From Thiobacillus sp. (GTDB lineage: Bacteria > Pseudomonadota > Gammaproteobacteria > Burkholderiales > Thiobacillaceae), in assembly GCA_024709425.1 (NCBI GenBank), contig JANJWS010000103.1:28078-92077 (forward strand): a stretch of DNA of 64,000 nucleotides, written 5' to 3'. The notes under the pieces are model-generated. The model saw nothing but the letters and a program-made list of their open reading frames with translations, was not told where the DNA came from and made no database searches. Position numbers and translations under genes: made by a program. Of this stretch, positions 1 to 64,000 are shown in pieces. Numbering within the stretch: position 1 is the stretch's first letter; each line of letters opens with the position of its first letter.

Positions 1-3000
1 ACTCGGGCTCTTCACGCCGACGGTTTCGGTCGTGCCGCCGGTGGCGCGCGACACATTGATCTCGCCACCCGGCGTCCCGCCGGCATTGCGGATCGCCTCC
101 TCGATGCTCGGTTCCTTGGTGAGCGGATTTCCGCCGGGCGCTTCGGTGCCACCGCCGATCATGCTGCGCAGGGCGGATTCGGTGAGCTTCGCCCGCTGGT
201 CGTCGTTGATCGCGCCGGCCGCGTGCTGCTCGTTGATCTTGTCGAGCGCCTTGTCGATGTCCTGCCGCATGCTGCCCTGCAGCGCCAGATCGGCCGCTTT
301 GCCGCCGAAGAACTGCGCCGTGCTCAGGGCACCCTGCAAGCCGGCAAGCGCGTTCTTCTGGTTCTCCGTAAGCCCCGTGACGTCGCGGAACAGACTCGGA
401 TTCCCGAGCAATTGGGTCAACGCACTGATACCGGTGGGGTCGGGCGCGGAAGGTACATTCTGGAACGCCACGATCGGTTGCGGGAAAGGCTGTGGTGTGA
501 GGTCGGGCGGCTTGGCGCGGCGCGATTCGGTGCCGGGCGACTGGATTGCGGTCGGATCGTCCGGGCACGGCGACTCCTCCCAGCGCCAGAAGCGGCTCTC
601 GTCCTTCTTCTCGCAGCTGTTGCATGCGCCCATCACGCTCTCGGCGAATACGCCCTTGGTCGGCACGGCCAGGCGCAGCGGCGCCACCGGCGTGGTCGGC
701 TGGTAGTGCTCCAGCAGATCGATCGGTTCCTCGTCGTCCGCCTGCTTGAAAGTGGGGTCGAGGTGATAGCCGCGCGCCACCGGAAGGACCAGGCAATTGC
801 CGATGATGCCCACAAGGCGGTTCTCCACCACGCTCGCAATGCTGCGGCCACCGCTGTTGGGCGCGACGAAGCCGTCTAGCAGCATGTAGCGCCGCTGCGC
901 ATCCATGCGCCACCAGATGGCTCGATGGTAGTACTCCAGATAGTCGTTGAGATGTTTCAGAAGCGAGTTGGCGTATTCCTTGTCCTCCTCGCGCGGCCGT
1001 CTGAGTTCCTGGCGGCTCAGCGGCGTGAAGATGAGCACCCCGTCGGTACCCGACAGATCATTGAGGATGTTCGAGTGGCGAAACAGGTCGTGCGCAAGGT
1101 AATCGGTGCGGTAGCCCATCTGGCCGGACCGCACGATGATCTTCGATCCGGTCGGCAGCAGACTGTCAATATTGAGCGGCCCGGCGTTGGTGTTGATCGT
1201 GGTGCCGATCTTGATGAACTTGATGCGATCGCGCCGCAGCGGCGGGACGTCGGCATTCAACCGCAGCGAGACATACAGCGCCGCGTCATTCTGAAAATCC
1301 GACAGCAAGGTCGAATCAATCGGCAGCAGCGTTTCGTTGTCGTCTTCATCCACGGCGTAGAACTGCAGGCCGTTGGTGATCTCCTCGGCGATACGCGGCC
1401 CGAGCTGGGCAGCGAAGATGGCATCCCGCTCCTCCTGGGCTTCGAGATAGCTCTGCCACCACTGCATCGCAGTGATACCCAGCCACCACAGCGGTGACCA
1501 GGCCGCCGGCAGAAACGTGCCGTCGATGTTGTCCGCGGGGCGCTGGATACGGAACTGGATCCGCAGATAGCCATCGAGGTAGATCAATTCGTCTTCAGCG
1601 TACGCGCCGGTCGGCATATCGCTGCCGACGTAGCTGTCGGCAATGCGCTGTAGTGCGTCGAAACCGCGCGCCAGACGGCGGTTGCGCAGGTGCGTCCCGA
1701 GCGGTTCGCGCCAGCGCAGGGCTTTTGCCGAGTCGAAGCGCGAAATCAGCAGCGGCACCAGCAGGCATTCCTGGACATCGGCGAGATGTTGCCGCACCAA
1801 GAAATGCCGCAAGACCTCGAAGTACTCGATCGTGATCGCATGGCAGTGATTGTGGTTGGCGACCACCTCGGTCTGTACCCGCACGGTTTCGCCCTGGCGC
1901 GCGGTCTGGACCACGGTCGAGCGCTGACTGCGCACGGCCGACGCCCCCTGCATGGTGTTGTCGCGCAACTGCTGCAACGAATTGGCCGACGCGCTGCGCG
2001 CGGCACGCTGCGAGGCTGACGAACTCGCCCCAGAGGTACCGCCGCCAATGCCAAGCAGACCACCTAGAAAGCCTGCGCCGCCAAACAGGCCGCCGGCGAT
2101 CCCCAGCCCGCCGCCGAAGCTGCTGGTACTCGCCGATGATTCGCCAGACAGGCTTTCGCGAACCGAGGAATTCGCGATCTCCGAAATATCGCGGTCACGG
2201 CTGAGATAAGCCGAGAGCTGTTCCGATTCCTCCAGGCTTTCGTGCCGCGACGCGCTCTCCCGGCGATCCCAGTCGACGACGACGATCTGTTTCTTCTGGC
2301 ACGGCGCAAGCGGCAGGCTGTAGAGCAGATCGCCCAGCGAGTAACCGTCGGCGACCCATTGCTGCTTCATGTGCAGGATGTGGCCGTGAGACACGGTACA
2401 CGCTTGGTAGACAGTTGGCTCGTCGTCCCAGTCGACCGCGTTCGCGCAACTCATGCGGCCGCGCCCGGCGCCGCGCCGCTTGAGCAGGCCGAGCAGCCTG
2501 ACGAGATCGTTCTTGCGCGTGGCGATTTCCGCCTGTGCCAGACGTGTCAACGAGAATCCGTCGGGGTCGTAGCTGAGCGTCTTGAGCATTTCCGCCTCGA
2601 TCCGCACCGCGCTCAGATCGACGTGGCCGGTATCGTCATCCGGTGGCTGATTGGGCATCGGCGCCTTCTGGCCGCCAACCAGCTTGAGCGATGCCAGGCT
2701 GATCACTTCCGACAGGTGTTCGAGCTCAGGCTTCGCAGTGACCAAGGCATGCTGGGCGAGCGCCGCTTCGTCGTTGAGGTCGATGCCACGCACCCCCGCC
2801 TTCCCGGCAGCCGTGGCGGACGGCGGCGTGCTGCGCCTGGCCTTGACATCGGACTGCGCGGCCGGGAACAGCACTGCTTCCGGCTGCGAAGCGACCACGT
2901 AACTGTATATCTTGGGATCGAGCAGTTTGATCATGTCACCCAGGCCAACCTTGGGTGGCTCGGTGACGGTCAGTCCCTTGATCTCCGGCTCCGTCGTGCG

Positions 3001-3828
3001 AACCACGGTGAAATAATCGAACTCCTCAAGCACCCGACTGGGCTTGGTGATATCGACGCACTGACCGGCGCCGACATCCGTCGAGTACGTGCCAGTGGAA
3101 TTCACCAGATCCTGCGAGTCGGGATCGCGTGGGACGATTGACCCACATCCACATTCACCCTTGCCCCGCGACGCGCCGGGAGCCGGCAGTTCCACACCTA
3201 GCACGATGTTCTCGGGGAAGGCCCCGTCGGCATCGAGGCGGATCGGTACCGCAACGCCGCCGTCGACGCTGCCGGATGCCGCACTGTAGAACCCAAGTGG
3301 ATAGGCGGCCGAGAAATAACCCTTGCCGTCGGTGCACCCGACGGCTACGACGTGCTCGGTCGGCTCCCCAGGTTCGCCCACGACAGATGCCGCGTAGATG
3401 ACGACCTGCCTGCCTTCGACGCTGCCCTGTCCGGTCGGGTCGACGACCAGCCCACGGATGCGCCCCGGTTTACCAAATGCCGGATCGTCGGTGTGCTGAA
3501 CGGGAAAGTACTCCTTGGCATCAACCTCGATCATCAGGGTCTGCCCGCCTTGAAGATCCTCGCGCTTGAGGCTGAGCTGCAACAGTTCCTCGCCGTCGGG
3601 TGCGACCACCCGCACGGTGATCGGCATATCAGTGGCGGTGTTGGCGGGAAACGTGAGAATGCCGCGGCCCTCGGCATCAACCACCGTGCCCAACTCCGCA
3701 GGCACTAGCACCGTGCGGTCGAGATATCCGAGATCGACTTTCTGCGTAAACGAAGCGGCAAGCTTGTGCTGATTGAACGAAGACTTACCTTTCGATTCGA
3801 GTTTCACCTTGAGGTTTAGATCAGCCAT
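1..3828 (-). CDS. Very large uncharacterised protein, at least 1276 aa, partial at left edge
   Basis: I translated the minus strand by hand from an ATG at 3828. It follows a good ribosome binding site (AGGAG, 6 nt away) and stays open for 1276 codons to base 1, so the C-terminus lies outside the window. The ORF track omits it, probably because it has no stop here. Visible parts: an N-terminal beta-rich region; a segment around residues 120-200 resembling a carboxypeptidase-regulatory-like Ig fold (GRIRGLVVDPTG); a Cys pair motif CGCG near 224; a hydrophobic Gly/Ser-rich stretch near 566-600; a conserved-looking HNHCHAITIEYFEVLRHF near 657-675; a CNSC pair near 1066; and a helical, Asp/Ala/Gln-rich region near the end. 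There is no Sec signal peptide. I do not recognise the family. The carboxypeptidase-like call is weak; the ORF itself is secure from its length and RBS. Confidence 0.85.
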   Translation of the reverse strand, partial: MADLNLKVKLESKGKSSFNQHKLAASFTQKVDLGYLDRTVLVPAELGTVVDAEGRGILTFPANTATDMPITVRVVAPDGEELLQLSLKREDLQGGQTLMIEVDAKEYFPVQHTDDPAFGKPGRIRGLVVDPTGQGSVEGRQVVIYAASVVGEPGEPTEHVVAVGCTDGKGYFSAAYPLGFYSAASGSVDGGVAVPIRLDADGAFPENIVLGVELPAPGASRGKGECGCGSIVPRDPDSQDLVNSTGTYSTDVGAGQCVDITKPSRVLEEFDYFTVVRTTEPEIKGLTVTEPPKVGLGDMIKLLDPKIYSYVVASQPEAVLFPAAQSDVKARRSTPPSATAAGKAGVRGIDLNDEAALAQHALVTAKPELEHLSEVISLASLKLVGGQKAPMPNQPPDDDTGHVDLSAVRIEAEMLKTLSYDPDGFSLTRLAQAEIATRKNDLVRLLGLLKRRGAGRGRMSCANAVDWDDEPTVYQACTVSHGHILHMKQQWVADGYSLGDLLYSLPLAPCQKKQIVVVDWDRRESASRHESLEESEQLSAYLSRDRDISEIANSSVRESLSGESSASTSSFGGGLGIAGGLFGGAGFLGGLLGIGGGTSGASSSASQRAARSASANSLQQLRDNTMQGASAVRSQRSTVVQTARQGETVRVQTEVVANHNHCHAITIEYFEVLRHFLVRQHLADVQECLLVPLLISRFDSAKALRWREPLGTHLRNRRLARGFDALQRIADSYVGSDMPTGAYAEDELIYLDGYLRIQFRIQRPADNIDGTFLPAAWSPLWWLGITAMQWWQSYLEAQEERDAIFAAQLGPRIAEEITNGLQFYAVDEDDNETLLPIDSTLLSDFQNDAALYVSLRLNADVPPLRRDRIKFIKIGTTINTNAGPLNIDSLLPTGSKIIVRSGQMGYRTDYLAHDLFRHSNILNDLSGTDGVLIFTPLSRQELRRPREEDKEYANSLLKHLNDYLEYYHRAIWWRMDAQRRYMLLDGFVAPNSGGRSIASVVENRLVGIIGNCLVLPVARGYHLDPTFKQADDEEPIDLLEHYQPTTPVAPLRLAVPTKGVFAESVMGACNSCEKKDESRFWRWEESPCPDDPTAIQSPGTESRRAKPPDLTPQPFPQPIVAFQNVPSAPDPTGISALTQLLGNPSLFRDVTGLTENQKNALAGLQGALSTAQFFGGKAADLALQGSMRQDIDKALDKINEQHAAGAINDDQRAKLTESALRSMIGGGTEAPGGNPLTKEPSIEEAIRNAGGTPGGEINVSRATGGTTETVGVKSPS

Positions 3829-3888
3829 CGGGCGCTCCTGAAATGATGCTCGGAGTGCACGATTTGAGCCCGCGGCGGAGCGCGGCGC

Positions 3889-3906
3889 ATCCCCCAATTG
3901 GGGGAT
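3889..3906. promoter_or_regulatory. 18-bp perfect palindrome
   Basis: ATCCCCCAATTGGGGGAT reads identically on both strands. It lies in the 84-bp gap between the end of the ABC-F gene and the start of the giant ORF. It could be an operator for the giant ORF or a weak hairpin ending the ABC-F transcript. There is no T-run on the minus strand to support a classic terminator. Confidence 0.4.
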
Positions 3907-3912
3907 TTCACG

Positions 3913-5876
3913 CTAGACCTGCGCCGCGGCGAGCGCCTCAATCTCCCCCGACAATTCCAGCCATTCCCCCTCTTCAATCGCCAACTCGTCGATGACGTGC
4001 TGAAGCTGCTTGCCCGTTTCGGTCATCTCCTCAACGGAAAGCGCCTCACCCAAGCGGGCTTCGAACGCCGCCTTTTCCGCCTGCAGCGCAGCCATGCTCT
4101 TGTCGAGCTTCTCCAGCTTCTGCTTCAACGACTTGATCCTTCCCGATGACACCGGCTTCTTCGCCGCCACCGGCGCAGGTTCCGCCTTGACCACTGGCGA
4201 GCTGGCCGCCTTGCCGGCCTCCTTCAGGCTTTCGCGCACGCGCTTGCCCTCTTCCAGCAGATAGCGCTGGTAATCGTCCAGGTCGCCGTCGAATGGCTCG
4301 ACCCCGCCGCGCGTGACCAGCCAGAATTCGTCGCACACCGATCGCAGCAGGGCACGGTCGTGGCTGACCAGCATCAGGGTGCCTTCGAATTCATTGAGCG
4401 CCATCGCCAGCGCTTCGCGCGTGGCCAGGTCGAGGTGGTTGGTCGGCTCGTCCAGCAACAAGAGATTCGGCCGCTGCCACACGATCATGCACAGCACCAG
4501 CCGCGCTTTTTCGCCGCCGCTCATGGTGCCGACGGCCTGCTTGACCATGTCACCGCTGAAGTTGAAGGTGCCGAGGAAGTTGCGCAGGTCCTGCTCGCGG
4601 CTGCTGAACTGGCCGGCACCGCCATTCGCAATCGTGTCGCGGGCGAGGCGGATCATGTGCTCCAGCGGCGTGTCCAGCGGGCGCAGAACGTCGAGTTCCT
4701 GCTGGGCGAAGTAGCCGATGTTGAGGCCCTTGCCTTCGGTCACCGCGCCGGCGACCACCGGCAGGGTGCGCGCGATGGTTTTGACCAGCGTCGATTTGCC
4801 CTGGCCGTTGGCACCGAGGATGCCGATGCGCTGCCCAGCAAACACCGATTTGCTGACGCGCTGCACGATCACCGTCGGCGGGGTGCCGGACGGCGCATCG
4901 GCGGGCGGCGGATAGCCGAAACTGGCGTCGTCGATGGTCAGCATGGGGTTGGGCAGGTTGAGCGGCTCCTTGAATTCGAAGGTGAAGTCCGCACTCGCCA
5001 GCATTGGCGCCAGCTTTTCCATGCGGTCCAGCGCCTTGACCCGGCTTTGCGCCTGCTTGGCCTTGCTGGCCTTGGCCTTGAAGCGGTCGATGAATTTCTG
5101 CAGGTGGGCGATTTTCTCCTGCTGGCGGGCGAACGCCGCCTGCTGCAGCGCCATCTGCTCGGCGCGCATGTCCTCGAAGGTGCTGTAGTTGCCGCCGTAA
5201 CGCGTCAACTGGCCGTTTTCGATGTGGATGGTGACGTTGGTCACGGCGTCGAGAAACTCGCGGTCGTGGCTGATCACCAGCATGGTGCCCGGGTATTTCT
5301 TCAGCCAGGCTTCCAGCCACACCAGCGCATCCAGATCGAGGTGGTTGGTCGGTTCGTCGAGCAGCAGCAGGTCGGACGGGCACATCAGCGCCCGCGCCAG
5401 TTGCAATCGCATGCGCCAGCCGCCGGAAAAGCTGTTGACCGGCTGATTCAATTCGCGCACCTGGAAACCCAGGCCGAGGATCAGCGCCTGCGCGCGCGAC
5501 TGCGCGTCGTGCGCGCCGACGTCGTGCAGCGCCATGTAGGGTGCGCCATGCGCTCGCCGTCGTCGGTTTCCTCGGCTGCATCGACTTCGGCCTGCGCTTC
5601 GGCCAGCTGGGTGTCGCCGGCAATGACGAAATCGGTCGCGGACTCGCTCGTTTCCGGCATCTCCTGCGCCACCTGCGCCATGCGCCACTGCGACGGCATG
5701 GAGAAGTCGCCCTTGTCTTCATGCAGGGTGCCATTGATGAGCGCGAACAGGCTCGACTTGCCGGCGCCGTTGCGGCCGACCAGACCGACCTTTTCGCCGG
5801 GGTTGATCGACACCGACGCGTTGTCGAGCAGGACCTTGGCGCTGCGCCGCAGGCTGAGATTCTTGAGGATGATCAT
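3913..5876 (-). pseudogene. ABC-F family ATPase (YheS/Uup type), frameshifted
   Basis: Two overlapping frames together encode one ABC-F protein of about 654 aa, close to YheS (637 aa). The first frame, from ATG 5876, carries Walker A GRNGAGKSSL and runs into nonsense after ERMAH. The second frame resumes at YMALHDVGAHDAQSRA and carries signature FSGGWRMRL, LLLLDEPTNHLD, a second Walker A GANGQGKST and signature MSGGEKARL, ending in a charged coiled-coil tail. One base appears missing near 5539-5540; adding it restores a single frame. ABC-F proteins act on the ribosome as translation or rescue factors, and there is no membrane domain. The lesion may be a real mutation or a sequencing error. 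Everything else in the gene is intact, which favours error or a very recent change. Confidence 0.85.
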
Positions 5877-6099
5877 GCAGAAGATGCGGCGCGCAGGACA
5901 CGCGCCACCTGAATCGAAAGCCGGATTCTACCCCGTCACAGCCGCCCGCCCGTTCCGGCTGCCGATTGTTTGCCGCTTCGACACGGGATGACGGTTTTCC
6001 GTCAAATCGATGCTCTCCGCGCACCGCTTCCCCCGGCAAGGAATCTATACAAGCTTGTTTTATTGGGAGTTTTTTGTACCACTCCGATGACAGCCGGGG

Positions 6100-6115
6100 T
6101 GGCACAGGCATTGCA
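6100..6115 (+). promoter_or_regulatory. Putative sigma-54 promoter (-24/-12)
   Basis: TGGCACAGGCATTGCA matches the sigma-54 consensus TGGCACG-N4-TTGCW with a single difference (A for G at the seventh base) and exact GG-to-GC spacing. Predicted transcription starts near 6126, about 25 nt before the first microprotein ATG and just upstream of its AAGGAG ribosome binding site. An enhancer-binding protein site would lie upstream; I could not identify one. Confidence 0.65.
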
Positions 6116-6150
6116 AGTATTCAGGCAAACCCCTCAGCAAGGAGAACATC

Positions 6151-6303
6151 ATGAAACTGCAACTCGGCAAAAACCAACTGGTCCTCGAACTCAGCGCCTC
6201 CCCGTTCGGCTGGTTCCACGGTCAGACCGAGCGCATGAGCCTCACCAGCCTGTCGCTGATGTTCGTGCAGTTCTCCCTGTTCGCCCGCCAGCCGGCTGCC
6301 TGA
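6151..6303 (+). CDS. Small conserved-looking protein A (50 aa)
   Basis: This ORF is too short for the supplied track. ATG 6151 has a strong RBS (AAGGAG, 6 nt spacing). The protein is 50 aa with a core SASPFGWFHGQTERM followed by a hydrophobic SLSLMFVQF segment. It is clearly related to the next ORF: over 35 ungapped residues 17 are identical, including SPxGxFxGxTxRM and SLxLxFVxF. Its stop TGA overlaps the next start as TGATG, so the two are probably translationally coupled. I do not recognise the family. The hydrophobic stretch is short for a membrane span, so a membrane-surface or beta-strand role is equally possible. The paralogy, RBS and sigma-54-like promoter argue that it is expressed. 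Confidence 0.8.
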   Translation: MKLQLGKNQLVLELSASPFGWFHGQTERMSLTSLSLMFVQFSLFARQPAA

Positions 6304-6458
6304 TGTACCTGAACAAGGGCACCCGCGTGAGCCTCAGCCTGTCCTGTTCGCCACTCGGGTTCTTCAGCGGCAGCACCTGCCGCATGACGATGTTCAGCCT
6401 CACGCTGTTGTTCGTCGAGTTCCGGGTGCTGCGGCGCCACGGCGCGCCCTGTCTCTGA
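6303..6458 (+). CDS. Small conserved-looking protein B (51 aa), paralog of A
   Basis: It starts at ATG 6303, sharing one base with the stop of protein A (TGATG), which implies translational coupling. The product is 51 aa, with core CSPLGFFSGSTCRM and SLTLLFVEF aligning without gaps to protein A (17/35 identical). It differs in carrying three Cys residues and a basic C-terminal tail (RVLRRH). No signal peptide or known domain is visible. It ends 24 bp from the convergent histidine kinase gene. Function is unknown; the two may form a heteromer, as many duplicated coupled small proteins do, but that is inference. Confidence 0.78.
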   Translation: MYLNKGTRVSLSLSCSPLGFFSGSTCRMTMFSLTLLFVEFRVLRRHGAPCL

Positions 6459-6482
6459 GCGCCCGGGGCGCGCCCGCCTCAC

Positions 6483-7766
6483 TCAACGCCTGATTTCCAG
6501 CACGGCCTCCAGGCCGCCACCCGCGCGGTTTCTCAGCGTCACTTCCCAGCCATTCGTCTCCGCCAGCTGGCGCACGATCGCCAGCCCCAGTCCGGTGCCT
6601 CCCGTCGCCTGCGAGCGCGAATTCTCGATCCGGTAGAACGGTCGGAACACCTTCTCCAGTTGCGCCTCCGGAATGCCGGGGCCGGCGTCGCGCACGGTCA
6701 CGCGCACCGCCTGGTCGCCGCATTCCAGCCCAAGCTCGACCGCCGCGCCGCCATAGCGCAGGGCGTTCTGGATGAGGTTGGCGAGGATCTGCCGCACGGC
6801 CAACGGGCCGGCATCGACCGTGCAAGCCGGCGCGCCGGACCACGCCACGCCGGCTTCCTGCGCCAGCTCGGCGAGCAAGGCCGCGAGGTCGAAACGCGCC
6901 GCAGCCTCGGGACGCGTGGTGCGGGCGAGATCGAGGTAACCGGCAATGAGCCGGTTCATGTCGCCAAGATCGGCAAGCGCCCGGTCGATGCGCGCCGGAC
7001 TGGGCGCATCGCGCAGCAGTTCCAGGTTGAGCTGCAGGCGTGTCATCGGCGTGCGCAGGTCGTGCGAGATACCACCGAGCAGCGTGGTGCGGTTGTCGAG
7101 CAGGTCGCGCACTTCGGTCGCCATGGTGTTGAAGCGGCGCGCCAGCTCGGCAAGCTCCGCCGGCCCGGTTTCCGGCAGTGGCTCGGGCAACTGGCCCGCG
7201 CCGACCTGGCGCGCCGCCTGCGCCGCGCGCGCCAGCGGGACGGTGATGCGGCGCACCAGGAACAGCGCTGTCAGGAGGCTCAGCAGGGTGCCCAGCACGA
7301 TGACTACCAGCGCGGTGAGCGGCGGGCGCACGGCATAGCGCTGCGGAAAGAAGCCGACACGCAGGTCATGCCCGCCTACCGGCAGATCGATCCACACCGC
7401 GGCGGTGCCCGGAACCCCGCGCAATTCGACGGCTTCGGCGGCACGACGGGCAAGCGCAGCCTCGATCTGCCGGCGGAAAGCAAAGCGCGGCGGTTCAGCG
7501 GTCGCGCCGACATCGACCGTGGTGAGCCGCAGGCCATGGCGCCGCGCCAGCTCGCGCTCGAACGCGGCGCGCGTCTCGGGCGGCAGCTCCACCCAGGTCT
7601 GCGCGGACAGCACGATCAGCCCCGCGAGGTCGTCGGCCGAGCGCTCCGCCACGGGCACGATGACGGTACGATACACCACCCAGGACGCCGCCATCTGGAA
7701 GACGATGAACGCGATCGCCAGGGTCAGCGCGGTGCGCGCGTAGAGCGAGCCGGCGATGCGCCGCAT
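6483..7766 (-). CDS. EnvZ-type sensor histidine kinase
   Basis: 427 aa, ATG start. Transmembrane segments at about residues 11-33 and 150-170 flank a periplasmic sensor region of ~115 aa. Then come a HAMP linker, the H-box with phospho-accepting His235 (ISHDLRTPMTRL), N-box NLIQNALRYG, DAGPGIP, F-box FRPFYR and G2 box GGTGLGLAI. All catalytic motifs of an orthodox HPK are present. It lies 7 bp downstream of its response regulator, so the pair is an operon. The H-box is EnvZ-like; the signal is unknown. Its cognate output may include the divergent exported proteins. Confidence 0.93.
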   Translation of the reverse strand: MRRIAGSLYARTALTLAIAFIVFQMAASWVVYRTVIVPVAERSADDLAGLIVLSAQTWVELPPETRAAFERELARRHGLRLTTVDVGATAEPPRFAFRRQIEAALARRAAEAVELRGVPGTAAVWIDLPVGGHDLRVGFFPQRYAVRPPLTALVVIVLGTLLSLLTALFLVRRITVPLARAAQAARQVGAGQLPEPLPETGPAELAELARRFNTMATEVRDLLDNRTTLLGGISHDLRTPMTRLQLNLELLRDAPSPARIDRALADLGDMNRLIAGYLDLARTTRPEAAARFDLAALLAELAQEAGVAWSGAPACTVDAGPLAVRQILANLIQNALRYGGAAVELGLECGDQAVRVTVRDAGPGIPEAQLEKVFRPFYRIENSRSQATGGTGLGLAIVRQLAETNGWEVTLRNRAGGGLEAVLEIRR

Positions 7767-7773
7767 GCGCGGG

Positions 7774-8484
7774 TCAGCCCTTGCCCTGCGGAACGAAGAT
7801 ATAACCCTGCCCGCGCTGGGTGCGAATGTAGGCGGGGTTGGCCGGATCCTCCTCGATCTTCTTGCGCAGGCGGTTGACGCGCACGTCGATGCTGCGGTCG
7901 AAAGGGTCGCGCTCGAAGCCGCGCAGCTGGTCCATCAGCCAGTCGCGCGACAGCGCGCGATTGGCGTGGCTGACGAAGATTTCCAGCAGCTCATATTCGC
8001 CGCCGGTGAGCGCGATCTCGGTGCCGTCGCGGGACAGTGTGCGGGCGTCGAGGTTGACGCTGAACGGCCCGAAATTCACCCGCCGCGCGGCATCCGCGGC
8101 AGCGGGCGCGGGGGCCACGCCGCGCCGCAGCACGGCACGGATGCGCGCCAGCAGTTCGCGCGGGTTGAACGGTTTGGGCAGGTAGTCGTCCGCGCCGACT
8201 TCGAGGCCGATGATGCGGTCGATATCCTCGCCCTTGGCCGACAGCATGATGATGGGCGGAAACCCCGGCTGCGCGCGCAGCCGGCGCGCGATCGAGAGGC
8301 CGTCCTCGCCCGGCATCATCCAGTCGAGCACGACCAGATCGGGCCGCTTCGTCGCAAGCAGGCCATCGAGCGTCACGGCATCGCCGGCGGTTTCGACGGC
8401 GTAGCCCTGTGCGGTCAGGTATTCGGCCACCAGTTCGCGAATGCCGGGGTCGTCGTCGGTGACGTAAATGAGGTCCTTGTCCAT
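7774..8484 (-). CDS. OmpR-family response regulator
   Basis: 236 aa. The track start at 8490 is TTG; ATG 8484 (MDKDLIYV) is better. The receiver domain has an acidic cluster D10-D12, phospho-acceptor Asp54 (VVLDWMMPG), Ser82 and Lys104 (YLPKPF). The C-terminal winged-helix domain has the FDRSIDVRVNRLRKK recognition region. It pairs with the EnvZ-type kinase 7 bp downstream. It is divergent from three exported protein genes, and the intervening 152 bp carries a 10-bp direct repeat typical in form of sites bound by this family. Confidence 0.94.
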   Translation of the reverse strand: MDKDLIYVTDDDPGIRELVAEYLTAQGYAVETAGDAVTLDGLLATKRPDLVVLDWMMPGEDGLSIARRLRAQPGFPPIIMLSAKGEDIDRIIGLEVGADDYLPKPFNPRELLARIRAVLRRGVAPAPAAADAARRVNFGPFSVNLDARTLSRDGTEIALTGGEYELLEIFVSHANRALSRDWLMDQLRGFERDPFDRSIDVRVNRLRKKIEEDPANPAYIRTQRGQGYIFVPQGKG

Positions 8485-8527
8485 GCGCAAACTATAGCAG
8501 CGCCACCGGCACCGCCTCTCCCATCCG

Positions 8528-8547
8528 GTTACACACTGTTACAAAAT
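8528..8547. promoter_or_regulatory. Tandem GTTACA repeats, candidate response-regulator operator
   Basis: GTTACACACT and GTTACAAAAT are two adjacent 10-mers sharing GTTACA-N-A-N-T at one-turn spacing, as OmpR-family dimers prefer. They lie between the divergent response regulator and the first exported-protein gene, 90 bp before its start. This would fit control of the exported cluster, autoregulation, or both. It is inference from pattern and position. Confidence 0.5.
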
Positions 8548-8636
8548 CACCCTTGCGCGAAACGGTGCGCTTACTTTTCCCACCCACAATGCGAAGCGTG
8601 GAAGCGAAACACGCGACCACAGAAACGGAGACCACG

Positions 8637-8927
8637 ATGAATGCACGCACAACCTGGATGTTTGGACTGGCCGGACTGGGGCTTGCCCTGGTGGCACCGG
8701 TTCATGCCGCGCCGAACACTTACCTGGATGGCGCTTTCTTCGCGGCTCGCCAGGAAGTCGAGCGGGATGCCCGCCGCGATGCGCGCGAGCCGCGCCGCGA
8801 CGAGCGCCGCACCCGGAAAGGCGAGGCCGAAGCGGAGACCGAGAACGAACGCGGTTATGGCTATGGCTACGAGCGCCGCAAGGAGCGGCGCGAGGAAGAA
8901 GACAGCCGCTCACGCGGCCGCCGCTGA
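8637..8927 (+). CDS. Small exported, highly charged protein (96 aa)
   Basis: I chose ATG 8637 over the track start at 8553 because it follows a GGAG ribosome binding site and starts a clear Sec signal (WMFGLAGLGLALVAPVHA, cleavage near residue 25). The mature part is dominated by Arg, Glu and Asp runs (RRDAREPRRDERR, ERRKERREEE) with a short GYGYGY motif. It is probably a disordered periplasmic protein. I know no family. It is first in a same-strand group of three exported proteins, with candidate operator repeats upstream. The extreme charge resembles envelope-stress or metal-binding small proteins, but no function can be assigned. Confidence 0.75.
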   Translation: MNARTTWMFGLAGLGLALVAPVHAAPNTYLDGAFFAARQEVERDARRDAREPRRDERRTRKGEAEAETENERGYGYGYERRKERREEEDSRSRGRR

Positions 8928-8961
8928 AGCGGTTTCATACACACAGGAAAAGGAGCCCACC

Positions 8962-9546
8962 ATGAACAAACTGACTTTCAACACCACCCTGATCGCCGCC
9001 CTGCTCGCAGCCAGTGGCGCAGCGCAGGCCGGCCGGGGCCATGATCGTGCGGACGGCTTTGTCACCCGCGCGAAGGTCGTCGCCAGCGTGCCGGTGTACG
9101 AGACGATCAACGAGCCGCGCCGCGAATGCTGGGTCGAGACGGTCGGCTACGAAACCCGCAGCCTCCGCAGCGGCAACAACACCGGGGGCGCCGTGCTGGG
9201 CGCCATCGCCGGCGGCCTGATCGGCTCCACGGTCGGCAAGGGTGACGGCAAGGTTGCCGCCGCAGCCGTCGGCGCCGCCACCGGCGCAGTCGTTGGCGAC
9301 CGCTGGAACGGTAACGGCACCCGCTATGAGTCGCGCCCACAGCAGGTCGAACGCTGCCGCACGCACGACGATTACCGCCAGGTGATCACCGGCTACGACG
9401 TGCGTTACCGCTTCCAGGGCCGCGAATACACCACCCGCCTGCCCTACGATCCGGGCGCGTGGCTCAACCTGAACGTGAGTTTTTCCGTGGCCGAAGACCA
9501 GCGCCCCGCGCGCTGGAACCAGGGCCGCAACGGCTGGGACGACTGA
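8962..9546 (+). CDS. Glycine-zipper 2TM domain exported protein (194 aa)
   Basis: ATG 8962 has a strong AAGGAG RBS; the track start at 8641 is an out-of-frame extension through the previous gene. A signal peptide ends near AAQA. Residues ~75-115 form a glycine zipper (GGAVLGAIAGGLIGSTVGKG...GAATGAVVGD) as in the Rickettsia 17-kDa antigen/2TM family. After it comes a conserved-type C-terminal region with VERCRTHDDYRQVITGYDVRYRFQGREY. Such proteins sit in the envelope and are often linked to stress. It lies 34 bp after the charged small protein and 33 bp before the next exported protein. Confidence 0.85.
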   Translation: MNKLTFNTTLIAALLAASGAAQAGRGHDRADGFVTRAKVVASVPVYETINEPRRECWVETVGYETRSLRSGNNTGGAVLGAIAGGLIGSTVGKGDGKVAAAAVGAATGAVVGDRWNGNGTRYESRPQQVERCRTHDDYRQVITGYDVRYRFQGREYTTRLPYDPGAWLNLNVSFSVAEDQRPARWNQGRNGWDD

Positions 9547-9579
9547 TCGTCGCCCCGCAACCTTGAAAGGAGCATTGCC

Positions 9580-9975
9580 ATGATCCGCAAACTACTCATT
9601 GCCGCCACCTTCGCCACCGCCAGCGTTTCCGGTACGGCGCTCGCCCACGGCGATTCCGGCTACGGCCGCGTCATCGAAGTCGAGCCACGCGTGTCGGTCT
9701 CCTTCGGTACCGGCTATTACGATGGCTTCCGCGTGCTGTTCGAGAGCGGCGGCCAGCGTTACTGGACCTACACGCCGTACCGCCCCGGTCACGTGATCGT
9801 GCTGCCGCCGCCGCATCGCATGCACCCGGTCCACCCCCGCGTCGTGCGCCACACCTACGGGTGGAACGAGCATCGCGGCTGGGACGACCGGCGCGACTGG
9901 CGCGATGATCGGCGGCGTGATCGCCGCGATGATCGGCGGGACGACCGCCGCGACGATCACCGCCACCGCTATTGA
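9580..9975 (+). CDS. Exported protein with Arg/Asp repeat tail (131 aa)
   Basis: ATG 9580 with AAAGGAG upstream. An N-terminal signal peptide ends near ALA-HGD. The middle holds a small aromatic-rich, probably beta region (SFGTGYYDGFRVLF, YWTYTPYRPGHVIVLPPP). The last ~35 residues are WDDRRDWRDD-like repeats ending in HRHRY. The DNA there is itself repetitive (gatgatcggcgg units), so copy number may vary by slippage. No known family. It shares charge-rich character, strand and spacing with the two genes before it, suggesting one envelope-related transcription unit. Confidence 0.78.
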   Translation: MIRKLLIAATFATASVSGTALAHGDSGYGRVIEVEPRVSVSFGTGYYDGFRVLFESGGQRYWTYTPYRPGHVIVLPPPHRMHPVHPRVVRHTYGWNEHRGWDDRRDWRDDRRRDRRDDRRDDRRDDHRHRY

Positions 9976-9999
9976 CGGCGCCGGCTCTGCATCGGGGCG

Positions 10000-11430
10000 T
10001 CAGCCCTTGATGCAGACCAGGGGTTTCAGTTTCGCCACCTTGCGTGCCAGCCCGGCGCGATCGGCCGCTTCGACCACCGCACTGACATCCTTGTAAGCCC
10101 CCGGCGCCTCCTCGGCGACCCCGCGCAGGGAGGGGCTGCGAATCAGCACCCCCTGGCGCGCCAGTTCGTCGACCAGCGCGCGGCCTTGCCACTGGCGCGT
10201 TGCCTGATGCCGGCTCATGGCCCGCCCGGCCCCGTGGCACGCTGAAGCGAACGCACGCGCCCGGCCGGCTTCGGTGCCGACCAGCACGTAGGAGGCCGTA
10301 CCCATGCTGCCGCCGATCAGCACCGGCTGGCCAATATCGCGCAGGTCCCCGGGCAACGCGGGATGGCCAGGACCGAAGGCACGCGTAGCGCCCTTGCGGT
10401 GCACGTACAGGCGCCGCGTCTGCCCGCCGACGGTGTGCGGCTCCAGCTTGCAGGTGTTGTGCGAGACGTCGTAGACCAGGTCGAGCCGGGTGCCCGGACA
10501 AACGTCCGCAAACACCTCGCGCGCGAGATGGGTGATGACCTGGCGGTTGGCGAGTGCGCAGTTGATCGCCGCGCGCATCGCCCCCAGGTACGCCTGCCCC
10601 AGCGACGACCTGATCGGCGCGCAGGCGAGTTCGCGGTCGGGCAGGTCGATGCCGAAGCCCGGTGCCGCGATCACCATCTGCTTGAGAAATTCCGTGCCGA
10701 TCTGGTGCCCCAGCCCGCGCGAGCCGCAGTGGATGCTCACCACCACCTCGCCCACGCGCAGGCGAAACCGGTCGGCCGCCTTGCGATCGTAGAGCTCGAC
10801 GATTTCCTGCACTTCGAGGTAGTGGTTGCCCGAGCCCAGCGTGCCGATTTCGTCGCGCTGGCGGCGCTTGGCCTGATCCGACACCTTGACCGGTTCGGCG
10901 CCTTCCATGCGGCCGTGCTCCTCGATGCGTTCGAGGTCGGCCGCGTGGCCGTAGCCGCGCTCCACCGCCCAGCGCGCGCCGCTGCGCAACATGGCATCCA
11001 TTTCGTGTGCGTTGAGGCGCAGCGACCCTGTGCTGCCGACCCCCGCGGGAATATGCGCGAACAGGCGGTCGGCCAGCCGCTGCCAGACCGGCTCGATTTC
11101 GGCGGCGGTCAGACCGGTGTGCAGGGTGCGCACGCCGCAGGAAATATCAAAACCCACCCCGCCGGCCGACACCACGCCGCCGTCGTCGGGATCGAACGCC
11201 GCCACGCCGCCGATGGCAAAGCCATAACCCCAGTGCGCGTCCGGCATGGCATACGCCGCCTCGACGATGCCCGGCAGCGCGGCGACGTTGGCGAGCTGCT
11301 CGCCCACCTTCTCATCCATGGCGCGGACGAGCGCAGCGTCGGCATAGACCACCGCCGGCACGCGCATGCGCCCCACCGGCGCCATGCGCCATTCGGCATC
11401 CGACACCTGCGTGAAGCGCGCGAGATCCAT
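10000..11430 (-). CDS. rtcB: RtcB-family RNA ligase (3'-phosphate/5'-OH splicing ligase)
   Basis: 476 aa from ATG 11430; the track start adds 15 out-of-place residues. RtcB joins 2',3'-cyclic phosphate or 3'-phosphate ends to 5'-OH ends using GTP and Mn2+. Visible signatures: DAHWGYGFAIGG, GVGFDISCGVR with Asp95 and Cys98 at the canonical positions, GSGNHYLEVQ, SIHCGSRGLGHQIG, the DVSHNTCK metal site and CHGAGR, whose His is the guanylated residue. It follows the Cca-archease fusion by 14 bp in the same direction. Archease is the known activator of RtcB turnover, so the two almost certainly work together. No RtcA or RtcR gene is nearby, unlike the E. coli operon. Confidence 0.96.
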   Translation of the reverse strand: MDLARFTQVSDAEWRMAPVGRMRVPAVVYADAALVRAMDEKVGEQLANVAALPGIVEAAYAMPDAHWGYGFAIGGVAAFDPDDGGVVSAGGVGFDISCGVRTLHTGLTAAEIEPVWQRLADRLFAHIPAGVGSTGSLRLNAHEMDAMLRSGARWAVERGYGHAADLERIEEHGRMEGAEPVKVSDQAKRRQRDEIGTLGSGNHYLEVQEIVELYDRKAADRFRLRVGEVVVSIHCGSRGLGHQIGTEFLKQMVIAAPGFGIDLPDRELACAPIRSSLGQAYLGAMRAAINCALANRQVITHLAREVFADVCPGTRLDLVYDVSHNTCKLEPHTVGGQTRRLYVHRKGATRAFGPGHPALPGDLRDIGQPVLIGGSMGTASYVLVGTEAGRARAFASACHGAGRAMSRHQATRQWQGRALVDELARQGVLIRSPSLRGVAEEAPGAYKDVSAVVEAADRAGLARKVAKLKPLVCIKG

Positions 11431-11444
11431 GATCCTAAAAACCC

Positions 11445-13061
11445 TCAGACGTCGACGACGCACTGCGCGAGCCAACTGCCGGCTGCGTCCTGTTCAACCT
11501 TCAAGACAGTATAGGTCGCGCCCTTGATCTCGACCGCGGGCTGGTGCCGCGCCGTGTCGACCGGTTCGCCCCATGCGGTCGCGTGCAGATGATGGTTTTC
11601 CACATCGACCGTAAACCGGCCGAACAGCATGTGGCGCGCAGCCATTTCCAGGATCAGCGCATTGAGCCAGTCGACCAGCAGCAGTTCATCGTCGGGCGCC
11701 TCGCATTCGAAGTCGACCGCCTGCGTCCTGGCCACCCGCGCGGGATCGGTGACCACCGCCGTCATTGCCAGCGCCGCCTGCTCGAACGCCGCGGCGAGCG
11801 TGGGGCCGACACCGCGCACGCCCATGTCGGCCTCGTGCGGGAAATGCTCCCAATGCACGCGTGCCGCGGCCACTGCCTGCGCACGCGCCTGAAAAATGGC
11901 GGCCTTGATGCGTGCCGGCTCGACACTGCGCGCCACCGCGCCGGCGTCGACCGCCTGCGCGGCGCGCAGCGCCTGCCGCAGATGGTCTGGCGCGGGAAAG
12001 GCACGGGCCTCGTAGCCGGGACGGCCGCGAAAGTCGCATTCGCAGGCCTGCAGAAAATCCTCGAAGCGCTCCGACCGGCGGAACGCATCGACCCGTTCCA
12101 GCAGTTCGACGACGGTACCGGGACGCAGTTCAAGCGCGCGATGAACCAGTCCGTGCTCGCGCGCAACGGCAATGGCGAGGTCGCGGCAGTCGGTCGGCAC
12201 GCGCAGCCGTTCGCACATTTCGCCCACCAGCGCGGCACTCCGCGCTTCATGGCCGATGTGGCGCGGCCACAGTTCGGTGGGCGTCGTGCCCTTGCCGAGA
12301 TCGTGCACGAGCGCGGCGAACCGTACCGGCAGCGTGTGTCCCCGCTGCGCCGCCCAGTCGATCACGCGCATGACATGGACGCCGGTATCGACCTCGGGAT
12401 GGTGTTCGGCCGGCTGCGGCACGCCGAACAGGCGATCGAGCTCCGGCAACAGCCGCGCCAGCGCGCCGCAGTCGCGCAGCACCCCGAACATGCGCGAAGG
12501 CGTCGTTTCCATCAGCCCACGGGCGAGCTCCTGCCACACGCGTTCGGGGACCAGTGCGTCGACCTCGCCGTTGTCGACCATCTGCCGCATCAAAGCGAGC
12601 GTTTCGGGCGCGACCGAAAAATCAGTGAAGCGCGCAGCGAAACGCGCCACCCGCAGGATGCGCACCGGATCCTCGCCGAAGGCGTCGCTGACATGACGGA
12701 ACACGCGTGCTTCCAGGTCGTGCCGGCCACCGTAGGGATCGATCAGCGCGCCGGCCTCGTCCTCGGCCATGGCATTGATGGTGAGATCGCGCCGGCGCAG
12801 GTCTTCCTCCAGCGTGACGTCTGGCGCCGCGTACACGGTGAAACCCTTGTAGCCGCGCCCGGACTTGCGTTCGGTGCGCGCGAGCGCGTATTCCTCGTGC
12901 GTATCGGGATGCAGGAACACCGGGAAATCCTTGCCGACCGGCTGGAAGCCCTGCGCGATCATCTCCTCCGGCGTGGCGCCGACGACGACGTGGTCGCGAT
13001 CGGCCACCGCCCGCCCGAGCAGGCGATCACGCACCGCACCGCCGACGATGTAGGTCTTCAT
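11445..13061 (-). CDS. cca: CCA-adding tRNA nucleotidyltransferase fused to archease
   Basis: A single 538-aa ORF from ATG 13061. Residues 1 to ~400 align with the E. coli-type CCA enzyme: [45 protein letters not shown] and an HD-domain motif HDLGKG. Residues ~403-538 are a complete archease domain: [36 protein letters not shown], an internal [20 protein letters not shown], and terminal CVVDV with the Asp that binds metal in archease. No stop or frameshift lies at the junction, and the Cca part is essentially full length. rtcB follows by 14 bp. The protein should repair tRNA 3' ends while activating RtcB ligation; that coupling is inferred from fusion and context. Confidence 0.93.
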
Positions 13062-13076
13062 GGCGGCAGCGCCGGC

Positions 13077-14114
13077 TCAGCGGTGCGCGTGTTCGCGATA
13101 CTGCTCGTAACGCGCCCGCGGACTATCCGCGCCAAGATATTCCGGTGCGACCGCCTCCAGCGCGGCGGGCTGGAAATCGAACACCGCCGGCCAGCCGCCG
13201 GTGCAGACATTGTCGACCAGCATGGCGTAGAAATTGTCGCGGGTCATCAGCTTTTTCCCGGGTTTCAGCTCCAGTGCCCAGGCCTGCAGGTAGGACAGCA
13301 CATCACCAAGGGGAATGATCGGGCGGCGGTGTCCGGTGAGAGTGCCCACGTAACGCACCAGTTCCAGCAACGTGTAGGCGCGCGGACCGCACAGCTCGTA
13401 TGCTTCGCCGATGGTCGCGGGATTGTCGAGGCTGTCGGCAAAGGCGCGCGCGACGTCCTCGACGTGCACCGGCGCGAAGCGCGCACGAGCCCCGGCGAGC
13501 GGGACCACAGGAGCAAGCTTGAGCAGGCCGGCGAACATCGACAGGAAGGAATCACCGCGGCCGAAGATCACCGAGGGGCGGAACACGGTGACGTCGAGCC
13601 CATAACCGTGCACGAACTTCGGGCCGTCGAGGTACCACTTTTCGTGCTCGACATGGCGCCGCCCCGCCTCGCGCACCAGCGCCTCGCCAATGCCCTTGGA
13701 ACGCTGGTAGGCCGAGCGCGAATTGGGGTTGGCACCGAGCGCGCTCATGTGCAGCAGGCGGCGCACGCCGGCTTCGCCCATGGCGTGGACGACCTTGCGC
13801 GGCAGTTCGACATGCACGCGCTGGAAGTCGCCGCGCCGCTCGGACGGCTTGTCGACACGGCCAGCCTTCCCCTCATGCAGGATACCGACCAGGTTGATGA
13901 CGGCATCGAGCCCGCGGAACTGGCGCAGCAGCGTCTGCGGATCGTGCACGTCGGCCTCGACCACCTCGACGGTGGGCAAGAGGATCAGTTCCTTGGCGGC
14001 CTCGCGGCGCCGGCTCAGCACCCGCACGTGGTGGCCGCGCGCGGCCAGCAGACTGACGATATGGGTGCCGACGAAGCCGGAACCGCCGAGAATGCCAATA
14101 CGTTGCGTGCTCAT
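13077..14114 (-). CDS. NAD(P)-binding epimerase, complex I NDUFA9-subunit-like
   Basis: 345 aa, ATG start. The N-terminal Rossmann motif is GGSGFVGTHIV and the SDR-type YxxxK appears as YQRSKG. The atypical extended-SDR body matches the NDUFA9/YfcH-like proteins common in betaproteobacteria. It probably binds NAD(P)H, and its substrate is unknown. It sits 15 bp upstream of the cca-archease gene and 42 bp downstream of slt in the same orientation, so it is likely cotranscribed. Nothing in it suggests RNA repair; its place in the unit may simply be ancestral synteny. Confidence 0.85.
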   Translation of the reverse strand: MSTQRIGILGGSGFVGTHIVSLLAARGHHVRVLSRRREAAKELILLPTVEVVEADVHDPQTLLRQFRGLDAVINLVGILHEGKAGRVDKPSERRGDFQRVHVELPRKVVHAMGEAGVRRLLHMSALGANPNSRSAYQRSKGIGEALVREAGRRHVEHEKWYLDGPKFVHGYGLDVTVFRPSVIFGRGDSFLSMFAGLLKLAPVVPLAGARARFAPVHVEDVARAFADSLDNPATIGEAYELCGPRAYTLLELVRYVGTLTGHRRPIIPLGDVLSYLQAWALELKPGKKLMTRDNFYAMLVDNVCTGGWPAVFDFQPAALEAVAPEYLGADSPRARYEQYREHAHR

Positions 14115-14156
14115 GATGGTCTGCGGAAATGAATCGAATGACTATCGAATCATAGC

Positions 14157-16112
14157 TCAGCCCGCGGGATCGTCGTTGCCCGCAGGCTCCGTCTCGCCCG
14201 CCGGTGGCGCGGCGCCGCGGCGCGGCGGGATGCTGCCGAGCCTGTCCTTCAGCAGCACCGACGGCTGGTTGAAGCGCTGCGCGTAATACATGGCGTTGCT
14301 CAGCACCTTCTTGACGTAATCGCGCGTCTCGGTGAACGGGATCGATTCTACGTACACCGCGCCCTCCATCGGTTGGCTGGCGCGCCAGCGCTGCGCGCGC
14401 CCGGGCCCGGCATTGTAAGCGGCCGTCGCCAGCACCGGCGAGCCGTCCAGGCTGTCGAGCACATGCCGCAGGTAATAGGTGCCGAAGCGGATGTTCGTCG
14501 CCGGGTCCTGCATCTCGCGCGGATGAAAGCGGGAGATGCCGAGACGACGGGCGATCCAGCGCGCCGTGTCGGGCATGATCTGCATCAGACCGGATGCGCC
14601 GACGTTCGAACGCGCGACATTGACGAACCGGCTCTCCTGACGCATCAGCCCGAACACCCACGCTTCATCGATCTGCTGCTCGCGCGCCGCCTGCTGCGCA
14701 AGTTCGCGGTACGGCGCCACGAAGCGCAACTCGAAATCGTGCAGGTCACGCGTACGTTCGGCGGTGTGGATCGCGCGGTCGAACCAGCCCAGCCGGCGTG
14801 CGACTTCTGCCGCAGCGAGCAGTTGGGCGTCGGAGAATTCCTGGATGCTCCAATTCCATTCCTGCGTCGCCTCGCTGCGCAGGCCCAGCTCGTACAGAGC
14901 CACCGCGCGCGCGATACCGGGATGACGGGCCACGGCGTCGATGTCGGCACCGCCGGCCTTGATGTTGATCGCAGGTGCCTGCAGCAGCGGGCCCAGTTCT
15001 TCCTGGGCGAGCTGGCCGTAATAATGGTGCTCGCGCGACAGTGCCGCAAAGACCTGGTTGGCGGGCACGGTCAGCCCCGCGGCCTTCAGTGCACGCGCAT
15101 GCCAGTAGCGCCACACCGGCTGGGTGCGCGCCTCCCCCATACTGTCGACGGCACGACGCACGGCGACCCAGTCGCCCGCCCGCAATGCGCTGCGCGCCCA
15201 CCACTCGCGCTGCGCATCGCTCAACACGACCGCGCCTGCGCGCGCAAACAGTGCAGGCGCCACCGCCTCATGACGGCGCGCTGCCCAGGTGGCGACCAAC
15301 CCCCACGCAAGCTGCTGCTCCGGCACCGTCAACTGCACCTCGCGCGCCTGCAGCGCCGCCGTGGCACGCGCGGTATCGCGCTTCGCGATCTGATTGATGG
15401 CATACAGGCCGATCTCGCGATTGCCGCGGCTGTCGAAGCGCGCGTCCGCGAGCCAGCGCGCGGGATCGCGCACCGCCTGGTCGAGTTGCGAATTCGCCGG
15501 CCGCAGAGCCTCGGGCAACCATGCTGCGACCGCTTTGGCCACCCCTGGATTGCCCGCTTCCAGCGCCAACCGGTAACGTCGCCAGACATCCTCGGGCTGC
15601 AGCAGTCCCTCGCCCCGCAGGTGGACAAACAAAGGTGTACACGCCGCCGGCCGGTCCCGCCCGGTGAACCAGAGGGCGATCGCCTCGCGCAACTGGCTGC
15701 GGTCACCGGCCGCCCACTCCGCACGCCGCGCGTAACACTGATGCGCCACGTCGGGGCGGCGCAGGCGCGCAAATTCCGCGCGGTACGCCGGCCACAGCTC
15801 GCGCCGTCCCAGTTCCTTCAGCCATTCCGCACGCAGCCGCTCGGCCATCCAGCTGCCCGGATGGGCCGCCAGAAAAGCGGCAATCCGGTCGTCGCTCGCC
15901 GCCGGCAGCGCCAGCAGCAATTGCCAGAATTCGACCTGCGGGGCAAGAACGTGGTCGGCGGGCACAGACTGCACCACGCGCGCAAGCTCCGCCGATTTGC
16001 GCGCGACGAACGCCTGCTGCGCCTGCCGCACCGCCTCGTCACCCGGCGCTGCGATGGCCGATGTCCCCGACAACGACCCAAGCAACAGGCAAGCAGCAAT
16101 CCAACTCCTCAT
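14157..16112 (-). CDS. slt: Soluble lytic murein transglycosylase
   Basis: 651 aa from ATG 16112 (MRSWIAACLLLG), similar to Slt70 (645 aa). The 953-aa track ORF is a false extension into ilvA in another frame. A signal peptide ends near AIAA. A long alpha-helical superhelix (TPR-like, residues ~30-440) precedes the SLT domain, with the catalytic Glu in MRQESRF, then SGLMQIMPDTA and ATAAYNAGPGRA. It cleaves the MurNAc-GlcNAc bond in periplasmic peptidoglycan, forming 1,6-anhydro ends. It lies 35 bp after ilvA and 42 bp before the epimerase gene. Confidence 0.95.
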   Translation of the reverse strand: MRSWIAACLLLGSLSGTSAIAAPGDEAVRQAQQAFVARKSAELARVVQSVPADHVLAPQVEFWQLLLALPAASDDRIAAFLAAHPGSWMAERLRAEWLKELGRRELWPAYRAEFARLRRPDVAHQCYARRAEWAAGDRSQLREAIALWFTGRDRPAACTPLFVHLRGEGLLQPEDVWRRYRLALEAGNPGVAKAVAAWLPEALRPANSQLDQAVRDPARWLADARFDSRGNREIGLYAINQIAKRDTARATAALQAREVQLTVPEQQLAWGLVATWAARRHEAVAPALFARAGAVVLSDAQREWWARSALRAGDWVAVRRAVDSMGEARTQPVWRYWHARALKAAGLTVPANQVFAALSREHHYYGQLAQEELGPLLQAPAINIKAGGADIDAVARHPGIARAVALYELGLRSEATQEWNWSIQEFSDAQLLAAAEVARRLGWFDRAIHTAERTRDLHDFELRFVAPYRELAQQAAREQQIDEAWVFGLMRQESRFVNVARSNVGASGLMQIMPDTARWIARRLGISRFHPREMQDPATNIRFGTYYLRHVLDSLDGSPVLATAAYNAGPGRAQRWRASQPMEGAVYVESIPFTETRDYVKKVLSNAMYYAQRFNQPSVLLKDRLGSIPPRRGAAPPAGETEPAGNDDPAG

Positions 16113-16147
16113 GATGGCGAGGGTACCACGCGACGCCTTGCCGCTGC

Positions 16148-17665
16148 TCAGGCGAGGAAGAGCTTGTAGGCGGGGTTGCGCGATTCGTCCCAGTAGCGGT
16201 AGCCGAGGCCGTCGAGAAATTTCTGGAACGCGGGCTTTTCCTTTTCCGGTACCTGGATGCCGACCAGCACGCGCCCATAGTCGGCGCCGTGATTGCGGTA
16301 ATGGAACAGGCTGATGTTCCAGCCACGGCTCATGCTCTGCAGGAACTGCATCAGCGCACCGGGGCGCTCGGGAAACTCGAAGCGGTAGAGCACCTCGTTG
16401 ACCGCTGTCGGCGCGCGCCCACCGACCAAGTGGCGCACGTGCAGCTTGGCCATCTCGTTGTCGGTGAGGTCGACCGCCTCCAGCCCGTGACGGTGCAGCA
16501 GCTCGACGACACGCGTGCTTTCGCCCGCCCCCGGCACCGACAGGCCGACGAACACCCGCGCCTCCTTCGGATCGGAAAAGCGGTAGTTGAATTCGGTGAT
16601 GTTGCGCGTGCCGAGCAGGCTGCAGAAATGCTTGAAGCTTCCCGGTGTTTCGGGAATGGTGACCGCGAGCACCGCCTCGCGCTTTTCGCCCAGCTCGGCC
16701 CGTTCGGCGATGTGACGCAGGCGGTCGAAGTTCATGTTGGCACCGGACGCCACCGCGACCAGCGTCTTCCCTTTCAGCCGGTCGCCGGCGACGGCCGCCT
16801 TGAGACCCGCCACCGACAGCGCACCGGCCGGTTCGAGAATCGAACGCGTGTCCTCGAACACGTCCTTGATCGCGGCGCAGATGGCGTCGTTGTTGACGCG
16901 GATCACTTCGTCCACATACAGCTGCGCGAGGCGGAACGTCTCCTTGCCGACCTTCTTCACCGCGACACCGTCGGCGAAGATGCCGACGCGCGGCAGCGTC
17001 ACGCGTTCGCCGCGGCACAGCGAGCGCGCCATGGCGTCGGCATCCTCCGGCTCGACGCCGATGACCTTGATTTCCGGCCGCAGCCGCTTGATGTAGGCGG
17101 CCATCCCCGCGATGAGTCCGCCCCCGCCAACAGGAATGTAGACGGAATGGATCGGCCCCGGATGCTGGCGCAGCAACTCCATCGCCACCGTCCCCTGGCC
17201 GGCGATGACGTCGGGATCATCGTAGGGATGGACGAACGTCGCTTTCGCCTCCTTTGCCAGCTCCGTCGCATGCGCGCAGGCTTCATCGTAGTTGTCGCCG
17301 TGCAGGATCACCTGCGCGCCACGCGCAGCGACGGCATCGACCTTGATCTTCGGCGTGGTCGCGGGCATCACGATGGTTGCGGTGACACCGAGCTTCTGCG
17401 CGGCGAGCGCGACCCCCTGTGCATGGTTGCCGGCCGAAGCGGCCACCACCCCGCGCGCCAGCTGCGCCGGTTTCAGCAGCGCCATGCGGTTGTAGGCACC
17501 GCGGCACTTAAAGGAAAACACCGGCTGCAGGTCCTCGCGCTTCAACAGCACCCGGTTGTCGAGCCGCCGCGACAGGTTGTGCGCGACATCGAGCGGCGAC
17601 TCCACGGCAACGTCGTAGACGCGCGAGGTGAGAATGCGTTCGAGGTAATCGTCGGGTCGGCTCAT
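16148..17665 (-). CDS. ilvA: Threonine dehydratase, biosynthetic
   Basis: 505 aa, ATG start. This PLP enzyme deaminates L-threonine to 2-oxobutyrate, the first step of isoleucine synthesis. The PLP lysine lies in FSFKCRGAYN, with SAGNHAQG and the phosphate-binding GGGGLIAG. After residue ~325 come two ACT-like regulatory domains (ETPGSFKHFCSLLG and ERPGALMQFLQSM), the arrangement of the isoleucine-inhibited biosynthetic form. It is first in a same-strand unit leading to slt and rtcB and is divergent from rpiA. Confidence 0.96.
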   Translation of the reverse strand: MSRPDDYLERILTSRVYDVAVESPLDVAHNLSRRLDNRVLLKREDLQPVFSFKCRGAYNRMALLKPAQLARGVVAASAGNHAQGVALAAQKLGVTATIVMPATTPKIKVDAVAARGAQVILHGDNYDEACAHATELAKEAKATFVHPYDDPDVIAGQGTVAMELLRQHPGPIHSVYIPVGGGGLIAGMAAYIKRLRPEIKVIGVEPEDADAMARSLCRGERVTLPRVGIFADGVAVKKVGKETFRLAQLYVDEVIRVNNDAICAAIKDVFEDTRSILEPAGALSVAGLKAAVAGDRLKGKTLVAVASGANMNFDRLRHIAERAELGEKREAVLAVTIPETPGSFKHFCSLLGTRNITEFNYRFSDPKEARVFVGLSVPGAGESTRVVELLHRHGLEAVDLTDNEMAKLHVRHLVGGRAPTAVNEVLYRFEFPERPGALMQFLQSMSRGWNISLFHYRNHGADYGRVLVGIQVPEKEKPAFQKFLDGLGYRYWDESRNPAYKLFLA

Positions 17666-17673
17666 GGCGAGGT

Positions 17674-17702
17674 TTGAAAAAAGAGGGCGATACGGCTATC
17701 TT
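17674..17702 (+). promoter_or_regulatory. Predicted sigma-70 promoter for rpiA
   Basis: TTGAAA, a 17-bp spacer, then TATCTT; transcription would begin near 17709, 26 nt before the rpiA ATG. It lies in the 69-bp gap between the divergent ilvA and rpiA starts. Confidence 0.55.
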
Positions 17703-17734
17703 AGCCGGCTGCAACCAAAATCGACGAAGAGATC

Positions 17735-18397
17735 ATGACCCAGGACGAAATGAAGCAAGCCGTGGCACGTGCCGCGGTGGATTATGCCAAGGGCGGCATC
17801 ATCGGGGTAGGCACCGGCTCGACCGCCAATTATTTCATCGACGCGCTGGCCGAGGTGAAGGGCCGCATCGACGGCGCGGTGGCGAGTTCCGAAGCCACCG
17901 CCGCACGGCTGAAAAGCCACGGCATCCCGGTGTTCGACCTCAACAGCGTGGGCGACCTGGAAGTCTACGTCGACGGCGCCGACGAAATCACCGAGCATTT
18001 CGCCATGATCAAGGGTGGCGGTGGCGCACTGACGCGCGAGAAAATCGTCGCCGCATGCAGCAAGCAGTTCGTCTGCATCGCCGACGGCAGCAAGCTGGTC
18101 GGCGTGCTGGGCAAGTTCCCGCTGCCGGTCGAGGTGATCCCCATGGCGCGCGCCTATGTCGCGCGCGAGCTGGTGAAGCTCGGCGGGCAGCCTCGCCTGC
18201 GCGAGGGCTTCACCACCGACAACGGCAACGTCATCCTCGACGTGCACGGCATGTCCATCGTCGATCCGGTGTCGCTGGAAACCGCCATCAACCAGATCGT
18301 CGGCGTGGTGACCAATGGCCTGTTCGCGCGCCGCGGCGCCGATGTACTGTTGCTTGGCACGGAATCCGGGGTCAGGACGTACAAGAAAACGTCCTGA
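17735..18397 (+). CDS. rpiA: Ribose-5-phosphate isomerase A
   Basis: 220 aa, the normal length. It interconverts ribose-5-phosphate and ribulose-5-phosphate in the pentose phosphate pathway. Family signatures: [13 protein letters not shown] near the N-terminus, [18 protein letters not shown] with the catalytic acid-base region, and C-terminal [15 protein letters not shown]. It is monocistronic, divergent from ilvA and convergent with yacG. Its last codons are part of a 9-bp inverted repeat. Confidence 0.97.
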
Positions 18398-18398
18398 C
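18371..18398. terminator. Hairpin overlapping the rpiA stop codon
   Basis: GTCAGGACG and CGTCCTGAC form perfect 9-bp arms around a 10-nt A-rich loop, ending on the rpiA TGA. No T-run follows, so an intrinsic terminator is doubtful. It may stabilise the 3' end. Confidence 0.35.
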
Positions 18399-18407
18399 GG
18401 AAAGGCA

Positions 18408-18493
18408 CTATCCGCGAAGCGCTACAAAGCATTTCCCGGCACGCAACGCTTCCCGGTTTTTCCTTCGCGCGTCGTCGCGTCCTTCGCGGATAG
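18408..18493. repeat. Inverted repeat, 12-bp arms, between convergent genes
   Basis: CTATCCGCGAAG (18408-18419) is the exact inverse complement of CTTCGCGGATAG (18482-18493). The interior includes CCTTCGCGCGTCGTCGCGTCCTTCGCG, similar in style to the dispersed CTTCGCG-type intergenic repeats of some betaproteobacteria. It fills the gap between rpiA and yacG. It could be a dispersed repeat or a long bidirectional stem-loop. Confidence 0.5.
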
Positions 18494-18499
18494 AAAAGC

Positions 18500-18688
18500 C
18501 TACTGCCGGGGTTCGTCTTCGGGCTGCTGTTCCTGCGCAGGCACGCGGTATTTCTCGTCCGCCCACTGCCCCAGGTCGATCAGTTTGCAGCGCTCGCTGC
18601 AGAAGGGCTTCCAGCGGCTCTCTGCCGTCCACGGCACGGCCATGCCACAGATCGGACAACTGACGACGGGCGGCGCAGCGGGTTTCAC
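18500..18688 (-). CDS. yacG: DNA gyrase inhibitor YacG (zinc ribbon)
   Basis: 62 aa from a GTG at 18688 overlapping the zapD stop as GTGA; the longer track ORF is out-of-frame zapD sequence. The Cys pairs are SCPICGM and FCSERC, followed by [16 protein letters not shown], closely matching E. coli YacG (65 aa). YacG binds GyrB and inhibits DNA gyrase. The order coaE-zapD-yacG matches enterobacteria and betaproteobacteria. Confidence 0.93.
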
Positions 18689-19440
18689 AGGGTGCAGAAC
18701 GTCAACTCGAAATCGATCGATTGCTCGGTGCAGGTGCGCGTCTGCCCGGGTGCCGCCTGGACGAAGCGGATGTTGAGCGCGTACTTGTTGGCGGAGATTT
18801 CCGGCACACACGGCAGGTCGTCGGCCAGCGCCACCCGGATCAGCAGCGGGTTGCGCGACTCGAGCATGCGCTGGTAGCTGCCGTTCACCGCGTGCTGTAT
18901 CTCGGGCTGCCCACTGTCCCGCAGCAGACCGAGCACGATGCCGACTGCCGCGCGAATCGGACCGAACGGCCGCAACCAGTCCAGCAGCTGCTGCCCGCGC
19001 TCGCCGGCGGGGCGATGCAGCCAGTGATGGTAGGCGGGCAGATCGAATTCGCACATGCCGCCGGGAATCGTAGCGCGCTGCTTGATCGCCATGAGCCAAT
19101 CATCGTCACGCAGGTGCTGGCCGACCTTGCCCGGCAACCGGTGGATGCCCTGGTGCGCCGAATCGATCGCCGTCAGCACCTGCTCCAGCGTGTTCGCCTC
19201 GACATGGGGATTGCCACGCAGAGCCGTCAGAACGGCCTTCTGCCGGTCGAGTTCCTGCAACAAATCTGATTTGAGATCAGCCCGCGCGGCAACTTCCGCG
19301 ATTTCGAACAGCGTCAGCAGCGCGGCATGGTGTGCAGGCGGCGCGGCCGATCCGGCAAAGGCATCGAACCGGTCGAACAGATCTTCCAGCCGCAGCAGGG
19401 TGCGGATGCGTTCGCTCAGAGGATATTCGTAATGGATCAC
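18685..19440 (-). CDS. zapD: Cell division protein ZapD
   Basis: 251 aa if started at GTG 19440 ([22 protein letters not shown]), which is where ZapD homologs begin. The track start at 19500 is TTG and adds 20 unrelated residues. ZapD (YacF) is a cytoplasmic dimer that binds the FtsZ C-terminus and bundles FtsZ filaments. It lies between coaE (56 bp) and yacG (4-bp overlap). I see no strong ribosome binding site before the GTG, so the exact start is less sure than the identity. Confidence 0.92.
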
Positions 19441-19496
19441 GCCGTGCTGCGCTGGCTGCAAGGGATCAGGCGATTGTCGCCGATCCGGACCGAAAA

Positions 19497-20105
19497 TCAA
19501 GAGACTGTGGCGGAAAGTTCGAGATACCTGCGGTGCAGGGCCGCCACCTGCGCGGGCAGCACCTCGGGTGAAGCAGCGTTGTCGATCACATCGTCCGCCA
19601 ACCCGAGACGCTCGGCACGGCTCGCCTGCGCCGCCAGGATCGCCACAGCCTCGTCACGCGCAAGGCCGTTGCGTGCCATCACCCGCTCGATCTGCACGTG
19701 CTCGGGGCAATCGACAACCAGCACACGATCCAGCAGATCGCCATACGCGCCCCCCGTCTCCGCGAGCAGCGGAATCACCACCAGCGCATATGGGCCCTTC
19801 ACACGCCCGAGTGCGGCTTCGGTTTCGCGTCGGATGCCCGGATGCAGGATGGCTTCGAGTCGGCGCCTTGCCACCGCATCGTTGAACACCCGCCGGCGCA
19901 GCGCGGCACGGTCGAGTGTCCCGTCGGCCTGCATGACGGACTCCCCGAAGCTGGCACGGATGGCGTCGAGTGCCGGCTGGCCCGGACGGGTCAAATCCCG
20001 CGCGATGACATCGGTGTCGATCACCGGTATGCCTTGCCTGGCGAACAATCCGGCCACGGTGGACTTCCCGGAACCGATACCACCAGTAAGCCCCACCACG
20101 AACAT
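19497..20105 (-). CDS. coaE: Dephospho-CoA kinase
   Basis: 202 aa, ATG start. It phosphorylates the ribose 3'-OH of dephospho-CoA, the last step of CoA synthesis. The P-loop [12 protein letters not shown] and the substrate region [14 protein letters not shown] are present, with the lid [11 protein letters not shown]. Its start overlaps the pilD stop (TGATG), so it is translationally coupled to the pilus assembly genes, a common proteobacterial arrangement. Confidence 0.96.
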
Positions 20106-20956
20106 CAGAACTGGGCGAGGTAGGCCTGGGTCAGATCCGCGCCGAAGAACAGTGCGACCAGACCACCTCCTGCAAGATAGGGCCCGAAGGGAATCGGCAC
20201 GCGGCGGTCATGTTTGACCAGCACGATCATCGCCACGCCGATGGCGGCCCCGACCACTGACGACAACAGGATCGTGACGGGCAACAGCTGCCACCCCAGC
20301 CAGGCCCCAAGGGCGGCAAGCAGCTTGAAATCGCCAAAGCCCATGCCCTCCTTGCCGGTGGCGAGCTTGAACAGCCAGTACACCGACCACAGGACCAGAT
20401 AGCCCGCCATCGCACCGATCACCGCGTCCGGCAGGCTGGCGAAGTGGCCGTGCAGATTGAACAGCAGGCCCAGCCACAGGAGCGGCAGGGTGATCGAATC
20501 CGGCAGCAGGGTGGTATCGAGATCGATGAAGGCAAGTGCCACCAGTGCCCACACCAGCAGGAGGGCGCCGACGATCTGCATGCTCATCCCCCACTTCCAG
20601 GCGACCGCCGCCGAAAGCAAGGCCGTCAGCAGTTCCACCAGCGGGTAGCGGGCACTGATCCGCGCGCCGCAGTCCGCGCAGCGTCCACGCAGCCACAGCC
20701 AGGACAGCAATGGGATATTTTCCAGCGCAGTGATCGCGTGCCCGCAGTGCGGACATGCCGAACGAGGCGTCCAAAGGTTGTAACGCGGCGCACCCGGCAT
20801 CGCTTCGCCACGCAGTTCGGCGCACTGCATCTGCCAGTCGACCTCCATCATCTTCGGCAAGCGATGGATGACGACATTGAGGAAGCTGCCGATCAGGAGA
20901 CCGAACACGAAGACCAGCCCCACAAAGAGGGCTGGTTCGACTTGCAGCAGCGCCAT
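20105..20956 (-). CDS. pilD: Type IV prepilin peptidase / N-methyltransferase
   Basis: 283 aa, polytopic inner-membrane aspartyl protease. It removes prepilin leader peptides and N-methylates the new N-terminus. The N-terminal cytoplasmic loop has two CxxC pairs (CPHCGH and CADCGA). The catalytic Asp residues are in FIDLDTTLLPD and GFGDFKLLAALG. About eight hydrophobic segments are visible. It overlaps pilC upstream and coaE downstream by one base each (TGATG). Confidence 0.96.
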   Translation of the reverse strand: MALLQVEPALFVGLVFVFGLLIGSFLNVVIHRLPKMMEVDWQMQCAELRGEAMPGAPRYNLWTPRSACPHCGHAITALENIPLLSWLWLRGRCADCGARISARYPLVELLTALLSAAVAWKWGMSMQIVGALLLVWALVALAFIDLDTTLLPDSITLPLLWLGLLFNLHGHFASLPDAVIGAMAGYLVLWSVYWLFKLATGKEGMGFGDFKLLAALGAWLGWQLLPVTILLSSVVGAAIGVAMIVLVKHDRRVPIPFGPYLAGGGLVALFFGADLTQAYLAQF

Positions 20957-22179
20957 CAGACAGCTTGGCCCATCTTGAAGATCGGCAGATACATGGCAAT
21001 CACCATGCCACCGATCAGCGTGCCCAGTACCACCATGATGATCGGTTCCATCAGACTGGACAGGGCCTCAACCGCATCGTCCACCTCTGCCTCGTAGAAG
21101 TCCGCCACCTTGCCGAGCATGGAATCGAGCGAGCCCGACTCCTCGCCGATGGAGGCCATCTGCAGCACCATGTTGGGAAACAGACCCGAGTTCTGCATCG
21201 CCGCCGTCAGCGCGGTGCCGGTGGATACCTCGCCACGGATCTTGCTGGTCGCTTCCACGAACACCTGGTTGCCCGACGCGCCACCCACTGAATCGAGTGC
21301 CTCGACGAGCGGCACACCGGCGGCGAACATGGTCGAAAGGGTGCGTGTCCAGCGCGCAATAGTCGCCTTTTCGATCACGGGACCGAAGATCGGCAGCTTC
21401 AGCATGACCCGGTCCATGACCATCTGCACCTTGCGCGAACGCCTCCAGGCTTGCAAGAATGCATAGATGCCGCCACCAATCATGCCGAAGATCGCCCACC
21501 ACCATTGGACGAAGAAATCGGAAATCGCCATCACCACCAATGTCGGCCCCGGCAGGTCGGCGCCAAAGCTGGTGAAGAGCTCCTTGAACGCCGGGATGAC
21601 GAAAATCATGATGATCGCGGTGATGATGAAGGCCACCACGATAATGGACACTGGATAGAACAGCGCCGACTTGATCTTGCTCTTGATGGCGAGGATTTTT
21701 TCCTTGTACACCGCCAGGCGCTCCAGCACGCCTTCGAGGATACCGGCCGCCTCACCCGCGCCAACAAGGTTGCAGAACAGGGTATCGAAGTACAGCGGAT
21801 GGCGCCCGAAGGCCTGGGTGAGGCTGCTGCCCTTCTCGATGTCGGCCTTGATCTCCAGCAGCAGGCGCTGCATCGACGGGTTGGAATGGCCGCGCGCGAC
21901 GATTTCGAAGGACTGTAGCAGCGGCACGCCGGCCTTCATCATGGTGGCAAGCTGGCGGGTGAACAGGGTGACGTCCTTGTCGGTGATGCGCTTGCTCCCG
22001 CCACCGAAGAGGCTGCTCTGCTTCTTCACCTTGGTGACGGTGATGCCCTGCTTGCGCAGCTGGGCGTTGACCACGGCCTCGCCGCCCGCGGACATCTGGC
22101 CCTTCACCTTCTTGCCACGCTTGTCCATGCCTTCCCAGAGGAAGGTCGCCTCCTTGACTGCCTTTGCCGCTGTAGCCAT
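20956..22179 (-). CDS. pilC: Type IV pilus inner-membrane platform protein PilC
   Basis: 407 aa, ATG start, the usual size. Two T2SSF domains, each ending in hydrophobic segments (VSIIVVAFIITAIIMIFVIPAF; IIMVVLGTLIGGMVIAMYLPIF), with typical TRQLATMMKAGVPLLQS and GEAAGILEGVLERLA motifs. PilC anchors the assembly motor PilB to the growing pilus. It lies 12 bp after pilB and is coupled to pilD. Confidence 0.97.
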   Translation of the reverse strand: MATAAKAVKEATFLWEGMDKRGKKVKGQMSAGGEAVVNAQLRKQGITVTKVKKQSSLFGGGSKRITDKDVTLFTRQLATMMKAGVPLLQSFEIVARGHSNPSMQRLLLEIKADIEKGSSLTQAFGRHPLYFDTLFCNLVGAGEAAGILEGVLERLAVYKEKILAIKSKIKSALFYPVSIIVVAFIITAIIMIFVIPAFKELFTSFGADLPGPTLVVMAISDFFVQWWWAIFGMIGGGIYAFLQAWRRSRKVQMVMDRVMLKLPIFGPVIEKATIARWTRTLSTMFAAGVPLVEALDSVGGASGNQVFVEATSKIRGEVSTGTALTAAMQNSGLFPNMVLQMASIGEESGSLDSMLGKVADFYEAEVDDAVEALSSLMEPIIMVVLGTLIGGMVIAMYLPIFKMGQAV

Positions 22180-22191
22180 ACGGGTTTTCCC

Positions 22192-23904
22192 TTACATGTT
22201 GGTGACGGCCTCGACCTCTTCCAGCGAGGTGAGACCGGCTTTTACCTTGAGCAGGCCCGCCTGCCGGAGGTCCAGCACGCCCTCCCGCCTGGCCTGGTCG
22301 GCAATATCGGCCTCGTTGCCGCCCTTGAGGATGATGCGCGTCATGGCATCGGTGATCGGCATCACCTGGTAGATACCGACCCGCCCCTTGTAGCCCGTGC
22401 CGTTGCATATTTCACAACCCACAGCCTTGTAGGGCTGCCACGTACCGTCCAGCTGGTCCGCAGTAAAACCGGCCGCCAGCAGCGCTTCTTCCGGGATGTC
22501 GGCGGGCTGTTTGCAGGAACACAGGCGCCGCCCGAGACGCTGCGCGGTGATGAGAATGACCGAAGAGGCGACGTTGAATGGGGCGACGCCCATGTTCAGC
22601 AGTCGGGTAAGTGTTCCCGGCGCATCGTTGGTATGCAGCGTCGACATCACCATGTGACCGGTCTGCGCTGCCTTGATCGCGATGTCGGCCGTTTCGAGAT
22701 CGCGAATTTCGCCAACCATGATGACATCCGGATCCTGCCGCAGGAAGGATCTCAGTGCGGCCGAAAAGGTGAGGCCCGCCTTGTCGTTGACGTTGACCTG
22801 GTTGATCCCGGGCAGCTGGATTTCTGCCGGATCTTCCGCGGTCGAGATGTTGACGTCGGGCTTATTGAGGATGTTGAGGCAGGTGTAGAGCGAAACCGTC
22901 TTGCCGGAGCCGGTCGGGCCGGTCACCAGCACCATGCCATAGGGGCGCTGCACGGCACTCAGCAGCAACTCCTTTTGCCACGCTTCGTAACCCAGCGCCT
23001 CGATGCCCAATTGGGCACTGGTAGGGTCCAGGATACGCATGACGATCTTTTCACCGTACAGCGTCGGCAACGTGCTGACCCGAAAATCAATGGCGCGGCT
23101 CTTCGACAGCACAAGCTTCATGCGGCCGTCCTGCGGCACCCGCTTTTCCGAAATATCCAGACGCGACAGCACCTTGATGCGCGACGCCACCTTGTCCTTG
23201 ATCGCCATTGGCGGCTGGGCCACCTCGAACAGGATGCCGTCACGGCGGTATCGAATGCGGTAGTATTTCTCGTAGGGTTCGAAGTGGATGTCGGACGCCC
23301 CCTGGTTGATGGCGTCAAGCATGATCTTCTGCAGATAGCGCACCACCGGGGCGTCATCGATATCGATGCCACCCGCGTCCGGCTGGGAGTCCGCGGCCTC
23401 CTCGTCGCTGAAGTCGAGGTTGAGGTCCTCGGCGTTCATCACGGCCATCGTGTTGTCCGCCGCCTCGACCAACCGGTCGATCAGCTTGCCGAGCTTGTCG
23501 TCCTCGACCACCACCGGCTCCACCGCTTGGCCAGTCTGGAACTTGACTTCATCCAGCGCCTGCAGATGGGTCGGGTCGGAGGTTGCTACATAAAGCTTGC
23601 TGCCGCGCTGGTAGAGCGCGATGACCCGCCGCTTCTGCACGAACTTCGCATCGAGCAGACCCTGTGGCAGACTCTCCGGGTCCATCGCCCCGAGATCCAG
23701 ATAGGGAAAGCCGAAGGACCCGGCGGCGAATTCGGCGATTTGGTCCGCCTTGAAACGCCGCCCCTTGAGGAGTTCGGTCACGAACGAATCGCCCGCCTGA
23801 GAAGCGCGTTTCCACACGCCCTCCGCGTCTTCCTCGGAAAGCCAACCCCGGTTGACCATGGCGCGCGCCAGGCCGGTTAGATTGATATTCGTCACTGCAG
23901 CCAT
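22192..23904 (-). CDS. pilB: Type IV pilus assembly ATPase PilB
   Basis: 570 aa from ATG 23904 (MAAVTNINLTGLARAMV); the track ORF adds 61 residues from the out-of-frame corC end. The N-terminal MshEN/T2SSE_N domain is followed by the hexameric ATPase core: Walker A GPTGSGKTVSLYTCL, Asp box EDPAEIQLPGINQ, Walker B GEIRDLETADIA, a His box (TLHTNDAPGTLTRL), and a tetracysteine zinc site (CSCK ... CEICNGTGYKGR). It powers pilus extension. No pilT or pilin gene is in the window. Confidence 0.96.
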   Translation of the reverse strand: MAAVTNINLTGLARAMVNRGWLSEEDAEGVWKRASQAGDSFVTELLKGRRFKADQIAEFAAGSFGFPYLDLGAMDPESLPQGLLDAKFVQKRRVIALYQRGSKLYVATSDPTHLQALDEVKFQTGQAVEPVVVEDDKLGKLIDRLVEAADNTMAVMNAEDLNLDFSDEEAADSQPDAGGIDIDDAPVVRYLQKIMLDAINQGASDIHFEPYEKYYRIRYRRDGILFEVAQPPMAIKDKVASRIKVLSRLDISEKRVPQDGRMKLVLSKSRAIDFRVSTLPTLYGEKIVMRILDPTSAQLGIEALGYEAWQKELLLSAVQRPYGMVLVTGPTGSGKTVSLYTCLNILNKPDVNISTAEDPAEIQLPGINQVNVNDKAGLTFSAALRSFLRQDPDVIMVGEIRDLETADIAIKAAQTGHMVMSTLHTNDAPGTLTRLLNMGVAPFNVASSVILITAQRLGRRLCSCKQPADIPEEALLAAGFTADQLDGTWQPYKAVGCEICNGTGYKGRVGIYQVMPITDAMTRIILKGGNEADIADQARREGVLDLRQAGLLKVKAGLTSLEEVEAVTNM

Positions 23905-23980
23905 GTTGATCCAACCCTGTTCTGCTTTGGATGCCCCCCGTTCGGGACGGGGATCAGAGCCCTTAACGGCGATATTTCGA

Positions 23981-25279
23981 CTAAGTTGAGGTCTCTCCGG
24001 ACAACACTTCCTGAGACGCCGGCACGTAGATACGCGCGATGCGCACCGCACGATCCTGGGTCTGCACGATTTCCACCGGGATCTCACCCAGTTTGAGGCT
24101 CACGCCCGCCTCGGGAATATCCTCGAACTGCTCCAGCAGGAGGCCATTGAGCGTCTTCGGACCGTCAACCGGAAAATCCAGTCCCAGCTTGCGGTTCAAC
24201 TGGCGCAACGGTACCGACCCTTCCACCAGCCAGCTACCGTCTTCGTCCTGTCGCAGGTAGCCCATGTCCGCCGGCGCCTGCGTGGTGAACTCGCCGACCA
24301 TCTCCTCCAGCAGATCCTCCAGCGTCACCAGGCCCTGCAGTTCGCCGTATTCGTCCACCACGAGCGCCAGACGCCGGCGGCTGCGCTGGAAATTGCGCAG
24401 CTGGGTGAACAGCGGGGTGCCGGCCGGGACAAAATAGGGAACCTCCAGATTTTCCTTCAGCGTCGCAATATCGAGTTCCTCGCCGGCAAGCGTGTGCAGG
24501 ACGCGTCGAATGTGCAACACACCCAGCAGATGATCCGCGGAACCTTCGACCACCACCAGCCGGGTATGGTGACTCGTGGCGATCTGCTGGCGCAGGCGCT
24601 CGGGGTCGTCCTCGATGTCGATCATCTCGATCTGGCTGCGCGGGGTCATCACGTCGTCGACCGTCAGATCTTCCAGGTCGAGCAGGTTGGTCAGGATGCG
24701 ATGGTGTTCGTGCGGCAATCTTCCGGAGGATTCCAGCACGATGGTGCGCAATTCCTCGAGACCCAGGCTCACCCCCTGCCCGGCCTCGGGTGGCTTGATA
24801 TGCAGCACCCTGAGGATGCCCTGTACGAACAGGTTGACGAACCAGACGACGGGATACGCCAGCTTCAGCATCGGCATCAGCACGAATCCCGCCGGATACG
24901 CGACCCGCTCGGGAAACGATGCCCCGATCACCTTGGGCGTAACCTCGCTGAACACCAGGATCAGGAACGTCAGCAGCAGGGTCGCCAATGAAAGTGCGAC
25001 GTCCGAATCACCAAACAGACGGATGGAGATGATCGTTGCCAGCGTCGCCGCCGCGATATTGACCAGATTGTTGCCGAGCAGGATGACGCCCAGAAGCTTG
25101 TCGGTCTGGTTCAGCAGGGCCAGCGTGATGATCGCCCCGCGCTGACCCTGCTCGGCGGCGTGCCGCAGGCGGTAGCGGTTGATCGCCATCATTGCGGTCT
25201 CGGACGCTGAAAAGCACGCCGACAGGAACAGCAGGCCCGCGAGCATGCCGAACAAGGTGCCGATGGACAAGGATTCCAC
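23981..25279 (-). CDS. CNNM/CorC (HlyC)-family membrane protein
   Basis: 432 aa from GTG 25279. An N-terminal CNNM domain of four hydrophobic segments (ACFSASETAMMAINRYRL) is followed by paired CBS domains (DDVMTPRSQIEMIDIED ... LALVVDEYGELQGLVTLEDLLEEMVGE) and a C-terminal CorC_HlyC domain. The layout matches E. coli YfjD and Mg2+/Co2+ efflux-associated proteins. It lies 39 bp after the CcsA-like gene and divergent from ffh, the same neighbourhood as yfjD-ypjD-ffh in E. coli. The transported ion is not shown by sequence. Confidence 0.92.
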   Translation of the reverse strand: MESLSIGTLFGMLAGLLFLSACFSASETAMMAINRYRLRHAAEQGQRGAIITLALLNQTDKLLGVILLGNNLVNIAAATLATIISIRLFGDSDVALSLATLLLTFLILVFSEVTPKVIGASFPERVAYPAGFVLMPMLKLAYPVVWFVNLFVQGILRVLHIKPPEAGQGVSLGLEELRTIVLESSGRLPHEHHRILTNLLDLEDLTVDDVMTPRSQIEMIDIEDDPERLRQQIATSHHTRLVVVEGSADHLLGVLHIRRVLHTLAGEELDIATLKENLEVPYFVPAGTPLFTQLRNFQRSRRRLALVVDEYGELQGLVTLEDLLEEMVGEFTTQAPADMGYLRQDEDGSWLVEGSVPLRQLNRKLGLDFPVDGPKTLNGLLLEQFEDIPEAGVSLKLGEIPVEIVQTQDRAVRIARIYVPASQEVLSGETST

Positions 25280-25318
25280 GAGAGGTTCCCGAATTGTGCG
25301 CCCCGGACGAACGATCGT

Positions 25319-26104
25319 TCAGCGGTGGAGCAGCACCTCCAGCACGAACTGCGTGCCAAGGTAAGCCAGCAACAGCAGGGTGAATCCCGTGATCGTCCAC
25401 ACCAGTGCCGTGCGCCCGCGCCAGCCGCGGTAATGCCGTCCCAGCAGCAGGCCGCCGAACACCAGCCATGAGAGGATGCCGAACACGACCTTGTGGGAAA
25501 ACTGCAACGGAATTCCGAAAATCACTTCCGAAAAGAAGATGCCGCTGAAGAGCGCCAGTGTCAGCAGGGCAAACCCCACGCCTATGGTCCGGAACAGCAT
25601 CGCCTCCAGCGTCAACAGCGGCGGCGTGCCCTCCTGCAGCAGGCCGCCGCGGTGCAATCGTTTCTCCAGGATTGTCATCAGCACGGCATGTAGCGCGGCC
25701 ACCGTCAAGAGGCCGTAGGCGAGGAAGGCCACCACCAAATGCGCGCGCAACGCCAGCGACTGCGAGTTGGGAACGACATGCGTGGCGGAAAACGGGGCTG
25801 CGAGCAGCACCGAGACCGCCGCCAGCGCGCTGATCCAGGCCTGTGGTCGAACCAGCGGCGCACCGTAGCTCGCCAGCCAGTACACGAGTGCCGTCAACCA
25901 CACGACGGTCGACAACGAACTACCGAAGCCGAGGCGGATATCGCCCTGCCCCAGCACCATATGGAAGTTGAGTGCGCCGTGCGCCAACAGCGCCAGCGGC
26001 ATGAGTGTGCGCACCGAGCGTGCATCCGGCACGCGCCACAGGCACCAGGCCATCCAGCCATAAAGCGCGCTCACGCAGAGGATAACCAGCATCAACGGGG
26101 ACAT
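25319..26104 (-). CDS. CcsA/YpjD-type cytochrome c assembly family membrane protein
   Basis: 261 aa, ATG start, about eight hydrophobic helices, consistent with the CcmC/CcsA-like family. Conserved His residues lie in HGALNFHMVLGQ, AHLVVAFLAYGLLTVAALHAVL and FSHKVVFGILSW, typical of haem-handling sites. The E. coli counterpart by position is YpjD, beside ffh. Its role in haem export or ion transport is unsettled for this subgroup. Confidence 0.88.
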   Translation of the reverse strand: MSPLMLVILCVSALYGWMAWCLWRVPDARSVRTLMPLALLAHGALNFHMVLGQGDIRLGFGSSLSTVVWLTALVYWLASYGAPLVRPQAWISALAAVSVLLAAPFSATHVVPNSQSLALRAHLVVAFLAYGLLTVAALHAVLMTILEKRLHRGGLLQEGTPPLLTLEAMLFRTIGVGFALLTLALFSGIFFSEVIFGIPLQFSHKVVFGILSWLVFGGLLLGRHYRGWRGRTALVWTITGFTLLLLAYLGTQFVLEVLLHR

Positions 26105-26173
26105 TCGTTAAAATAGCAAGCCTGTTCAGACCGCTTCATTATCCATGCCGCCCCGGGCGGCAACAAGGAAACC

Positions 26174-27517
26174 ATGTTCGATAACCTCAGCGGGCGCCTC
26201 GCCGGCGTCGTCAAATCCCTGCGTGGCCAAGCCCGCATCACCGAAGCCAACGTGCAGGACACCCTGCGCCAGGTGCGCATGGCGCTGCTCGAGGCCGACG
26301 TTGCGCTGCCGGTGGTCAAGAGCTTCATCGATGCCGTGAAGGCCCGCGCGCTCGGCCAGGAAGTGCTCGCCAGCCTGTCGCCGGGGCAGGCGCTGATCGG
26401 CATCGTCCACGAGGAACTCACCCGCCTGATGGGCGGCGAAAACGCCGAACTCGACCTCGCCGCCGCCCCGCCCGCCGTGATCCTCATGGCCGGCCTGCAG
26501 GGTTCGGGCAAGACCACCACCAGCGGCAAGCTGGCGCGCCTCCTGAAGCAGCGCAAGAAGAAGGTGCTGCTCACCTCGGCCGACGTCTACCGCCCGGCCG
26601 CCATCGACCAACTGCGCCAGCTCGGCCACCAGCTCGGCGTCGACTTCTTCGAGGCCGGCGACACGCGCGACCCGGTAGCAATCGCGCGCGCCGCCCAGGA
26701 GCACGCGCGCCGCCAGTTCTACGACGTCCTCATCGTCGACACCGCCGGCCGGCTGGCGATCGACGAGGCGATGATGAAGGAGATCCAGGCGTTGCACGCC
26801 ACGGTCAAGCCGGTCGAGACGCTGTTCGTGGTCGACGCCATGCAGGGCCAGGACGCGGTCAACGTCGCCAAGGCCTTCAACGAGGCCCTGCCGCTCACCG
26901 GGGTGGTGCTGACCAAGCTCGACGGCGATGCCCGCGGCGGCGCTGCGCTGTCGGTGCGTCAGGTCACCGGCAAGCCGCTCAAGTTCGTCGGCGTCGGCGA
27001 AAAACCCGACGGCCTCGAACCGTTCCACCCCGAGCGCATGGCACAACGCATCCTCGGCATGGGCGATGTGCTCTCGCTGATCGAGCAGGCACAGGCCTCG
27101 GTCGATCTCGCCGAGGCGAAGAAGCTCGCCGACAAGGTCAAGAAAGGCAAGGACTTCGACCTCGAGGACTTCAAGGCGCAGATCCAGCAGATGCGGAAGA
27201 TGGGTGGGCTCTCCGCACTGCTCGACAAGCTGCCCGGGGCCGGCCAGATGGCGATCCCCGCGGGCGCCGACGAGAAGGCGATGAACCGCGTCGAGGGCAT
27301 CATCAACAGCATGACCCCGCTCGAACGGCGCAAGCCCGAGCTCATCAAGGCCAGCCGCAAGCGCCGCATCGCCGCCGGCGCCGGGGTCCAGGTGCAGGAG
27401 GTCAACAAGCTGTTGAGCCAGTTCGAGCAGGCGCAGAAGATGATGAAGCGCATGGGCAAAGGCGGGCTCGGCAAGATGATGCGTGGCATGAAGGGGATGC
27501 TGCCCGGGATGCGTTAG
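26174..27517 (+). CDS. ffh: Signal recognition particle GTPase Ffh
   Basis: 447 aa with RBS AAGGAA. The N domain is followed by the G domain: G1 GLQGSGKTTTSGKLA, DVYRPAAIDQL, G3 DTAGRL, G4 TKLDGDARGGAAL. The Met-rich M domain ends GKMMRGMKGMLPGM and binds 4.5S RNA and signal peptides. It delivers inner-membrane proteins cotranslationally to FtsY and SecYEG. It is divergent from the CcsA-like gene; TTAAAAT at 26107-26113 may be its -10 element. No 4.5S RNA gene was seen nearby. Confidence 0.97.
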   Translation: MFDNLSGRLAGVVKSLRGQARITEANVQDTLRQVRMALLEADVALPVVKSFIDAVKARALGQEVLASLSPGQALIGIVHEELTRLMGGENAELDLAAAPPAVILMAGLQGSGKTTTSGKLARLLKQRKKKVLLTSADVYRPAAIDQLRQLGHQLGVDFFEAGDTRDPVAIARAAQEHARRQFYDVLIVDTAGRLAIDEAMMKEIQALHATVKPVETLFVVDAMQGQDAVNVAKAFNEALPLTGVVLTKLDGDARGGAALSVRQVTGKPLKFVGVGEKPDGLEPFHPERMAQRILGMGDVLSLIEQAQASVDLAEAKKLADKVKKGKDFDLEDFKAQIQQMRKMGGLSALLDKLPGAGQMAIPAGADEKAMNRVEGIINSMTPLERRKPELIKASRKRRIAAGAGVQVQEVNKLLSQFEQAQKMMKRMGKGGLGKMMRGMKGMLPGMR

Positions 27518-27548
27518 GGGCCGCCACCGGGAAGCGCCTGGGTTGCGT

Positions 27549-28733
27549 TTACGCCCAGCGCCCTGCCCCGAGAATGCCAAGCACCACGCGTACACCACTG
27601 TATGCGAGCGATGAAAGGATGCGTCCTGGCCAGGGGCGCCGTTGCCAGTCGGCAGGCGCGAGCGCTTCGGCGCCGGCCAGAGCTGTATCGAGGCGGGTGC
27701 CGAGTTCACGCGCGAAGGTCTCGTCATCGGCAACGATATTCGCTTCCCGTGCCAGCAACAGGCTGAACGGGTCGATGTTGCTCGAACCAACGGTGGCCCA
27801 ATGCCAGTCGACCAACGCCGCCTTGGCATGCAGTTCGCTTGCGTGGTACTCGTGGATTTCCACGCCCGCTGTGAGCAATTCACGGTACAGCGCACGTGCA
27901 GCAAGCTGGAAGAAGGGGTGATCGGTATGACCCTGCACCAGCAGGCGTACTCGTACACCGCGCGCCGCGGCACGCTTGAGCAATGTGCGGAAGCGGCGCC
28001 CCGGAAGGAAGTAGGCATTGGCGATGACAATATCGTGACGGGCGAGGGCGAGTGCCGCGAGGTACACCCGCTCGATGTCGTGACGGTGGGCGAAATTGTT
28101 GCGCACGACGAAGGCTGCACGGGTGCGGCCATCGGTCGGCCAGGATGGCTCGATGCGGACGCGCCGGTCGTTGCGTTGTAACCGGGTCAGCGCCACCAAC
28201 TGCCACAGGCGACGCACGCTCCGATGGATGTCGGCCAGCAGCGGCCCCTGCACTTCAACACTGAAGTCGAGCCGAGGGGCGGCAAAACGAACCGGCTCGA
28301 AGTCGTCGATGAAATTCATGCCACCGAGGAAGGCGACACGAGCATCGACGACCACAATCTTGCGGTGCAACCGGCGCAGGCTCCTTGGGTTGGCTTGCCA
28401 GCGGCCGACGAGGGGCCGATAGACGAGCACCTCCGCACCGGCGGTTTCGAGCGCGGCACGCCATTCAGCCGGCCAATCGCGCGAGCCGACCCCATCGATC
28501 ATCACCCGCACCACAACACCCCGCCCTGCCGCACGCATCAGCGCATCACGCACCGCCACACCGCTCGGATCAGCATTGAAGATATAGGTCTCCACATGGA
28601 TTTCCACCTTTGCCGCGTCGAGTGCCGCAACCAGCGCGGGAAAGAATTCGACACCGCTTTGCAGCAGGCGCACGTGGTTGCCCGATACCAGCTCGACACT
28701 GCGAAAAAAGCGTGTTCTCAGGCGCGTTTCCAT
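27549..28733 (-). CDS. clsB: Cardiolipin synthase B-type phospholipase D
   Basis: 394 aa from ATG 28733 (METRLRTRFF); the track start adds 20 residues. Two HKD motifs are intact: HRKIVVVDARVAFLGG and HAKAALVDWHWATVGSSN. The second half ends in a hydrophobic segment (ILSSLAYSGVRVVLGILGA). E. coli ClsB (YbhO) makes cardiolipin from phosphatidylglycerol and phosphatidylethanolamine. Upstream lies an EEP-family gene like ybhP, so the ybhP-ybhO pairing is conserved. Confidence 0.93.
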   Translation of the reverse strand: METRLRTRFFRSVELVSGNHVRLLQSGVEFFPALVAALDAAKVEIHVETYIFNADPSGVAVRDALMRAAGRGVVVRVMIDGVGSRDWPAEWRAALETAGAEVLVYRPLVGRWQANPRSLRRLHRKIVVVDARVAFLGGMNFIDDFEPVRFAAPRLDFSVEVQGPLLADIHRSVRRLWQLVALTRLQRNDRRVRIEPSWPTDGRTRAAFVVRNNFAHRHDIERVYLAALALARHDIVIANAYFLPGRRFRTLLKRAAARGVRVRLLVQGHTDHPFFQLAARALYRELLTAGVEIHEYHASELHAKAALVDWHWATVGSSNIDPFSLLLAREANIVADDETFARELGTRLDTALAGAEALAPADWQRRPWPGRILSSLAYSGVRVVLGILGAGRWA

Positions 28734-28963
28734 GAACCGCAGCTTACCCTGTCCATTGACGTGACGGTTGCCCTCAATGCTCCGATAGCACAACGGCGGG
28801 AGTCGTTCCTTCCGATTACGGGCCGAGCCGCGTCATGCCGGCACATCGTGTTCATCACGCCGCGGGGCGCCCGCCGCCCCGCAGGATCGGAGCCCGCGGC
28901 ACGTTTGTCAGGCGCATCCGCCCCGGTCAACCCATCGACGCGGCAGTCCGCGCCCCGACGTCG

Positions 28964-29719
28964 TCAGCCCGTCGGGCTGAGCTTGGCAGTCAGCGCGGCG
29001 TGGTCGGAAATTCGGTGCCACGCATTCCCGGTATGGACGTGCGCGGACTCGATGCTGAAGCGGCGCACGTAGATGCGGTCCAGCTGAAACATGGGAAATA
29101 TGGAAGGGTAGCTACGAGCGGGCCTGCCATGATGGGTTTCGAACACCTCCATCAAACCGAGTTCATCCGCGAAATAGCGGCCGACCCGGACACGCCAGTC
29201 ATTGAAATCGCCCGCAAGGATGAGTGGCGCGTCGTCGGGCACCATGGCGCGCACACGCGCTGCGATCATCGCCAGCTGGCGGCGGCGTCCGCCCTCATTC
29301 AACGCCAGATGCACATTGATACAGTGAACCGGCATACCGACACCCGGCACCTCGATCTCGCAATGCAACATGCCCCGGCTTTCGAAGGCATGGGCCGAGA
29401 TGTCCTCGTTCTCCCACGACAGGATCCTGTGGCGCGACAGGATGGCGTTGCCATGGTGGCCGGTATCGTAGACGCAATTCTTGCCGTAGGCAAAGTCGGT
29501 GTAGACGTGGCCGGCGAGGAACTCGTGCTGCGGTTTGCTCGGCCAGTGCTGAAAGCGGCTGGCGCGCAGCCCGTGGCTGTGTTGCACTTCCTGCAGAAAG
29601 ACGATGTCCGACCCGAGGGTGCCGAGGCGCTCGCGCAGCTCGTGGACGGTCAGTCGCCGGTTGAACTGCGACAGGCCCTTGTGGATGTTGTAGCTGGCGA
29701 TCTGGATCGGTTGGGTCAT
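28964..29719 (-). CDS. Endonuclease/exonuclease/phosphatase family protein (YbhP-like)
   Basis: 251 aa, ATG start. EEP-fold motifs: ASYNIHKGLS, FLQEVQ (metal Glu), LAGDFNDWR, LDRIYV and ISDHAAL with the catalytic Asp-His. There is no signal peptide. It precedes clsB by 230 bp, as ybhP precedes ybhO in E. coli. That intergenic stretch holds no ORF or motif I can support. The substrate (nucleic acid, phospholipid or phosphosugar) is unknown; the clsB link hints at phospholipid metabolism. Confidence 0.88.
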   Translation of the reverse strand: MTQPIQIASYNIHKGLSQFNRRLTVHELRERLGTLGSDIVFLQEVQHSHGLRASRFQHWPSKPQHEFLAGHVYTDFAYGKNCVYDTGHHGNAILSRHRILSWENEDISAHAFESRGMLHCEIEVPGVGMPVHCINVHLALNEGGRRRQLAMIAARVRAMVPDDAPLILAGDFNDWRVRVGRYFADELGLMEVFETHHGRPARSYPSIFPMFQLDRIYVRRFSIESAHVHTGNAWHRISDHAALTAKLSPTG

Positions 29720-29728
29720 ATCGTCTAA

Positions 29729-30169
29729 TTATATTCGTCCCGGTAGCTCGCGAATGGCGGCAGCGTTGCTGGGGGAAAAACAGCGCTCGGCGGCGGCCTG
29801 CCAGGGCAGCCAGCAGTGCTGGGTGTGCTCGCCTGGCGCCAGGATGACCGGTGCCGGGACGGGAAGTTTCAGGCCGAATACGTGCTCGGTGTTGTGGGTA
29901 ACGCCGGGAGCGTAGCGGTGGCGCCAGCGCGGGTAGATTTCGTAGCACGTCTCGATGCCCCAGGCAGTGAGTTCGTGGGCGGCGGCGTCGAGCCCGGTTT
30001 CCTCGCGGAGTTCGCGGACGGCAGTCTCGAACAGGGTTTCGCCGGGATCCTGCGAGCCGGTGACCGACTGCCAGAAGCCCGGTGCGTCGGTGCGTTCCAT
30101 CAGCAACACCTGGCCGTCGGCAGTGTGGACGACGACCAGCACGGATACGGGAATTTTGTAGACGGTCAC
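29729..30169 (-). CDS. nudB: Dihydroneopterin triphosphate diphosphatase (Nudix)
   Basis: 146 aa from GTG 30169, overlapping the DUF2322 stop as GTGA. The Nudix box is GSQDPGETLFETAVRELREETGL. Surrounding motifs (YKIPVSVLVVVHT, GFWQSVTG, TEHVFGL) match NudB/NtpA, which removes pyrophosphate from dihydroneopterin triphosphate in folate synthesis. It is downstream of aspS, as in E. coli and many betaproteobacteria. Confidence 0.93.
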   Translation of the reverse strand: MTVYKIPVSVLVVVHTADGQVLLMERTDAPGFWQSVTGSQDPGETLFETAVRELREETGLDAAAHELTAWGIETCYEIYPRWRHRYAPGVTHNTEHVFGLKLPVPAPVILAPGEHTQHCWLPWQAAAERCFSPSNAAAIRELPGRI

Positions 30170-30471
30170 TCGATGCGGGCGTTGAGCGGCGCGCCGCTGG
30201 CCATGAGGCCGATGAGGCGGTCGATGTTGGGATGCTTGCCGGGATGGCGGCTGGCGTCCTCGGTGTGCTCGGCGAAGATGGCCAGCCCCTCGGCCGCGGC
30301 CTCTGCGTTGATCGCGCCGTATTGCTGCAGCAGATAGGCATACACGCGAAACGACCCGGCGCTGCCGGGCGCGTTGGCGATGGTGCCGACCTCGGCGCCG
30401 GCGGCATCGGTGAGGACGATCCGGGTGCCGGCGAATTCAGGCAGGGTTTTCAGGGTATCGGCGAATTTCAT
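30166..30471 (-). CDS. DUF2322 family protein
   Basis: 101 aa, ATG with AAGGA 5 nt upstream. A beta-rich N-terminus (FAGTRIVLTDAAGAEVGTIANAPG) is followed by helices (VYAYLLQQYGAINAEAAAEGLAIFAEHTEDA) and a HPGKHPNIDRL motif. I recognise it as the short DUF2322 family found beside aspS/nudB in betaproteobacteria. It is cytoplasmic with no known function. It overlaps nudB by 4 bp. Confidence 0.8.
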   Translation of the reverse strand: MKFADTLKTLPEFAGTRIVLTDAAGAEVGTIANAPGSAGSFRVYAYLLQQYGAINAEAAAEGLAIFAEHTEDASRHPGKHPNIDRLIGLMASGAPLNARIE

Positions 30472-30505
30472 TTCGATTCCTTCGCAGGCGGCGCGGGTCC
30501 AAATT

Positions 30506-30579
30506 GTGGGAGGCCCGCCCTCGGGCCGATTGCCGGCAATCGCACTGTGCGGGCAATCGCGCCGGGGCGGCGCTCCTAC
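30506..30579. repeat. REPIN-like pair of inverted REP sequences
   Basis: GTGGGAGGCCCGCCCTCGG...GATTGCC on the plus strand faces GTAGGAGCGCCGCCCCGG...GATTGCC on the minus strand. The ~29-nt units align with only a few differences and each ends in GATTGCC. This is the GTRGGAGC-type REP layout spread by RAYT transposases. It fills the 117-bp gap between aspS and DUF2322. Confidence 0.75.
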
Positions 30580-30588
30580 GAGCGCGCG

Positions 30589-32382
30589 TCAAGCGGCCTT
30601 GTCGCTGCCCGCCGGGTTGCGCAGGCGGATGTGCAGCTCGCGCAACTGCTTGTCGTCGACCACGTTGGGGGCGTTGGTCATGAGGCAGGAGGCGCGCTGG
30701 GTCTTGGGGAAGGCGATGACGTCGCGGATGGACTCGGCGCCGGTCATCAGGGTGACCAGGCGATCGAGACCGAAGGCGAGGCCGCCGTGCGGCGGCGCGC
30801 CGTACTGCAGGGCGTCGAGCAGGAAACCGAATTTCTCGCGGCGTTCCTCGGCGCCGATGTTGAGCGCGGCGAACACCTTCTCCTGCACCACCTCACGATG
30901 GATACGCACTGAGCCGCCGCCGACTTCCCAGCCGTTCAGTACCATGTCGTAGGCTTTCGACAAGCACTTGCCCGGATCGGTCGCAAGCCAGTCCTCGTGG
31001 CCGTCCTTCGGCGCGGTGAAGGGATGGTGCAGCGCGTCCCAGCGGTTCTCGTCCTCGTTGTATTCGAACATGGGGAAATCGACCACCCACAGCGGCGCCC
31101 AGGCGCGGCCGTCGAGGTGGCCCTTCTCATGGCCAACCTTGAGGCGCAGCGCGCCGAGCGCATCGTTCACCACCTTGGCGCGGTCGGCGCCGAAAAAGAC
31201 GAGGTCGCCGTTCTGCGCGCCGGTGCGCTCGATGACGGCTTTCAGCGACGCTTCGGACAGGTTCTTGACGATGGGCGACTGCAGGCCCGCTTCGTTCAAC
31301 TGGCTGACGTCGTTGACCTTGATGTAGGCGAGGCCCTTGGCGCCGTAGATCTTGACGAATTCGGTGTAGCCGTCGATCTCGCTGCGGGTGAGCGCAGCGC
31401 CGCCAGGGATGCGCAGCGCGGCGACGCGGCCTTTCGGATCGCTGGCCGGGCCGGAGAAGACCTTGAACGCAACGTCCTTCATCACATCGCCGACATCGAC
31501 GATGTCCAGCGTCACCCGCATGTCGGGCTTGTCGGAGCCGTAGCGGTTCATCGCTTCGTGATAGGTCATGCGCGGGAAGGGATTCGGCAGTTCGATGCCC
31601 TGCGCCTTCTGCATCATGTCGCGGATCATGCCCTCGACGAGATTCATGATCTCCTCCTCGCCCATGAACGAGGTTTCCAGGTCGACCTGGGTGAACTCGG
31701 GCTGGCGGTCGGCGCGCAGGTCTTCGTCGCGGAAGCACTTGGTGATCTGGAAGTAGCGATCGAAGCCCGATACCATCAGCAGTTGCTTGAACAGCTGCGG
31801 CGACTGCGGCAGTGCGTAGAACATGCCGTCGTGCACGCGGGACGGCACCAGGTAGTCGCGCGCGCCTTCCGGGGTGGAGCGTGTCAGCATCGGCGTCTCG
31901 ACCTCGATGAAGCCGTGGGTGTCGAGGTAGTCGCGCATCAGCTTGGACACGCGATAACGCAGACGCATGTTCTTCTGCATCGGCTCGCGGCGCAGGTCGA
32001 GGTAGCGATACTGCAGGCGGATGTTCTCGTTGATGGTCTCGTCGTCGAGCTGGAACGGCGGTGTGAGCGAAGGGTTGAGGATCTCGATGCCCTGCGCCAG
32101 CACCTCGACCATGCCGGTCGCCTGGTTGGGGTTCTCGGTGCCGGCGGGGCGCGGCCTCACCTTGCCCACGATCTTCAGCACGAATTCGGCGCGCACGTCC
32201 TCGGCCAGCCTGAACGCATCCGGGGTGTCGGGATCGACCACCACCTGCACCTGGCCCTCGCGGTCCCTGAGGTCGATGAAGATGACGCCGCCGTGGTCGC
32301 GCCGGCGGTGCGCCCAGCCGCACAGGGTGACGCTGTTGCCGATGTCGACGGCGGAAACCCCGCCGCAGTAGTGAGTACGCAT
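30589..32382 (-). CDS. aspS: Aspartyl-tRNA synthetase
   Basis: 597 aa from ATG 32382 ([15 protein letters not shown]); the long track ORF runs through DUF502 in another frame. N-terminal OB-fold anticodon domain ([23 protein letters not shown]), class II motif 2 [16 protein letters not shown], a bacterial insertion domain with GAD fold, and motif 3 GLAFGLDRL. It charges tRNA-Asp. Whether it is discriminating or non-discriminating for tRNA-Asn cannot be settled here. It lies 8 bp after DUF502. Confidence 0.97.
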
Positions 32383-32390
32383 GATTTTTC

Positions 32391-32993
32391 CTATTGAGTC
32401 AGGGTGCGCGCCTCGCCCGAGGCGACGCCCATCGAGATGATGTATTTCAGCGCGCGGTCGACGGACACGTCCAGTTCGACGACCTCGCTTCGTTTCACAT
32501 AAAAATAGAAACCGTTGACCGGGCTCGGCGTGGTAGGGATGAACACCGCGACGTGCTCGTCCGGCAGCGCACGCGCGACCTCGTCCGGGACGTTGGTCTG
32601 GAACGCCAGCGACCAGGCCTGCGGATGCGGATAGCGCACCAGCAGCACCTTGCGGAACGCGTGGCCGTTGCCCGACAGCAGCGTGTCGGACACCTGCTTG
32701 ACGCCACCGTAGATGGACTTCACGACCGGGATGCGAATAAGCAGGCGCTCCCAAAAATCGACGATTTTCTGGCCGAAGAAGTTGGTGGCGAACACGCCGG
32801 TGAGCAGGATCACCACCAGGGTAAGAATCACCCCCAGTCCGGGAATGCGCATGCCGATCCAAGCCTCCGGCTGCCAGTCCGACGGCAGAATGGTCAGGCT
32901 CTGGTCGAGCGTGCCGATCAGGAGATGGAGTACCCACAGGGTGATGCCGAGGGGTACCCAGATCAACAAGCCAGTGACGAAATAGCGCTTCAT
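32391..32993 (-). CDS. DUF502 family inner-membrane protein
   Basis: 200 aa from ATG 32993 ([22 protein letters not shown]). Two N-terminal transmembrane segments flank a ~25-aa periplasmic loop, then a cytoplasmic beta-rich domain with [13 protein letters not shown] and [18 protein letters not shown] typical of DUF502. The family has no established function, although plant homologs (LCV-type) exist. It lies between fmdB and aspS, its usual betaproteobacterial place. Confidence 0.9.
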
Positions 32994-33059
32994 CGGGGGC
33001 GTATCAAAAACAAAGAAGCGGGCGGCTTGCACCGCCCGCTTCCCGGTTGGGTCGCGTCC

Positions 33060-33317
33060 TCAGTGGCAGGCCGGACAGGCACTGGTGCCGCACGCGTGCG
33101 ACGGTGCCTCGGGCTTTGATTCCGCAGGCTTGTTGCCGCCCTTGAAATCGGTGGCATACCAGCCGGTACCCTTGAGGGCGAAGCCGGCCGCCGTGACCTG
33201 CTTGGCGTAGTCGGGCTTGCCACACGACGGACACACCGTCAGCACGGCATCGGACACTTTCTGCATTTCGTCCTGCGCAAAACCGCACGCACTGCATTTG
33301 TAGGCATAGATCGGCAT
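33060..33317 (-). CDS. FmdB-family zinc ribbon protein
   Basis: 85 aa from ATG 33317 (MPIYAYKCSACG). The paired Cys motifs CSACG and CPSCG form the FmdB/CxxC_CxxC_SSSS zinc ribbon. The C-terminus has a second Cys/His cluster (HACGTSACPACH). The role is unproven; it is often called a putative regulator. It heads the fmdB-DUF502-aspS group behind a perfect -10 element. Confidence 0.9.
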   Translation of the reverse strand: MPIYAYKCSACGFAQDEMQKVSDAVLTVCPSCGKPDYAKQVTAAGFALKGTGWYATDFKGGNKPAESKPEAPSHACGTSACPACH

Positions 33318-33348
33318 GAAAATTCTCCGACAATCAAGAAGTTGCGCC

Positions 33349-33354
33349 ATTATA
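33349..33354 (-). promoter_or_regulatory. -10 element TATAAT upstream of fmdB
   Basis: A perfect TATAAT on the minus strand lies about 32 nt before the fmdB start. No good -35 hexamer is found at 16-18 bp (TTTCGG at 17). It is the likely promoter of fmdB-DUF502-aspS. Confidence 0.5.
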
Positions 33355-33406
33355 CCCGCAAGCGCACCAGACCGAAATCGGGACTTTTACGGAGAATTTC
33401 AAGCCG

Positions 33407-35473
33407 CTACCAGGCAAGGCTCAGGCTTGCGTAGGCACGCCGGCTGAAAACGTTGGTGTCGCGAAACTCGGCGTAGTCCTCGCCCAGGTTCTGCCCGACC
33501 AGCGCGGCCTCCATGTCGTGCCCCTGCCAGGTCCAGCGGCGTGCCAGGCGCAGGTCAACGCGCGTGAAGCGTTCCGTGATGTCACCTTCGGACAGCCATT
33601 GCTGGCGGTCGCTGCGCTGGACGAACACGCTGGCGTCCCAGCCCTGCCCCATGCGATAGCGCCCGAGCAGGCTGAAACTGTTGCGCGGCGCCGAATGGGG
33701 AATGTCGTCTTCGAAACTTTGTGCCTCGGCCGCCATGTCCGCGGACAGGAACACCCGCGCAAAATTCGCGTCGACCTCCAGTTGCGGCGTCGGCCGCCAA
33801 CGCAGCTGGATTTCGCCGCCGCGCACGTCTGCCTTGCCAATGTTGGCGTACTTGCGTTCGATGGTGCGCTTCGACAACAGGCCATCATCGCTCGTATCGT
33901 AGTTGTTGCGCAGATAGCCGATGAAATCGTCGATGCGATCGTCGAACAACCGGATGTCATAGTCCAGCCGCGCGGCACGCCATGCACCGAGGTAGGCGAG
34001 TTCGCGCGACAGCACGCGCTCCGGCGCAAGCCCGTCGGACGGCACGGTGAAAATGTCGAGCACGTCGCCGGAATCGAGGCGGTAAGCCTGGTTGCCGTGT
34101 TCCTCGAAGAATGTCGGCGAACGATAGGCGCGCGAGATGCCTGCCCGAACCACGTGCCCCGGCGCGACGGTAAAGCTCGCGGCGAGACGCGGCGAGACGT
34201 CGAAACCGGTGAAGTAGTGGTGCTCCAGCATCGCGCCCGCATGCAGCAGCACAGCATCGTGCGCACGCCATTCGAGATTGCCGAAGACGCGTGCCATATC
34301 GCCGCGCCAGGTCTTGCCGGTGTCGTAGTAGTGTATGCCCGATACGGTTTCCTCCCGCACTTCGCCCCCCCAAACGCCGCGAAGAGCCGGACTCCACTGT
34401 TCGTTCACCTGCAGTTCGACATTGCTGCGGGTCTGCAGCAGATATTGGTCGAGCAGCAAAACGCCCAGCGGAGTCGTCGTACCGCTGAGATCCTGCCGCA
34501 GGTTGGCGTCGAAACGGTTGCGCGTGTGATACGCCTGCACCATCCATTCACGCCGCGCGGACTCCACCTTGCGGTAGCCAAGCTGAACGTACAGCGCGCG
34601 CGAATCCTGCTCCGGCGGCTCGATCAGACGGCGTGCATCGGTCTCGTCGTCGAGCACCCGTCCCGCCTGCCAGTCACCCTGCGACACACCGAACTGCGCC
34701 ATGAGTTCGGAGTCTCCGGACCGTTGCCAGTCGATGCGCCCATTCAGGAAGTAAGTCTTCCCGCCTTCCAGGTACCGGCCATTGTCCGGGGCGGCCTTGA
34801 AATCGACATCGCGTTCGAAGCGATCGTGTTCGCGCGCAGAAACGGTCAACCGGTAGCGCAGATCGTCCCGACCTCCACCATGCTGTGCCGTGAATCCGTT
34901 CGCGGACTGCTCGCCAGCGTGCATGAACACCCGGCTTCCCTGCGCCTGCGCGGCGGTGCGGGTGATGATGTTGATCACCGCGGCAAAGGCATTCGCCCCG
35001 TGCACGGTGGCATTGGGGCCGCGCACCACTTCGATGTGTTCGATGTCATCGACGGATAGCGGTAGATCGGTCCAGTACACCGCGCCGTAGTGCGGACTGT
35101 AGATCGAGCGCCCGTCGACCAGCACCTGGAAGCGGCGCGAATAGGCGTCGCCCATACCGTGATAGCCGGCCGCCCAGGTATTGTCGCGGGTATACGCGAC
35201 GGAGAAGCCCGGCACCAGGCGCAGCAGGTCGGGAATGTCGCGAAAACCCGAGGCACGGATCATGTCGCGGTCGATCACGGTCATCGCCGCCGGTGCTTCG
35301 TTCACCGGCTGCGACAGGCGCGACGCCGACAACACCACCGGCATGTCGTCGAGAAAATCGGTCTCGCTGACGGCCGCACGCGCAGGAGAAGAAAGGACCA
35401 GGGCGCCAAGCAGGGCGCTCAGGGCGCAACGCGCCCCGCCGCGCCCCCGCCCGGAATCGTGTTCAGTTTCCAC
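33407..35473 (-). CDS. TonB-dependent outer-membrane receptor (copy 1)
   Basis: 688 aa from GTG 35473. A signal peptide ends near SPARA. The plug domain runs from about residue 45 to 170 (PVVLSASRLSQPVNEAPAAM, IEVVRGPNA, GANAFAAVINIITR). A 22-strand-type barrel follows and ends with a C-terminal aromatic (LSLAW). It imports an unknown substrate with TonB energy. It lies 28 bp downstream of a close paralog on the same strand. No siderophore, haem or cobalamin genes sit beside it, so the ligand cannot be inferred. Confidence 0.92.
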   Translation of the reverse strand: METEHDSGRGRGGARCALSALLGALVLSSPARAAVSETDFLDDMPVVLSASRLSQPVNEAPAAMTVIDRDMIRASGFRDIPDLLRLVPGFSVAYTRDNTWAAGYHGMGDAYSRRFQVLVDGRSIYSPHYGAVYWTDLPLSVDDIEHIEVVRGPNATVHGANAFAAVINIITRTAAQAQGSRVFMHAGEQSANGFTAQHGGGRDDLRYRLTVSAREHDRFERDVDFKAAPDNGRYLEGGKTYFLNGRIDWQRSGDSELMAQFGVSQGDWQAGRVLDDETDARRLIEPPEQDSRALYVQLGYRKVESARREWMVQAYHTRNRFDANLRQDLSGTTTPLGVLLLDQYLLQTRSNVELQVNEQWSPALRGVWGGEVREETVSGIHYYDTGKTWRGDMARVFGNLEWRAHDAVLLHAGAMLEHHYFTGFDVSPRLAASFTVAPGHVVRAGISRAYRSPTFFEEHGNQAYRLDSGDVLDIFTVPSDGLAPERVLSRELAYLGAWRAARLDYDIRLFDDRIDDFIGYLRNNYDTSDDGLLSKRTIERKYANIGKADVRGGEIQLRWRPTPQLEVDANFARVFLSADMAAEAQSFEDDIPHSAPRNSFSLLGRYRMGQGWDASVFVQRSDRQQWLSEGDITERFTRVDLRLARRWTWQGHDMEAALVGQNLGEDYAEFRDTNVFSRRAYASLSLAW

Positions 35474-35501
35474 CCGCGCCGCCCCCCGCCGGCAACCCGT
35501 A

Positions 35502-37472
35502 TCACCACTTGATGCTCAGGCTACCATACACGCGGCGGCTGAAAACGTTCTCCATGCGGAATTCGCTGTAATCCTCGCCCAGGTCCTGCCCAACCAGCGC
35601 GGCCTCCATTTCGTGCCCCTGCCAGGTCCAGCGGCGCGCCAGGCGCGCATCCCAGCGGGTGAAGGCCTCGGTCCAGTCGCCCTCGCTGAGCCATTTCATG
35701 CGTCCCGAGCGATAGACACCCGCGCTCGCCGTCCAGCCACGTCCCAGGTCGTACCGCGCCAGCAGGCTGAACGTGTTGCGCGGTGCGGAGTCCTCCAGGT
35801 CCTTGTCGACGGACGGGTCGGCATGAATGAAGGCGCGCGCGTACTGTGCCGACAGCCTGAGCGCGGGCACGGGTTGCCAGTTGGCCTGCAGATCGCCGCC
35901 GCGCACGGTGAAGTCGTCGCGGTTATCAAAGCTGGCCGGGTCGCCATCGCTGTTAATGTAGTCGTAAATGGTGTCATGGAACAGCTTGGCGTCCAGTTGC
36001 AGGTGCAGCGCCGGGTAAAGGCCAACGTAGCCCACCTCGCGCGACACGATACGTTCCGGCTCAAGGGGATCCGACGGCGCAAAGATCTGCGCCACGGCGG
36101 TTCCCGTGGTGGTGTAGTAGGTGAGGTCCCCCTTCTGCTCGAAGAAGGTCGGCGAGCGGTAGGCCTGCGAAATGTTGAAACGCAGCGTGTGTCCCTCCGC
36201 CAGGGTGTAGTTGAGCGCCAGCCTCGGCGACACGTCGGTGCCGGTGAAATAGTGGTGCTCGAGCATCGCTCCGCCCTGCAGCAGCAAATCGGGACGCGCC
36301 CGCCATTCGAGATTGAGATAGGCGCGTGCCAGCGTGCCGTCGTGACTGTCGCCGGTATTGAAATAACGCCGGCTTTCCACCGACTCGTGGCGCACTTCCG
36401 CGCCCCATACCGCCCGCCAGTCCGGCGCCAGGCGTTGATTGCGCTGGAATTCGAGGTTGAAGCGGGTTTGCAGCTGATCAATGCCGGCTTCGAGCATGAA
36501 TGGTGTCGGCACCGGGGAAACCGGCGGGACCAGCGGAATGACGTTCGGTGCATCCGATGAATTGCGGGAGAAATAGCCCTGCAACATCCACTCGTCGTCG
36601 GCACTGTGCACGCGCCGAAAGCGGATCTGGACGTACTGTGCCGAAATATCCTGTCCGGCCGGTTCTTCCGGATGAGACGAAAGCCCCGCCTGCCAGTCAC
36701 CGACGGAAAGGCCGAAGTGCATGCTGATGTCATCCCTGGCAGACAGCCGATAATCGGCACGGCCGTTGACAAAATAGGTCTGCGAATCCTCGTACAGGCT
36801 TATCGGTGTCGTGTTGTCCAGCACTTCCCGCTCGAAACGGTCGCGCGTCTGCGCCGACAGCGTCATCCGATAGCGCAGATCGCCCTCCCCGCCGCCGTGG
36901 CGCAGGGTGACGCCGCTCATGCCGTGCTCGCCGTACTGAATGGACGCAAACGCGCCCGGCGTCTGGCTGGGATCCTTGGTGATGATGTTGATGACAGCGA
37001 GAAACGCATTGGCGCCGTAGATCGCGGCATTGGGGCCGCGCACCACCTCGATGCGCTCGATGTCGTCAACCGACAGCGGCAGTTCGCCCCAGTTTACCGC
37101 ACCGTAGGCGGCGCCATAGATGGAGCGGCCGTCGATCAGAACCTGGAAACGCCGCGAGAAGGCGTCGGCCATGCCGTGGTAGCCGATGGCCCAAGTGTTG
37201 TCGCGAGTGTAGGCAACGGAGAAACCCGGCACCAGGCGCAGCAGATCGGGAATATCGCGAAAACCGGAAGCGCGGATCGTGTCCTGGTCGATGACGGTGA
37301 CGGCCGCCGGGGCCTCGTTCACCGGCTGCGACAGGCGCGAGACAGAGAGAACGACCGGCAAATCGTCAAAGAAGTCGGCCTCGGTGACGGTCTGCGCGCG
37401 TGCAGGCGCGATACCGTCGAACAGGGCCGCAAGCGCCAGCACGGCGCAGGTTGCGGGTTGTACGCTATTCAC
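35502..37472 (-). CDS. TonB-dependent outer-membrane receptor (copy 2)
   Basis: 656 aa from GTG 37472. It has a signal peptide (ATCAVLALAALFDGIAPARA), then a plug nearly identical in places to copy 1 (SGFRDIPDLLRLVPGFSVAY, RRFQVLIDGRSIYG), and a more divergent barrel ending LSIKW. The pattern of conserved plug and diverged barrel loops fits duplication followed by ligand specialisation. It is upstream in the pair, so the promoter for both probably lies between it and ssb. Confidence 0.92.
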   Translation of the reverse strand: MNSVQPATCAVLALAALFDGIAPARAQTVTEADFFDDLPVVLSVSRLSQPVNEAPAAVTVIDQDTIRASGFRDIPDLLRLVPGFSVAYTRDNTWAIGYHGMADAFSRRFQVLIDGRSIYGAAYGAVNWGELPLSVDDIERIEVVRGPNAAIYGANAFLAVINIITKDPSQTPGAFASIQYGEHGMSGVTLRHGGGEGDLRYRMTLSAQTRDRFEREVLDNTTPISLYEDSQTYFVNGRADYRLSARDDISMHFGLSVGDWQAGLSSHPEEPAGQDISAQYVQIRFRRVHSADDEWMLQGYFSRNSSDAPNVIPLVPPVSPVPTPFMLEAGIDQLQTRFNLEFQRNQRLAPDWRAVWGAEVRHESVESRRYFNTGDSHDGTLARAYLNLEWRARPDLLLQGGAMLEHHYFTGTDVSPRLALNYTLAEGHTLRFNISQAYRSPTFFEQKGDLTYYTTTGTAVAQIFAPSDPLEPERIVSREVGYVGLYPALHLQLDAKLFHDTIYDYINSDGDPASFDNRDDFTVRGGDLQANWQPVPALRLSAQYARAFIHADPSVDKDLEDSAPRNTFSLLARYDLGRGWTASAGVYRSGRMKWLSEGDWTEAFTRWDARLARRWTWQGHEMEAALVGQDLGEDYSEFRMENVFSRRVYGSLSIKW

Positions 37473-37522
37473 CTCGTGCCGCCGTTCTCCGCTTCAATAT
37501 TCTGTCGGGGTGCCGAGGCTCA

Positions 37523-37544
37523 TTCTAGACGGTATATCCTAGAA
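37523..37544. promoter_or_regulatory. Interrupted palindrome between ssb and TonB receptors
   Basis: TTCTAG and CTAGAA arms flank a 10-bp AT-containing centre (acggtatatc), overlapping the ssb stop and ~50 bp before the receptor start. It could be an operator for the receptor pair or part of an ssb transcript end. No T-run follows. Confidence 0.3.
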
Positions 37545-38000
37545 CGGAATGTCATCGTCGAGGTCGTCGAAACCGCTGCCGGATGCGGGACGTGCCGCGG
37601 CCGGCTGCGGCTGGCTGCGCGGCGCGGCCGGGGCATGACCGCCTTCGTCCATGTCGGCCATGCCGCCGGAACGGCCGCCGAGCATCTGCATGCGGTCGCC
37701 GCGGATTTCGTAGGCGATACGCTCGATGCCGTCCTTGTCGGTGTACTTGCGCGAGCGGATGCTGCCCTCGATGTAGACCTGGCTGCCCTTCTTCAGGTAC
37801 TGGCCGCAGACCTCGGCGGTACGGCCGAAGAAGGCGACGCGGTGCCATTCGGTGGCTTCCTGCAGGGCGCCGCTCTTGTCCTTGAACTTGTCGGTGGTCG
37901 CCACGCTGAAGTTGGCGACGGCTTCGCCGCTGGGCAGGTAGCGCATTTCGGGGTCGCGCCCCAGGTTGCCGACCAGAATCACCTTGTTGACCGATGCCAT
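37539..38000 (-). CDS. ssb: Single-stranded DNA-binding protein
   Basis: 153 aa from ATG 38000 with a GGGGGA ribosome binding site; the longer track ORF is out-of-frame MFS sequence. OB fold ([30 protein letters not shown]), a Gly/Pro/Ala-rich linker, and the acidic tip DDLDDDIPF that recruits replication and repair proteins. It follows the MFS gene by 53 bp. uvrA is divergent from that unit, echoing the uvrA-ssb neighbourhood of E. coli. Confidence 0.97.
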
Positions 38001-38053
38001 GTTTTCCCCCGTATTGAAGTTGAATATGCCTGCGCGGCAAGAGGTGAATTCTA

Positions 38054-39436
38054 TCAGGCTGCCTCGATCAAGCTGCGCAAGCCCGCCTCGTCCCAGCCAC
38101 GCACGCTGACCTTGAGCAGGGCGACGCCCTCTTCGGCCAATACCGTCGCCTCGACCACACCGGCGAGCGCCGCCATCTGGGCCTTGAGCAGCGCAGCCTG
38201 GTCGGCCGGCATGGCGCCAACGTGAAACATGCGGGTCTTGACGGCGGGTGGCGGGGTCATGGACAGCGCGGCGACGAGCCACACTGCCATCAGCGCGACG
38301 CAGAAGCCGAACACGGCGGCGAAGCCATGGTGCTGCGCGAGCCAGCCCCCGGCGGCGCCCCCAAAAAACAGGCCGAATGCCTGGGTGGTGTTGTAGACGC
38401 CCATCGCGGTGCCCTTGGCCGAGGCCGGTGCAAGCTTGGAAATGAGCGAGGGCAGGCTGGCCTCCAGGATATTGAAGGCGACGAAATACGCGAACAGCGC
38501 CCACACGATGCCCCAGAAATGCGCGATGCCCAGCGCAAGCCCAATCTGGGCGGCGAGCATCAGCGCCACCGCGCCGAGAAATACCGGCTTGAGACGGTGG
38601 TGCTTCTCGCCATAGATGATGGCGGGCACCATGAGCGCGAAGGAGCCCAGCAGCACCGGCAGGTATACCGCCCAGTGATGGTCGGGGGCAAGTCCGCTGT
38701 CCTTCAGCGCCACCGGAACGACGACGAACATCGCCATCTGCGCGGCATGCAGGGCGAAGATGCCGAAATCGAGGCGCAGCAACTGGCCGTTGGTGAGCAC
38801 GTCGCGCAGGCCGGCGGGATCGGCCTGCGCATCGGCGTGAAAATGGCTGACCGCGGGATCGGGCACCCAGACCTTCACCACCCAGATTGCCGCCAGCGCC
38901 AGCACGCCAGTTAGCGCGAACAGCCCCGGCACGCCGATGACGCGGGCGAGCGCAGGCCCCGCCACCAGCGACACGGCGAAGGCAATACCGATGGTCGAAC
39001 CGATCATGGCCATCGCCTTGGTGCGGTGCTCCTCGCGGGTGAGGTCGGCGAGCATGGCGGTGACCGCGGCGGAAATGGCGCCTGCCCCCTGCAGCGCGCG
39101 GCCGACGATGGTCCAGGCGATGTCGGTGGCGGCGGCGGCGACGAAGCTGCCGAGCGCGAACACGATGAGACCGAAGATGATCACCTTCTTGCGCCCGATG
39201 CGGTCGGACGCCATGCCGAAGGGCAGCATCAGGAGCGCCTGGGTGAGTCCGTACATGCCGAGCGCCAGGCCGACCAGGGTGTGGTTGTCGCCGCCCGGCA
39301 GGTGTTCGGCATACAGCGCGAACACCGGCAGGATGAGGAACATGCCCAGCATGCGCAGCCCGAAAATCGCCGCCAGCCCGGACGCGGCGCGCTTCTCGGC
39401 GCGGGTCATGCGTTCGGAGAGGTCGAGGTGGGCCAC
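38054..39436 (-). CDS. MFS transporter (YajR-like, with C-terminal domain)
   Basis: 460 aa from GTG 39436; ATG 39409 ([11 protein letters not shown]) is an alternative start. Twelve hydrophobic segments, MFS motif [12 protein letters not shown] and a motif-C-like GPALARVIG. After the last helix a ~60-aa soluble domain ([20 protein letters not shown]...[18 protein letters not shown]) resembles the ferredoxin-like YAM domain of E. coli YajR. It is probably a proton-driven exporter of unknown substrate, cotranscribed with ssb. Confidence 0.9.
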
Positions 39437-39501
39437 TGCGGGTTACGTCGAAATCGGGAAGTCCGCTATATTAGCAGGTTGCGAATTACCCTCCCGCCCC
39501 C

Positions 39502-42327
39502 ATGGAAAGCATCCGGATCCGCGGCGCCCGCACCCACAACCTGAAGAACGTCAACCTCGACCTGCCGCGCAACAAGCTGGTGGTGATCACGGGCTTGTCG
39601 GGCTCGGGCAAGTCCTCGCTCGCCTTCGACACCTTGTACGCCGAAGGCCAGCGCCGCTACGTCGAATCGCTGTCGGCCTACGCGCGGCAGTTCCTGCAAC
39701 TGATGGAAAAGCCGGACGTCGACCTGATCGAGGGTCTCTCCCCGGCGATCTCGATCGAGCAGAAGGCGACCAGCCACAACCCGCGCTCGACCGTGGGCAC
39801 GGTGACCGAGATCCACGACTACCTGCGCCTGCTCTACGCGCGCGTCGGCGATCCGCAATGCCCGGAGCACGGCATCACGCTGGCGGCGCAGACGGTGTCG
39901 CAAATGGTCGACGCGGTGCTTGCGCTGCCGGAAGACACCAAGCTGATGATCCTCGCGCCGCTGGTGGTGGGCCGCAAGGGCGAGAACGTCGAGCTCTTTG
40001 CCGAACTCCGGGCACAGGGCTTCGTGCGCGTGCGCGTCGATGGCAAAGTTCACGAACTCGACGGCGTACCCAAGCTGGACAAGAACAGGAAGCACACCAT
40101 CGAGGTGGTGGTCGACCGCCTGAAGGTGCGGGCGGATGCCAAGCAGCGCCTGGCAGAAAGCTTCGAGACGGCGCTGCGACACGCCGAGGGCCGCGCGCTG
40201 GCGGTGGAAATGGATACCGGCAAGGAACATCTGTTTTCGGCCAAATTCGCCTGCCCGGTGTGCAGCTACGCGCTGCCGGAACTGGAACCGCGCCTGTTCT
40301 CGTTCAACAACCCGATGGGCGCGTGCGGTACCTGCGACGGTCTGGGACAGATCACCTTTTTCGACCCGACACGCGTGGTCGCCTTCCCGCATCTGTCGCT
40401 GGCAGCCGGCGCGATCAAGGGCTGGGACAAGCGCAACCAGTTCTTCTACATGATGCTGCAGAGCCTGGCGATGCACTACGGCTTCGACCTCGACACGCCG
40501 TGGGAGAAGCTCCCCAAACGCATCCAGGATGTAATTCTCGACGGCTCCGGCAAGGAAGCGATCAAGTTTCAGGCGCTGGCGCCGCGCGGCGGCTTCACCA
40601 CGCGCAGCTATCCGTTCGAGGGCGTGCTCGCCAACATGGAGCGGCGCTACCGCGAGACCGATTCCATGGCGGTGCGCGAGGAGCTCGCCAAGTACCAGAA
40701 CAACAAGCCCTGCCCCGCCTGCGCCGGCACCCGCCTGCGCGAGGAGGCCCGCCACGTCATGGTCGGCGGTGCGCCGATCTACCAGGTGAGCGCGATGCCG
40801 TTGAAGGACGTGCTGGCGTTCTTCGAAGCGCTGAAACTCGACGGCCACCGCGCGCAGATCGCCGAAAAGATCGTCAAGGAAATCGTCGCTCGCGTCGGCT
40901 TTCTCAACAACGTCGGGCTGGACTACCTGTCGCTCGACCGCTCGGCCGACACGCTGTCGGGCGGCGAGGCACAGCGCATCCGGCTCGCGTCGCAGATCGG
41001 CTCGGGACTCACCGGCGTGATGTACGTGCTCGACGAGCCTTCCATCGGCCTGCACCAGCGCGACAACGACCGTCTGCTGGCGACGCTCAAGCACCTGCGC
41101 GACATCGGCAATTCCGTGCTCGTCGTCGAACATGACGAGGACGCGATTCGCGCCGCCGACTATGTCGTCGACATGGGACCCGGTGCCGGCGTGCACGGCG
41201 GCGAGGTGGTGGCGGAGGGCACGCCGGAGGAGATTCGCCTGAACGAGGCCTCGCTCACCGGCCAGTTCCTCTCCGGGCGGCGCGCCATCGCCATGCCGAA
41301 GAAACGTCGCGCGCCGAACCTCGAGCGCCAGCTCGTCGTCACCGGGGCCTGCGGCAACAACCTGAAGCACGTCACGCTGAACCTGCCGGTCGGCCTGTTC
41401 GTGTGCGTCACCGGCGTGTCGGGATCGGGCAAGTCGACGCTCATCAACGACACGCTGTACGCGGCGGTCGCGCGCCATCTGTACGGCTCCACCGCCGAGC
41501 CGGCATCACACGGCGAGATCCGCGGCCTGGAATTCTTCGACAAGGTGATCAACGTTGACCAGAGCCCGATCGGGCGCACGCCGCGCTCCAACCCGGCGAC
41601 CTACACCGGGCTGTTCACACCGATCCGCGAACTCTTCGCCGGCGTGCCGGAAGCACGCACACGCGGCTACGGCCCCGGCCGCTTCAGCTTCAACGTCAAG
41701 GGCGGACGCTGCGAAGCCTGCCAGGGCGACGGCGTGGTCAAGGTCGAAATGCACTTCCTGCCGGACATCTACGTGCCGTGCGACGTCTGCCACGGCGCGC
41801 GCTACAACCGCGAGACGCTGGAAGTGCAGTACAAGGGCAAGACCATCCGCGACGTGCTGGAAATGACGGTCGAGGACGCAGCCGAATTCTTCGACGCGGT
41901 GCCGGTGGTGAAGAAAAAATTGCAGACCCTGAGCGACGTCGGCCTTGGTTACATCCGCCTCGGCCAGTCGGCCACCACCCTCTCCGGCGGCGAAGCGCAG
42001 CGGGTGAAGCTGTCGCTGGAACTGTCCAAGCGCGACACCGGGCGCACGCTCTACATCCTCGACGAACCGACCACCGGCCTGCACTTCGCCGACATCGACC
42101 TCTTGCTGAAAGTGCTGCAACGCCTGGCCGACGCCGGCAACAGCGTGGTCGTCATCGAGCACAACCTCGACGTCGTCAAGACCGCCGACTGGCTCGTCGA
42201 CCTCGGCCCGGAAGGTGGGGCCGGCGGCGGCGAGATCGTCGCCGAAGGCACGCCGGAAGACGTCGCCGCCAACCCAGCGAGCCACACGGGGCGCTACCTG
42301 CAGCCGGTGCTGGCAAGACGCGGATGA
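39502..42327 (+). CDS. uvrA: Excinuclease ABC subunit A
   Basis: 941 aa, the standard length. Two ABC modules: Walker [15 protein letters not shown] and [13 protein letters not shown], signatures [12 protein letters not shown] and [12 protein letters not shown]. Zinc modules include [11 protein letters not shown]...CGTCDGLG and CEACQGDG...CDVCHG. It is the damage sensor of nucleotide excision repair, acting with UvrB. Its TGA overlaps the next start (ATGA). TATATT at 39468-39473 may be its -10 element; I see no LexA box of E. coli type. Confidence 0.98.
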
Positions 42328-43058
42328 GCGAACCCGTCCGCCTCTCCAAGCTGATGTCCGAACGCGGGCTGTGCTCGCGCCGCGAAGCGGACGCCTACAT
42401 CGAAAAGGGCCTCGTCTTCGTCGACGGCCGGCGCATCACCGAACTCGGCACCAAGGTCGACCCCGATTGCGCGATCCGGCTCGACACGCAGGCGTGCGCG
42501 CAGCAGGCCGAGCGCGTGACGATCCTGCTGCACAAACCCGTCGGCTACGTTTCCGGACAGCCGGAACCCGGCTACCAGCCGGCCGTCACGCTGGTGCGCG
42601 GCGACACGCGTTGGGAAGGCGACCGCGCCCCGCGCCGATTTTCGCGTGACCATCTAAAAGGGCTGGCCCCCGCCGGGCGGCTCGACATCGACTCCACCGG
42701 CCTGCTGGTGCTGACGCAGGACGGACGCATCGCGAAGCAGCTGATCGGCGACGACTCCGTCGTCGAGAAGGAATATCTGGTGCGCGTCGAAGGGCGGCTC
42801 GACGAACGCGGCCTCGCGCTGCTCAACCACGGTCTGTCGCTCGACGGTCGCGCGCTGTGCCCGGCGAAAGTCGCCTGGCAGAACACCGACCAGTTGCGCT
42901 TCGTCCTCCGGGAAGGCCGCAAGCGCCAGATCCGCCGCATGTGTGAGCTCGTCGGCTTGCGCGTGACGGGCCTGAAACGGGTACGCATCGGCCGCGTGCG
43001 GCTGGGTGAGCTGCCGCCGGGGCAATGGCGCTATTTGCACACCAACGAGTCGTTCTGA
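42324..43058 (+). CDS. 23S rRNA pseudouridine synthase, RluF type
   Basis: 244 aa from ATG 42324, overlapping uvrA by 4 bp; the track ORF starting at 41778 is wrong. N-terminal S4 RNA-binding domain ([22 protein letters not shown]), then the RsuA/RluB/E/F catalytic domain with Asp in [18 protein letters not shown] and C-terminal [16 protein letters not shown]. RluF modifies U2604 in E. coli 23S rRNA; the exact target here is inferred. Confidence 0.92.
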
Positions 43059-43125
43059 AGCCGGCGCCATCACGCAATCGCTATCACGCAATTGTAAAAA
43101 ATCAGGATTGCGCCTGGCATCGGCC

Positions 43126-43154
43126 TTGCTTCCGGGGCCTTTCGGGTTTATAAA
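43126..43154 (+). promoter_or_regulatory. Predicted sigma-70 promoter for the Ala-rich lipoprotein
   Basis: TTGCTT, a 17-bp spacer and TATAAA, followed by an A-run. Transcription would start near 43161, leaving a ~60-nt leader before ATG 43221. Confidence 0.5.
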
Positions 43155-43164
43155 AAAACCTTCG

Positions 43165-43195
43165 GCAGGAGGTCGTCCTGCGTTGTCTTTATTTT
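43165..43195 (+). terminator. Leader hairpin with T-rich tail, possible attenuator
   Basis: GCAGGA-GGTCG-TCCTGC (43165-43181) is followed by GTTGTCTTTATTTTT. It lies between the predicted promoter and the lipoprotein start, so it could cause partial premature termination. The 6-bp stem is modest and the T-run is interrupted. Confidence 0.3.
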
Positions 43196-43220
43196 TCCGT
43201 TCAAATACAGGGAGATCTCC

Positions 43221-43523
43221 ATGCAATCCAAACTTCTCGTCGCACTGTTCGCCGCACTCGCCCTGACCGCCTGCCAAAAGGCGGAGGAAGCGGCCGCGCC
43301 GGCCATGGAGCAGGCGCAGGACGCGGCGGCCGCCGCGGCGGAATCCGCCGCCGAAGCTGCCGGCGCTGCTGCGGAAGCGGCGGGTGACGCCGCGGCTGCG
43401 GCGGGTGAAGCTGCGACCGACGCGGCCGCCGACGCTGCCCAGGGCGCCGCGGACGCAGCCGCTGCCGGCGCAGAAAAAGTGCAGGAGATGGCCGACGAGG
43501 CAAAGGACGCGGCCAGCAAGTAA
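43221..43523 (+). CDS. Alanine-rich small lipoprotein (100 aa)
   Basis: ATG 43221 with RBS GGGAG. The lipobox is LTAC with Cys18 as the lipidation site. The mature protein is almost entirely Ala, Glu, Asp and Gly in heptad-like AAEAAGDAAAAAGEA units, predicting a long acidic amphipathic helix, as in murein-lipoprotein-like or LEA-like proteins. No Lys at the extreme C-terminus clearly marks a Braun-type peptidoglycan link, although the protein does end in SK. It is monocistronic, between a predicted promoter and a strong terminator. Confidence 0.85.
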   Translation: MQSKLLVALFAALALTACQKAEEAAAPAMEQAQDAAAAAAESAAEAAGAAAEAAGDAAAAAGEAATDAAADAAQGAADAAAAGAEKVQEMADEAKDAASK

Positions 43524-43543
43524 GTCTGTCCTTCACCACTACA

Positions 43544-43573
43544 ACGGCCGGCTTTGCCCGGCCGTTTTGTTTT
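43544..43573 (+). terminator. Rho-independent terminator after the lipoprotein gene
   Basis: ACGGCCGG, loop CTTTGC, CCGGCCGT, then TTTGTTTT. A GC-rich 8-bp perfect stem with a T-run, 21 bp after the stop codon. Confidence 0.85.
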
Positions 43574-43633
43574 CCGCCCATGCTGCATGGCAGCGCGGAT
43601 ACAATGGCGCTCACTTCACCGCACGCCCGCCTC

Positions 43634-44629
43634 ATGCGTTTCGTCAGCCTCCTCCTCGCGTTGTTCTGCCTCCCCGCCCTCGCAGCGCCACCGGCAGCCG
43701 TCAAGACGCGTCCATTCTCCGAACTGGCGATCCATCCCCTGCGCGAAGCTTCGGCCCAGGTGGTTTCGCTCAATCTCGCCCGGATCGCCGCCGAGGTGCC
43801 GGCACGCATCGACAACATCCCGGTCGAACCCGGACAGCGCATCGCCCGCAACGCGGTGGTGGCGCGCCTGGATTGCACCGATCTAAAAATTGCTGCGCAG
43901 CGCGCGCAGGCGTCGCTGGAATCCGCACAGGCGCGCCTGAAGCTCGCACAGCAACAGTTCCAACGCAGCCGCGAGCTGGCAACCCGGAATTTCATTTCGA
44001 ACGATGCGCTGGAGGCGAAGCAGACCGATGTCGCCGTGGTTGCGGCCGAAGTGCGCCTCAATCAGGCAACGCATGCCGCGGCACAGCGCGATGTCGGCAA
44101 GTGCACGCTGCGCAGCCCCTTTCCCGCGATCGTCGAGGCCCGCCTGGCGCAGGTCGGCGAACTCGCCAGCGCCGGCACGCCCATCGTGCAGCTGTGGGAT
44201 ACCTCGCGCCTTCAGCTCGCCGCACAGGTGCAGGCGGCCGATGCCGCGCAGCTGGCGCGTGCTGCACCGGTGTTCCTCAGCCAGGGCACCGACTATCCGG
44301 TGAAGTTGTTGCGCGTGTCGCCGGCGATGAACCCGGCCGCGCGCACCCGCGAGGCACGCTTCGGCTTTCCCCGCACGCCGCCCGCTCCCGGGGCCAGTGG
44401 CGTACTGCGCTGGCGCGACCCGGATCCGTATCTGCCCGCCGATTTCATCACTCGGCGTGGCCAGCAGCTCGGTGTGTTCGTCGCCGACAACGGGCGCGCT
44501 CGTTTCGTCGCCCTACCCGGCGCGCAGGAGGGACGCCCAGCGTCGGCTGCAGCGTTGCCCGCCAGCACCCTGGTCGTCACCGACGGCCGCTTCGCGCTAC
44601 AGGACAAGCAGGCGCTCGGCGTGCGCTGA
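43634..44629 (+). CDS. RND efflux periplasmic adaptor (membrane fusion protein)
   Basis: 331 aa from ATG 43634 (MRFVSLLLALFCLPALAA), the start of a clear signal peptide; the track start at 43580 adds 18 residues. A lipoyl-like half (EVPARIDNIPVEPGQRIARNAVVARLDC), an alpha-hairpin coiled coil (AAQRAQASLESAQARLKLAQQQFQRSREL) and a second lipoyl half (CTLRSPFPAIVEARLAQVGELASAGTPIVQLWD) are visible. It links the RND pump to an outer-membrane channel. It is 18 bp upstream of the RND gene. Confidence 0.92.
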   Translation: MRFVSLLLALFCLPALAAPPAAVKTRPFSELAIHPLREASAQVVSLNLARIAAEVPARIDNIPVEPGQRIARNAVVARLDCTDLKIAAQRAQASLESAQARLKLAQQQFQRSRELATRNFISNDALEAKQTDVAVVAAEVRLNQATHAAAQRDVGKCTLRSPFPAIVEARLAQVGELASAGTPIVQLWDTSRLQLAAQVQAADAAQLARAAPVFLSQGTDYPVKLLRVSPAMNPAARTREARFGFPRTPPAPGASGVLRWRDPDPYLPADFITRRGQQLGVFVADNGRARFVALPGAQEGRPASAAALPASTLVVTDGRFALQDKQALGVR

Positions 44630-44647
44630 ACCCTTTCGCACGCCACC

Positions 44648-47600
44648 ATGAGCCTGTACGCGCGTCTCGTCACCAACCACCCGCTTGCCAACGTCACCTT
44701 CGCGGTGATCCTGCTGCTCGGCGCATTCGCCTATCTCGCCATGCCGCGCGAGCAGGATCCGGATATCAACTTCAACTGGCTGATGGTCAACACCGTGCTG
44801 CCGGGCGCATCCGCCGAAGATGTCGAAAAGAAGGTGACCGATCCGCTGGAGGACGCGATCCGCACCGTGCCGGACCTGCGCTTCGTGTCGTCAACCAGCC
44901 GCGACAACTCGTCGACCATCCTGGTGCGCTTCCGCGAGATTTCCACGCGCGAGTTCGACAAGCGCGTCATCGACCTGCGCCGCGTGGTGCAGAACGCCTA
45001 CAACAGCGACCTGCCGGACGATGCGAAAGAGCCGGATGTGCAGGAGCTCACCACGTCGAGCGGCTTCCCCACCGCGATGGTGCTGCTGACCGGGCCGGCC
45101 GCCGACGAACGCCTACGCCTGGCGGCCCGCCAGATCCAGGACGACCTGGAGCGCCTGCCCGGCGTCGACCGCGTCATGGCCACCGGGCAGGGCGACCCGG
45201 AACTGCGCGTGGAATTCTCCCCTCACGCCGTCGCCGCCCGCGGCCTCAGCGCAGCGCAGGTCGCCGACGCGGTGCGTGGCTGGTTCCGCGACACCTTCGC
45301 CGGGCGCGCGCGCGTCGGCGACGACGACTGGCTGGTGCGGGTGATCGGGCAGCAGGCGGACGCCGATTATCTCGCTCGGCTGACAGTGCTGTCGCCGCAG
45401 CTCGGCGCGCCGGTGCCGCTGTCGGCCATCGCGACGGTGGAAACCGCGCGTGCGCGTCCGTCCAGCCTCGCAGCCTCGAACGGTCAGCCGGCGGTCATCC
45501 TCGCCATCACGAAGAAGAGCCGCATCAACACGCTGAACCTGGTCGGCGACGTCAACCATTATCTCGCCGAGCGCACAGCAGCCATGCAGGCGAAGGGATT
45601 CGCCCTCATGCTGTTCGACGACCAGACCGTGCCCACGCAGCACGCCATCGGTGTGATGGAGACCAACGCACTGATCGGTTTGGCGATGGTGCTGCTGTTG
45701 TGCTGGCTGTTTCTCGGCAGCCGCCTCGCGCTGCTGGTGAGCCTCGGCATTCCGTTTTCGCTGGCTGCGGCCTTCGCCATGCTGTACGCCCTCGATTTCA
45801 CCCTCAACATTCCGGTGCTGCTGGGCGTCGTCATCGCACTGGGCATGCTCGTCGACGACACCGTGGTCATCAGCGAGGCGATCTACTACCGCGTCGCACG
45901 CGGTGCCGATGCGCTGGGTGCGACGCTCGACGCGGTGCGCGAGGTCGGCCTGCCGGTGCTGGCTGCGGTGTCGACCACCATCGCCGCCTTCCTGCCGCTG
46001 ATGCTGATGCCCGGCATCGTCGGCAAGTTCATGATGCTGGTACCGCTGGTGGTGACCCTGGCGCTGCTGGCCAGTCTTGCGGAAGCCTACTGGATGATGC
46101 CCGCCCATGTCACCGCACTGAAGCTCGACTTCAGCCGCCCCTCGCGCCTGCAGCCCCTGCGCGAACGCGCCACCCACACGCTGCGGGTCAAGTACACGCG
46201 TCTGCTGATCATATTGCTGCGCCATCCCTGGATCAGCGGGCTCGCCGTACTCGCACTGTTCGCCGGGGCCGGCCTCCTCGTTGCGACGGGGGCGGTGCGC
46301 ACCCAGTTCTTCGCGTTCGATCCCATCCGCCTGTTCTACGTCAACGTCGACATGCCGAGCGGCAGTGCCATCGACGTCACCCTGCGCGAGGCGCAAAGGG
46401 TCGAGGCCGCGGTGCGCCGCCATCTGCAGCCGGGCGAGGCGCGTGGCGTGACCAGCTACGCCGGGGTGAAATGGACCGATGCCGAGCCGCAGTACGGCGA
46501 GGCCTACGGGCAGGTCAGCGTGTCGCTCAATCCACGCGGCGAAGGCATGCGCGAAGTCGGCGAGATCGTCGAAGCGATGCGCCGCGACGTCGAGGCCCTG
46601 CCAAGCCCGGGCCGCATTTCATTCACCCAGATTTCTGGCGGACCGCCGGCGGCCAAGCCGATCCGCGTGCGCCTGCTGGGCGACGACGTCGCACAATTGC
46701 GTGCCGCGGCACGCGAACTGAAACGTGCCGTCGCCGCCATCGATGGCACGCGCGACGTCACCGACGACGACCTGCCCGGACGCCCGCAACTGGTGCTGCA
46801 ACTGGATGCCGAGGCCGTCCGGCAGGCGGGGCTCGATGCCGCTGCCGCGGCCCGCCTGGTGCGCCTGCACACCGAGGGCGAAATCATCACCGATACCCGG
46901 CATGCCGGCGACAAGATTGAAATCCGCGTGCGCGGCGCGACTGGCAACCAGACTGTCCTCGACGACGTGCGGCAGCTGCTCGCGGACCCCGTCGCGCTGC
47001 CCGGTGGCGGCACGACCACGCTGGGCGCCCTCGTTCACGCCGACACCCGTGTCGGTTCGGGCGGCATCAAGCACTACAACCTCAAACGCGCGATTACCAT
47101 CGAGTCCGACCTCGACAAGGCCCGCCTCGATACAGTCGAGGCGAATGCCCGCATCGCGGCGGCGTGGCACGCGATCGCGCAGCGCTATCCTGATACCCGC
47201 ATCGATTTCTCCGGCGAGATGGACGACATCCGCGAGAGTCTCGATGCGATGAAAATCCTGTTCCTGCTCGGCATCGGTCTCATCTACCTCATCCTCGCCG
47301 CCCAGTTCCGCTCCTACTGGCAGCCGCTGCTCATTCTGGTCACCGTGCCGATGGCCTTCACCGGCGTGGTGTTCGGTCTCTTCATCACGCAGAATCCACT
47401 GTCCTTGTACACCCTGTATGGGGTCATCGCGCTCACCGGCATTGCGGTCAATTCCGCCATCGTCCTCATCGACGCCGCCAACAGCCGCCTGCGCGCCGGC
47501 ATGAGCGTACTGCACGCCACGCTGTACGCGGCACGGCGCCGCGTCGTGCCCATCCTCATCACCACCACCACGACCATCGCAGGGCTGTTCTCCCTCGCCA

Positions 47601-47755
47601 TCGGCCTGGGCGGCAAATCGCTGGTGTGGGGGCCGATGGCCGCGAGCCTGGTGTGGGGGCTCATGGTCGCCACGGCACTCACGCTGTTCACCATGCCGGC
47701 GCTCTACCGTCTCGCGATGCAGGGCCACCGGCGGCGCCGTTTTGCGCGTGCATGA
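44648..47755 (+). CDS. RND-family inner-membrane efflux pump
   Basis: 1035 aa. An N-terminal helix (NHPLANVTFAVILLLGAFAYLAM) and two sets of six helices surround two large periplasmic loops, the classic RND layout. The TM4 proton-relay pair is LGMLVDDTVVISEAIY, which points to the hydrophobe/amphiphile class rather than heavy-metal pumps. The late segment ALTGIAVNSAIVLIDAAN is typical. The substrate is unknown. No outer-membrane factor gene is adjacent, so it must borrow a TolC-like channel from elsewhere. It overlaps the glycerate kinase start by 4 bp (ATGA). Confidence 0.94.
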   Translation: MSLYARLVTNHPLANVTFAVILLLGAFAYLAMPREQDPDINFNWLMVNTVLPGASAEDVEKKVTDPLEDAIRTVPDLRFVSSTSRDNSSTILVRFREISTREFDKRVIDLRRVVQNAYNSDLPDDAKEPDVQELTTSSGFPTAMVLLTGPAADERLRLAARQIQDDLERLPGVDRVMATGQGDPELRVEFSPHAVAARGLSAAQVADAVRGWFRDTFAGRARVGDDDWLVRVIGQQADADYLARLTVLSPQLGAPVPLSAIATVETARARPSSLAASNGQPAVILAITKKSRINTLNLVGDVNHYLAERTAAMQAKGFALMLFDDQTVPTQHAIGVMETNALIGLAMVLLLCWLFLGSRLALLVSLGIPFSLAAAFAMLYALDFTLNIPVLLGVVIALGMLVDDTVVISEAIYYRVARGADALGATLDAVREVGLPVLAAVSTTIAAFLPLMLMPGIVGKFMMLVPLVVTLALLASLAEAYWMMPAHVTALKLDFSRPSRLQPLRERATHTLRVKYTRLLIILLRHPWISGLAVLALFAGAGLLVATGAVRTQFFAFDPIRLFYVNVDMPSGSAIDVTLREAQRVEAAVRRHLQPGEARGVTSYAGVKWTDAEPQYGEAYGQVSVSLNPRGEGMREVGEIVEAMRRDVEALPSPGRISFTQISGGPPAAKPIRVRLLGDDVAQLRAAARELKRAVAAIDGTRDVTDDDLPGRPQLVLQLDAEAVRQAGLDAAAAARLVRLHTEGEIITDTRHAGDKIEIRVRGATGNQTVLDDVRQLLADPVALPGGGTTTLGALVHADTRVGSGGIKHYNLKRAITIESDLDKARLDTVEANARIAAAWHAIAQRYPDTRIDFSGEMDDIRESLDAMKILFLLGIGLIYLILAAQFRSYWQPLLILVTVPMAFTGVVFGLFITQNPLSLYTLYGVIALTGIAVNSAIVLIDAANSRLRAGMSVLHATLYAARRRVVPILITTTTTIAGLFSLAIGLGGKSLVWGPMAASLVWGLMVATALTLFTMPALYRLAMQGHRRRRFARA

Positions 47756-49017
47756 ACCCGCGTCAACTTCTCCTCGGTGCGTTTGACGCGGCCGTCGCAG
47801 CGGCGGATCCGATGCGCGTCGTCCCACCGCATCTCCCCGCACCACCGCGAGGCCGCACGCTGGTGCTGGGCGGCGGCAAGGCGGCCGCGCGCATGGCCGC
47901 CGCGGTCGAGGCGCACTGGCCGCAGCATGCCCCACTGTCGGGCCTTGTCGTCACGCGCCACGGCCACGCCGAGCCGACCCGCCACATCGAGGTGGTCGAA
48001 GCGAGCCACCCCCTTCCCGACGGCCGCGGCGAAGCCGCTGCCCTGCGCATGCTCACCCTCGCCGGACAACTCGGGCCGGACGATCTGCTGCTGGCGCTGA
48101 TTTCGGGCGGCGGCTCCAGCCTGCTCGCCGCACCGGTCGGGGGCGTCACCCTGAAGGATCTGCGCCGGGTGACCAAGGCGCTGCTCGGCGCAGGCGCGAC
48201 CATCCACGACATCAACACCGTACGCAAGCACCTCACCCGCGTCTCGGGCGGGCAGCTCGCGCGCGCGGCAAATGGTGCACGCGTGCTCGCACTGATCATC
48301 TCGGACGTCGTCGGCGACGATCCGGCGCACATCGCTTCCGGCCCCTGCGCACCCGACCCCGGTAGCTGCGCGGACGCGCTGGCGTGTCTGCAGCGGTTCC
48401 ACATCGACGCGCCGGTCGCGGTAGTCGATCATCTTCACGCGTGCGACGCGGGCACTGCGGCGGATACGCCCAAGCCGGGCGATTCCATCTTCACCCACGT
48501 CGACAACCGCGTCATCGCGCGCGCCCAGGACAGCCTCGCGGCAGCGGTTGCGTACTTCGAAGCCCACGGCGTCCCCGCCGTGCTGATCTCCGATTGCGTG
48601 AGCGGCGACGCGCAGGCTGTCGCGCGCCAGCATGCCGCGCTGGCCCGTGCCCGATCCGGCGATGGTTCGCTCGCGCTCGTATCCGGTGGCGAAACCACCG
48701 TCACCTTGCGTCCCGCACACGGCCGCGGCGGGCGCAACGCGGAATTCCTCCTCGCGCTGGCCCTGGCACTGGGCGATACACCGGCCTGGGCGCTGGCCTG
48801 CGACACCGACGGCATCGACGGTAGCGAGGACAATGCCGGGGCTTTCGTCACCCCGGACACGCTGGCGCGCGCCCGCGCGCTGGGCATCGACGCTGCGACC
48901 CATCTCGCCGCCCACGACAGCCACGGATTTTTCGCGGCGCTCGGTGACCTGGTCGTCACCGGCCCCACCCGCACCAACGTCAACGATTTCCGCGCGCTGC
49001 TCCTTGGCGTGGGCTGA
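47752..49017 (+). CDS. Glycerate 2-kinase, MOFRL family
   Basis: 421 aa from ATG 47752, overlapping the RND stop; the earlier track start is within the RND gene. DUF4147 N-terminal domain (LVLGGGKAAARMAAAVE, LALISGGGSSLLAAP, DINTVRKHLTRVSGGQLARAA) and C-terminal MOFRL motif (LVSGGETTVTLR...GRGGRNAEFLLALAL). It phosphorylates glycerate to 2-phosphoglycerate in glyoxylate/tartronate metabolism (GckA/TtuD type). No glyoxylate carboligase or reductase gene is nearby. Its coupling to an efflux pump looks fortuitous. Confidence 0.92.
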   Translation: MNPRQLLLGAFDAAVAAADPMRVVPPHLPAPPRGRTLVLGGGKAAARMAAAVEAHWPQHAPLSGLVVTRHGHAEPTRHIEVVEASHPLPDGRGEAAALRMLTLAGQLGPDDLLLALISGGGSSLLAAPVGGVTLKDLRRVTKALLGAGATIHDINTVRKHLTRVSGGQLARAANGARVLALIISDVVGDDPAHIASGPCAPDPGSCADALACLQRFHIDAPVAVVDHLHACDAGTAADTPKPGDSIFTHVDNRVIARAQDSLAAAVAYFEAHGVPAVLISDCVSGDAQAVARQHAALARARSGDGSLALVSGGETTVTLRPAHGRGGRNAEFLLALALALGDTPAWALACDTDGIDGSEDNAGAFVTPDTLARARALGIDAATHLAAHDSHGFFAALGDLVVTGPTRTNVNDFRALLLGVG

Positions 49018-49020
49018 CGC

Positions 49021-49752
49021 TCAGCTCGCGCGCTCGACCTCCACGCGGTCGCCGAGCTTGAGCCCATAGGTGGCCGCGGCGCTGCCCCGGTTGACCGCGA
49101 GTTCGACGAGGCCTGCGCTGTTCACGAACCAGAAGCCCTCACCCTTACCCACGGCGCCGAAGCAGTCGGCGTGGACAAAGCCGGTTCCGGCCGCGCGCAC
49201 GGCACCGATGGGCGGATTGCCGCGCACACCCGTCCATGCATTGCCATAGTGATCGACGTAGATCACGCGCGACAGATCGCCCGCATCGAATTCGACACCG
49301 AGCGCGTCCACGGGATCGAGTCGGTCCCCGGGGAATTCGCCGCGCCCCAGCGCCGCGGCGAGGGGGGCGAAGAGATCGCGCCCATGAAACGTCGCAGAAA
49401 GGGTGTCCGGCCGCCAGACGATGCGCCAGAGGCTCGTCTCGGCCGCGCGCGCCGCCACGACCGAAAGCAGCCCGTTGTCGGGACCGACGAACCAGTGCCC
49501 GTCCGCCTGCATCAGCACCGTGCCGCGGGGCGTGCCAACGCCGGGGTCGACCACCGCGAGAAACACGCTATCGCGCGGGAAGCCGGGCGCCAGCGCCGCC
49601 AGCAGATGGGCACCCGCGTGCGCATTGAAATCCGGCACCTCGTGCAGCAGATCGATCACCGGCACGCCGGGCGCGAGCATCGCCAGGCGCGCCTTCACCT
49701 GCCCCACGTAGGGGTCGCGCAATCCAAAATCAGTAAAGAGGGCGATCATCAT
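49021..49752 (-). CDS. SAM hydroxide adenosyltransferase (DUF62 family)
   Basis: 243 aa from ATG 49752 (MMIALFTDFGLRDPYVG); the track start adds 17 residues. Motifs FTDFG, VDPGVGTPR, DNGLLS, HGRDLFAPLAA and YVDHYGNAWT mark the fluorinase/chlorinase-like family. Most bacterial members hydrolyse S-adenosylmethionine to adenosine and methionine rather than halogenating. It converges with the glycerate kinase gene and lies beyond the rplQ terminator. Confidence 0.9.
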   Translation of the reverse strand: MMIALFTDFGLRDPYVGQVKARLAMLAPGVPVIDLLHEVPDFNAHAGAHLLAALAPGFPRDSVFLAVVDPGVGTPRGTVLMQADGHWFVGPDNGLLSVVAARAAETSLWRIVWRPDTLSATFHGRDLFAPLAAALGRGEFPGDRLDPVDALGVEFDAGDLSRVIYVDHYGNAWTGVRGNPPIGAVRAAGTGFVHADCFGAVGKGEGFWFVNSAGLVELAVNRGSAAATYGLKLGDRVEVERAS

Positions 49753-49867
49753 TCCGGCAACCGCAGCGGGACGCGCCCGAGGGGGGCGCCACATGGCGTA
49801 CACAGATTCGCGTGACTATGCCGCACCGGGCCCGCGGCGACAAGGCCATCAGGCGTGCCAGGGGCGC

Positions 49868-49895
49868 AAAAAAGCCGGGCGAACCCGGCTTTTTT
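49868..49895 (-). terminator. Rho-independent terminator after rplQ
   Basis: On the minus strand: AGCCGGG, loop TTCG, CCCGGCT, then TTTTTT. A 7-bp perfect stem with a UUCG-type tetraloop and flanking A and T runs, 20 bp after rplQ. It is symmetrical enough to work in both directions. Confidence 0.92.
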
Positions 49896-49914
49896 CACGA
49901 AGCTGCCTTCGGTC

Positions 49915-50301
49915 TTATTCGGCTTCAACCGCCTCGGCTCCTTCCGGACGATCAACCAGTTCGACCAGCGCCATCGGGGCGTTGTCGCCGACGCGGAAGC
50001 CGTACTTGAGGATGCGCAGATAACCGCCCGGGCGCGTCTTGTAACGCGGGCCGAGTTCGCCGAACAGCTTGACGACCATCTCGCGATCGCGCAGGCGGTC
50101 GAAGGCCAGGCGATGGTTGGACAGCGTCGGTTCCTTGCCGAGGGTAATCAGCGGCTCGACGAAGCGGCGCAGTTCCTTGGCCTTGGGCAGGGTGGTCTTG
50201 ATCACTTCGTGACGCAGCAGCGAGTTGGTCATGTTGCGGAACATGGCCAGACGATGGCTGGTCGTGCGGTTCAATTTGCGGTTCGATTGGCGATGACGCA
50301 T
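49915..50301 (-). CDS. rplQ: Ribosomal protein L17
   Basis: 128 aa. The conserved N-terminus [17 protein letters not shown] and [15 protein letters not shown] are diagnostic of L17, near the peptide exit tunnel. The C-terminus has an acidic tail (EGAEAVEAE). It is last in the alpha operon, 82 bp after rpoA and directly before a strong terminator. Confidence 0.98.
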
Positions 50302-50383
50302 GGCAGTTTCCTTTCAGTGTGTATTCTTGGGCCAGGTCGCCAGCCACGGCGACCCGCACTTTATTGTCAGGGCTTGAATTGAA

Positions 50384-51364
50384 TCAGGGGCGTTCGAGGC
50401 CGGCGGGCGGCCAGTTTTCCAGCTTCATGCCGAGGGACAGCCCCTTGGAAGCGAGCACGTCCTTGATCTCGTTGAGCGACTTGCGGCCCAGGTTGGGGGT
50501 GCGCAGCAGTTCGGTTTCGGAGCGCTGGATCAGGTCGCCGATGAAGTAGATATTCTCCGCTTTCAGGCAGTTCGCGGAACGCACCGTCAACTCCAGATCG
50601 TCCACCGGGCGCAGCAGCATCGGATCGACCTGCGGCGAGCGCGGCGATTCGGATTCGACCGGGGTACCTTCCAGATCGGCGAACACCGACAGCTGGTTGA
50701 CCAGAATGCGGGCAGCGGTACGCACCGCTTCCTCGGGTTCGACCACACCATTCGTCTCGATGTCGATGACCAAACGGTCGAGGTCGGTACGCTGCTCGAC
50801 ACGGGCGCTTTCGACCGAGTAGGCCACGCGCCGAACCGGACTGAACGAGGCGTCGACGAGGATGGAGCCCACGGCACGTGTCTCTTCCGGAACCTTGCGC
50901 GCGGTCGCCGGCTGGTAGCCACGTCCAGCTTCGATCTTGATTTCCATGTCGAGTTTGCCACCCTTGGTCAGGTGCGCGATCACGTGATCAGGATTGAGCA
51001 CTTCGATATCGTGGCCGACCTCGATATCACCCGCGGTCACCACACCCTCGCCAGACTTGGCCACACGCAGGATGGCGGCGGCCTTGCCGTGCATCTTGAA
51101 GGCAATCCCCTTGAGGTTCAGCAGAATATCGACCACGTCTTCCTGCACGCCCTCAATCGTGGAGTATTCGTGAACGACCCCGCTGATGGTCACCTCGGTC
51201 GGCGCATAGCCCACCATGGACGACAGCAGGACACGACGCAGCGCATTGCCGAGCGTGTGGCCATAGCCACGCTCGAAGGGTTCCATGATGACCTTGGCGT
51301 GCAGCGGGGAGGCCCGGTCCACCTCGACAATCCGCGGCTTGAGAAAATCCGTTGCGCTTTGCAT
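50384..51364 (-). CDS. rpoA: RNA polymerase alpha subunit
   Basis: 326 aa. The N-terminal assembly domain ([23 protein letters not shown]) is followed by a linker and the C-terminal domain ([45 protein letters not shown]) that binds UP elements and activators. It lies between rpsD and rplQ as in the E. coli alpha operon. Confidence 0.99.
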
Positions 51365-51395
51365 GGGTTGCGTTTCCTTACGTCTGGCTCAGGGC

Positions 51396-52025
51396 TTACT
51401 TGGAGTAAAGTTCGATGACCAGCGATTCGTTGATAGTCGACGGCAGTTCGGAACGCTGCGGGGCGGCCTTGTAAGTCCCCTTGAGGGCCTTCGCGTCAAC
51501 CTCGACCCATTCGGGGTAGCCACGCGCAGCCGTGGCTTCGGCCGCAGCCTTAACCCGCAGATGCGCCTTCGCCTTCTCGGTGACCTCTACCACGTCTCCC
51601 GCACGAACCTGATACGACGGGATGTTCACGCGGCGACCATTGACCAGAATGCCGTTGTGGCGAACCACCTGACGTGCCTCGGTGCGCGACGCGCCAAAGC
51701 CCATGCGATAACAGACCGAATCCAGACGCGATTCCAGCAGCGCCAGGAGGTTTTCGCCGGTCACACCCTTGCGACGGTCCGCTTCCTTGTAAACGAGACG
51801 GAACTGTCCTTCCAGCACGCCATAGATACGGCGGATCTTCTGCTTCTCACGCAGTTGCACGCCGTAACCGGACAAGCGTGCACCGCTCTTCTGGCCGTGC
51901 TGGCCAGGCGCGTACGCGCGGCGTTCGATCGCGCATTTGTCGGTGAAGCACTTTTCGCCCTTGAGGAACAGCTTCTCGCCTTCGCGGCGGCACTGACGGC
52001 ACTTGGGATCAAGATTACGAGCCAT
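51396..52025 (-). CDS. rpsD: Ribosomal protein S4
   Basis: 209 aa. The N-terminus carries four cysteines in two motifs (CRQC near residue 9 and CFTDKC near 26), so this is the zinc-containing S4 form. The S4 domain ([30 protein letters not shown]) follows. In E. coli S4 nucleates 30S assembly and represses the alpha operon; that autoregulation is likely but not shown here. Confidence 0.98.
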
Positions 52026-52039
52026 GGTATTCCCTGATG

Positions 52040-52432
52040 TTAGATGCGACGCTTTTTCGACGGGCGGCAGCCGTTGTGCGGAATCGGCGTGACGTCCGAA
52101 ATCGCGGTGATCTTGAAGCCGAGCGCGTTGAGCGCACGCACCGTCGATTCACGGCCGGGGCCGGGACCCTTGATCCGGACTTCCAGATTCTTGACGCCAT
52201 ATTCCTGCGCCATCTTGCCGGCATTTTCCGCGGCCACCTGCGCCGCAAATGGCGTCGACTTGCGCGAACCCTTGAAGCCGGCACCACCCGCGGTCGCCCA
52301 CGACAGCGCATTGCCCTGACGGTCAGTGATGGTCACGATGGTGTTGTTGAAGGAAGCGTGAATGTGCGCAATGCCTTCGGCAACATTCTTCTTGACCTTT
52401 TTGCGCACGCGCGCGGCAGTTTTTGTAGCCAT
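52040..52432 (-). CDS. rpsK: Ribosomal protein S11
   Basis: 130 aa. Typical [21 protein letters not shown] and C-terminal [17 protein letters not shown]11 forms part of the 30S platform near the E site and Shine-Dalgarno helix. It is 10 bp after rpsM and 14 bp before rpsD. Confidence 0.98.
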
Positions 52433-52442
52433 GACCTAGTCC

Positions 52443-52799
52443 TTACTTTTTGATGGCCTTGCGCGGACCCTTTCGGGTACGTGCGTTGGTACGGGTACGC
52501 TGGCCGCGCACCGGCAGCCCCTTGCGATGTCGGAACCCACGGTAGCAACCAAGGTCCATCAAGCGCTTGATGTTCATGGTAACTTCGCGGCGGAGGTCGC
52601 CCTCAACCGTGAAACGCGAGACACCCTCGCGCAGGCGCTCCATCTCGGCCTCGGTCAGGTCCTTGATCTTGGCAGTGTGTGCAACGCCGGCAGCGTCGCA
52701 GATCTTGCCGGACGTGGTGCGACCAATGCCATAGATTGCGGTCAACGCAATAACAGCGTGCTGATGATTCGGGATATTAACCCCTGCTATACGGGCCAT
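52443..52799 (-). CDS. rpsM: Ribosomal protein S13
   Basis: 118 aa from ATG 52799 ([16 protein letters not shown]), the family start and the same length as E. coli; the track start at 52805 is TTG. The C-terminal [17 protein letters not shown] tail reaches the P-site tRNA. It is first gene of the alpha operon, with a perfect -10 element just upstream. Confidence 0.98.
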
Positions 52800-52827
52800 T
52801 CGCAAAGCTCCGAACGGAAAACAAAAA

Positions 52828-52855
52828 ATTATAACACAACAACCCGGTTCCGGGT
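52828..52855 (-). promoter_or_regulatory. Candidate alpha-operon promoter region (rpsM)
   Basis: TATAAT on the minus strand at 52833-52828 lies ~29 nt before the rpsM ATG. Just upstream, 52842-52855 forms a small inverted repeat ACCCGG/CCGGGT that could end the infA-rpmJ message or act as an operator. The -35 region is poor, so activity depends on the -10 or an activator. Confidence 0.45.
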
Positions 52856-52878
52856 CACACGTTCAACCGATCGCGACA

Positions 52879-52992
52879 TCAACCCTGCCGCTGCTTGTGG
52901 CGCGGATCGTCGCAAATCACGCGCACCACACCCTTGCGGCGAACGATCTTGCACTTGCGGCAAATTTTCTTGACAGACGCCTGCACTCTCAT
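52879..52992 (-). CDS. rpmJ: Ribosomal protein L36
   Basis: 37 aa, too short for the ORF track. ATG 52992 to TGA 52879. The sequence [21 protein letters not shown] followed by [15 protein letters not shown] shows the C-x2-C...C...H zinc ribbon of L36. It sits 45 bp after infA. This secY-infA-rpmJ order differs from E. coli, where infA is elsewhere. Confidence 0.97.
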
Positions 52993-53037
52993 GATTCATC
53001 TCCATTTCACGCCGGCGGTAGGCCGTCGGCTAAACAA

Positions 53038-53256
53038 TCACTTCGCCCGGAACACGATTCGACCCTTGGTCAGATCGTAAGGGGTCAACTCCACGGTCAC
53101 CTTGTCTCCCGGGAGGATACGGATGTAATGCATCCGCATCTTCCCGGAAATGTGGCCCAGAAGAATGTGTCCGTTTTCCAGCTTGACCCTGAATGTGGCG
53201 TTGGGGAGATTCTCCAGTACCTCGCCCTGCATCTGGATCACATCTTCCTTCGACAT
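53038..53256 (-). CDS. infA: Translation initiation factor IF-1
   Basis: 72 aa from ATG 53256, the normal IF-1 length; the track start lies inside secY in another frame. S1-type OB fold: [48 protein letters not shown]-1 blocks the ribosomal A site during initiation. Its start overlaps the secY stop by one base (TGATG), so translation is coupled. Confidence 0.97.
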
Positions 53257-54569
53257 CAGCGCCCCACCAGACCATTCCTGAAATTGGCCTTCTTCAGCAA
53301 GCCTTCGTACTGGTGCGACATCACATATGCCTGCACCTGGGCCATGAAATCCATGGTCACCACCACGATGATCAACAGCGAGGTGCCACCGAAGTAGAAC
53401 GGCACGTTCCACTTGAGGATCAGGAACTCCGGCAGCAGACACACCAGCGTGATGTAGATCGCACCGACCAGCGTCAACCGTGTCAGGATTTTGTCGATGT
53501 AGCGCGCGGTCTGGTCACCAGGCCGGATGCCGGGCACGAATGCCCCGCTCTTCTTCAGGTTGTCCGCGGTTTCCTTCGGGTCGAACACCAGCGCCGTATA
53601 AAAGAAACAGAAGAAGATGATCGCGAGTGCATACATCAACACATAGACCGGCTGGCCGGGTGACAGCGTGGCCGCAATGTCCCGCAGCCAACCCATCTGC
53701 TCGCCACTGCCGAACCAACCGGCAAGCGTCGCCGGGAACAGAATGATGCTCGACGCGAAGATCGGCGGAATCACCCCAGCCATGTTGAGCTTGAGCGGCA
53801 GGTGCGAACTCTGCCCACCGACCACCATCTTGCCCACTTGGCGCTTGGCGTAATTGACCAGGATCTTGCGCTGCCCCCGCTCGACGAACACCACCAGCGC
53901 GGTCACCAAAAGCACCCCGATAAACAGCATCAGTACGAGAGGAATGGAAAACGCCCCGGTGCGCGTCAGTTCCAGTGTGCCCCCAATGGCAGCAGGCAGG
54001 CCCGCGACGATGCCAGCGAAAATGATGATCGAAATCCCGTTGCCCAGCCCGCGCTCGGTAATCTGCTCGCCCAGCCACATGAGGAACATGGTGCCTGCAG
54101 TCAGGGTCACCACGGTCACCAGCCGAAAGCCCAGGCCAGGATCGAGCACCAGCCCAGCCTGCGACTCCAGTGCGATGGCGATGCCCAGCGACTGGAATAC
54201 CGCCAGGAACAGCGTCCCGTATCGGGTGTACTGCGTGATCTTTCGACGACCGGCCTCGCCCTCCTTCTTCAGCTCCTTGAGCTGCGGCGAGACCGTGCTC
54301 ATCAACTGCACGATGATCGAGGCCGAAATGTAGGGCATGATACCGAGCGCAAATACGCTGAAGCGCGACAGCGCACCGCCCGAGAACATGTTGAACATGC
54401 CCAGGATGCCGCCCTGCTGGGACTTGAACAACTGGTCAAGCACGAGCGGATCGATCCCCGGCACCGGGATGAAGGTGCCGATGCGATACACGATGAGCGC
54501 GCCCAGCAGGAACAGGAGCCGGCGCTTGAGGTCGCCGAACTTGTTCAAGCCGGTTTTTGGCATGGCCAC
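53256..54569 (-). CDS. secY: Protein translocase subunit SecY
   Basis: 437 aa from GTG 54569, which has GAGGA at 7-nt spacing; ATG 54563 two codons later is an alternative. Ten transmembrane helices. [15 protein letters not shown] is the lateral-gate helix and plug area, and cytoplasmic loops C4/C5 include YAKRQVGK. It is the channel of SecYEG. It follows rplO by 20 bp and is coupled to infA. Confidence 0.98.
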
Positions 54570-54589
54570 GACGCGTTCCTCGCTGGCGA

Positions 54590-55024
54590 TTATTCGGTGA
54601 CGCTGCCGCCGGCGGCTTCAATGGCCGCCCGTGCGCCCTTGGTCACCGCAATGCCGCGCAGTTTCACCGGCCGCGAGACCTCGCCCGCCAGATAGATACG
54701 GGCCGCCTTCGCGTCGGCTCCAATGACGCCGGCCTGCTTCAGTACCAGCAGATCGATTTCGTCGACGCCCACGGTTGCCAATTCGTAAAGGCGAACACGG
54801 GCCGTGTCGGCCTTCGTCAGCGACACGAAGCCGCGCTTCGGCAAACGGCGATGCATCGGCATCTGACCGCCCTCAAAGCCGACCTTGTGGAAACCGCCTG
54901 CGCGAGACTTCTGGCCCTTGTGGCCGCGTCCAGCCGTCTTGCCCAGGCCCGAGCCGATGCCGCGACCGACACGGCGCTTGTCCTTCTTGGCGCCGTCAGC
55001 CGGCTTGATATTGTTCAGTTCCAT
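54590..55024 (-). CDS. rplO: Ribosomal protein L15
   Basis: 144 aa. The Gly/Lys-rich N-terminus ([36 protein letters not shown]) threads into 23S rRNA; the C-terminal globular part has [17 protein letters not shown]. Its ATG directly follows the rpmD stop (TAAATG). Confidence 0.98.
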
Positions 55025-55210
55025 TTAAGCCTCGCACTTCAGGAGATAGGCGACACGGGTGATCATGCCGCGGTTCTCGGGCGTATCCACCACTTCGACC
55101 GTGTGATTGAGACGGCGCAGACCCAGCCCGCGCACGCAGGCACGGTGAGGCGCTTTGGTGCCGATGAGACTCTTCACCAGCGTGACTCTGATTTTCTTCT
55201 GCTCGCTCAT
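55025..55210 (-). CDS. rpmD: Ribosomal protein L30
   Basis: 61 aa, the short bacterial form: [35 protein letters not shown]. It lies 6 bp after rpsE and abuts rplO. Confidence 0.97.
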
Positions 55211-55216
55211 GACTGC

Positions 55217-55732
55217 TTACCCCGCGATCTCTTCGACGGACTTGCCACGCTTGGCCGCGATCTCGGACGGCGTCGACAGCTTCATCAGGCCGTCGAGGGT
55301 GGCACGCACGACGTTATAGGGATTGGTGGAACCCAGACACTTTGCCAGCACGTTTTGCACGCCCATCACCTCGAACACGGCGCGCATGGCGCCGCCGGCA
55401 ATGATGCCCGTGCCTTCGGATGCCGGCTGGATCAGCACGCGCGAAGCGCCGTGCTGCCCGACAACGGTGTGGTGGAAGGTGCCGTTCTTCAGGCTGACCT
55501 TGACCATCTTGCGCCGTGCCTCTTCCATCGCCTTCTGGACGGCGACCGGGACTTCGCGGGACTTGCCCTTACCCATGCCGATACCGCCGTCGCCATCGCC
55601 CACCACGGTGAGCGCGGCAAAACCCATGATCCGGCCGCCCTTCACCACCTTGGTGACGCGGTTGACCGAGATCATCTTTTCGCGCAGGCCGTCGCCGCGC
55701 TCTTCGTTGCTGCCAGGTGCTGTACGGGCCAT
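55217..55732 (-). CDS. rpsE: Ribosomal protein S5
   Basis: 171 aa. dsRBD-like N-terminal domain ([29 protein letters not shown]) and C-terminal domain ([23 protein letters not shown]). S5 affects decoding fidelity and binds at the mRNA entry channel. It lies 15 bp after rplR. Confidence 0.98.
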
Positions 55733-55747
55733 CTTGATTCTGCCTCG

Positions 55748-56101
55748 TTAAAAAACCAAACCGCCTTCGCGGGCCGCTTCGGCCAGGGCTTTCACACGCC
55801 CATGGAACTTGAAGCCGGAACGATCGAAGGCCACTTTTTCGATGCCAAGGCCCTTGGCCTTTTCGGCCAGGCGCTTGCCGACCGCGGCGGCGGCGGCGGC
55901 GTTGCCGCCATTACCGATTGCCGCGCGCAGGTCCTTGTCGTTGGACGAGGCACTGGTCATCACCGTGCCACCATCCGCGGAAATAATCTGCGCGTAGATG
56001 TGGCTGTTAGTGCGGTGAATGGCCAGTCGAATCGCCTTGACGGCCGCGATCTTGGCGCGGGTTTTGCGCGCCCTGCGAATCCGTGATTGCTTGGTGTTCA
56101 T
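55748..56101 (-). CDS. rplR: Ribosomal protein L18
   Basis: 117 aa. Basic N-terminus [15 protein letters not shown], then [16 protein letters not shown] and C-terminal [23 protein letters not shown]. It binds 5S rRNA with L5 and L25. It lies between rplF (16 bp) and rpsE. Confidence 0.98.
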
Positions 56102-56117
56102 GGTTTGTCCTTAAGCC

Positions 56118-56648
56118 TTACTTCTTCTTGGTCTCTTTCTTGACGACCACTTCGTCGCTATAACGAACGCCCTTGCCCTTGTAAGGCTCCGGCGGACGGT
56201 AGGCGCGCACATCCGCGGCCACCTGCCCAACCGCCTGACGATCAACGCCCTTGATGACGATCTCCGTCTGCGACGGGGTCTCGACCTTAATGCCAGCCGG
56301 CATCTTGTGCACCACCGGATGCGAGAAGCCGAGCGTCAGGTTGAGCGCATCGCCCTGGGCCTGAGCACGGTAACCCACACCAACGAGCGTCAGACGCTTC
56401 TCAAAGCCTTGGGTGACGCCGCGCACCATGTTGTTGACCAGTGCACGCATCGTCCCGGCCATCGCGTTGGCCTGGATGCTGTCACGGGTCGGCGCGAATT
56501 TCAGCGAACCGTCTTCGAGCGTGACAACCACGTCACCTGACGTCGCCTGCTGCAAGGTACCCAGCGGCCCCTTGACGGAGATGGTACGGCCAAGATTGAC
56601 TTCGACGCCTTTGGGCAGCGCGATCGGATTTTTTGCTACGCGTGACAT
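56118..56648 (-). CDS. rplF: Ribosomal protein L6
   Basis: 176 aa from ATG 56648 ([17 protein letters not shown]); the track ORF adds 22 residues. Two similar alpha/beta domains and the signature [14 protein letters not shown] near the C-terminus. It sits near the factor-binding stalk base. It lies 16 bp after rpsH. Confidence 0.98.
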
Positions 56649-56664
56649 TTTGTTCCTCCCTGGC

Positions 56665-57060
56665 TTAGGCGACCACGCACAGGATTTCGCCGCCCACACC
56701 CTTCGCACGCGCATGGCGGTCCGCCATCACGCCGCGCGAGGTGGAAACGATCGCGACACCCAGGCCATTCATCACACGGGGTAGTTCCTCAGCACCCTTG
56801 TAGATGCGGAGGCCGGGCTTGCTCACCCGCTCGATCCGTTCGATCACCGGTCGCCCGGCGTAATACTTGAGCTGCAGTTCGAGCTCAGGCTTGCCAGCCT
56901 CGCCCCGTACCGCGAAATCGTCGATGTACCCTTCGTCCTTCAGGACCTGGGCGATAGCCACCTTCACTTTCGAGGAAGGCATCGTTACGGTCGCCTTTTC
57001 GACGGATTGTGCATTGCGGATACGCGTCAGCATGTCCGCGATGGGATCACTCATACTCAT
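56665..57060 (-). CDS. rpsH: Ribosomal protein S8
   Basis: 131 aa starting [17 protein letters not shown], the betaproteobacterial form. C-terminal signature [18 protein letters not shown]. In E. coli S8 also represses the spc operon by binding mRNA near rplE; conservation here is untested. Confidence 0.98.
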
Positions 57061-57072
57061 AATGTTCGCCTC

Positions 57073-57378
57073 TCACCAGCTTGCCTTGACAATGCCCGGA
57101 ATCTCGCCGCGCATCGCATACTCGCGCAGCTTGCCGCGCGCCAAGCCGAACTTCGCGAAGACGCCACGCGGCCGCCCGGTCAACTGGCAACGATTGCGTT
57201 GGCGTACAGGGCTCGCATTGCGCGGCAGGGCCTGCAGGGCCTGCAGGGCAGCCATGCGCTCGTCGTCGCTGCTGCGCGGGTTCGCGATCGCAGCCTTGAG
57301 CTCGGCACGCTTGGCGGCATACTTCTTAACCATGCGCGCGCGCTTTTCTTCACGGTTGATCAAGGATACTTTGGCCAT
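57073..57378 (-). CDS. rpsN: Ribosomal protein S14
   Basis: 101 aa, the long zinc-free form: only one Cys, in [20 protein letters not shown]. The [14 protein letters not shown] region is encoded by tandem gccctgcag-type units. It lies 7 bp after rplE. Confidence 0.98.
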
Positions 57379-57385
57379 GCCTACC

Positions 57386-57925
57386 TCAATTCTTGAACGG
57401 GAAACTGAAGGCGGCCAGCAGCGCGCGGGCCTCTTCGTCGGTCTTGGCGGTGGTGGTGATCGTGATGTTCATGCCACGCAGCGCATCGATCTTGTCGTAC
57501 TCGATCTCAGGGAAAATGATCTGTTCCTTGACACCCATGTTGTAGTTGCCACGACCATCGAAGGACTTGCCCGACACACCACGGAAGTCGCGGATGCGCG
57601 GCATCGCAACCGTCACCAGGCGATCGAGAAACTCATACATTTGCCCGCGCCGCAGCGTCACCATGCAACCGACCGGATAGTTTTCGCGAATCTTGAAGCC
57701 GGCGATCGATTTTTTTGACTTGGTCACGACCGGTTTCTGGCCGGCGATTTTCTGCATGTCGCCAACGGCGTGCTCCATCACCTTCTTGTCGGCAACCGCC
57801 TCACCCACCCCCATATTGAGGGTGATTTTCTGGATGCGCGGGACCTCCATGACCGACTTGTAACCAAACTGCTCGACCAGCTTGGGAACGACGGTTTCAC
57901 GATAAAATTCTTGCAAGCGCGCCAT
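57386..57925 (-). CDS. rplE: Ribosomal protein L5
   Basis: 179 aa. Signatures [35 protein letters not shown] and [18 protein letters not shown]. It binds 5S rRNA and contacts P-site tRNA. It lies 2 bp after rplX. Confidence 0.98.
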
Positions 57926-57927
57926 GA

Positions 57928-58251
57928 TTACCCCTGAGCGTCAACCATTTCGCCATTGGATTTATAGATCCGCACCTTGCGGCCATCCTCCAGCGTCTTG
58001 AAACCGACCCGGTCCGCCTTCTGCGTGGCGACATTGAAGAGCGCCACGTTCGATGCGTCGATCGGCATTTCCTTTTCGACAATGCCACCCTGTTGATTGC
58101 GCATGGGGTTGGGCTTCTGGTGCTTTTTCACCCGATTCACCCCTTCGACCAGCACGGCACCATCATCCAGCACGCGCAGCACCGTGCCACGCTTGCCCTT
58201 GTCTTTGCCCGCCAGGATCACGACCTGATCGTTCTTGCGAATTTTTGCCAT
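57928..58251 (-). CDS. rplX: Ribosomal protein L24
   Basis: 107 aa. KOW motif at the N-terminus ([21 protein letters not shown]) and [24 protein letters not shown]. An assembly initiator of the 50S subunit. It lies 9 bp after rplN. Confidence 0.98.
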
Positions 58252-58260
58252 GATTCCCCC

Positions 58261-58629
58261 TTACAGCACTTCCGGCGCCAGCGAGACGATCTTCATGAAC
58301 TTCTCGGTACGCAACTCGCGGGTCACCGGGCCAAAGATACGCGTGCCGATCGGCTCCAGTTTGTTGTTGAGCAGCACAGCAGCGTTACCATCGAAACGCA
58401 CCAGCGAGCCATCAGGCCGACGAACGCCCTTCGCGGTACGAACGACCACAGCGTTGTAGACATCACCCTTCTTCACGCGACCGCGCGGCGCGGCATCCTT
58501 GATGCTGACCTTGATGATGTCGCCCACGCTGGCGTAACGGCGGTGACTGCCGCCCAAAACCTTGATGCACATCACCGAGCGCGCGCCCGTGTTGTCTGCA
58601 ACGTCCAGTACGGACTGCATCTGAATCAT
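58261..58629 (-). CDS. rplN: Ribosomal protein L14
   Basis: 122 aa. [27 protein letters not shown] and [14 protein letters not shown] are diagnostic. It is the first gene of the spc-type unit. The 183-bp gap upstream to rpsQ holds a strong predicted promoter and a ~145-nt leader; I see no ORF there. Confidence 0.98.
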
Positions 58630-58780
58630 TTAAATTGCCTCCAACTTAATCCACCACGCCTTGAAATCAGAACAGCGGCGGCCAGTTTTGGAACCCGTTC
58701 GGGAGAATCGCCACATGTTGCGTGGCGGTGCTGAGTCAGCGAACCGGCATCCAGCCAGACCACCAACCGGAAAACCCAGC

Positions 58781-58809
58781 ACTATACCGGGCTTTTACAT
58801 CCAGCGCAA
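58781..58809 (-). promoter_or_regulatory. Predicted spc-type promoter upstream of rplN
   Basis: On the minus strand: TTGCGC, 17-bp spacer, TATAGT. Transcription would start near 58774. E. coli Pspc occupies the same place between rpsQ and rplN, which supports the call. Confidence 0.65.
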
Positions 58810-58812
58810 GCG

Positions 58813-59076
58813 TCAGACGCGAGCGCGCTCAACCAGCTTGCTGACGGTCCAGGCCTTGGTACGCGACAGCTTGCGCGATTCCACGATCTGCACCATGTCA
58901 CCCTCGTGAAACTCATTGTTCTCATCGTGGGCGTGATATTTCTTGGACAGCCGGATCACCTTGCCGATAACCGGGTGCTTCACCCGACGCTCGACCAGCA
59001 CAGTCACGGTCTTGTCCATCTTGTCGCTCACCACACGTCCGGTGAGCGTGCGCACCATCTTCTTTGTTTCACTCAT
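58813..59076 (-). CDS. rpsQ: Ribosomal protein S17
   Basis: 87 aa. OB-fold protein: [27 protein letters not shown] and [18 protein letters not shown]. It is the last gene of the S10-type unit, overlapping rpmC by 4 bp (ATGA). Confidence 0.98.
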
Positions 59077-59267
59077 GCTTGACCCGCCTTCTCGCGCATA
59101 ATGGTCTTGACCCGGGCGATGTCACGGCGCAGCTTGCCAAGGTCGGCAGTCTTGTTGGACTGCTGGGTGGCCACCTGCATACGCAGCGAAAAGTGCGCGC
59201 GCAGCAGCGACTCGAGTTCCTGTTTCAGTTCGGCGGCGTTCTTGCCGCGCATCTCTTTTGCATTCAT
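59073..59267 (-). CDS. rpmC: Ribosomal protein L29
   Basis: 64 aa, two-helix protein: [26 protein letters not shown] trimmed by family to ELxxEL-type helices, then [16 protein letters not shown]. It sits by the exit tunnel, where SRP docks. It is 3 bp after rplP. Confidence 0.97.
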
Positions 59268-59270
59268 CGT

Positions 59271-59687
59271 TCAGCTCCCGATCATGCGGGTAACGAAAGT
59301 GGTGGCGATCGGCAGCTTGGCGGCGGCCAGGCGGAATGCCTCACGCGCCAGCTCTTCGTTGACGCCGTCCATTTCATAGAGAACCTTGCCGGGTTGAATC
59401 TCGGCCACATAGTATTCCGGGGCGCCCTTGCCGTTACCCATGCGGACTTCGGCCGGCTTCTTGGAAATCGGCTTGTCCGGGAAGATGCGGATCCAAATAC
59501 GGCCACCCCGCTTGATATGACGAGTCATCGCGCGACGGGCCGCTTCGATTTGCCGTGCCGTCAGGCGACCGCGGCCAATGGCCTTGAGACCAAAGTCGCC
59601 GAAGCTGACGTGGGCGCCACGCGTCGCCAGGCCGGTATTTCGGCCCTTCTGTTCCTTGCGGTATTTTCTTCTAGCTGGCTGCAGCAT
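59271..59687 (-). CDS. rplP: Ribosomal protein L16
   Basis: 138 aa. [17 protein letters not shown] and [23 protein letters not shown] are typical. It organises the A-site tRNA region of the 50S subunit. Its start lies within the last codons of rpsC (17-bp overlap), implying coupled translation. Confidence 0.98.
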
Positions 59688-60375
59688 GTTTCACTCCTGG
59701 TTTCTTTCCCCGGCGCTCCGGCTCAGCGGCCACCGGTTGCTCCCCGCGGTTCAGCGAGTCGCCCTTGTAGACCCACACCTTGATGCCGATGATGCCGTAG
59801 GTGGTCTTCGCTTCGGCAAAACCGTAGTCAATCTCGGCGCGCAGGGTATGCAGGGGCACGCGGCCTTCACGGTACCATTCGGTGCGCGCGATCTCCGCGC
59901 CGTTCAGACGGCCCGAACTCATGATCTTGATACCCTGCGCGCCCAGGCGCATCGCGTTCTGCATCGCGCGTTTCATGGCGCGGCGGAACATCACACGTTT
60001 CTCGAGCTGTTGCGCGATGCCATCGGCAATGATCTGCGCATCCGTCTCGGGCTTGCGCACTTCCTCGATGTTCACGTGCACCGGCACGGTCATCATGCCA
60101 GCCAGCTCCCGGCGCAGCACTTCGATGTCTTCACCCTTCTTGCCGATCACGACGCCAGGACGTCCACTGTAGATCGTGATGCGCGCGTTCTTCGCCGGGC
60201 GCTCGATCATGACCTTGGACACCGAGGCGTGAGCGAGCTTCTTCTTCAGGTAGTCACGCACCTTGATGTCCTCCAGCAGGGTGCTGGAGAAATTGCGGTT
60301 CGAGCCATACCACTTCGCGGTCCAGATACGCTGGACGCCCAGGCGAAAACCGATCGGATGTACTTTCTGTCCCAT
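59671..60375 (-). CDS. rpsC: Ribosomal protein S3
   Basis: 234 aa. N-terminal [16 protein letters not shown] domain ([20 protein letters not shown]) and C-terminal GVIGIKVW-like domain ([16 protein letters not shown]). It forms the mRNA entry channel. Its end overlaps rplP by 17 bp. Confidence 0.98.
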
Positions 60376-60384
60376 GGCGCTTCC

Positions 60385-60714
60385 TCAATCGCCAACCGTC
60401 ACGGTGATGTGACAGGTCGGTTTGCTAATACGGTTGCCGCGGCCCTTGGCGCGGGCGGTAAAGCGCTTCAGTACGGCGCCCTGGTCAACGTAGATGGTCT
60501 TGACCTTGAGGGCGTCAATGTCGGCGCCCTCGTTGTGCTCGGCGTTGGCGATCGCGGACTCAAGTACCTTCTTGATGATGCCGGCGCCTTTCTTCGGGCT
60601 GAACGCCAGGATGTCGAGCGCCTTCTCCACGCGCAGACCACGAATCTGGTCGGCGACCAAGCGGCCTTTCTGGGCAGACAGGCGGGTACCACGCAACACT
60701 GCAGAAACTTCCAT
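60385..60714 (-). CDS. rplV: Ribosomal protein L22
   Basis: 109 aa from ATG 60714 (MEVSAVLRG), which has AGGAG at 6-nt spacing; the ATG just before it at 60717 is only 3 nt from the RBS. Signatures [16 protein letters not shown] and [15 protein letters not shown]. Its loop lines the exit tunnel. Confidence 0.97.
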
Positions 60715-60724
60715 CATGCGCTCC

Positions 60725-61000
60725 TTATTTCTTCGCCTTCTTGTCCGCAACGTGCCCCTTGAAGGTGCGCGTCAGCGAGAACTCGCCCAGCTTGTGGCCC
60801 ACCATGTTCTCGGTGACGAATACCGGAACGTGCTGCCGGCCATTGTGCACGGCGATGGTGAGACCGATGAAGTCCGGAAGCACGGTTGACCGACGCGACC
60901 AGGTCTTGATCGGCCGCTTGTCGTTCGAATTCCGAGCAGTCTCGATCTTCTTCAGCAGATGCCCGTCAACGAAGGGCCCTTTTTTGATTGAACGTGCCAT
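60725..61000 (-). CDS. rpsS: Ribosomal protein S19
   Basis: 91 aa. [19 protein letters not shown] and [15 protein letters not shown] are diagnostic. It is in the 30S head near the A-site finger. It lies 15 bp after rplB. Confidence 0.98.
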
Positions 61001-61015
61001 ATCTATCTACCTTAC

Positions 61016-61843
61016 TCAGCGCGCGTGACGGCGGCGCACGATCATGTTGGAGGTGCGCTTGTTGCTGCGGGTGCGGTAACCCTTCGTCGGTGTACCCCAC
61101 GGGCTGACCGGATGACGGCCCGCCGCGGTGCGTCCTTCACCACCACCATGCGGGTGATCGACCGGGTTCATCACGACGCCGCGCACCGTCGGACGGATGC
61201 CGCGCCAGCGGGTTGCACCCGCCTTGCCAAGGGAACGCAGGCTGTGCTCTTCGTTGCCGCACTCACCCAGGGTCGCGCGACAATCGACGTGCACCTTGCG
61301 AATCTCGCCGGAACGCAGGCGAAGCTGAGCGTAGCTCCCCTCGCGCGCCAGAAGCTGGGCCGAGGTGCCGGCGGAGCGCGCAATCTGCGCACCCTTGCCG
61401 GGCATCATCTCGACGCAGTGCACCGTGCTACCCACGGGAATGCTGCGCAGCGGCAGACAATTGCCCGGCTTGATCGGCGCTTCGGCGCCGTTCACCAATT
61501 GGGCGCCCACCTGCACACCACGCGGCGCGATGATGTAGCAGCGTTCGCCGTCCGCGTAGCACAGCAAGGCCAGGTGCGCGGAGCGGTTGGGATCGTATTC
61601 CAGCCGCTCGACCTTCGCGGGAATACCGTCCTTGTTACGACGGAAATCCACCACGCGGTAGTGCTGCTTGTGTCCACCGCCTTTATGGCGCACCGTGACG
61701 TGGCCGTTGTTGTTGCGTCCGGAACCGCGCTTTTTTGGTTCGACAAGGGCAGCGACAGGCTTGCCCTTGTGCAGGCCGGGCGTCACGACCTTGACGACTG
61801 CACGGCGTCCGGCCGATGTGGGTTTGACTTTGATCAATGCCAT
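61016..61843 (-). CDS. rplB: Ribosomal protein L2
   Basis: 275 aa. Signatures [18 protein letters not shown] and [15 protein letters not shown], the latter with the peptidyl-transferase-proximal His. An essential 50S core protein. It lies 10 bp after rplW. Confidence 0.99.
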
Positions 61844-61853
61844 GATGGTTTCC

Positions 61854-62159
61854 TTACTGACCGGACGTGAAGTCGATGTCCTGGCCCGGCTTGAGGGTGA
61901 CGTAAGCCTTCTTCCAGTTGTCGCGACGTCCCATGACGCGGCCCGAGCGCTTGATCTTGCCCTTGACGTTCAGGACCTGCACGCCTTCGACCTCGACCTT
62001 GAACAGGCTTGCAACGGCGGCGCCGATCTCCTGCTTTGTTGCATCGGGCAGCACGCGGAAAACCACCTGGTTGAGCTTGTCCGCGACGCGGGTACTCTTT
62101 TCGGAGATCACGGGCGCGAGAATGACCTTGAGCAGACGTTCCTGACTGATCGCATTCAT
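61854..62159 (-). CDS. rplW: Ribosomal protein L23
   Basis: 101 aa from ATG 62159 ([10 protein letters not shown]), overlapping the rplD stop as TGATG; the track start at 62162 is GTG. Core [21 protein letters not shown] and [20 protein letters not shown]. Docking site for trigger factor and SRP at the exit tunnel. Confidence 0.98.
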
Positions 62160-62776
62160 CACACCATCTCCTCGAACTGCTTGACCGCCGCCTTGGTGAT
62201 CAGCACATTGCCAAATTTGATCAGGCTCCAGGGATCCGCCTGATGCGGCTCGACCACATACACATCACGCAGGTTGCGCGAGGACAACCACAGGTTGTCG
62301 TCTACGCTGTCAGCAATGATCATGACCTTGCCGTAGCCCATGGATTTCAGCTTGCCCGCGAGCACCTTCGTCTTGGGCGAGTCGACGCCAAGACTCTCGA
62401 CCACCTTGAGCTTGCCATCACGCGCCAACTGGGACAGGATCGTCGCCAAGCCGGCACGGTACATCTTGCGGTTCACCTTGTGGGTGAAATTCTCGTTCGG
62501 CTTGTTCGGGAAGGTGACGCCACCACCGCGCCAGATCGGGCTGGAGGTGCGACCAGAACGCGCGCGACCCGTACCCTTTTGACGCCACGGTTTGTGTGTC
62601 GACGCGGTCACTTCGGCACGTGTCTTCTGCGCACGATCGGCGCTGCGCGCGTTCGCCTGGAACGCCGTGACGACCTGATGCACCAGCGCTTCATTGTAGT
62701 CACGACCAAACGTCTCGTCGGACGCGGCGACACTGGTCACCTGCTGGCCCTGATCGTTGATCACTGCGAGTTCCAT
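62159..62776 (-). CDS. rplD: Ribosomal protein L4
   Basis: 205 aa. [24 protein letters not shown] is the extended loop that reaches the exit tunnel. In E. coli L4 represses the S10 operon by attenuation. Overlaps rplC and rplW by one base each (TGATG). Confidence 0.98.
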
Positions 62777-63420
62777 CAGGCACCCCCTTTCACGGCCGGA
62801 CAGACCACGACATGTCCACCCTTGGCACCCGGCACGGCACCCTTCACCAGCACAAGGCCGCGTTCGGCGTCAATGCGAACCACTTCCAGATTCTGCTTCG
62901 TACAGGCGACAGCACCCATGTGGCCGGACATCCGTTTGCCCGGGAACACGCGACCGGGATCCTGCGCCATGCCGATGGAGCCCGGCACGTTATGCGAACG
63001 GGAGTTGCCGTGCGAGGCGCGCTGCGAACTGAAGTTGTGACGCTTGATGGTGCCGGCGAATCCTTTGCCCTGGGTGACGCCCGAGACGTCGACCTTCTGC
63101 CCGGCTTGAAAGACCTCGACCGAGACCGTCGCGCCCGGCTGATACTGCGCCGCAACTTCCGGCGTGACGCGGAATTCGCGCAGCACCGACGCGGCCTCGA
63201 CGCCAGCCTTGACGAAATGGCCAGCCTCGGCCTTGTTGACGCGACTGTTCCGACGGCTGCCGTAAGCGACCTGAACGGCGGAATAGCCGTCATTGTCTGG
63301 GGTGCGCACTTGCGTGACGCGGTTGTTGGACATTTCCAGCACAGTCACCGGAACGGATACGCCGTTGTCGGTGAAAATGCGGGTCATGCCGACCTTGCGG
63401 CCAACGAGCCCGATACTCAT
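62776..63420 (-). CDS. rplC: Ribosomal protein L3
   Basis: 214 aa from ATG 63420 ([16 protein letters not shown]); the track start adds 10 residues. Signature [21 protein letters not shown] with the Gln methylated in E. coli, then [15 protein letters not shown]. It lies 122 bp after rpsJ, a gap that contains a consensus promoter. Confidence 0.98.
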
Positions 63421-63519
63421 GTTCGTATTTCCTATCTCTGGCCCGTGCAAAGCGCCCGGGCTAGGGTTGTAGGTGCCGATTACTATTGACCGGCGACTTG
63501 GTGAAGCAGAAGGGGCGGC

Positions 63520-63548
63520 ATTATACCCATGCCGCCCACTTTTTACAA
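63520..63548 (-). promoter_or_regulatory. Near-consensus sigma-70 promoter between rpsJ and rplC
   Basis: On the minus strand: TTGTAA, 17-bp spacer, TATAAT. The -35 hexamer includes the rpsJ stop codon (TTG TAA). Transcription would start near 63513 and give a ~93-nt leader before rplC, containing a GCCCGGGCGC-rich segment that could fold. Confidence 0.7.
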
Positions 63549-63851
63549 CTTGATTTCGACGTCCACGCCCGCCGGGAGGTCCAGCTTCATCAGCGCATCC
63601 ACCGTCTTGTCGGTAGGATCCATGATGTCCATCAGGCGACGATGCGTACGAATTTCAAACTGGTCGCGGCTGGTCTTGTTGACGTGCGGCGAACGCAGGA
63701 TGTCAAAACGCTCGATCGACGTCGGCAGGGGCACGGGGCCCTTGACCACAGCGCCGGTGCGCTTGGCCGTCTCGACGATCTCGAGCGCCGATTGGTCGAT
63801 CAGTTTGTAGTCAAACGCCTTCAGGCGAATGCGGATTTTCTGGTTTTGCAT
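63543..63851 (-). CDS. rpsJ: Ribosomal protein S10 / NusE
   Basis: 102 aa from ATG 63851 ([19 protein letters not shown]); the track ORF extends out of frame through tuf. Signatures [28 protein letters not shown] trimmed: the ERF-to-RDQFE region is diagnostic. Also acts as NusE in antitermination with NusB. It lies 10 bp after tuf, so it is likely cotranscribed with it. Confidence 0.98.
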
Positions 63852-63861
63852 GAGTTGAACC

Positions 63862-64000
63862 TTACTCTTCGATCTTGGCCACGACGCCGGCGCCAACGGT
63901 ACGGCCGCCTTCGCGGATGGCGAAACGCAGACCTTCGTCCATGGCGATCGGGGCAATCAAGGAAACCTTGATGCTGACGTTGTCGCCAGGCATCACCATC
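63862..64000 (-). CDS. tuf: Elongation factor Tu, C-terminal fragment at window edge
   Basis: 45 codons before TAA 63862 encode the EF-Tu C-terminus ([18 protein letters not shown], then [21 protein letters not shown]). The rest lies beyond the right edge. EF-Tu delivers aminoacyl-tRNA to the ribosome. The tuf-rpsJ adjacency is the usual end of the str operon. Confidence 0.97.

Follow-up and report, generated by a model that had tools for sequence, protein, structure and literature searches.

The locus described here raises the question of whether a CCA-adding enzyme (Cca) and archease, the activator of the RNA ligase RtcB, can act as a single protein, and what such a protein would do beside rtcB. 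It lies in a 64,000-nucleotide stretch of a Thiobacillus sp. genome, referred to as the window. A first-pass annotation had read one 538-aa open reading frame as a complete Cca joined in frame to a complete archease, had named motifs of both parts, and had placed rtcB 14 bp downstream. This description is borne out in full by Pfam and NCBIfam matches and by the open frame, which together define a complete proteobacterial Cca followed by a complete archease; the motifs are present, and the distance to rtcB is exactly as claimed (Table 1).

Table 1. Coordinates of the fusion gene, its domains and its neighbors in the window
Feature	Position	Strand	Basis or remark
cca-archease fusion ORF	13061-11445	(-)	538 aa, ATG start, internal stops absent
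Cca part, residues 1-401	11859..13061	(-)	Pfam and NCBIfam matches
Cca nucleotidyltransferase head	12699-13055	(-)	Pfam PolyA_pol, residues 3-121, 69.3 bits
Cca RNA-binding domain	12432-12623	(-)	Pfam PolyA_pol_RNAbd, residues 147-210, 42 bits
Cca HD domain	12138-12380	(-)	Pfam HD, residues 228-308, 33.3 bits
Archease part, residues 403-538, and stop codon	11445..11858	(-)	Pfam PF01951, residues 404-538, 134.5 bits (cut-off 25), whole profile 1-136/136
Gap from fusion gene stop codon to rtcB ATG, 14 nt	11431..11444	(-)	Sequence
rtcB, RNA ligase RtcB, 476 aa	10000..11430	(-)	Pfam PF01139, 564 bits, profile 1-426 of 426
NDUFA9-like NAD-dependent epimerase gene	13077..14114	(-)	Pfam Epimerase

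The N-terminal part matches the NCBIfam model NF008137 ("multifunctional CCA addition/repair protein") over residues 1-401, with 650 bits against a cut-off of 451 and coverage of model positions 1-404 of 409. As in other class II bacterial Cca proteins with an HD domain (the E. coli Cca type), the catalytic motifs are intact: GGAVRD, the catalytic DxD (D21 and D23), RRD, EDxxR, and HD are all found, and they are invariant in those fused homologues that cover them. What distinguishes the protein from NF008137 Cca is the additional 136-residue archease domain at its C terminus. The archease match begins after residue 400 and is full length, and the nearest solved archease, that of Pyrococcus horikoshii (4n2p), aligns with residues 403-538. 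In an AlphaFold model, Cca is confidently predicted, with a last helix (382-402) that leads straight to archease; for the archease part the prediction is not confident, owing to the small number of archease rows in the alignment. Two PolyA_pol proteins are encoded in the genome, the fused Cca and a second one read as PcnB, and a genus-wide search with the RNA-binding domain likewise returned a strong group read as PcnB and a weaker group corresponding to Cca. The fused protein is the sole Cca found in this genome, which has one archease and, by own-genome search, only the RtcB listed in Table 1. No tRNA genes were found in the 64-kb window.

The fusion recurs in related genomes. Archease was found in 27 of the 56 genomes compared from this Thiobacillus-like genus, and in 14 of these (14 of 56 overall) it is in frame with Cca, which in one case is cut by a contig end. 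These are 14 species-level genomes spread across deep branches, and the junction is short and homologous in all of them. Since the window genome is fragmented (109 contigs, about 6% contamination), a sequencing or assembly error joining two separate genes deserves consideration. A stop codon or frameshift was sought at the junction, but the frame runs open across the same junction in each of the 14 assemblies, of which two (G002 and G007) consist of a single contig; these independent copies rule the artefact out, and its probability can be regarded as negligible. Production of a free archease from an internal start was likewise rejected, as no conserved start codon with a Shine-Dalgarno sequence occurs at the junction among the fused genes. 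A GTG occurs at V402 in the window and an ATG in G042, neither with a Shine-Dalgarno sequence upstream, and two further genomes (G055 and G004) have no start codon within 25 codons upstream of archease, so that a free archease is unlikely in them. Median omega values of 0.16 for Cca and 0.20 for archease indicate that purifying selection acts on both halves.

The link to RtcB is equally consistent. In the window, archease and rtcB are adjacent and co-oriented, and each of the 27 genomes of the genus that have archease carries rtcB next to it; the free, small archease by which an archease-rtcB operon is recognized is here a domain fused to Cca. Archease is present wherever RtcB of this type is, the only apparent exceptions being one RtcB at a contig end, where the surroundings are unreadable (G040), and two genomes (G046 and G014) whose RtcB is of another type and lies at another locus. 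The link is supported by the fact that archease and this RtcB type are absent jointly. The RtcB-family protein of G014, a genome without archease, is divergent (L278, 4962-6356; 464 aa, 215 bits). The NDUFA9-like gene is the usual upstream neighbor of cca and is conserved in the loci compared within the group.

The amino acids on which RtcB activation depends are also retained. H409, D412, K513, D537, and the C-terminal V538 are invariant in all 14 fused proteins, and in the alignment to 4n2p they match the metal- and phosphate-binding tip of archease. Their equivalents, which either bind the metal of RtcB or are needed to activate it (PMC3973293, PMC10944509), are D51, K156, D178, and I179 in the human protein and H9, D12, K117, D141, and the last residue in P. 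horikoshii, where altering any one of these five positions lowers activation (PMC3973293). In the human RTCB-Archease complex, a third Mn ion is held during guanylylation by D51, D178, and the terminal carboxyl group of archease (PMC10944509), and the archease residues that bind this ion match those of the fusion; human archease itself is a separate protein without a CCA-adding domain. As archease forms the C-terminal domain and is joined through its N terminus, its terminal carboxylate is free, whereas the reversed domain order would have blocked it. One difference concerns E8 of P. horikoshii archease, loss of which affects the use of ATP and not that of GTP (PMC3973293); the corresponding position is a proline in the fused archease.

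We therefore consider it quite probable that the protein would be bifunctional, with each half keeping its known activity and archease serving the adjacent RtcB. The Cca half would add or rebuild the CCA ends of tRNA, and its HD domain would probably clear 2',3'-cyclic or 3' phosphates, while the archease half could provide the metal-binding tip that activates RtcB from the next gene. On sequence evidence, the fusion, its conservation, the intact catalytic residues, the co-occurrence with RtcB, and the status as sole Cca are established, and we infer that both activities would operate in the fused protein and that archease would act on the neighboring RtcB. The full-length domain matches, the 14 in-frame fusions among 27 archease-bearing genomes, the invariant activating residues, the lack of a second Cca or of a conserved start at the junction, and the low omega values all favor this reading. 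The most likely origin of the fusion is a cca-archease-rtcB cluster in which the stop or frame change separating the neighboring cca and archease genes disappeared. The benefit might lie in the joint production of Cca and archease, and perhaps in the placement of archease on tRNAs.

Against the bifunctional reading stands the viability of relatives in which the genes are split or archease-rtcB has been lost. In 12 of the 27 archease-bearing genomes, a lipoprotein-like gene separates cca from archease, and in one (G027) archease-rtcB is elsewhere, away from cca. In archease-free genomes, the NDUFA9-like gene and cca occupy the corresponding position but no archease-rtcB follows, and some relatives without archease and rtcB still keep Cca. 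As relatives persist with split genes or without archease-rtcB, the fusion as such is not essential. A direct trace of such a loss is found in G046, nested among fused genomes, in which Cca is followed by a TGA stop replacing an archease tryptophan and then by a short archease-like stretch, H*EHFAHQTGTGVRGID (L211; local score 65, shuffled maximum 33). This stretch is, by its sequence, a fossil of the fusion that retains the archease N terminus; the locus has otherwise lost archease as well as rtcB of this type.

The direction of these changes can be read, with some caution, from gene trees. With relatives from outside the genus included, the archease+RtcB tree places a fused row (G004) as sister to the remaining rows (98/93), the split rows being nested; the early branching of the fused row further favors the bifunctional reading. 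Both sides of the deepest forks in the four-gene tree include fused rows. The lipoprotein-like gene of the split loci (L139-L161; about 138 codons, no Pfam match) forms one clade (100/100), and its relatives in fused or archease-free genomes have a conserved place after proS- and lytic-transglycosylase-like genes, from which it is missing in the split genomes examined. It thus appears to have moved from the proS-lytic transglycosylase locus into the cca-archease junction. Because the split rows are nested and the usual place of this gene is vacated in split genomes, the split state looks derived; the genus appears to have started from the fused state, with one or a few later splits and several losses. 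A split ancestor is disfavored but possible: a single clade of split rows is neither proved nor rejected (AU p 0.106), and a separation of fused from split rows is not rejected (AU p 0.09).

Outside the genus, no Cca-archease fusion occurs among about 178 archease-bearing genomes (counted by hand) from family, order, class, and phylum samples. The longest archease-containing open frames in this sample (G195, G1008, G995, G927, G1071, G094, G358, and others) were rejected as lacking Cca, and nearly all of them have a start codon just upstream of archease. In a second family (f50, genus g95), the NDUFA9-like gene, cca, archease, and rtcB stand in the same order, unfused, and one of its members (G317) has a 4-nt overlap between the stop of cca and the GTG of archease, an arrangement that resembles a fusion intermediate and accords with the bifunctional reading. 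In another member (G403), a gene that by eye resembles glutathione-S-transferase lies between cca and archease (L330, 5079-5696). A single clade of the cca-linked archease-RtcB of the genus and of f50 was rejected by the archease+RtcB tree; the link to cca is therefore old, with losses, or has more than one origin.

This distribution also bears on a plainer account, namely that an archease-rtcB cassette became joined to the housekeeping cca through loss of a stop or frame change, the link being harmless and bringing no new function. It is favored by the lipoprotein-like gene, which apparently split the fusion in one or a few lineages, by the deletion of archease-rtcB elsewhere with Cca kept and one fossil left, and by the order and class genomes, which mostly have archease-rtcB distant from cca. 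The persistence of the fusion in 14 species-level genomes across deep branches and the recurrence of the unfused cca-archease-rtcB order in a second family speak against it. We take this account seriously while leaning slightly against it.

A stronger proposal had been made in the first-pass annotation, in which the fusion was seen as a dedicated tRNA-repair module, for example after toxin cleavage. The fusion does suggest a physical linking of two kinds of RNA repair, and tRNA-bound Cca could conceivably bring the RtcB activator to broken tRNAs, such as those left by anticodon-nuclease attack, so that the sealing of breaks would be coupled to CCA-end repair. Such a module, especially one directed against toxins, is plausible from the physical fusion, the adjacency of rtcB, and the recurrence of the cca-archease-rtcB order in two families. 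It would also fit a statement in PMC10673834, made there in citing Yakunin 2004, that bacterial Cca HD domains remove 2',3'-cyclic phosphates. However, RtcB joins ends of this same kind, so that the HD domain and RtcB could either cooperate or compete at tRNA ends, and competition would count against a dedicated machine. Moreover, no toxin, immunity, or damage-response gene and no RNA substrate is linked to the locus, and splitting and loss of the link are tolerated, with some relatives splitting the fusion and others keeping Cca without archease-rtcB. That archease has repeatedly become separated from Cca makes a need for the fusion itself less credible, and the pattern of splits and losses is as compatible with two separable activities as with an obligate module. 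Of the earlier interpretation, the fusion, its link to RtcB, and its absence from the papers searched thus stand, whereas the "dedicated tRNA-repair module" acting "after toxin cleavage" is at present a proposal; we consider a dedicated machine of this kind unlikely, and a role against tRNA-cleaving toxins could at most be hypothesized. More speculatively, Cca could serve as a tRNA-surveillance arm: as it inspected the ends of a damaged tRNA, it would deliver the archease tip to RtcB on that tRNA, and bacteria would thereby couple end repair with break sealing in a single step. We regard this as unlikely too.

Archease-rtcB operons and Cca are both known, and the new element is a lineage-restricted fusion inside a known archease-rtcB operon. 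The operon of P. horikoshii (Desai et al. 2014, PMC3973293) likewise has archease beside rtcB, with the same metal-binding residues and a free C terminus; archease is a separate protein there and the C-terminal domain of Cca here. The rtcBA RNA repair operon is also a bacterial setting for RtcB repair, in which RtcB is paired with RtcA and RtcR (PMC7790460). In agreement with the first-pass annotation, which knew of no characterized Cca-archease fusion, no description of one was found in the open-license papers searched. The finding bears on the natural substrates of bacterial RtcB and on the reasons for which archease is retained in some bacteria. That the activator of RtcB is stably fused to the cell's only CCA-adding enzyme points toward tRNA among the substrates, and the fusion offers a ready-made protein for testing this. 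The genus itself is a natural experiment, since closely related members show the fusion intact, split, lost, or reduced to a fossil.

Two further loci contain partial genes. In G346 (L334), all that remains of archease between cca and rtcB is its last ~30 residues, which makes this another decaying copy of the cluster. In G328, a single-contig genome, an archease without its C-terminal part runs into an RtcB without its N-terminal part (L171, 3995-5160); the frame upstream of this archease resembles, by eye, the start of a PolX-type DNA polymerase, and the locus has probably decayed.
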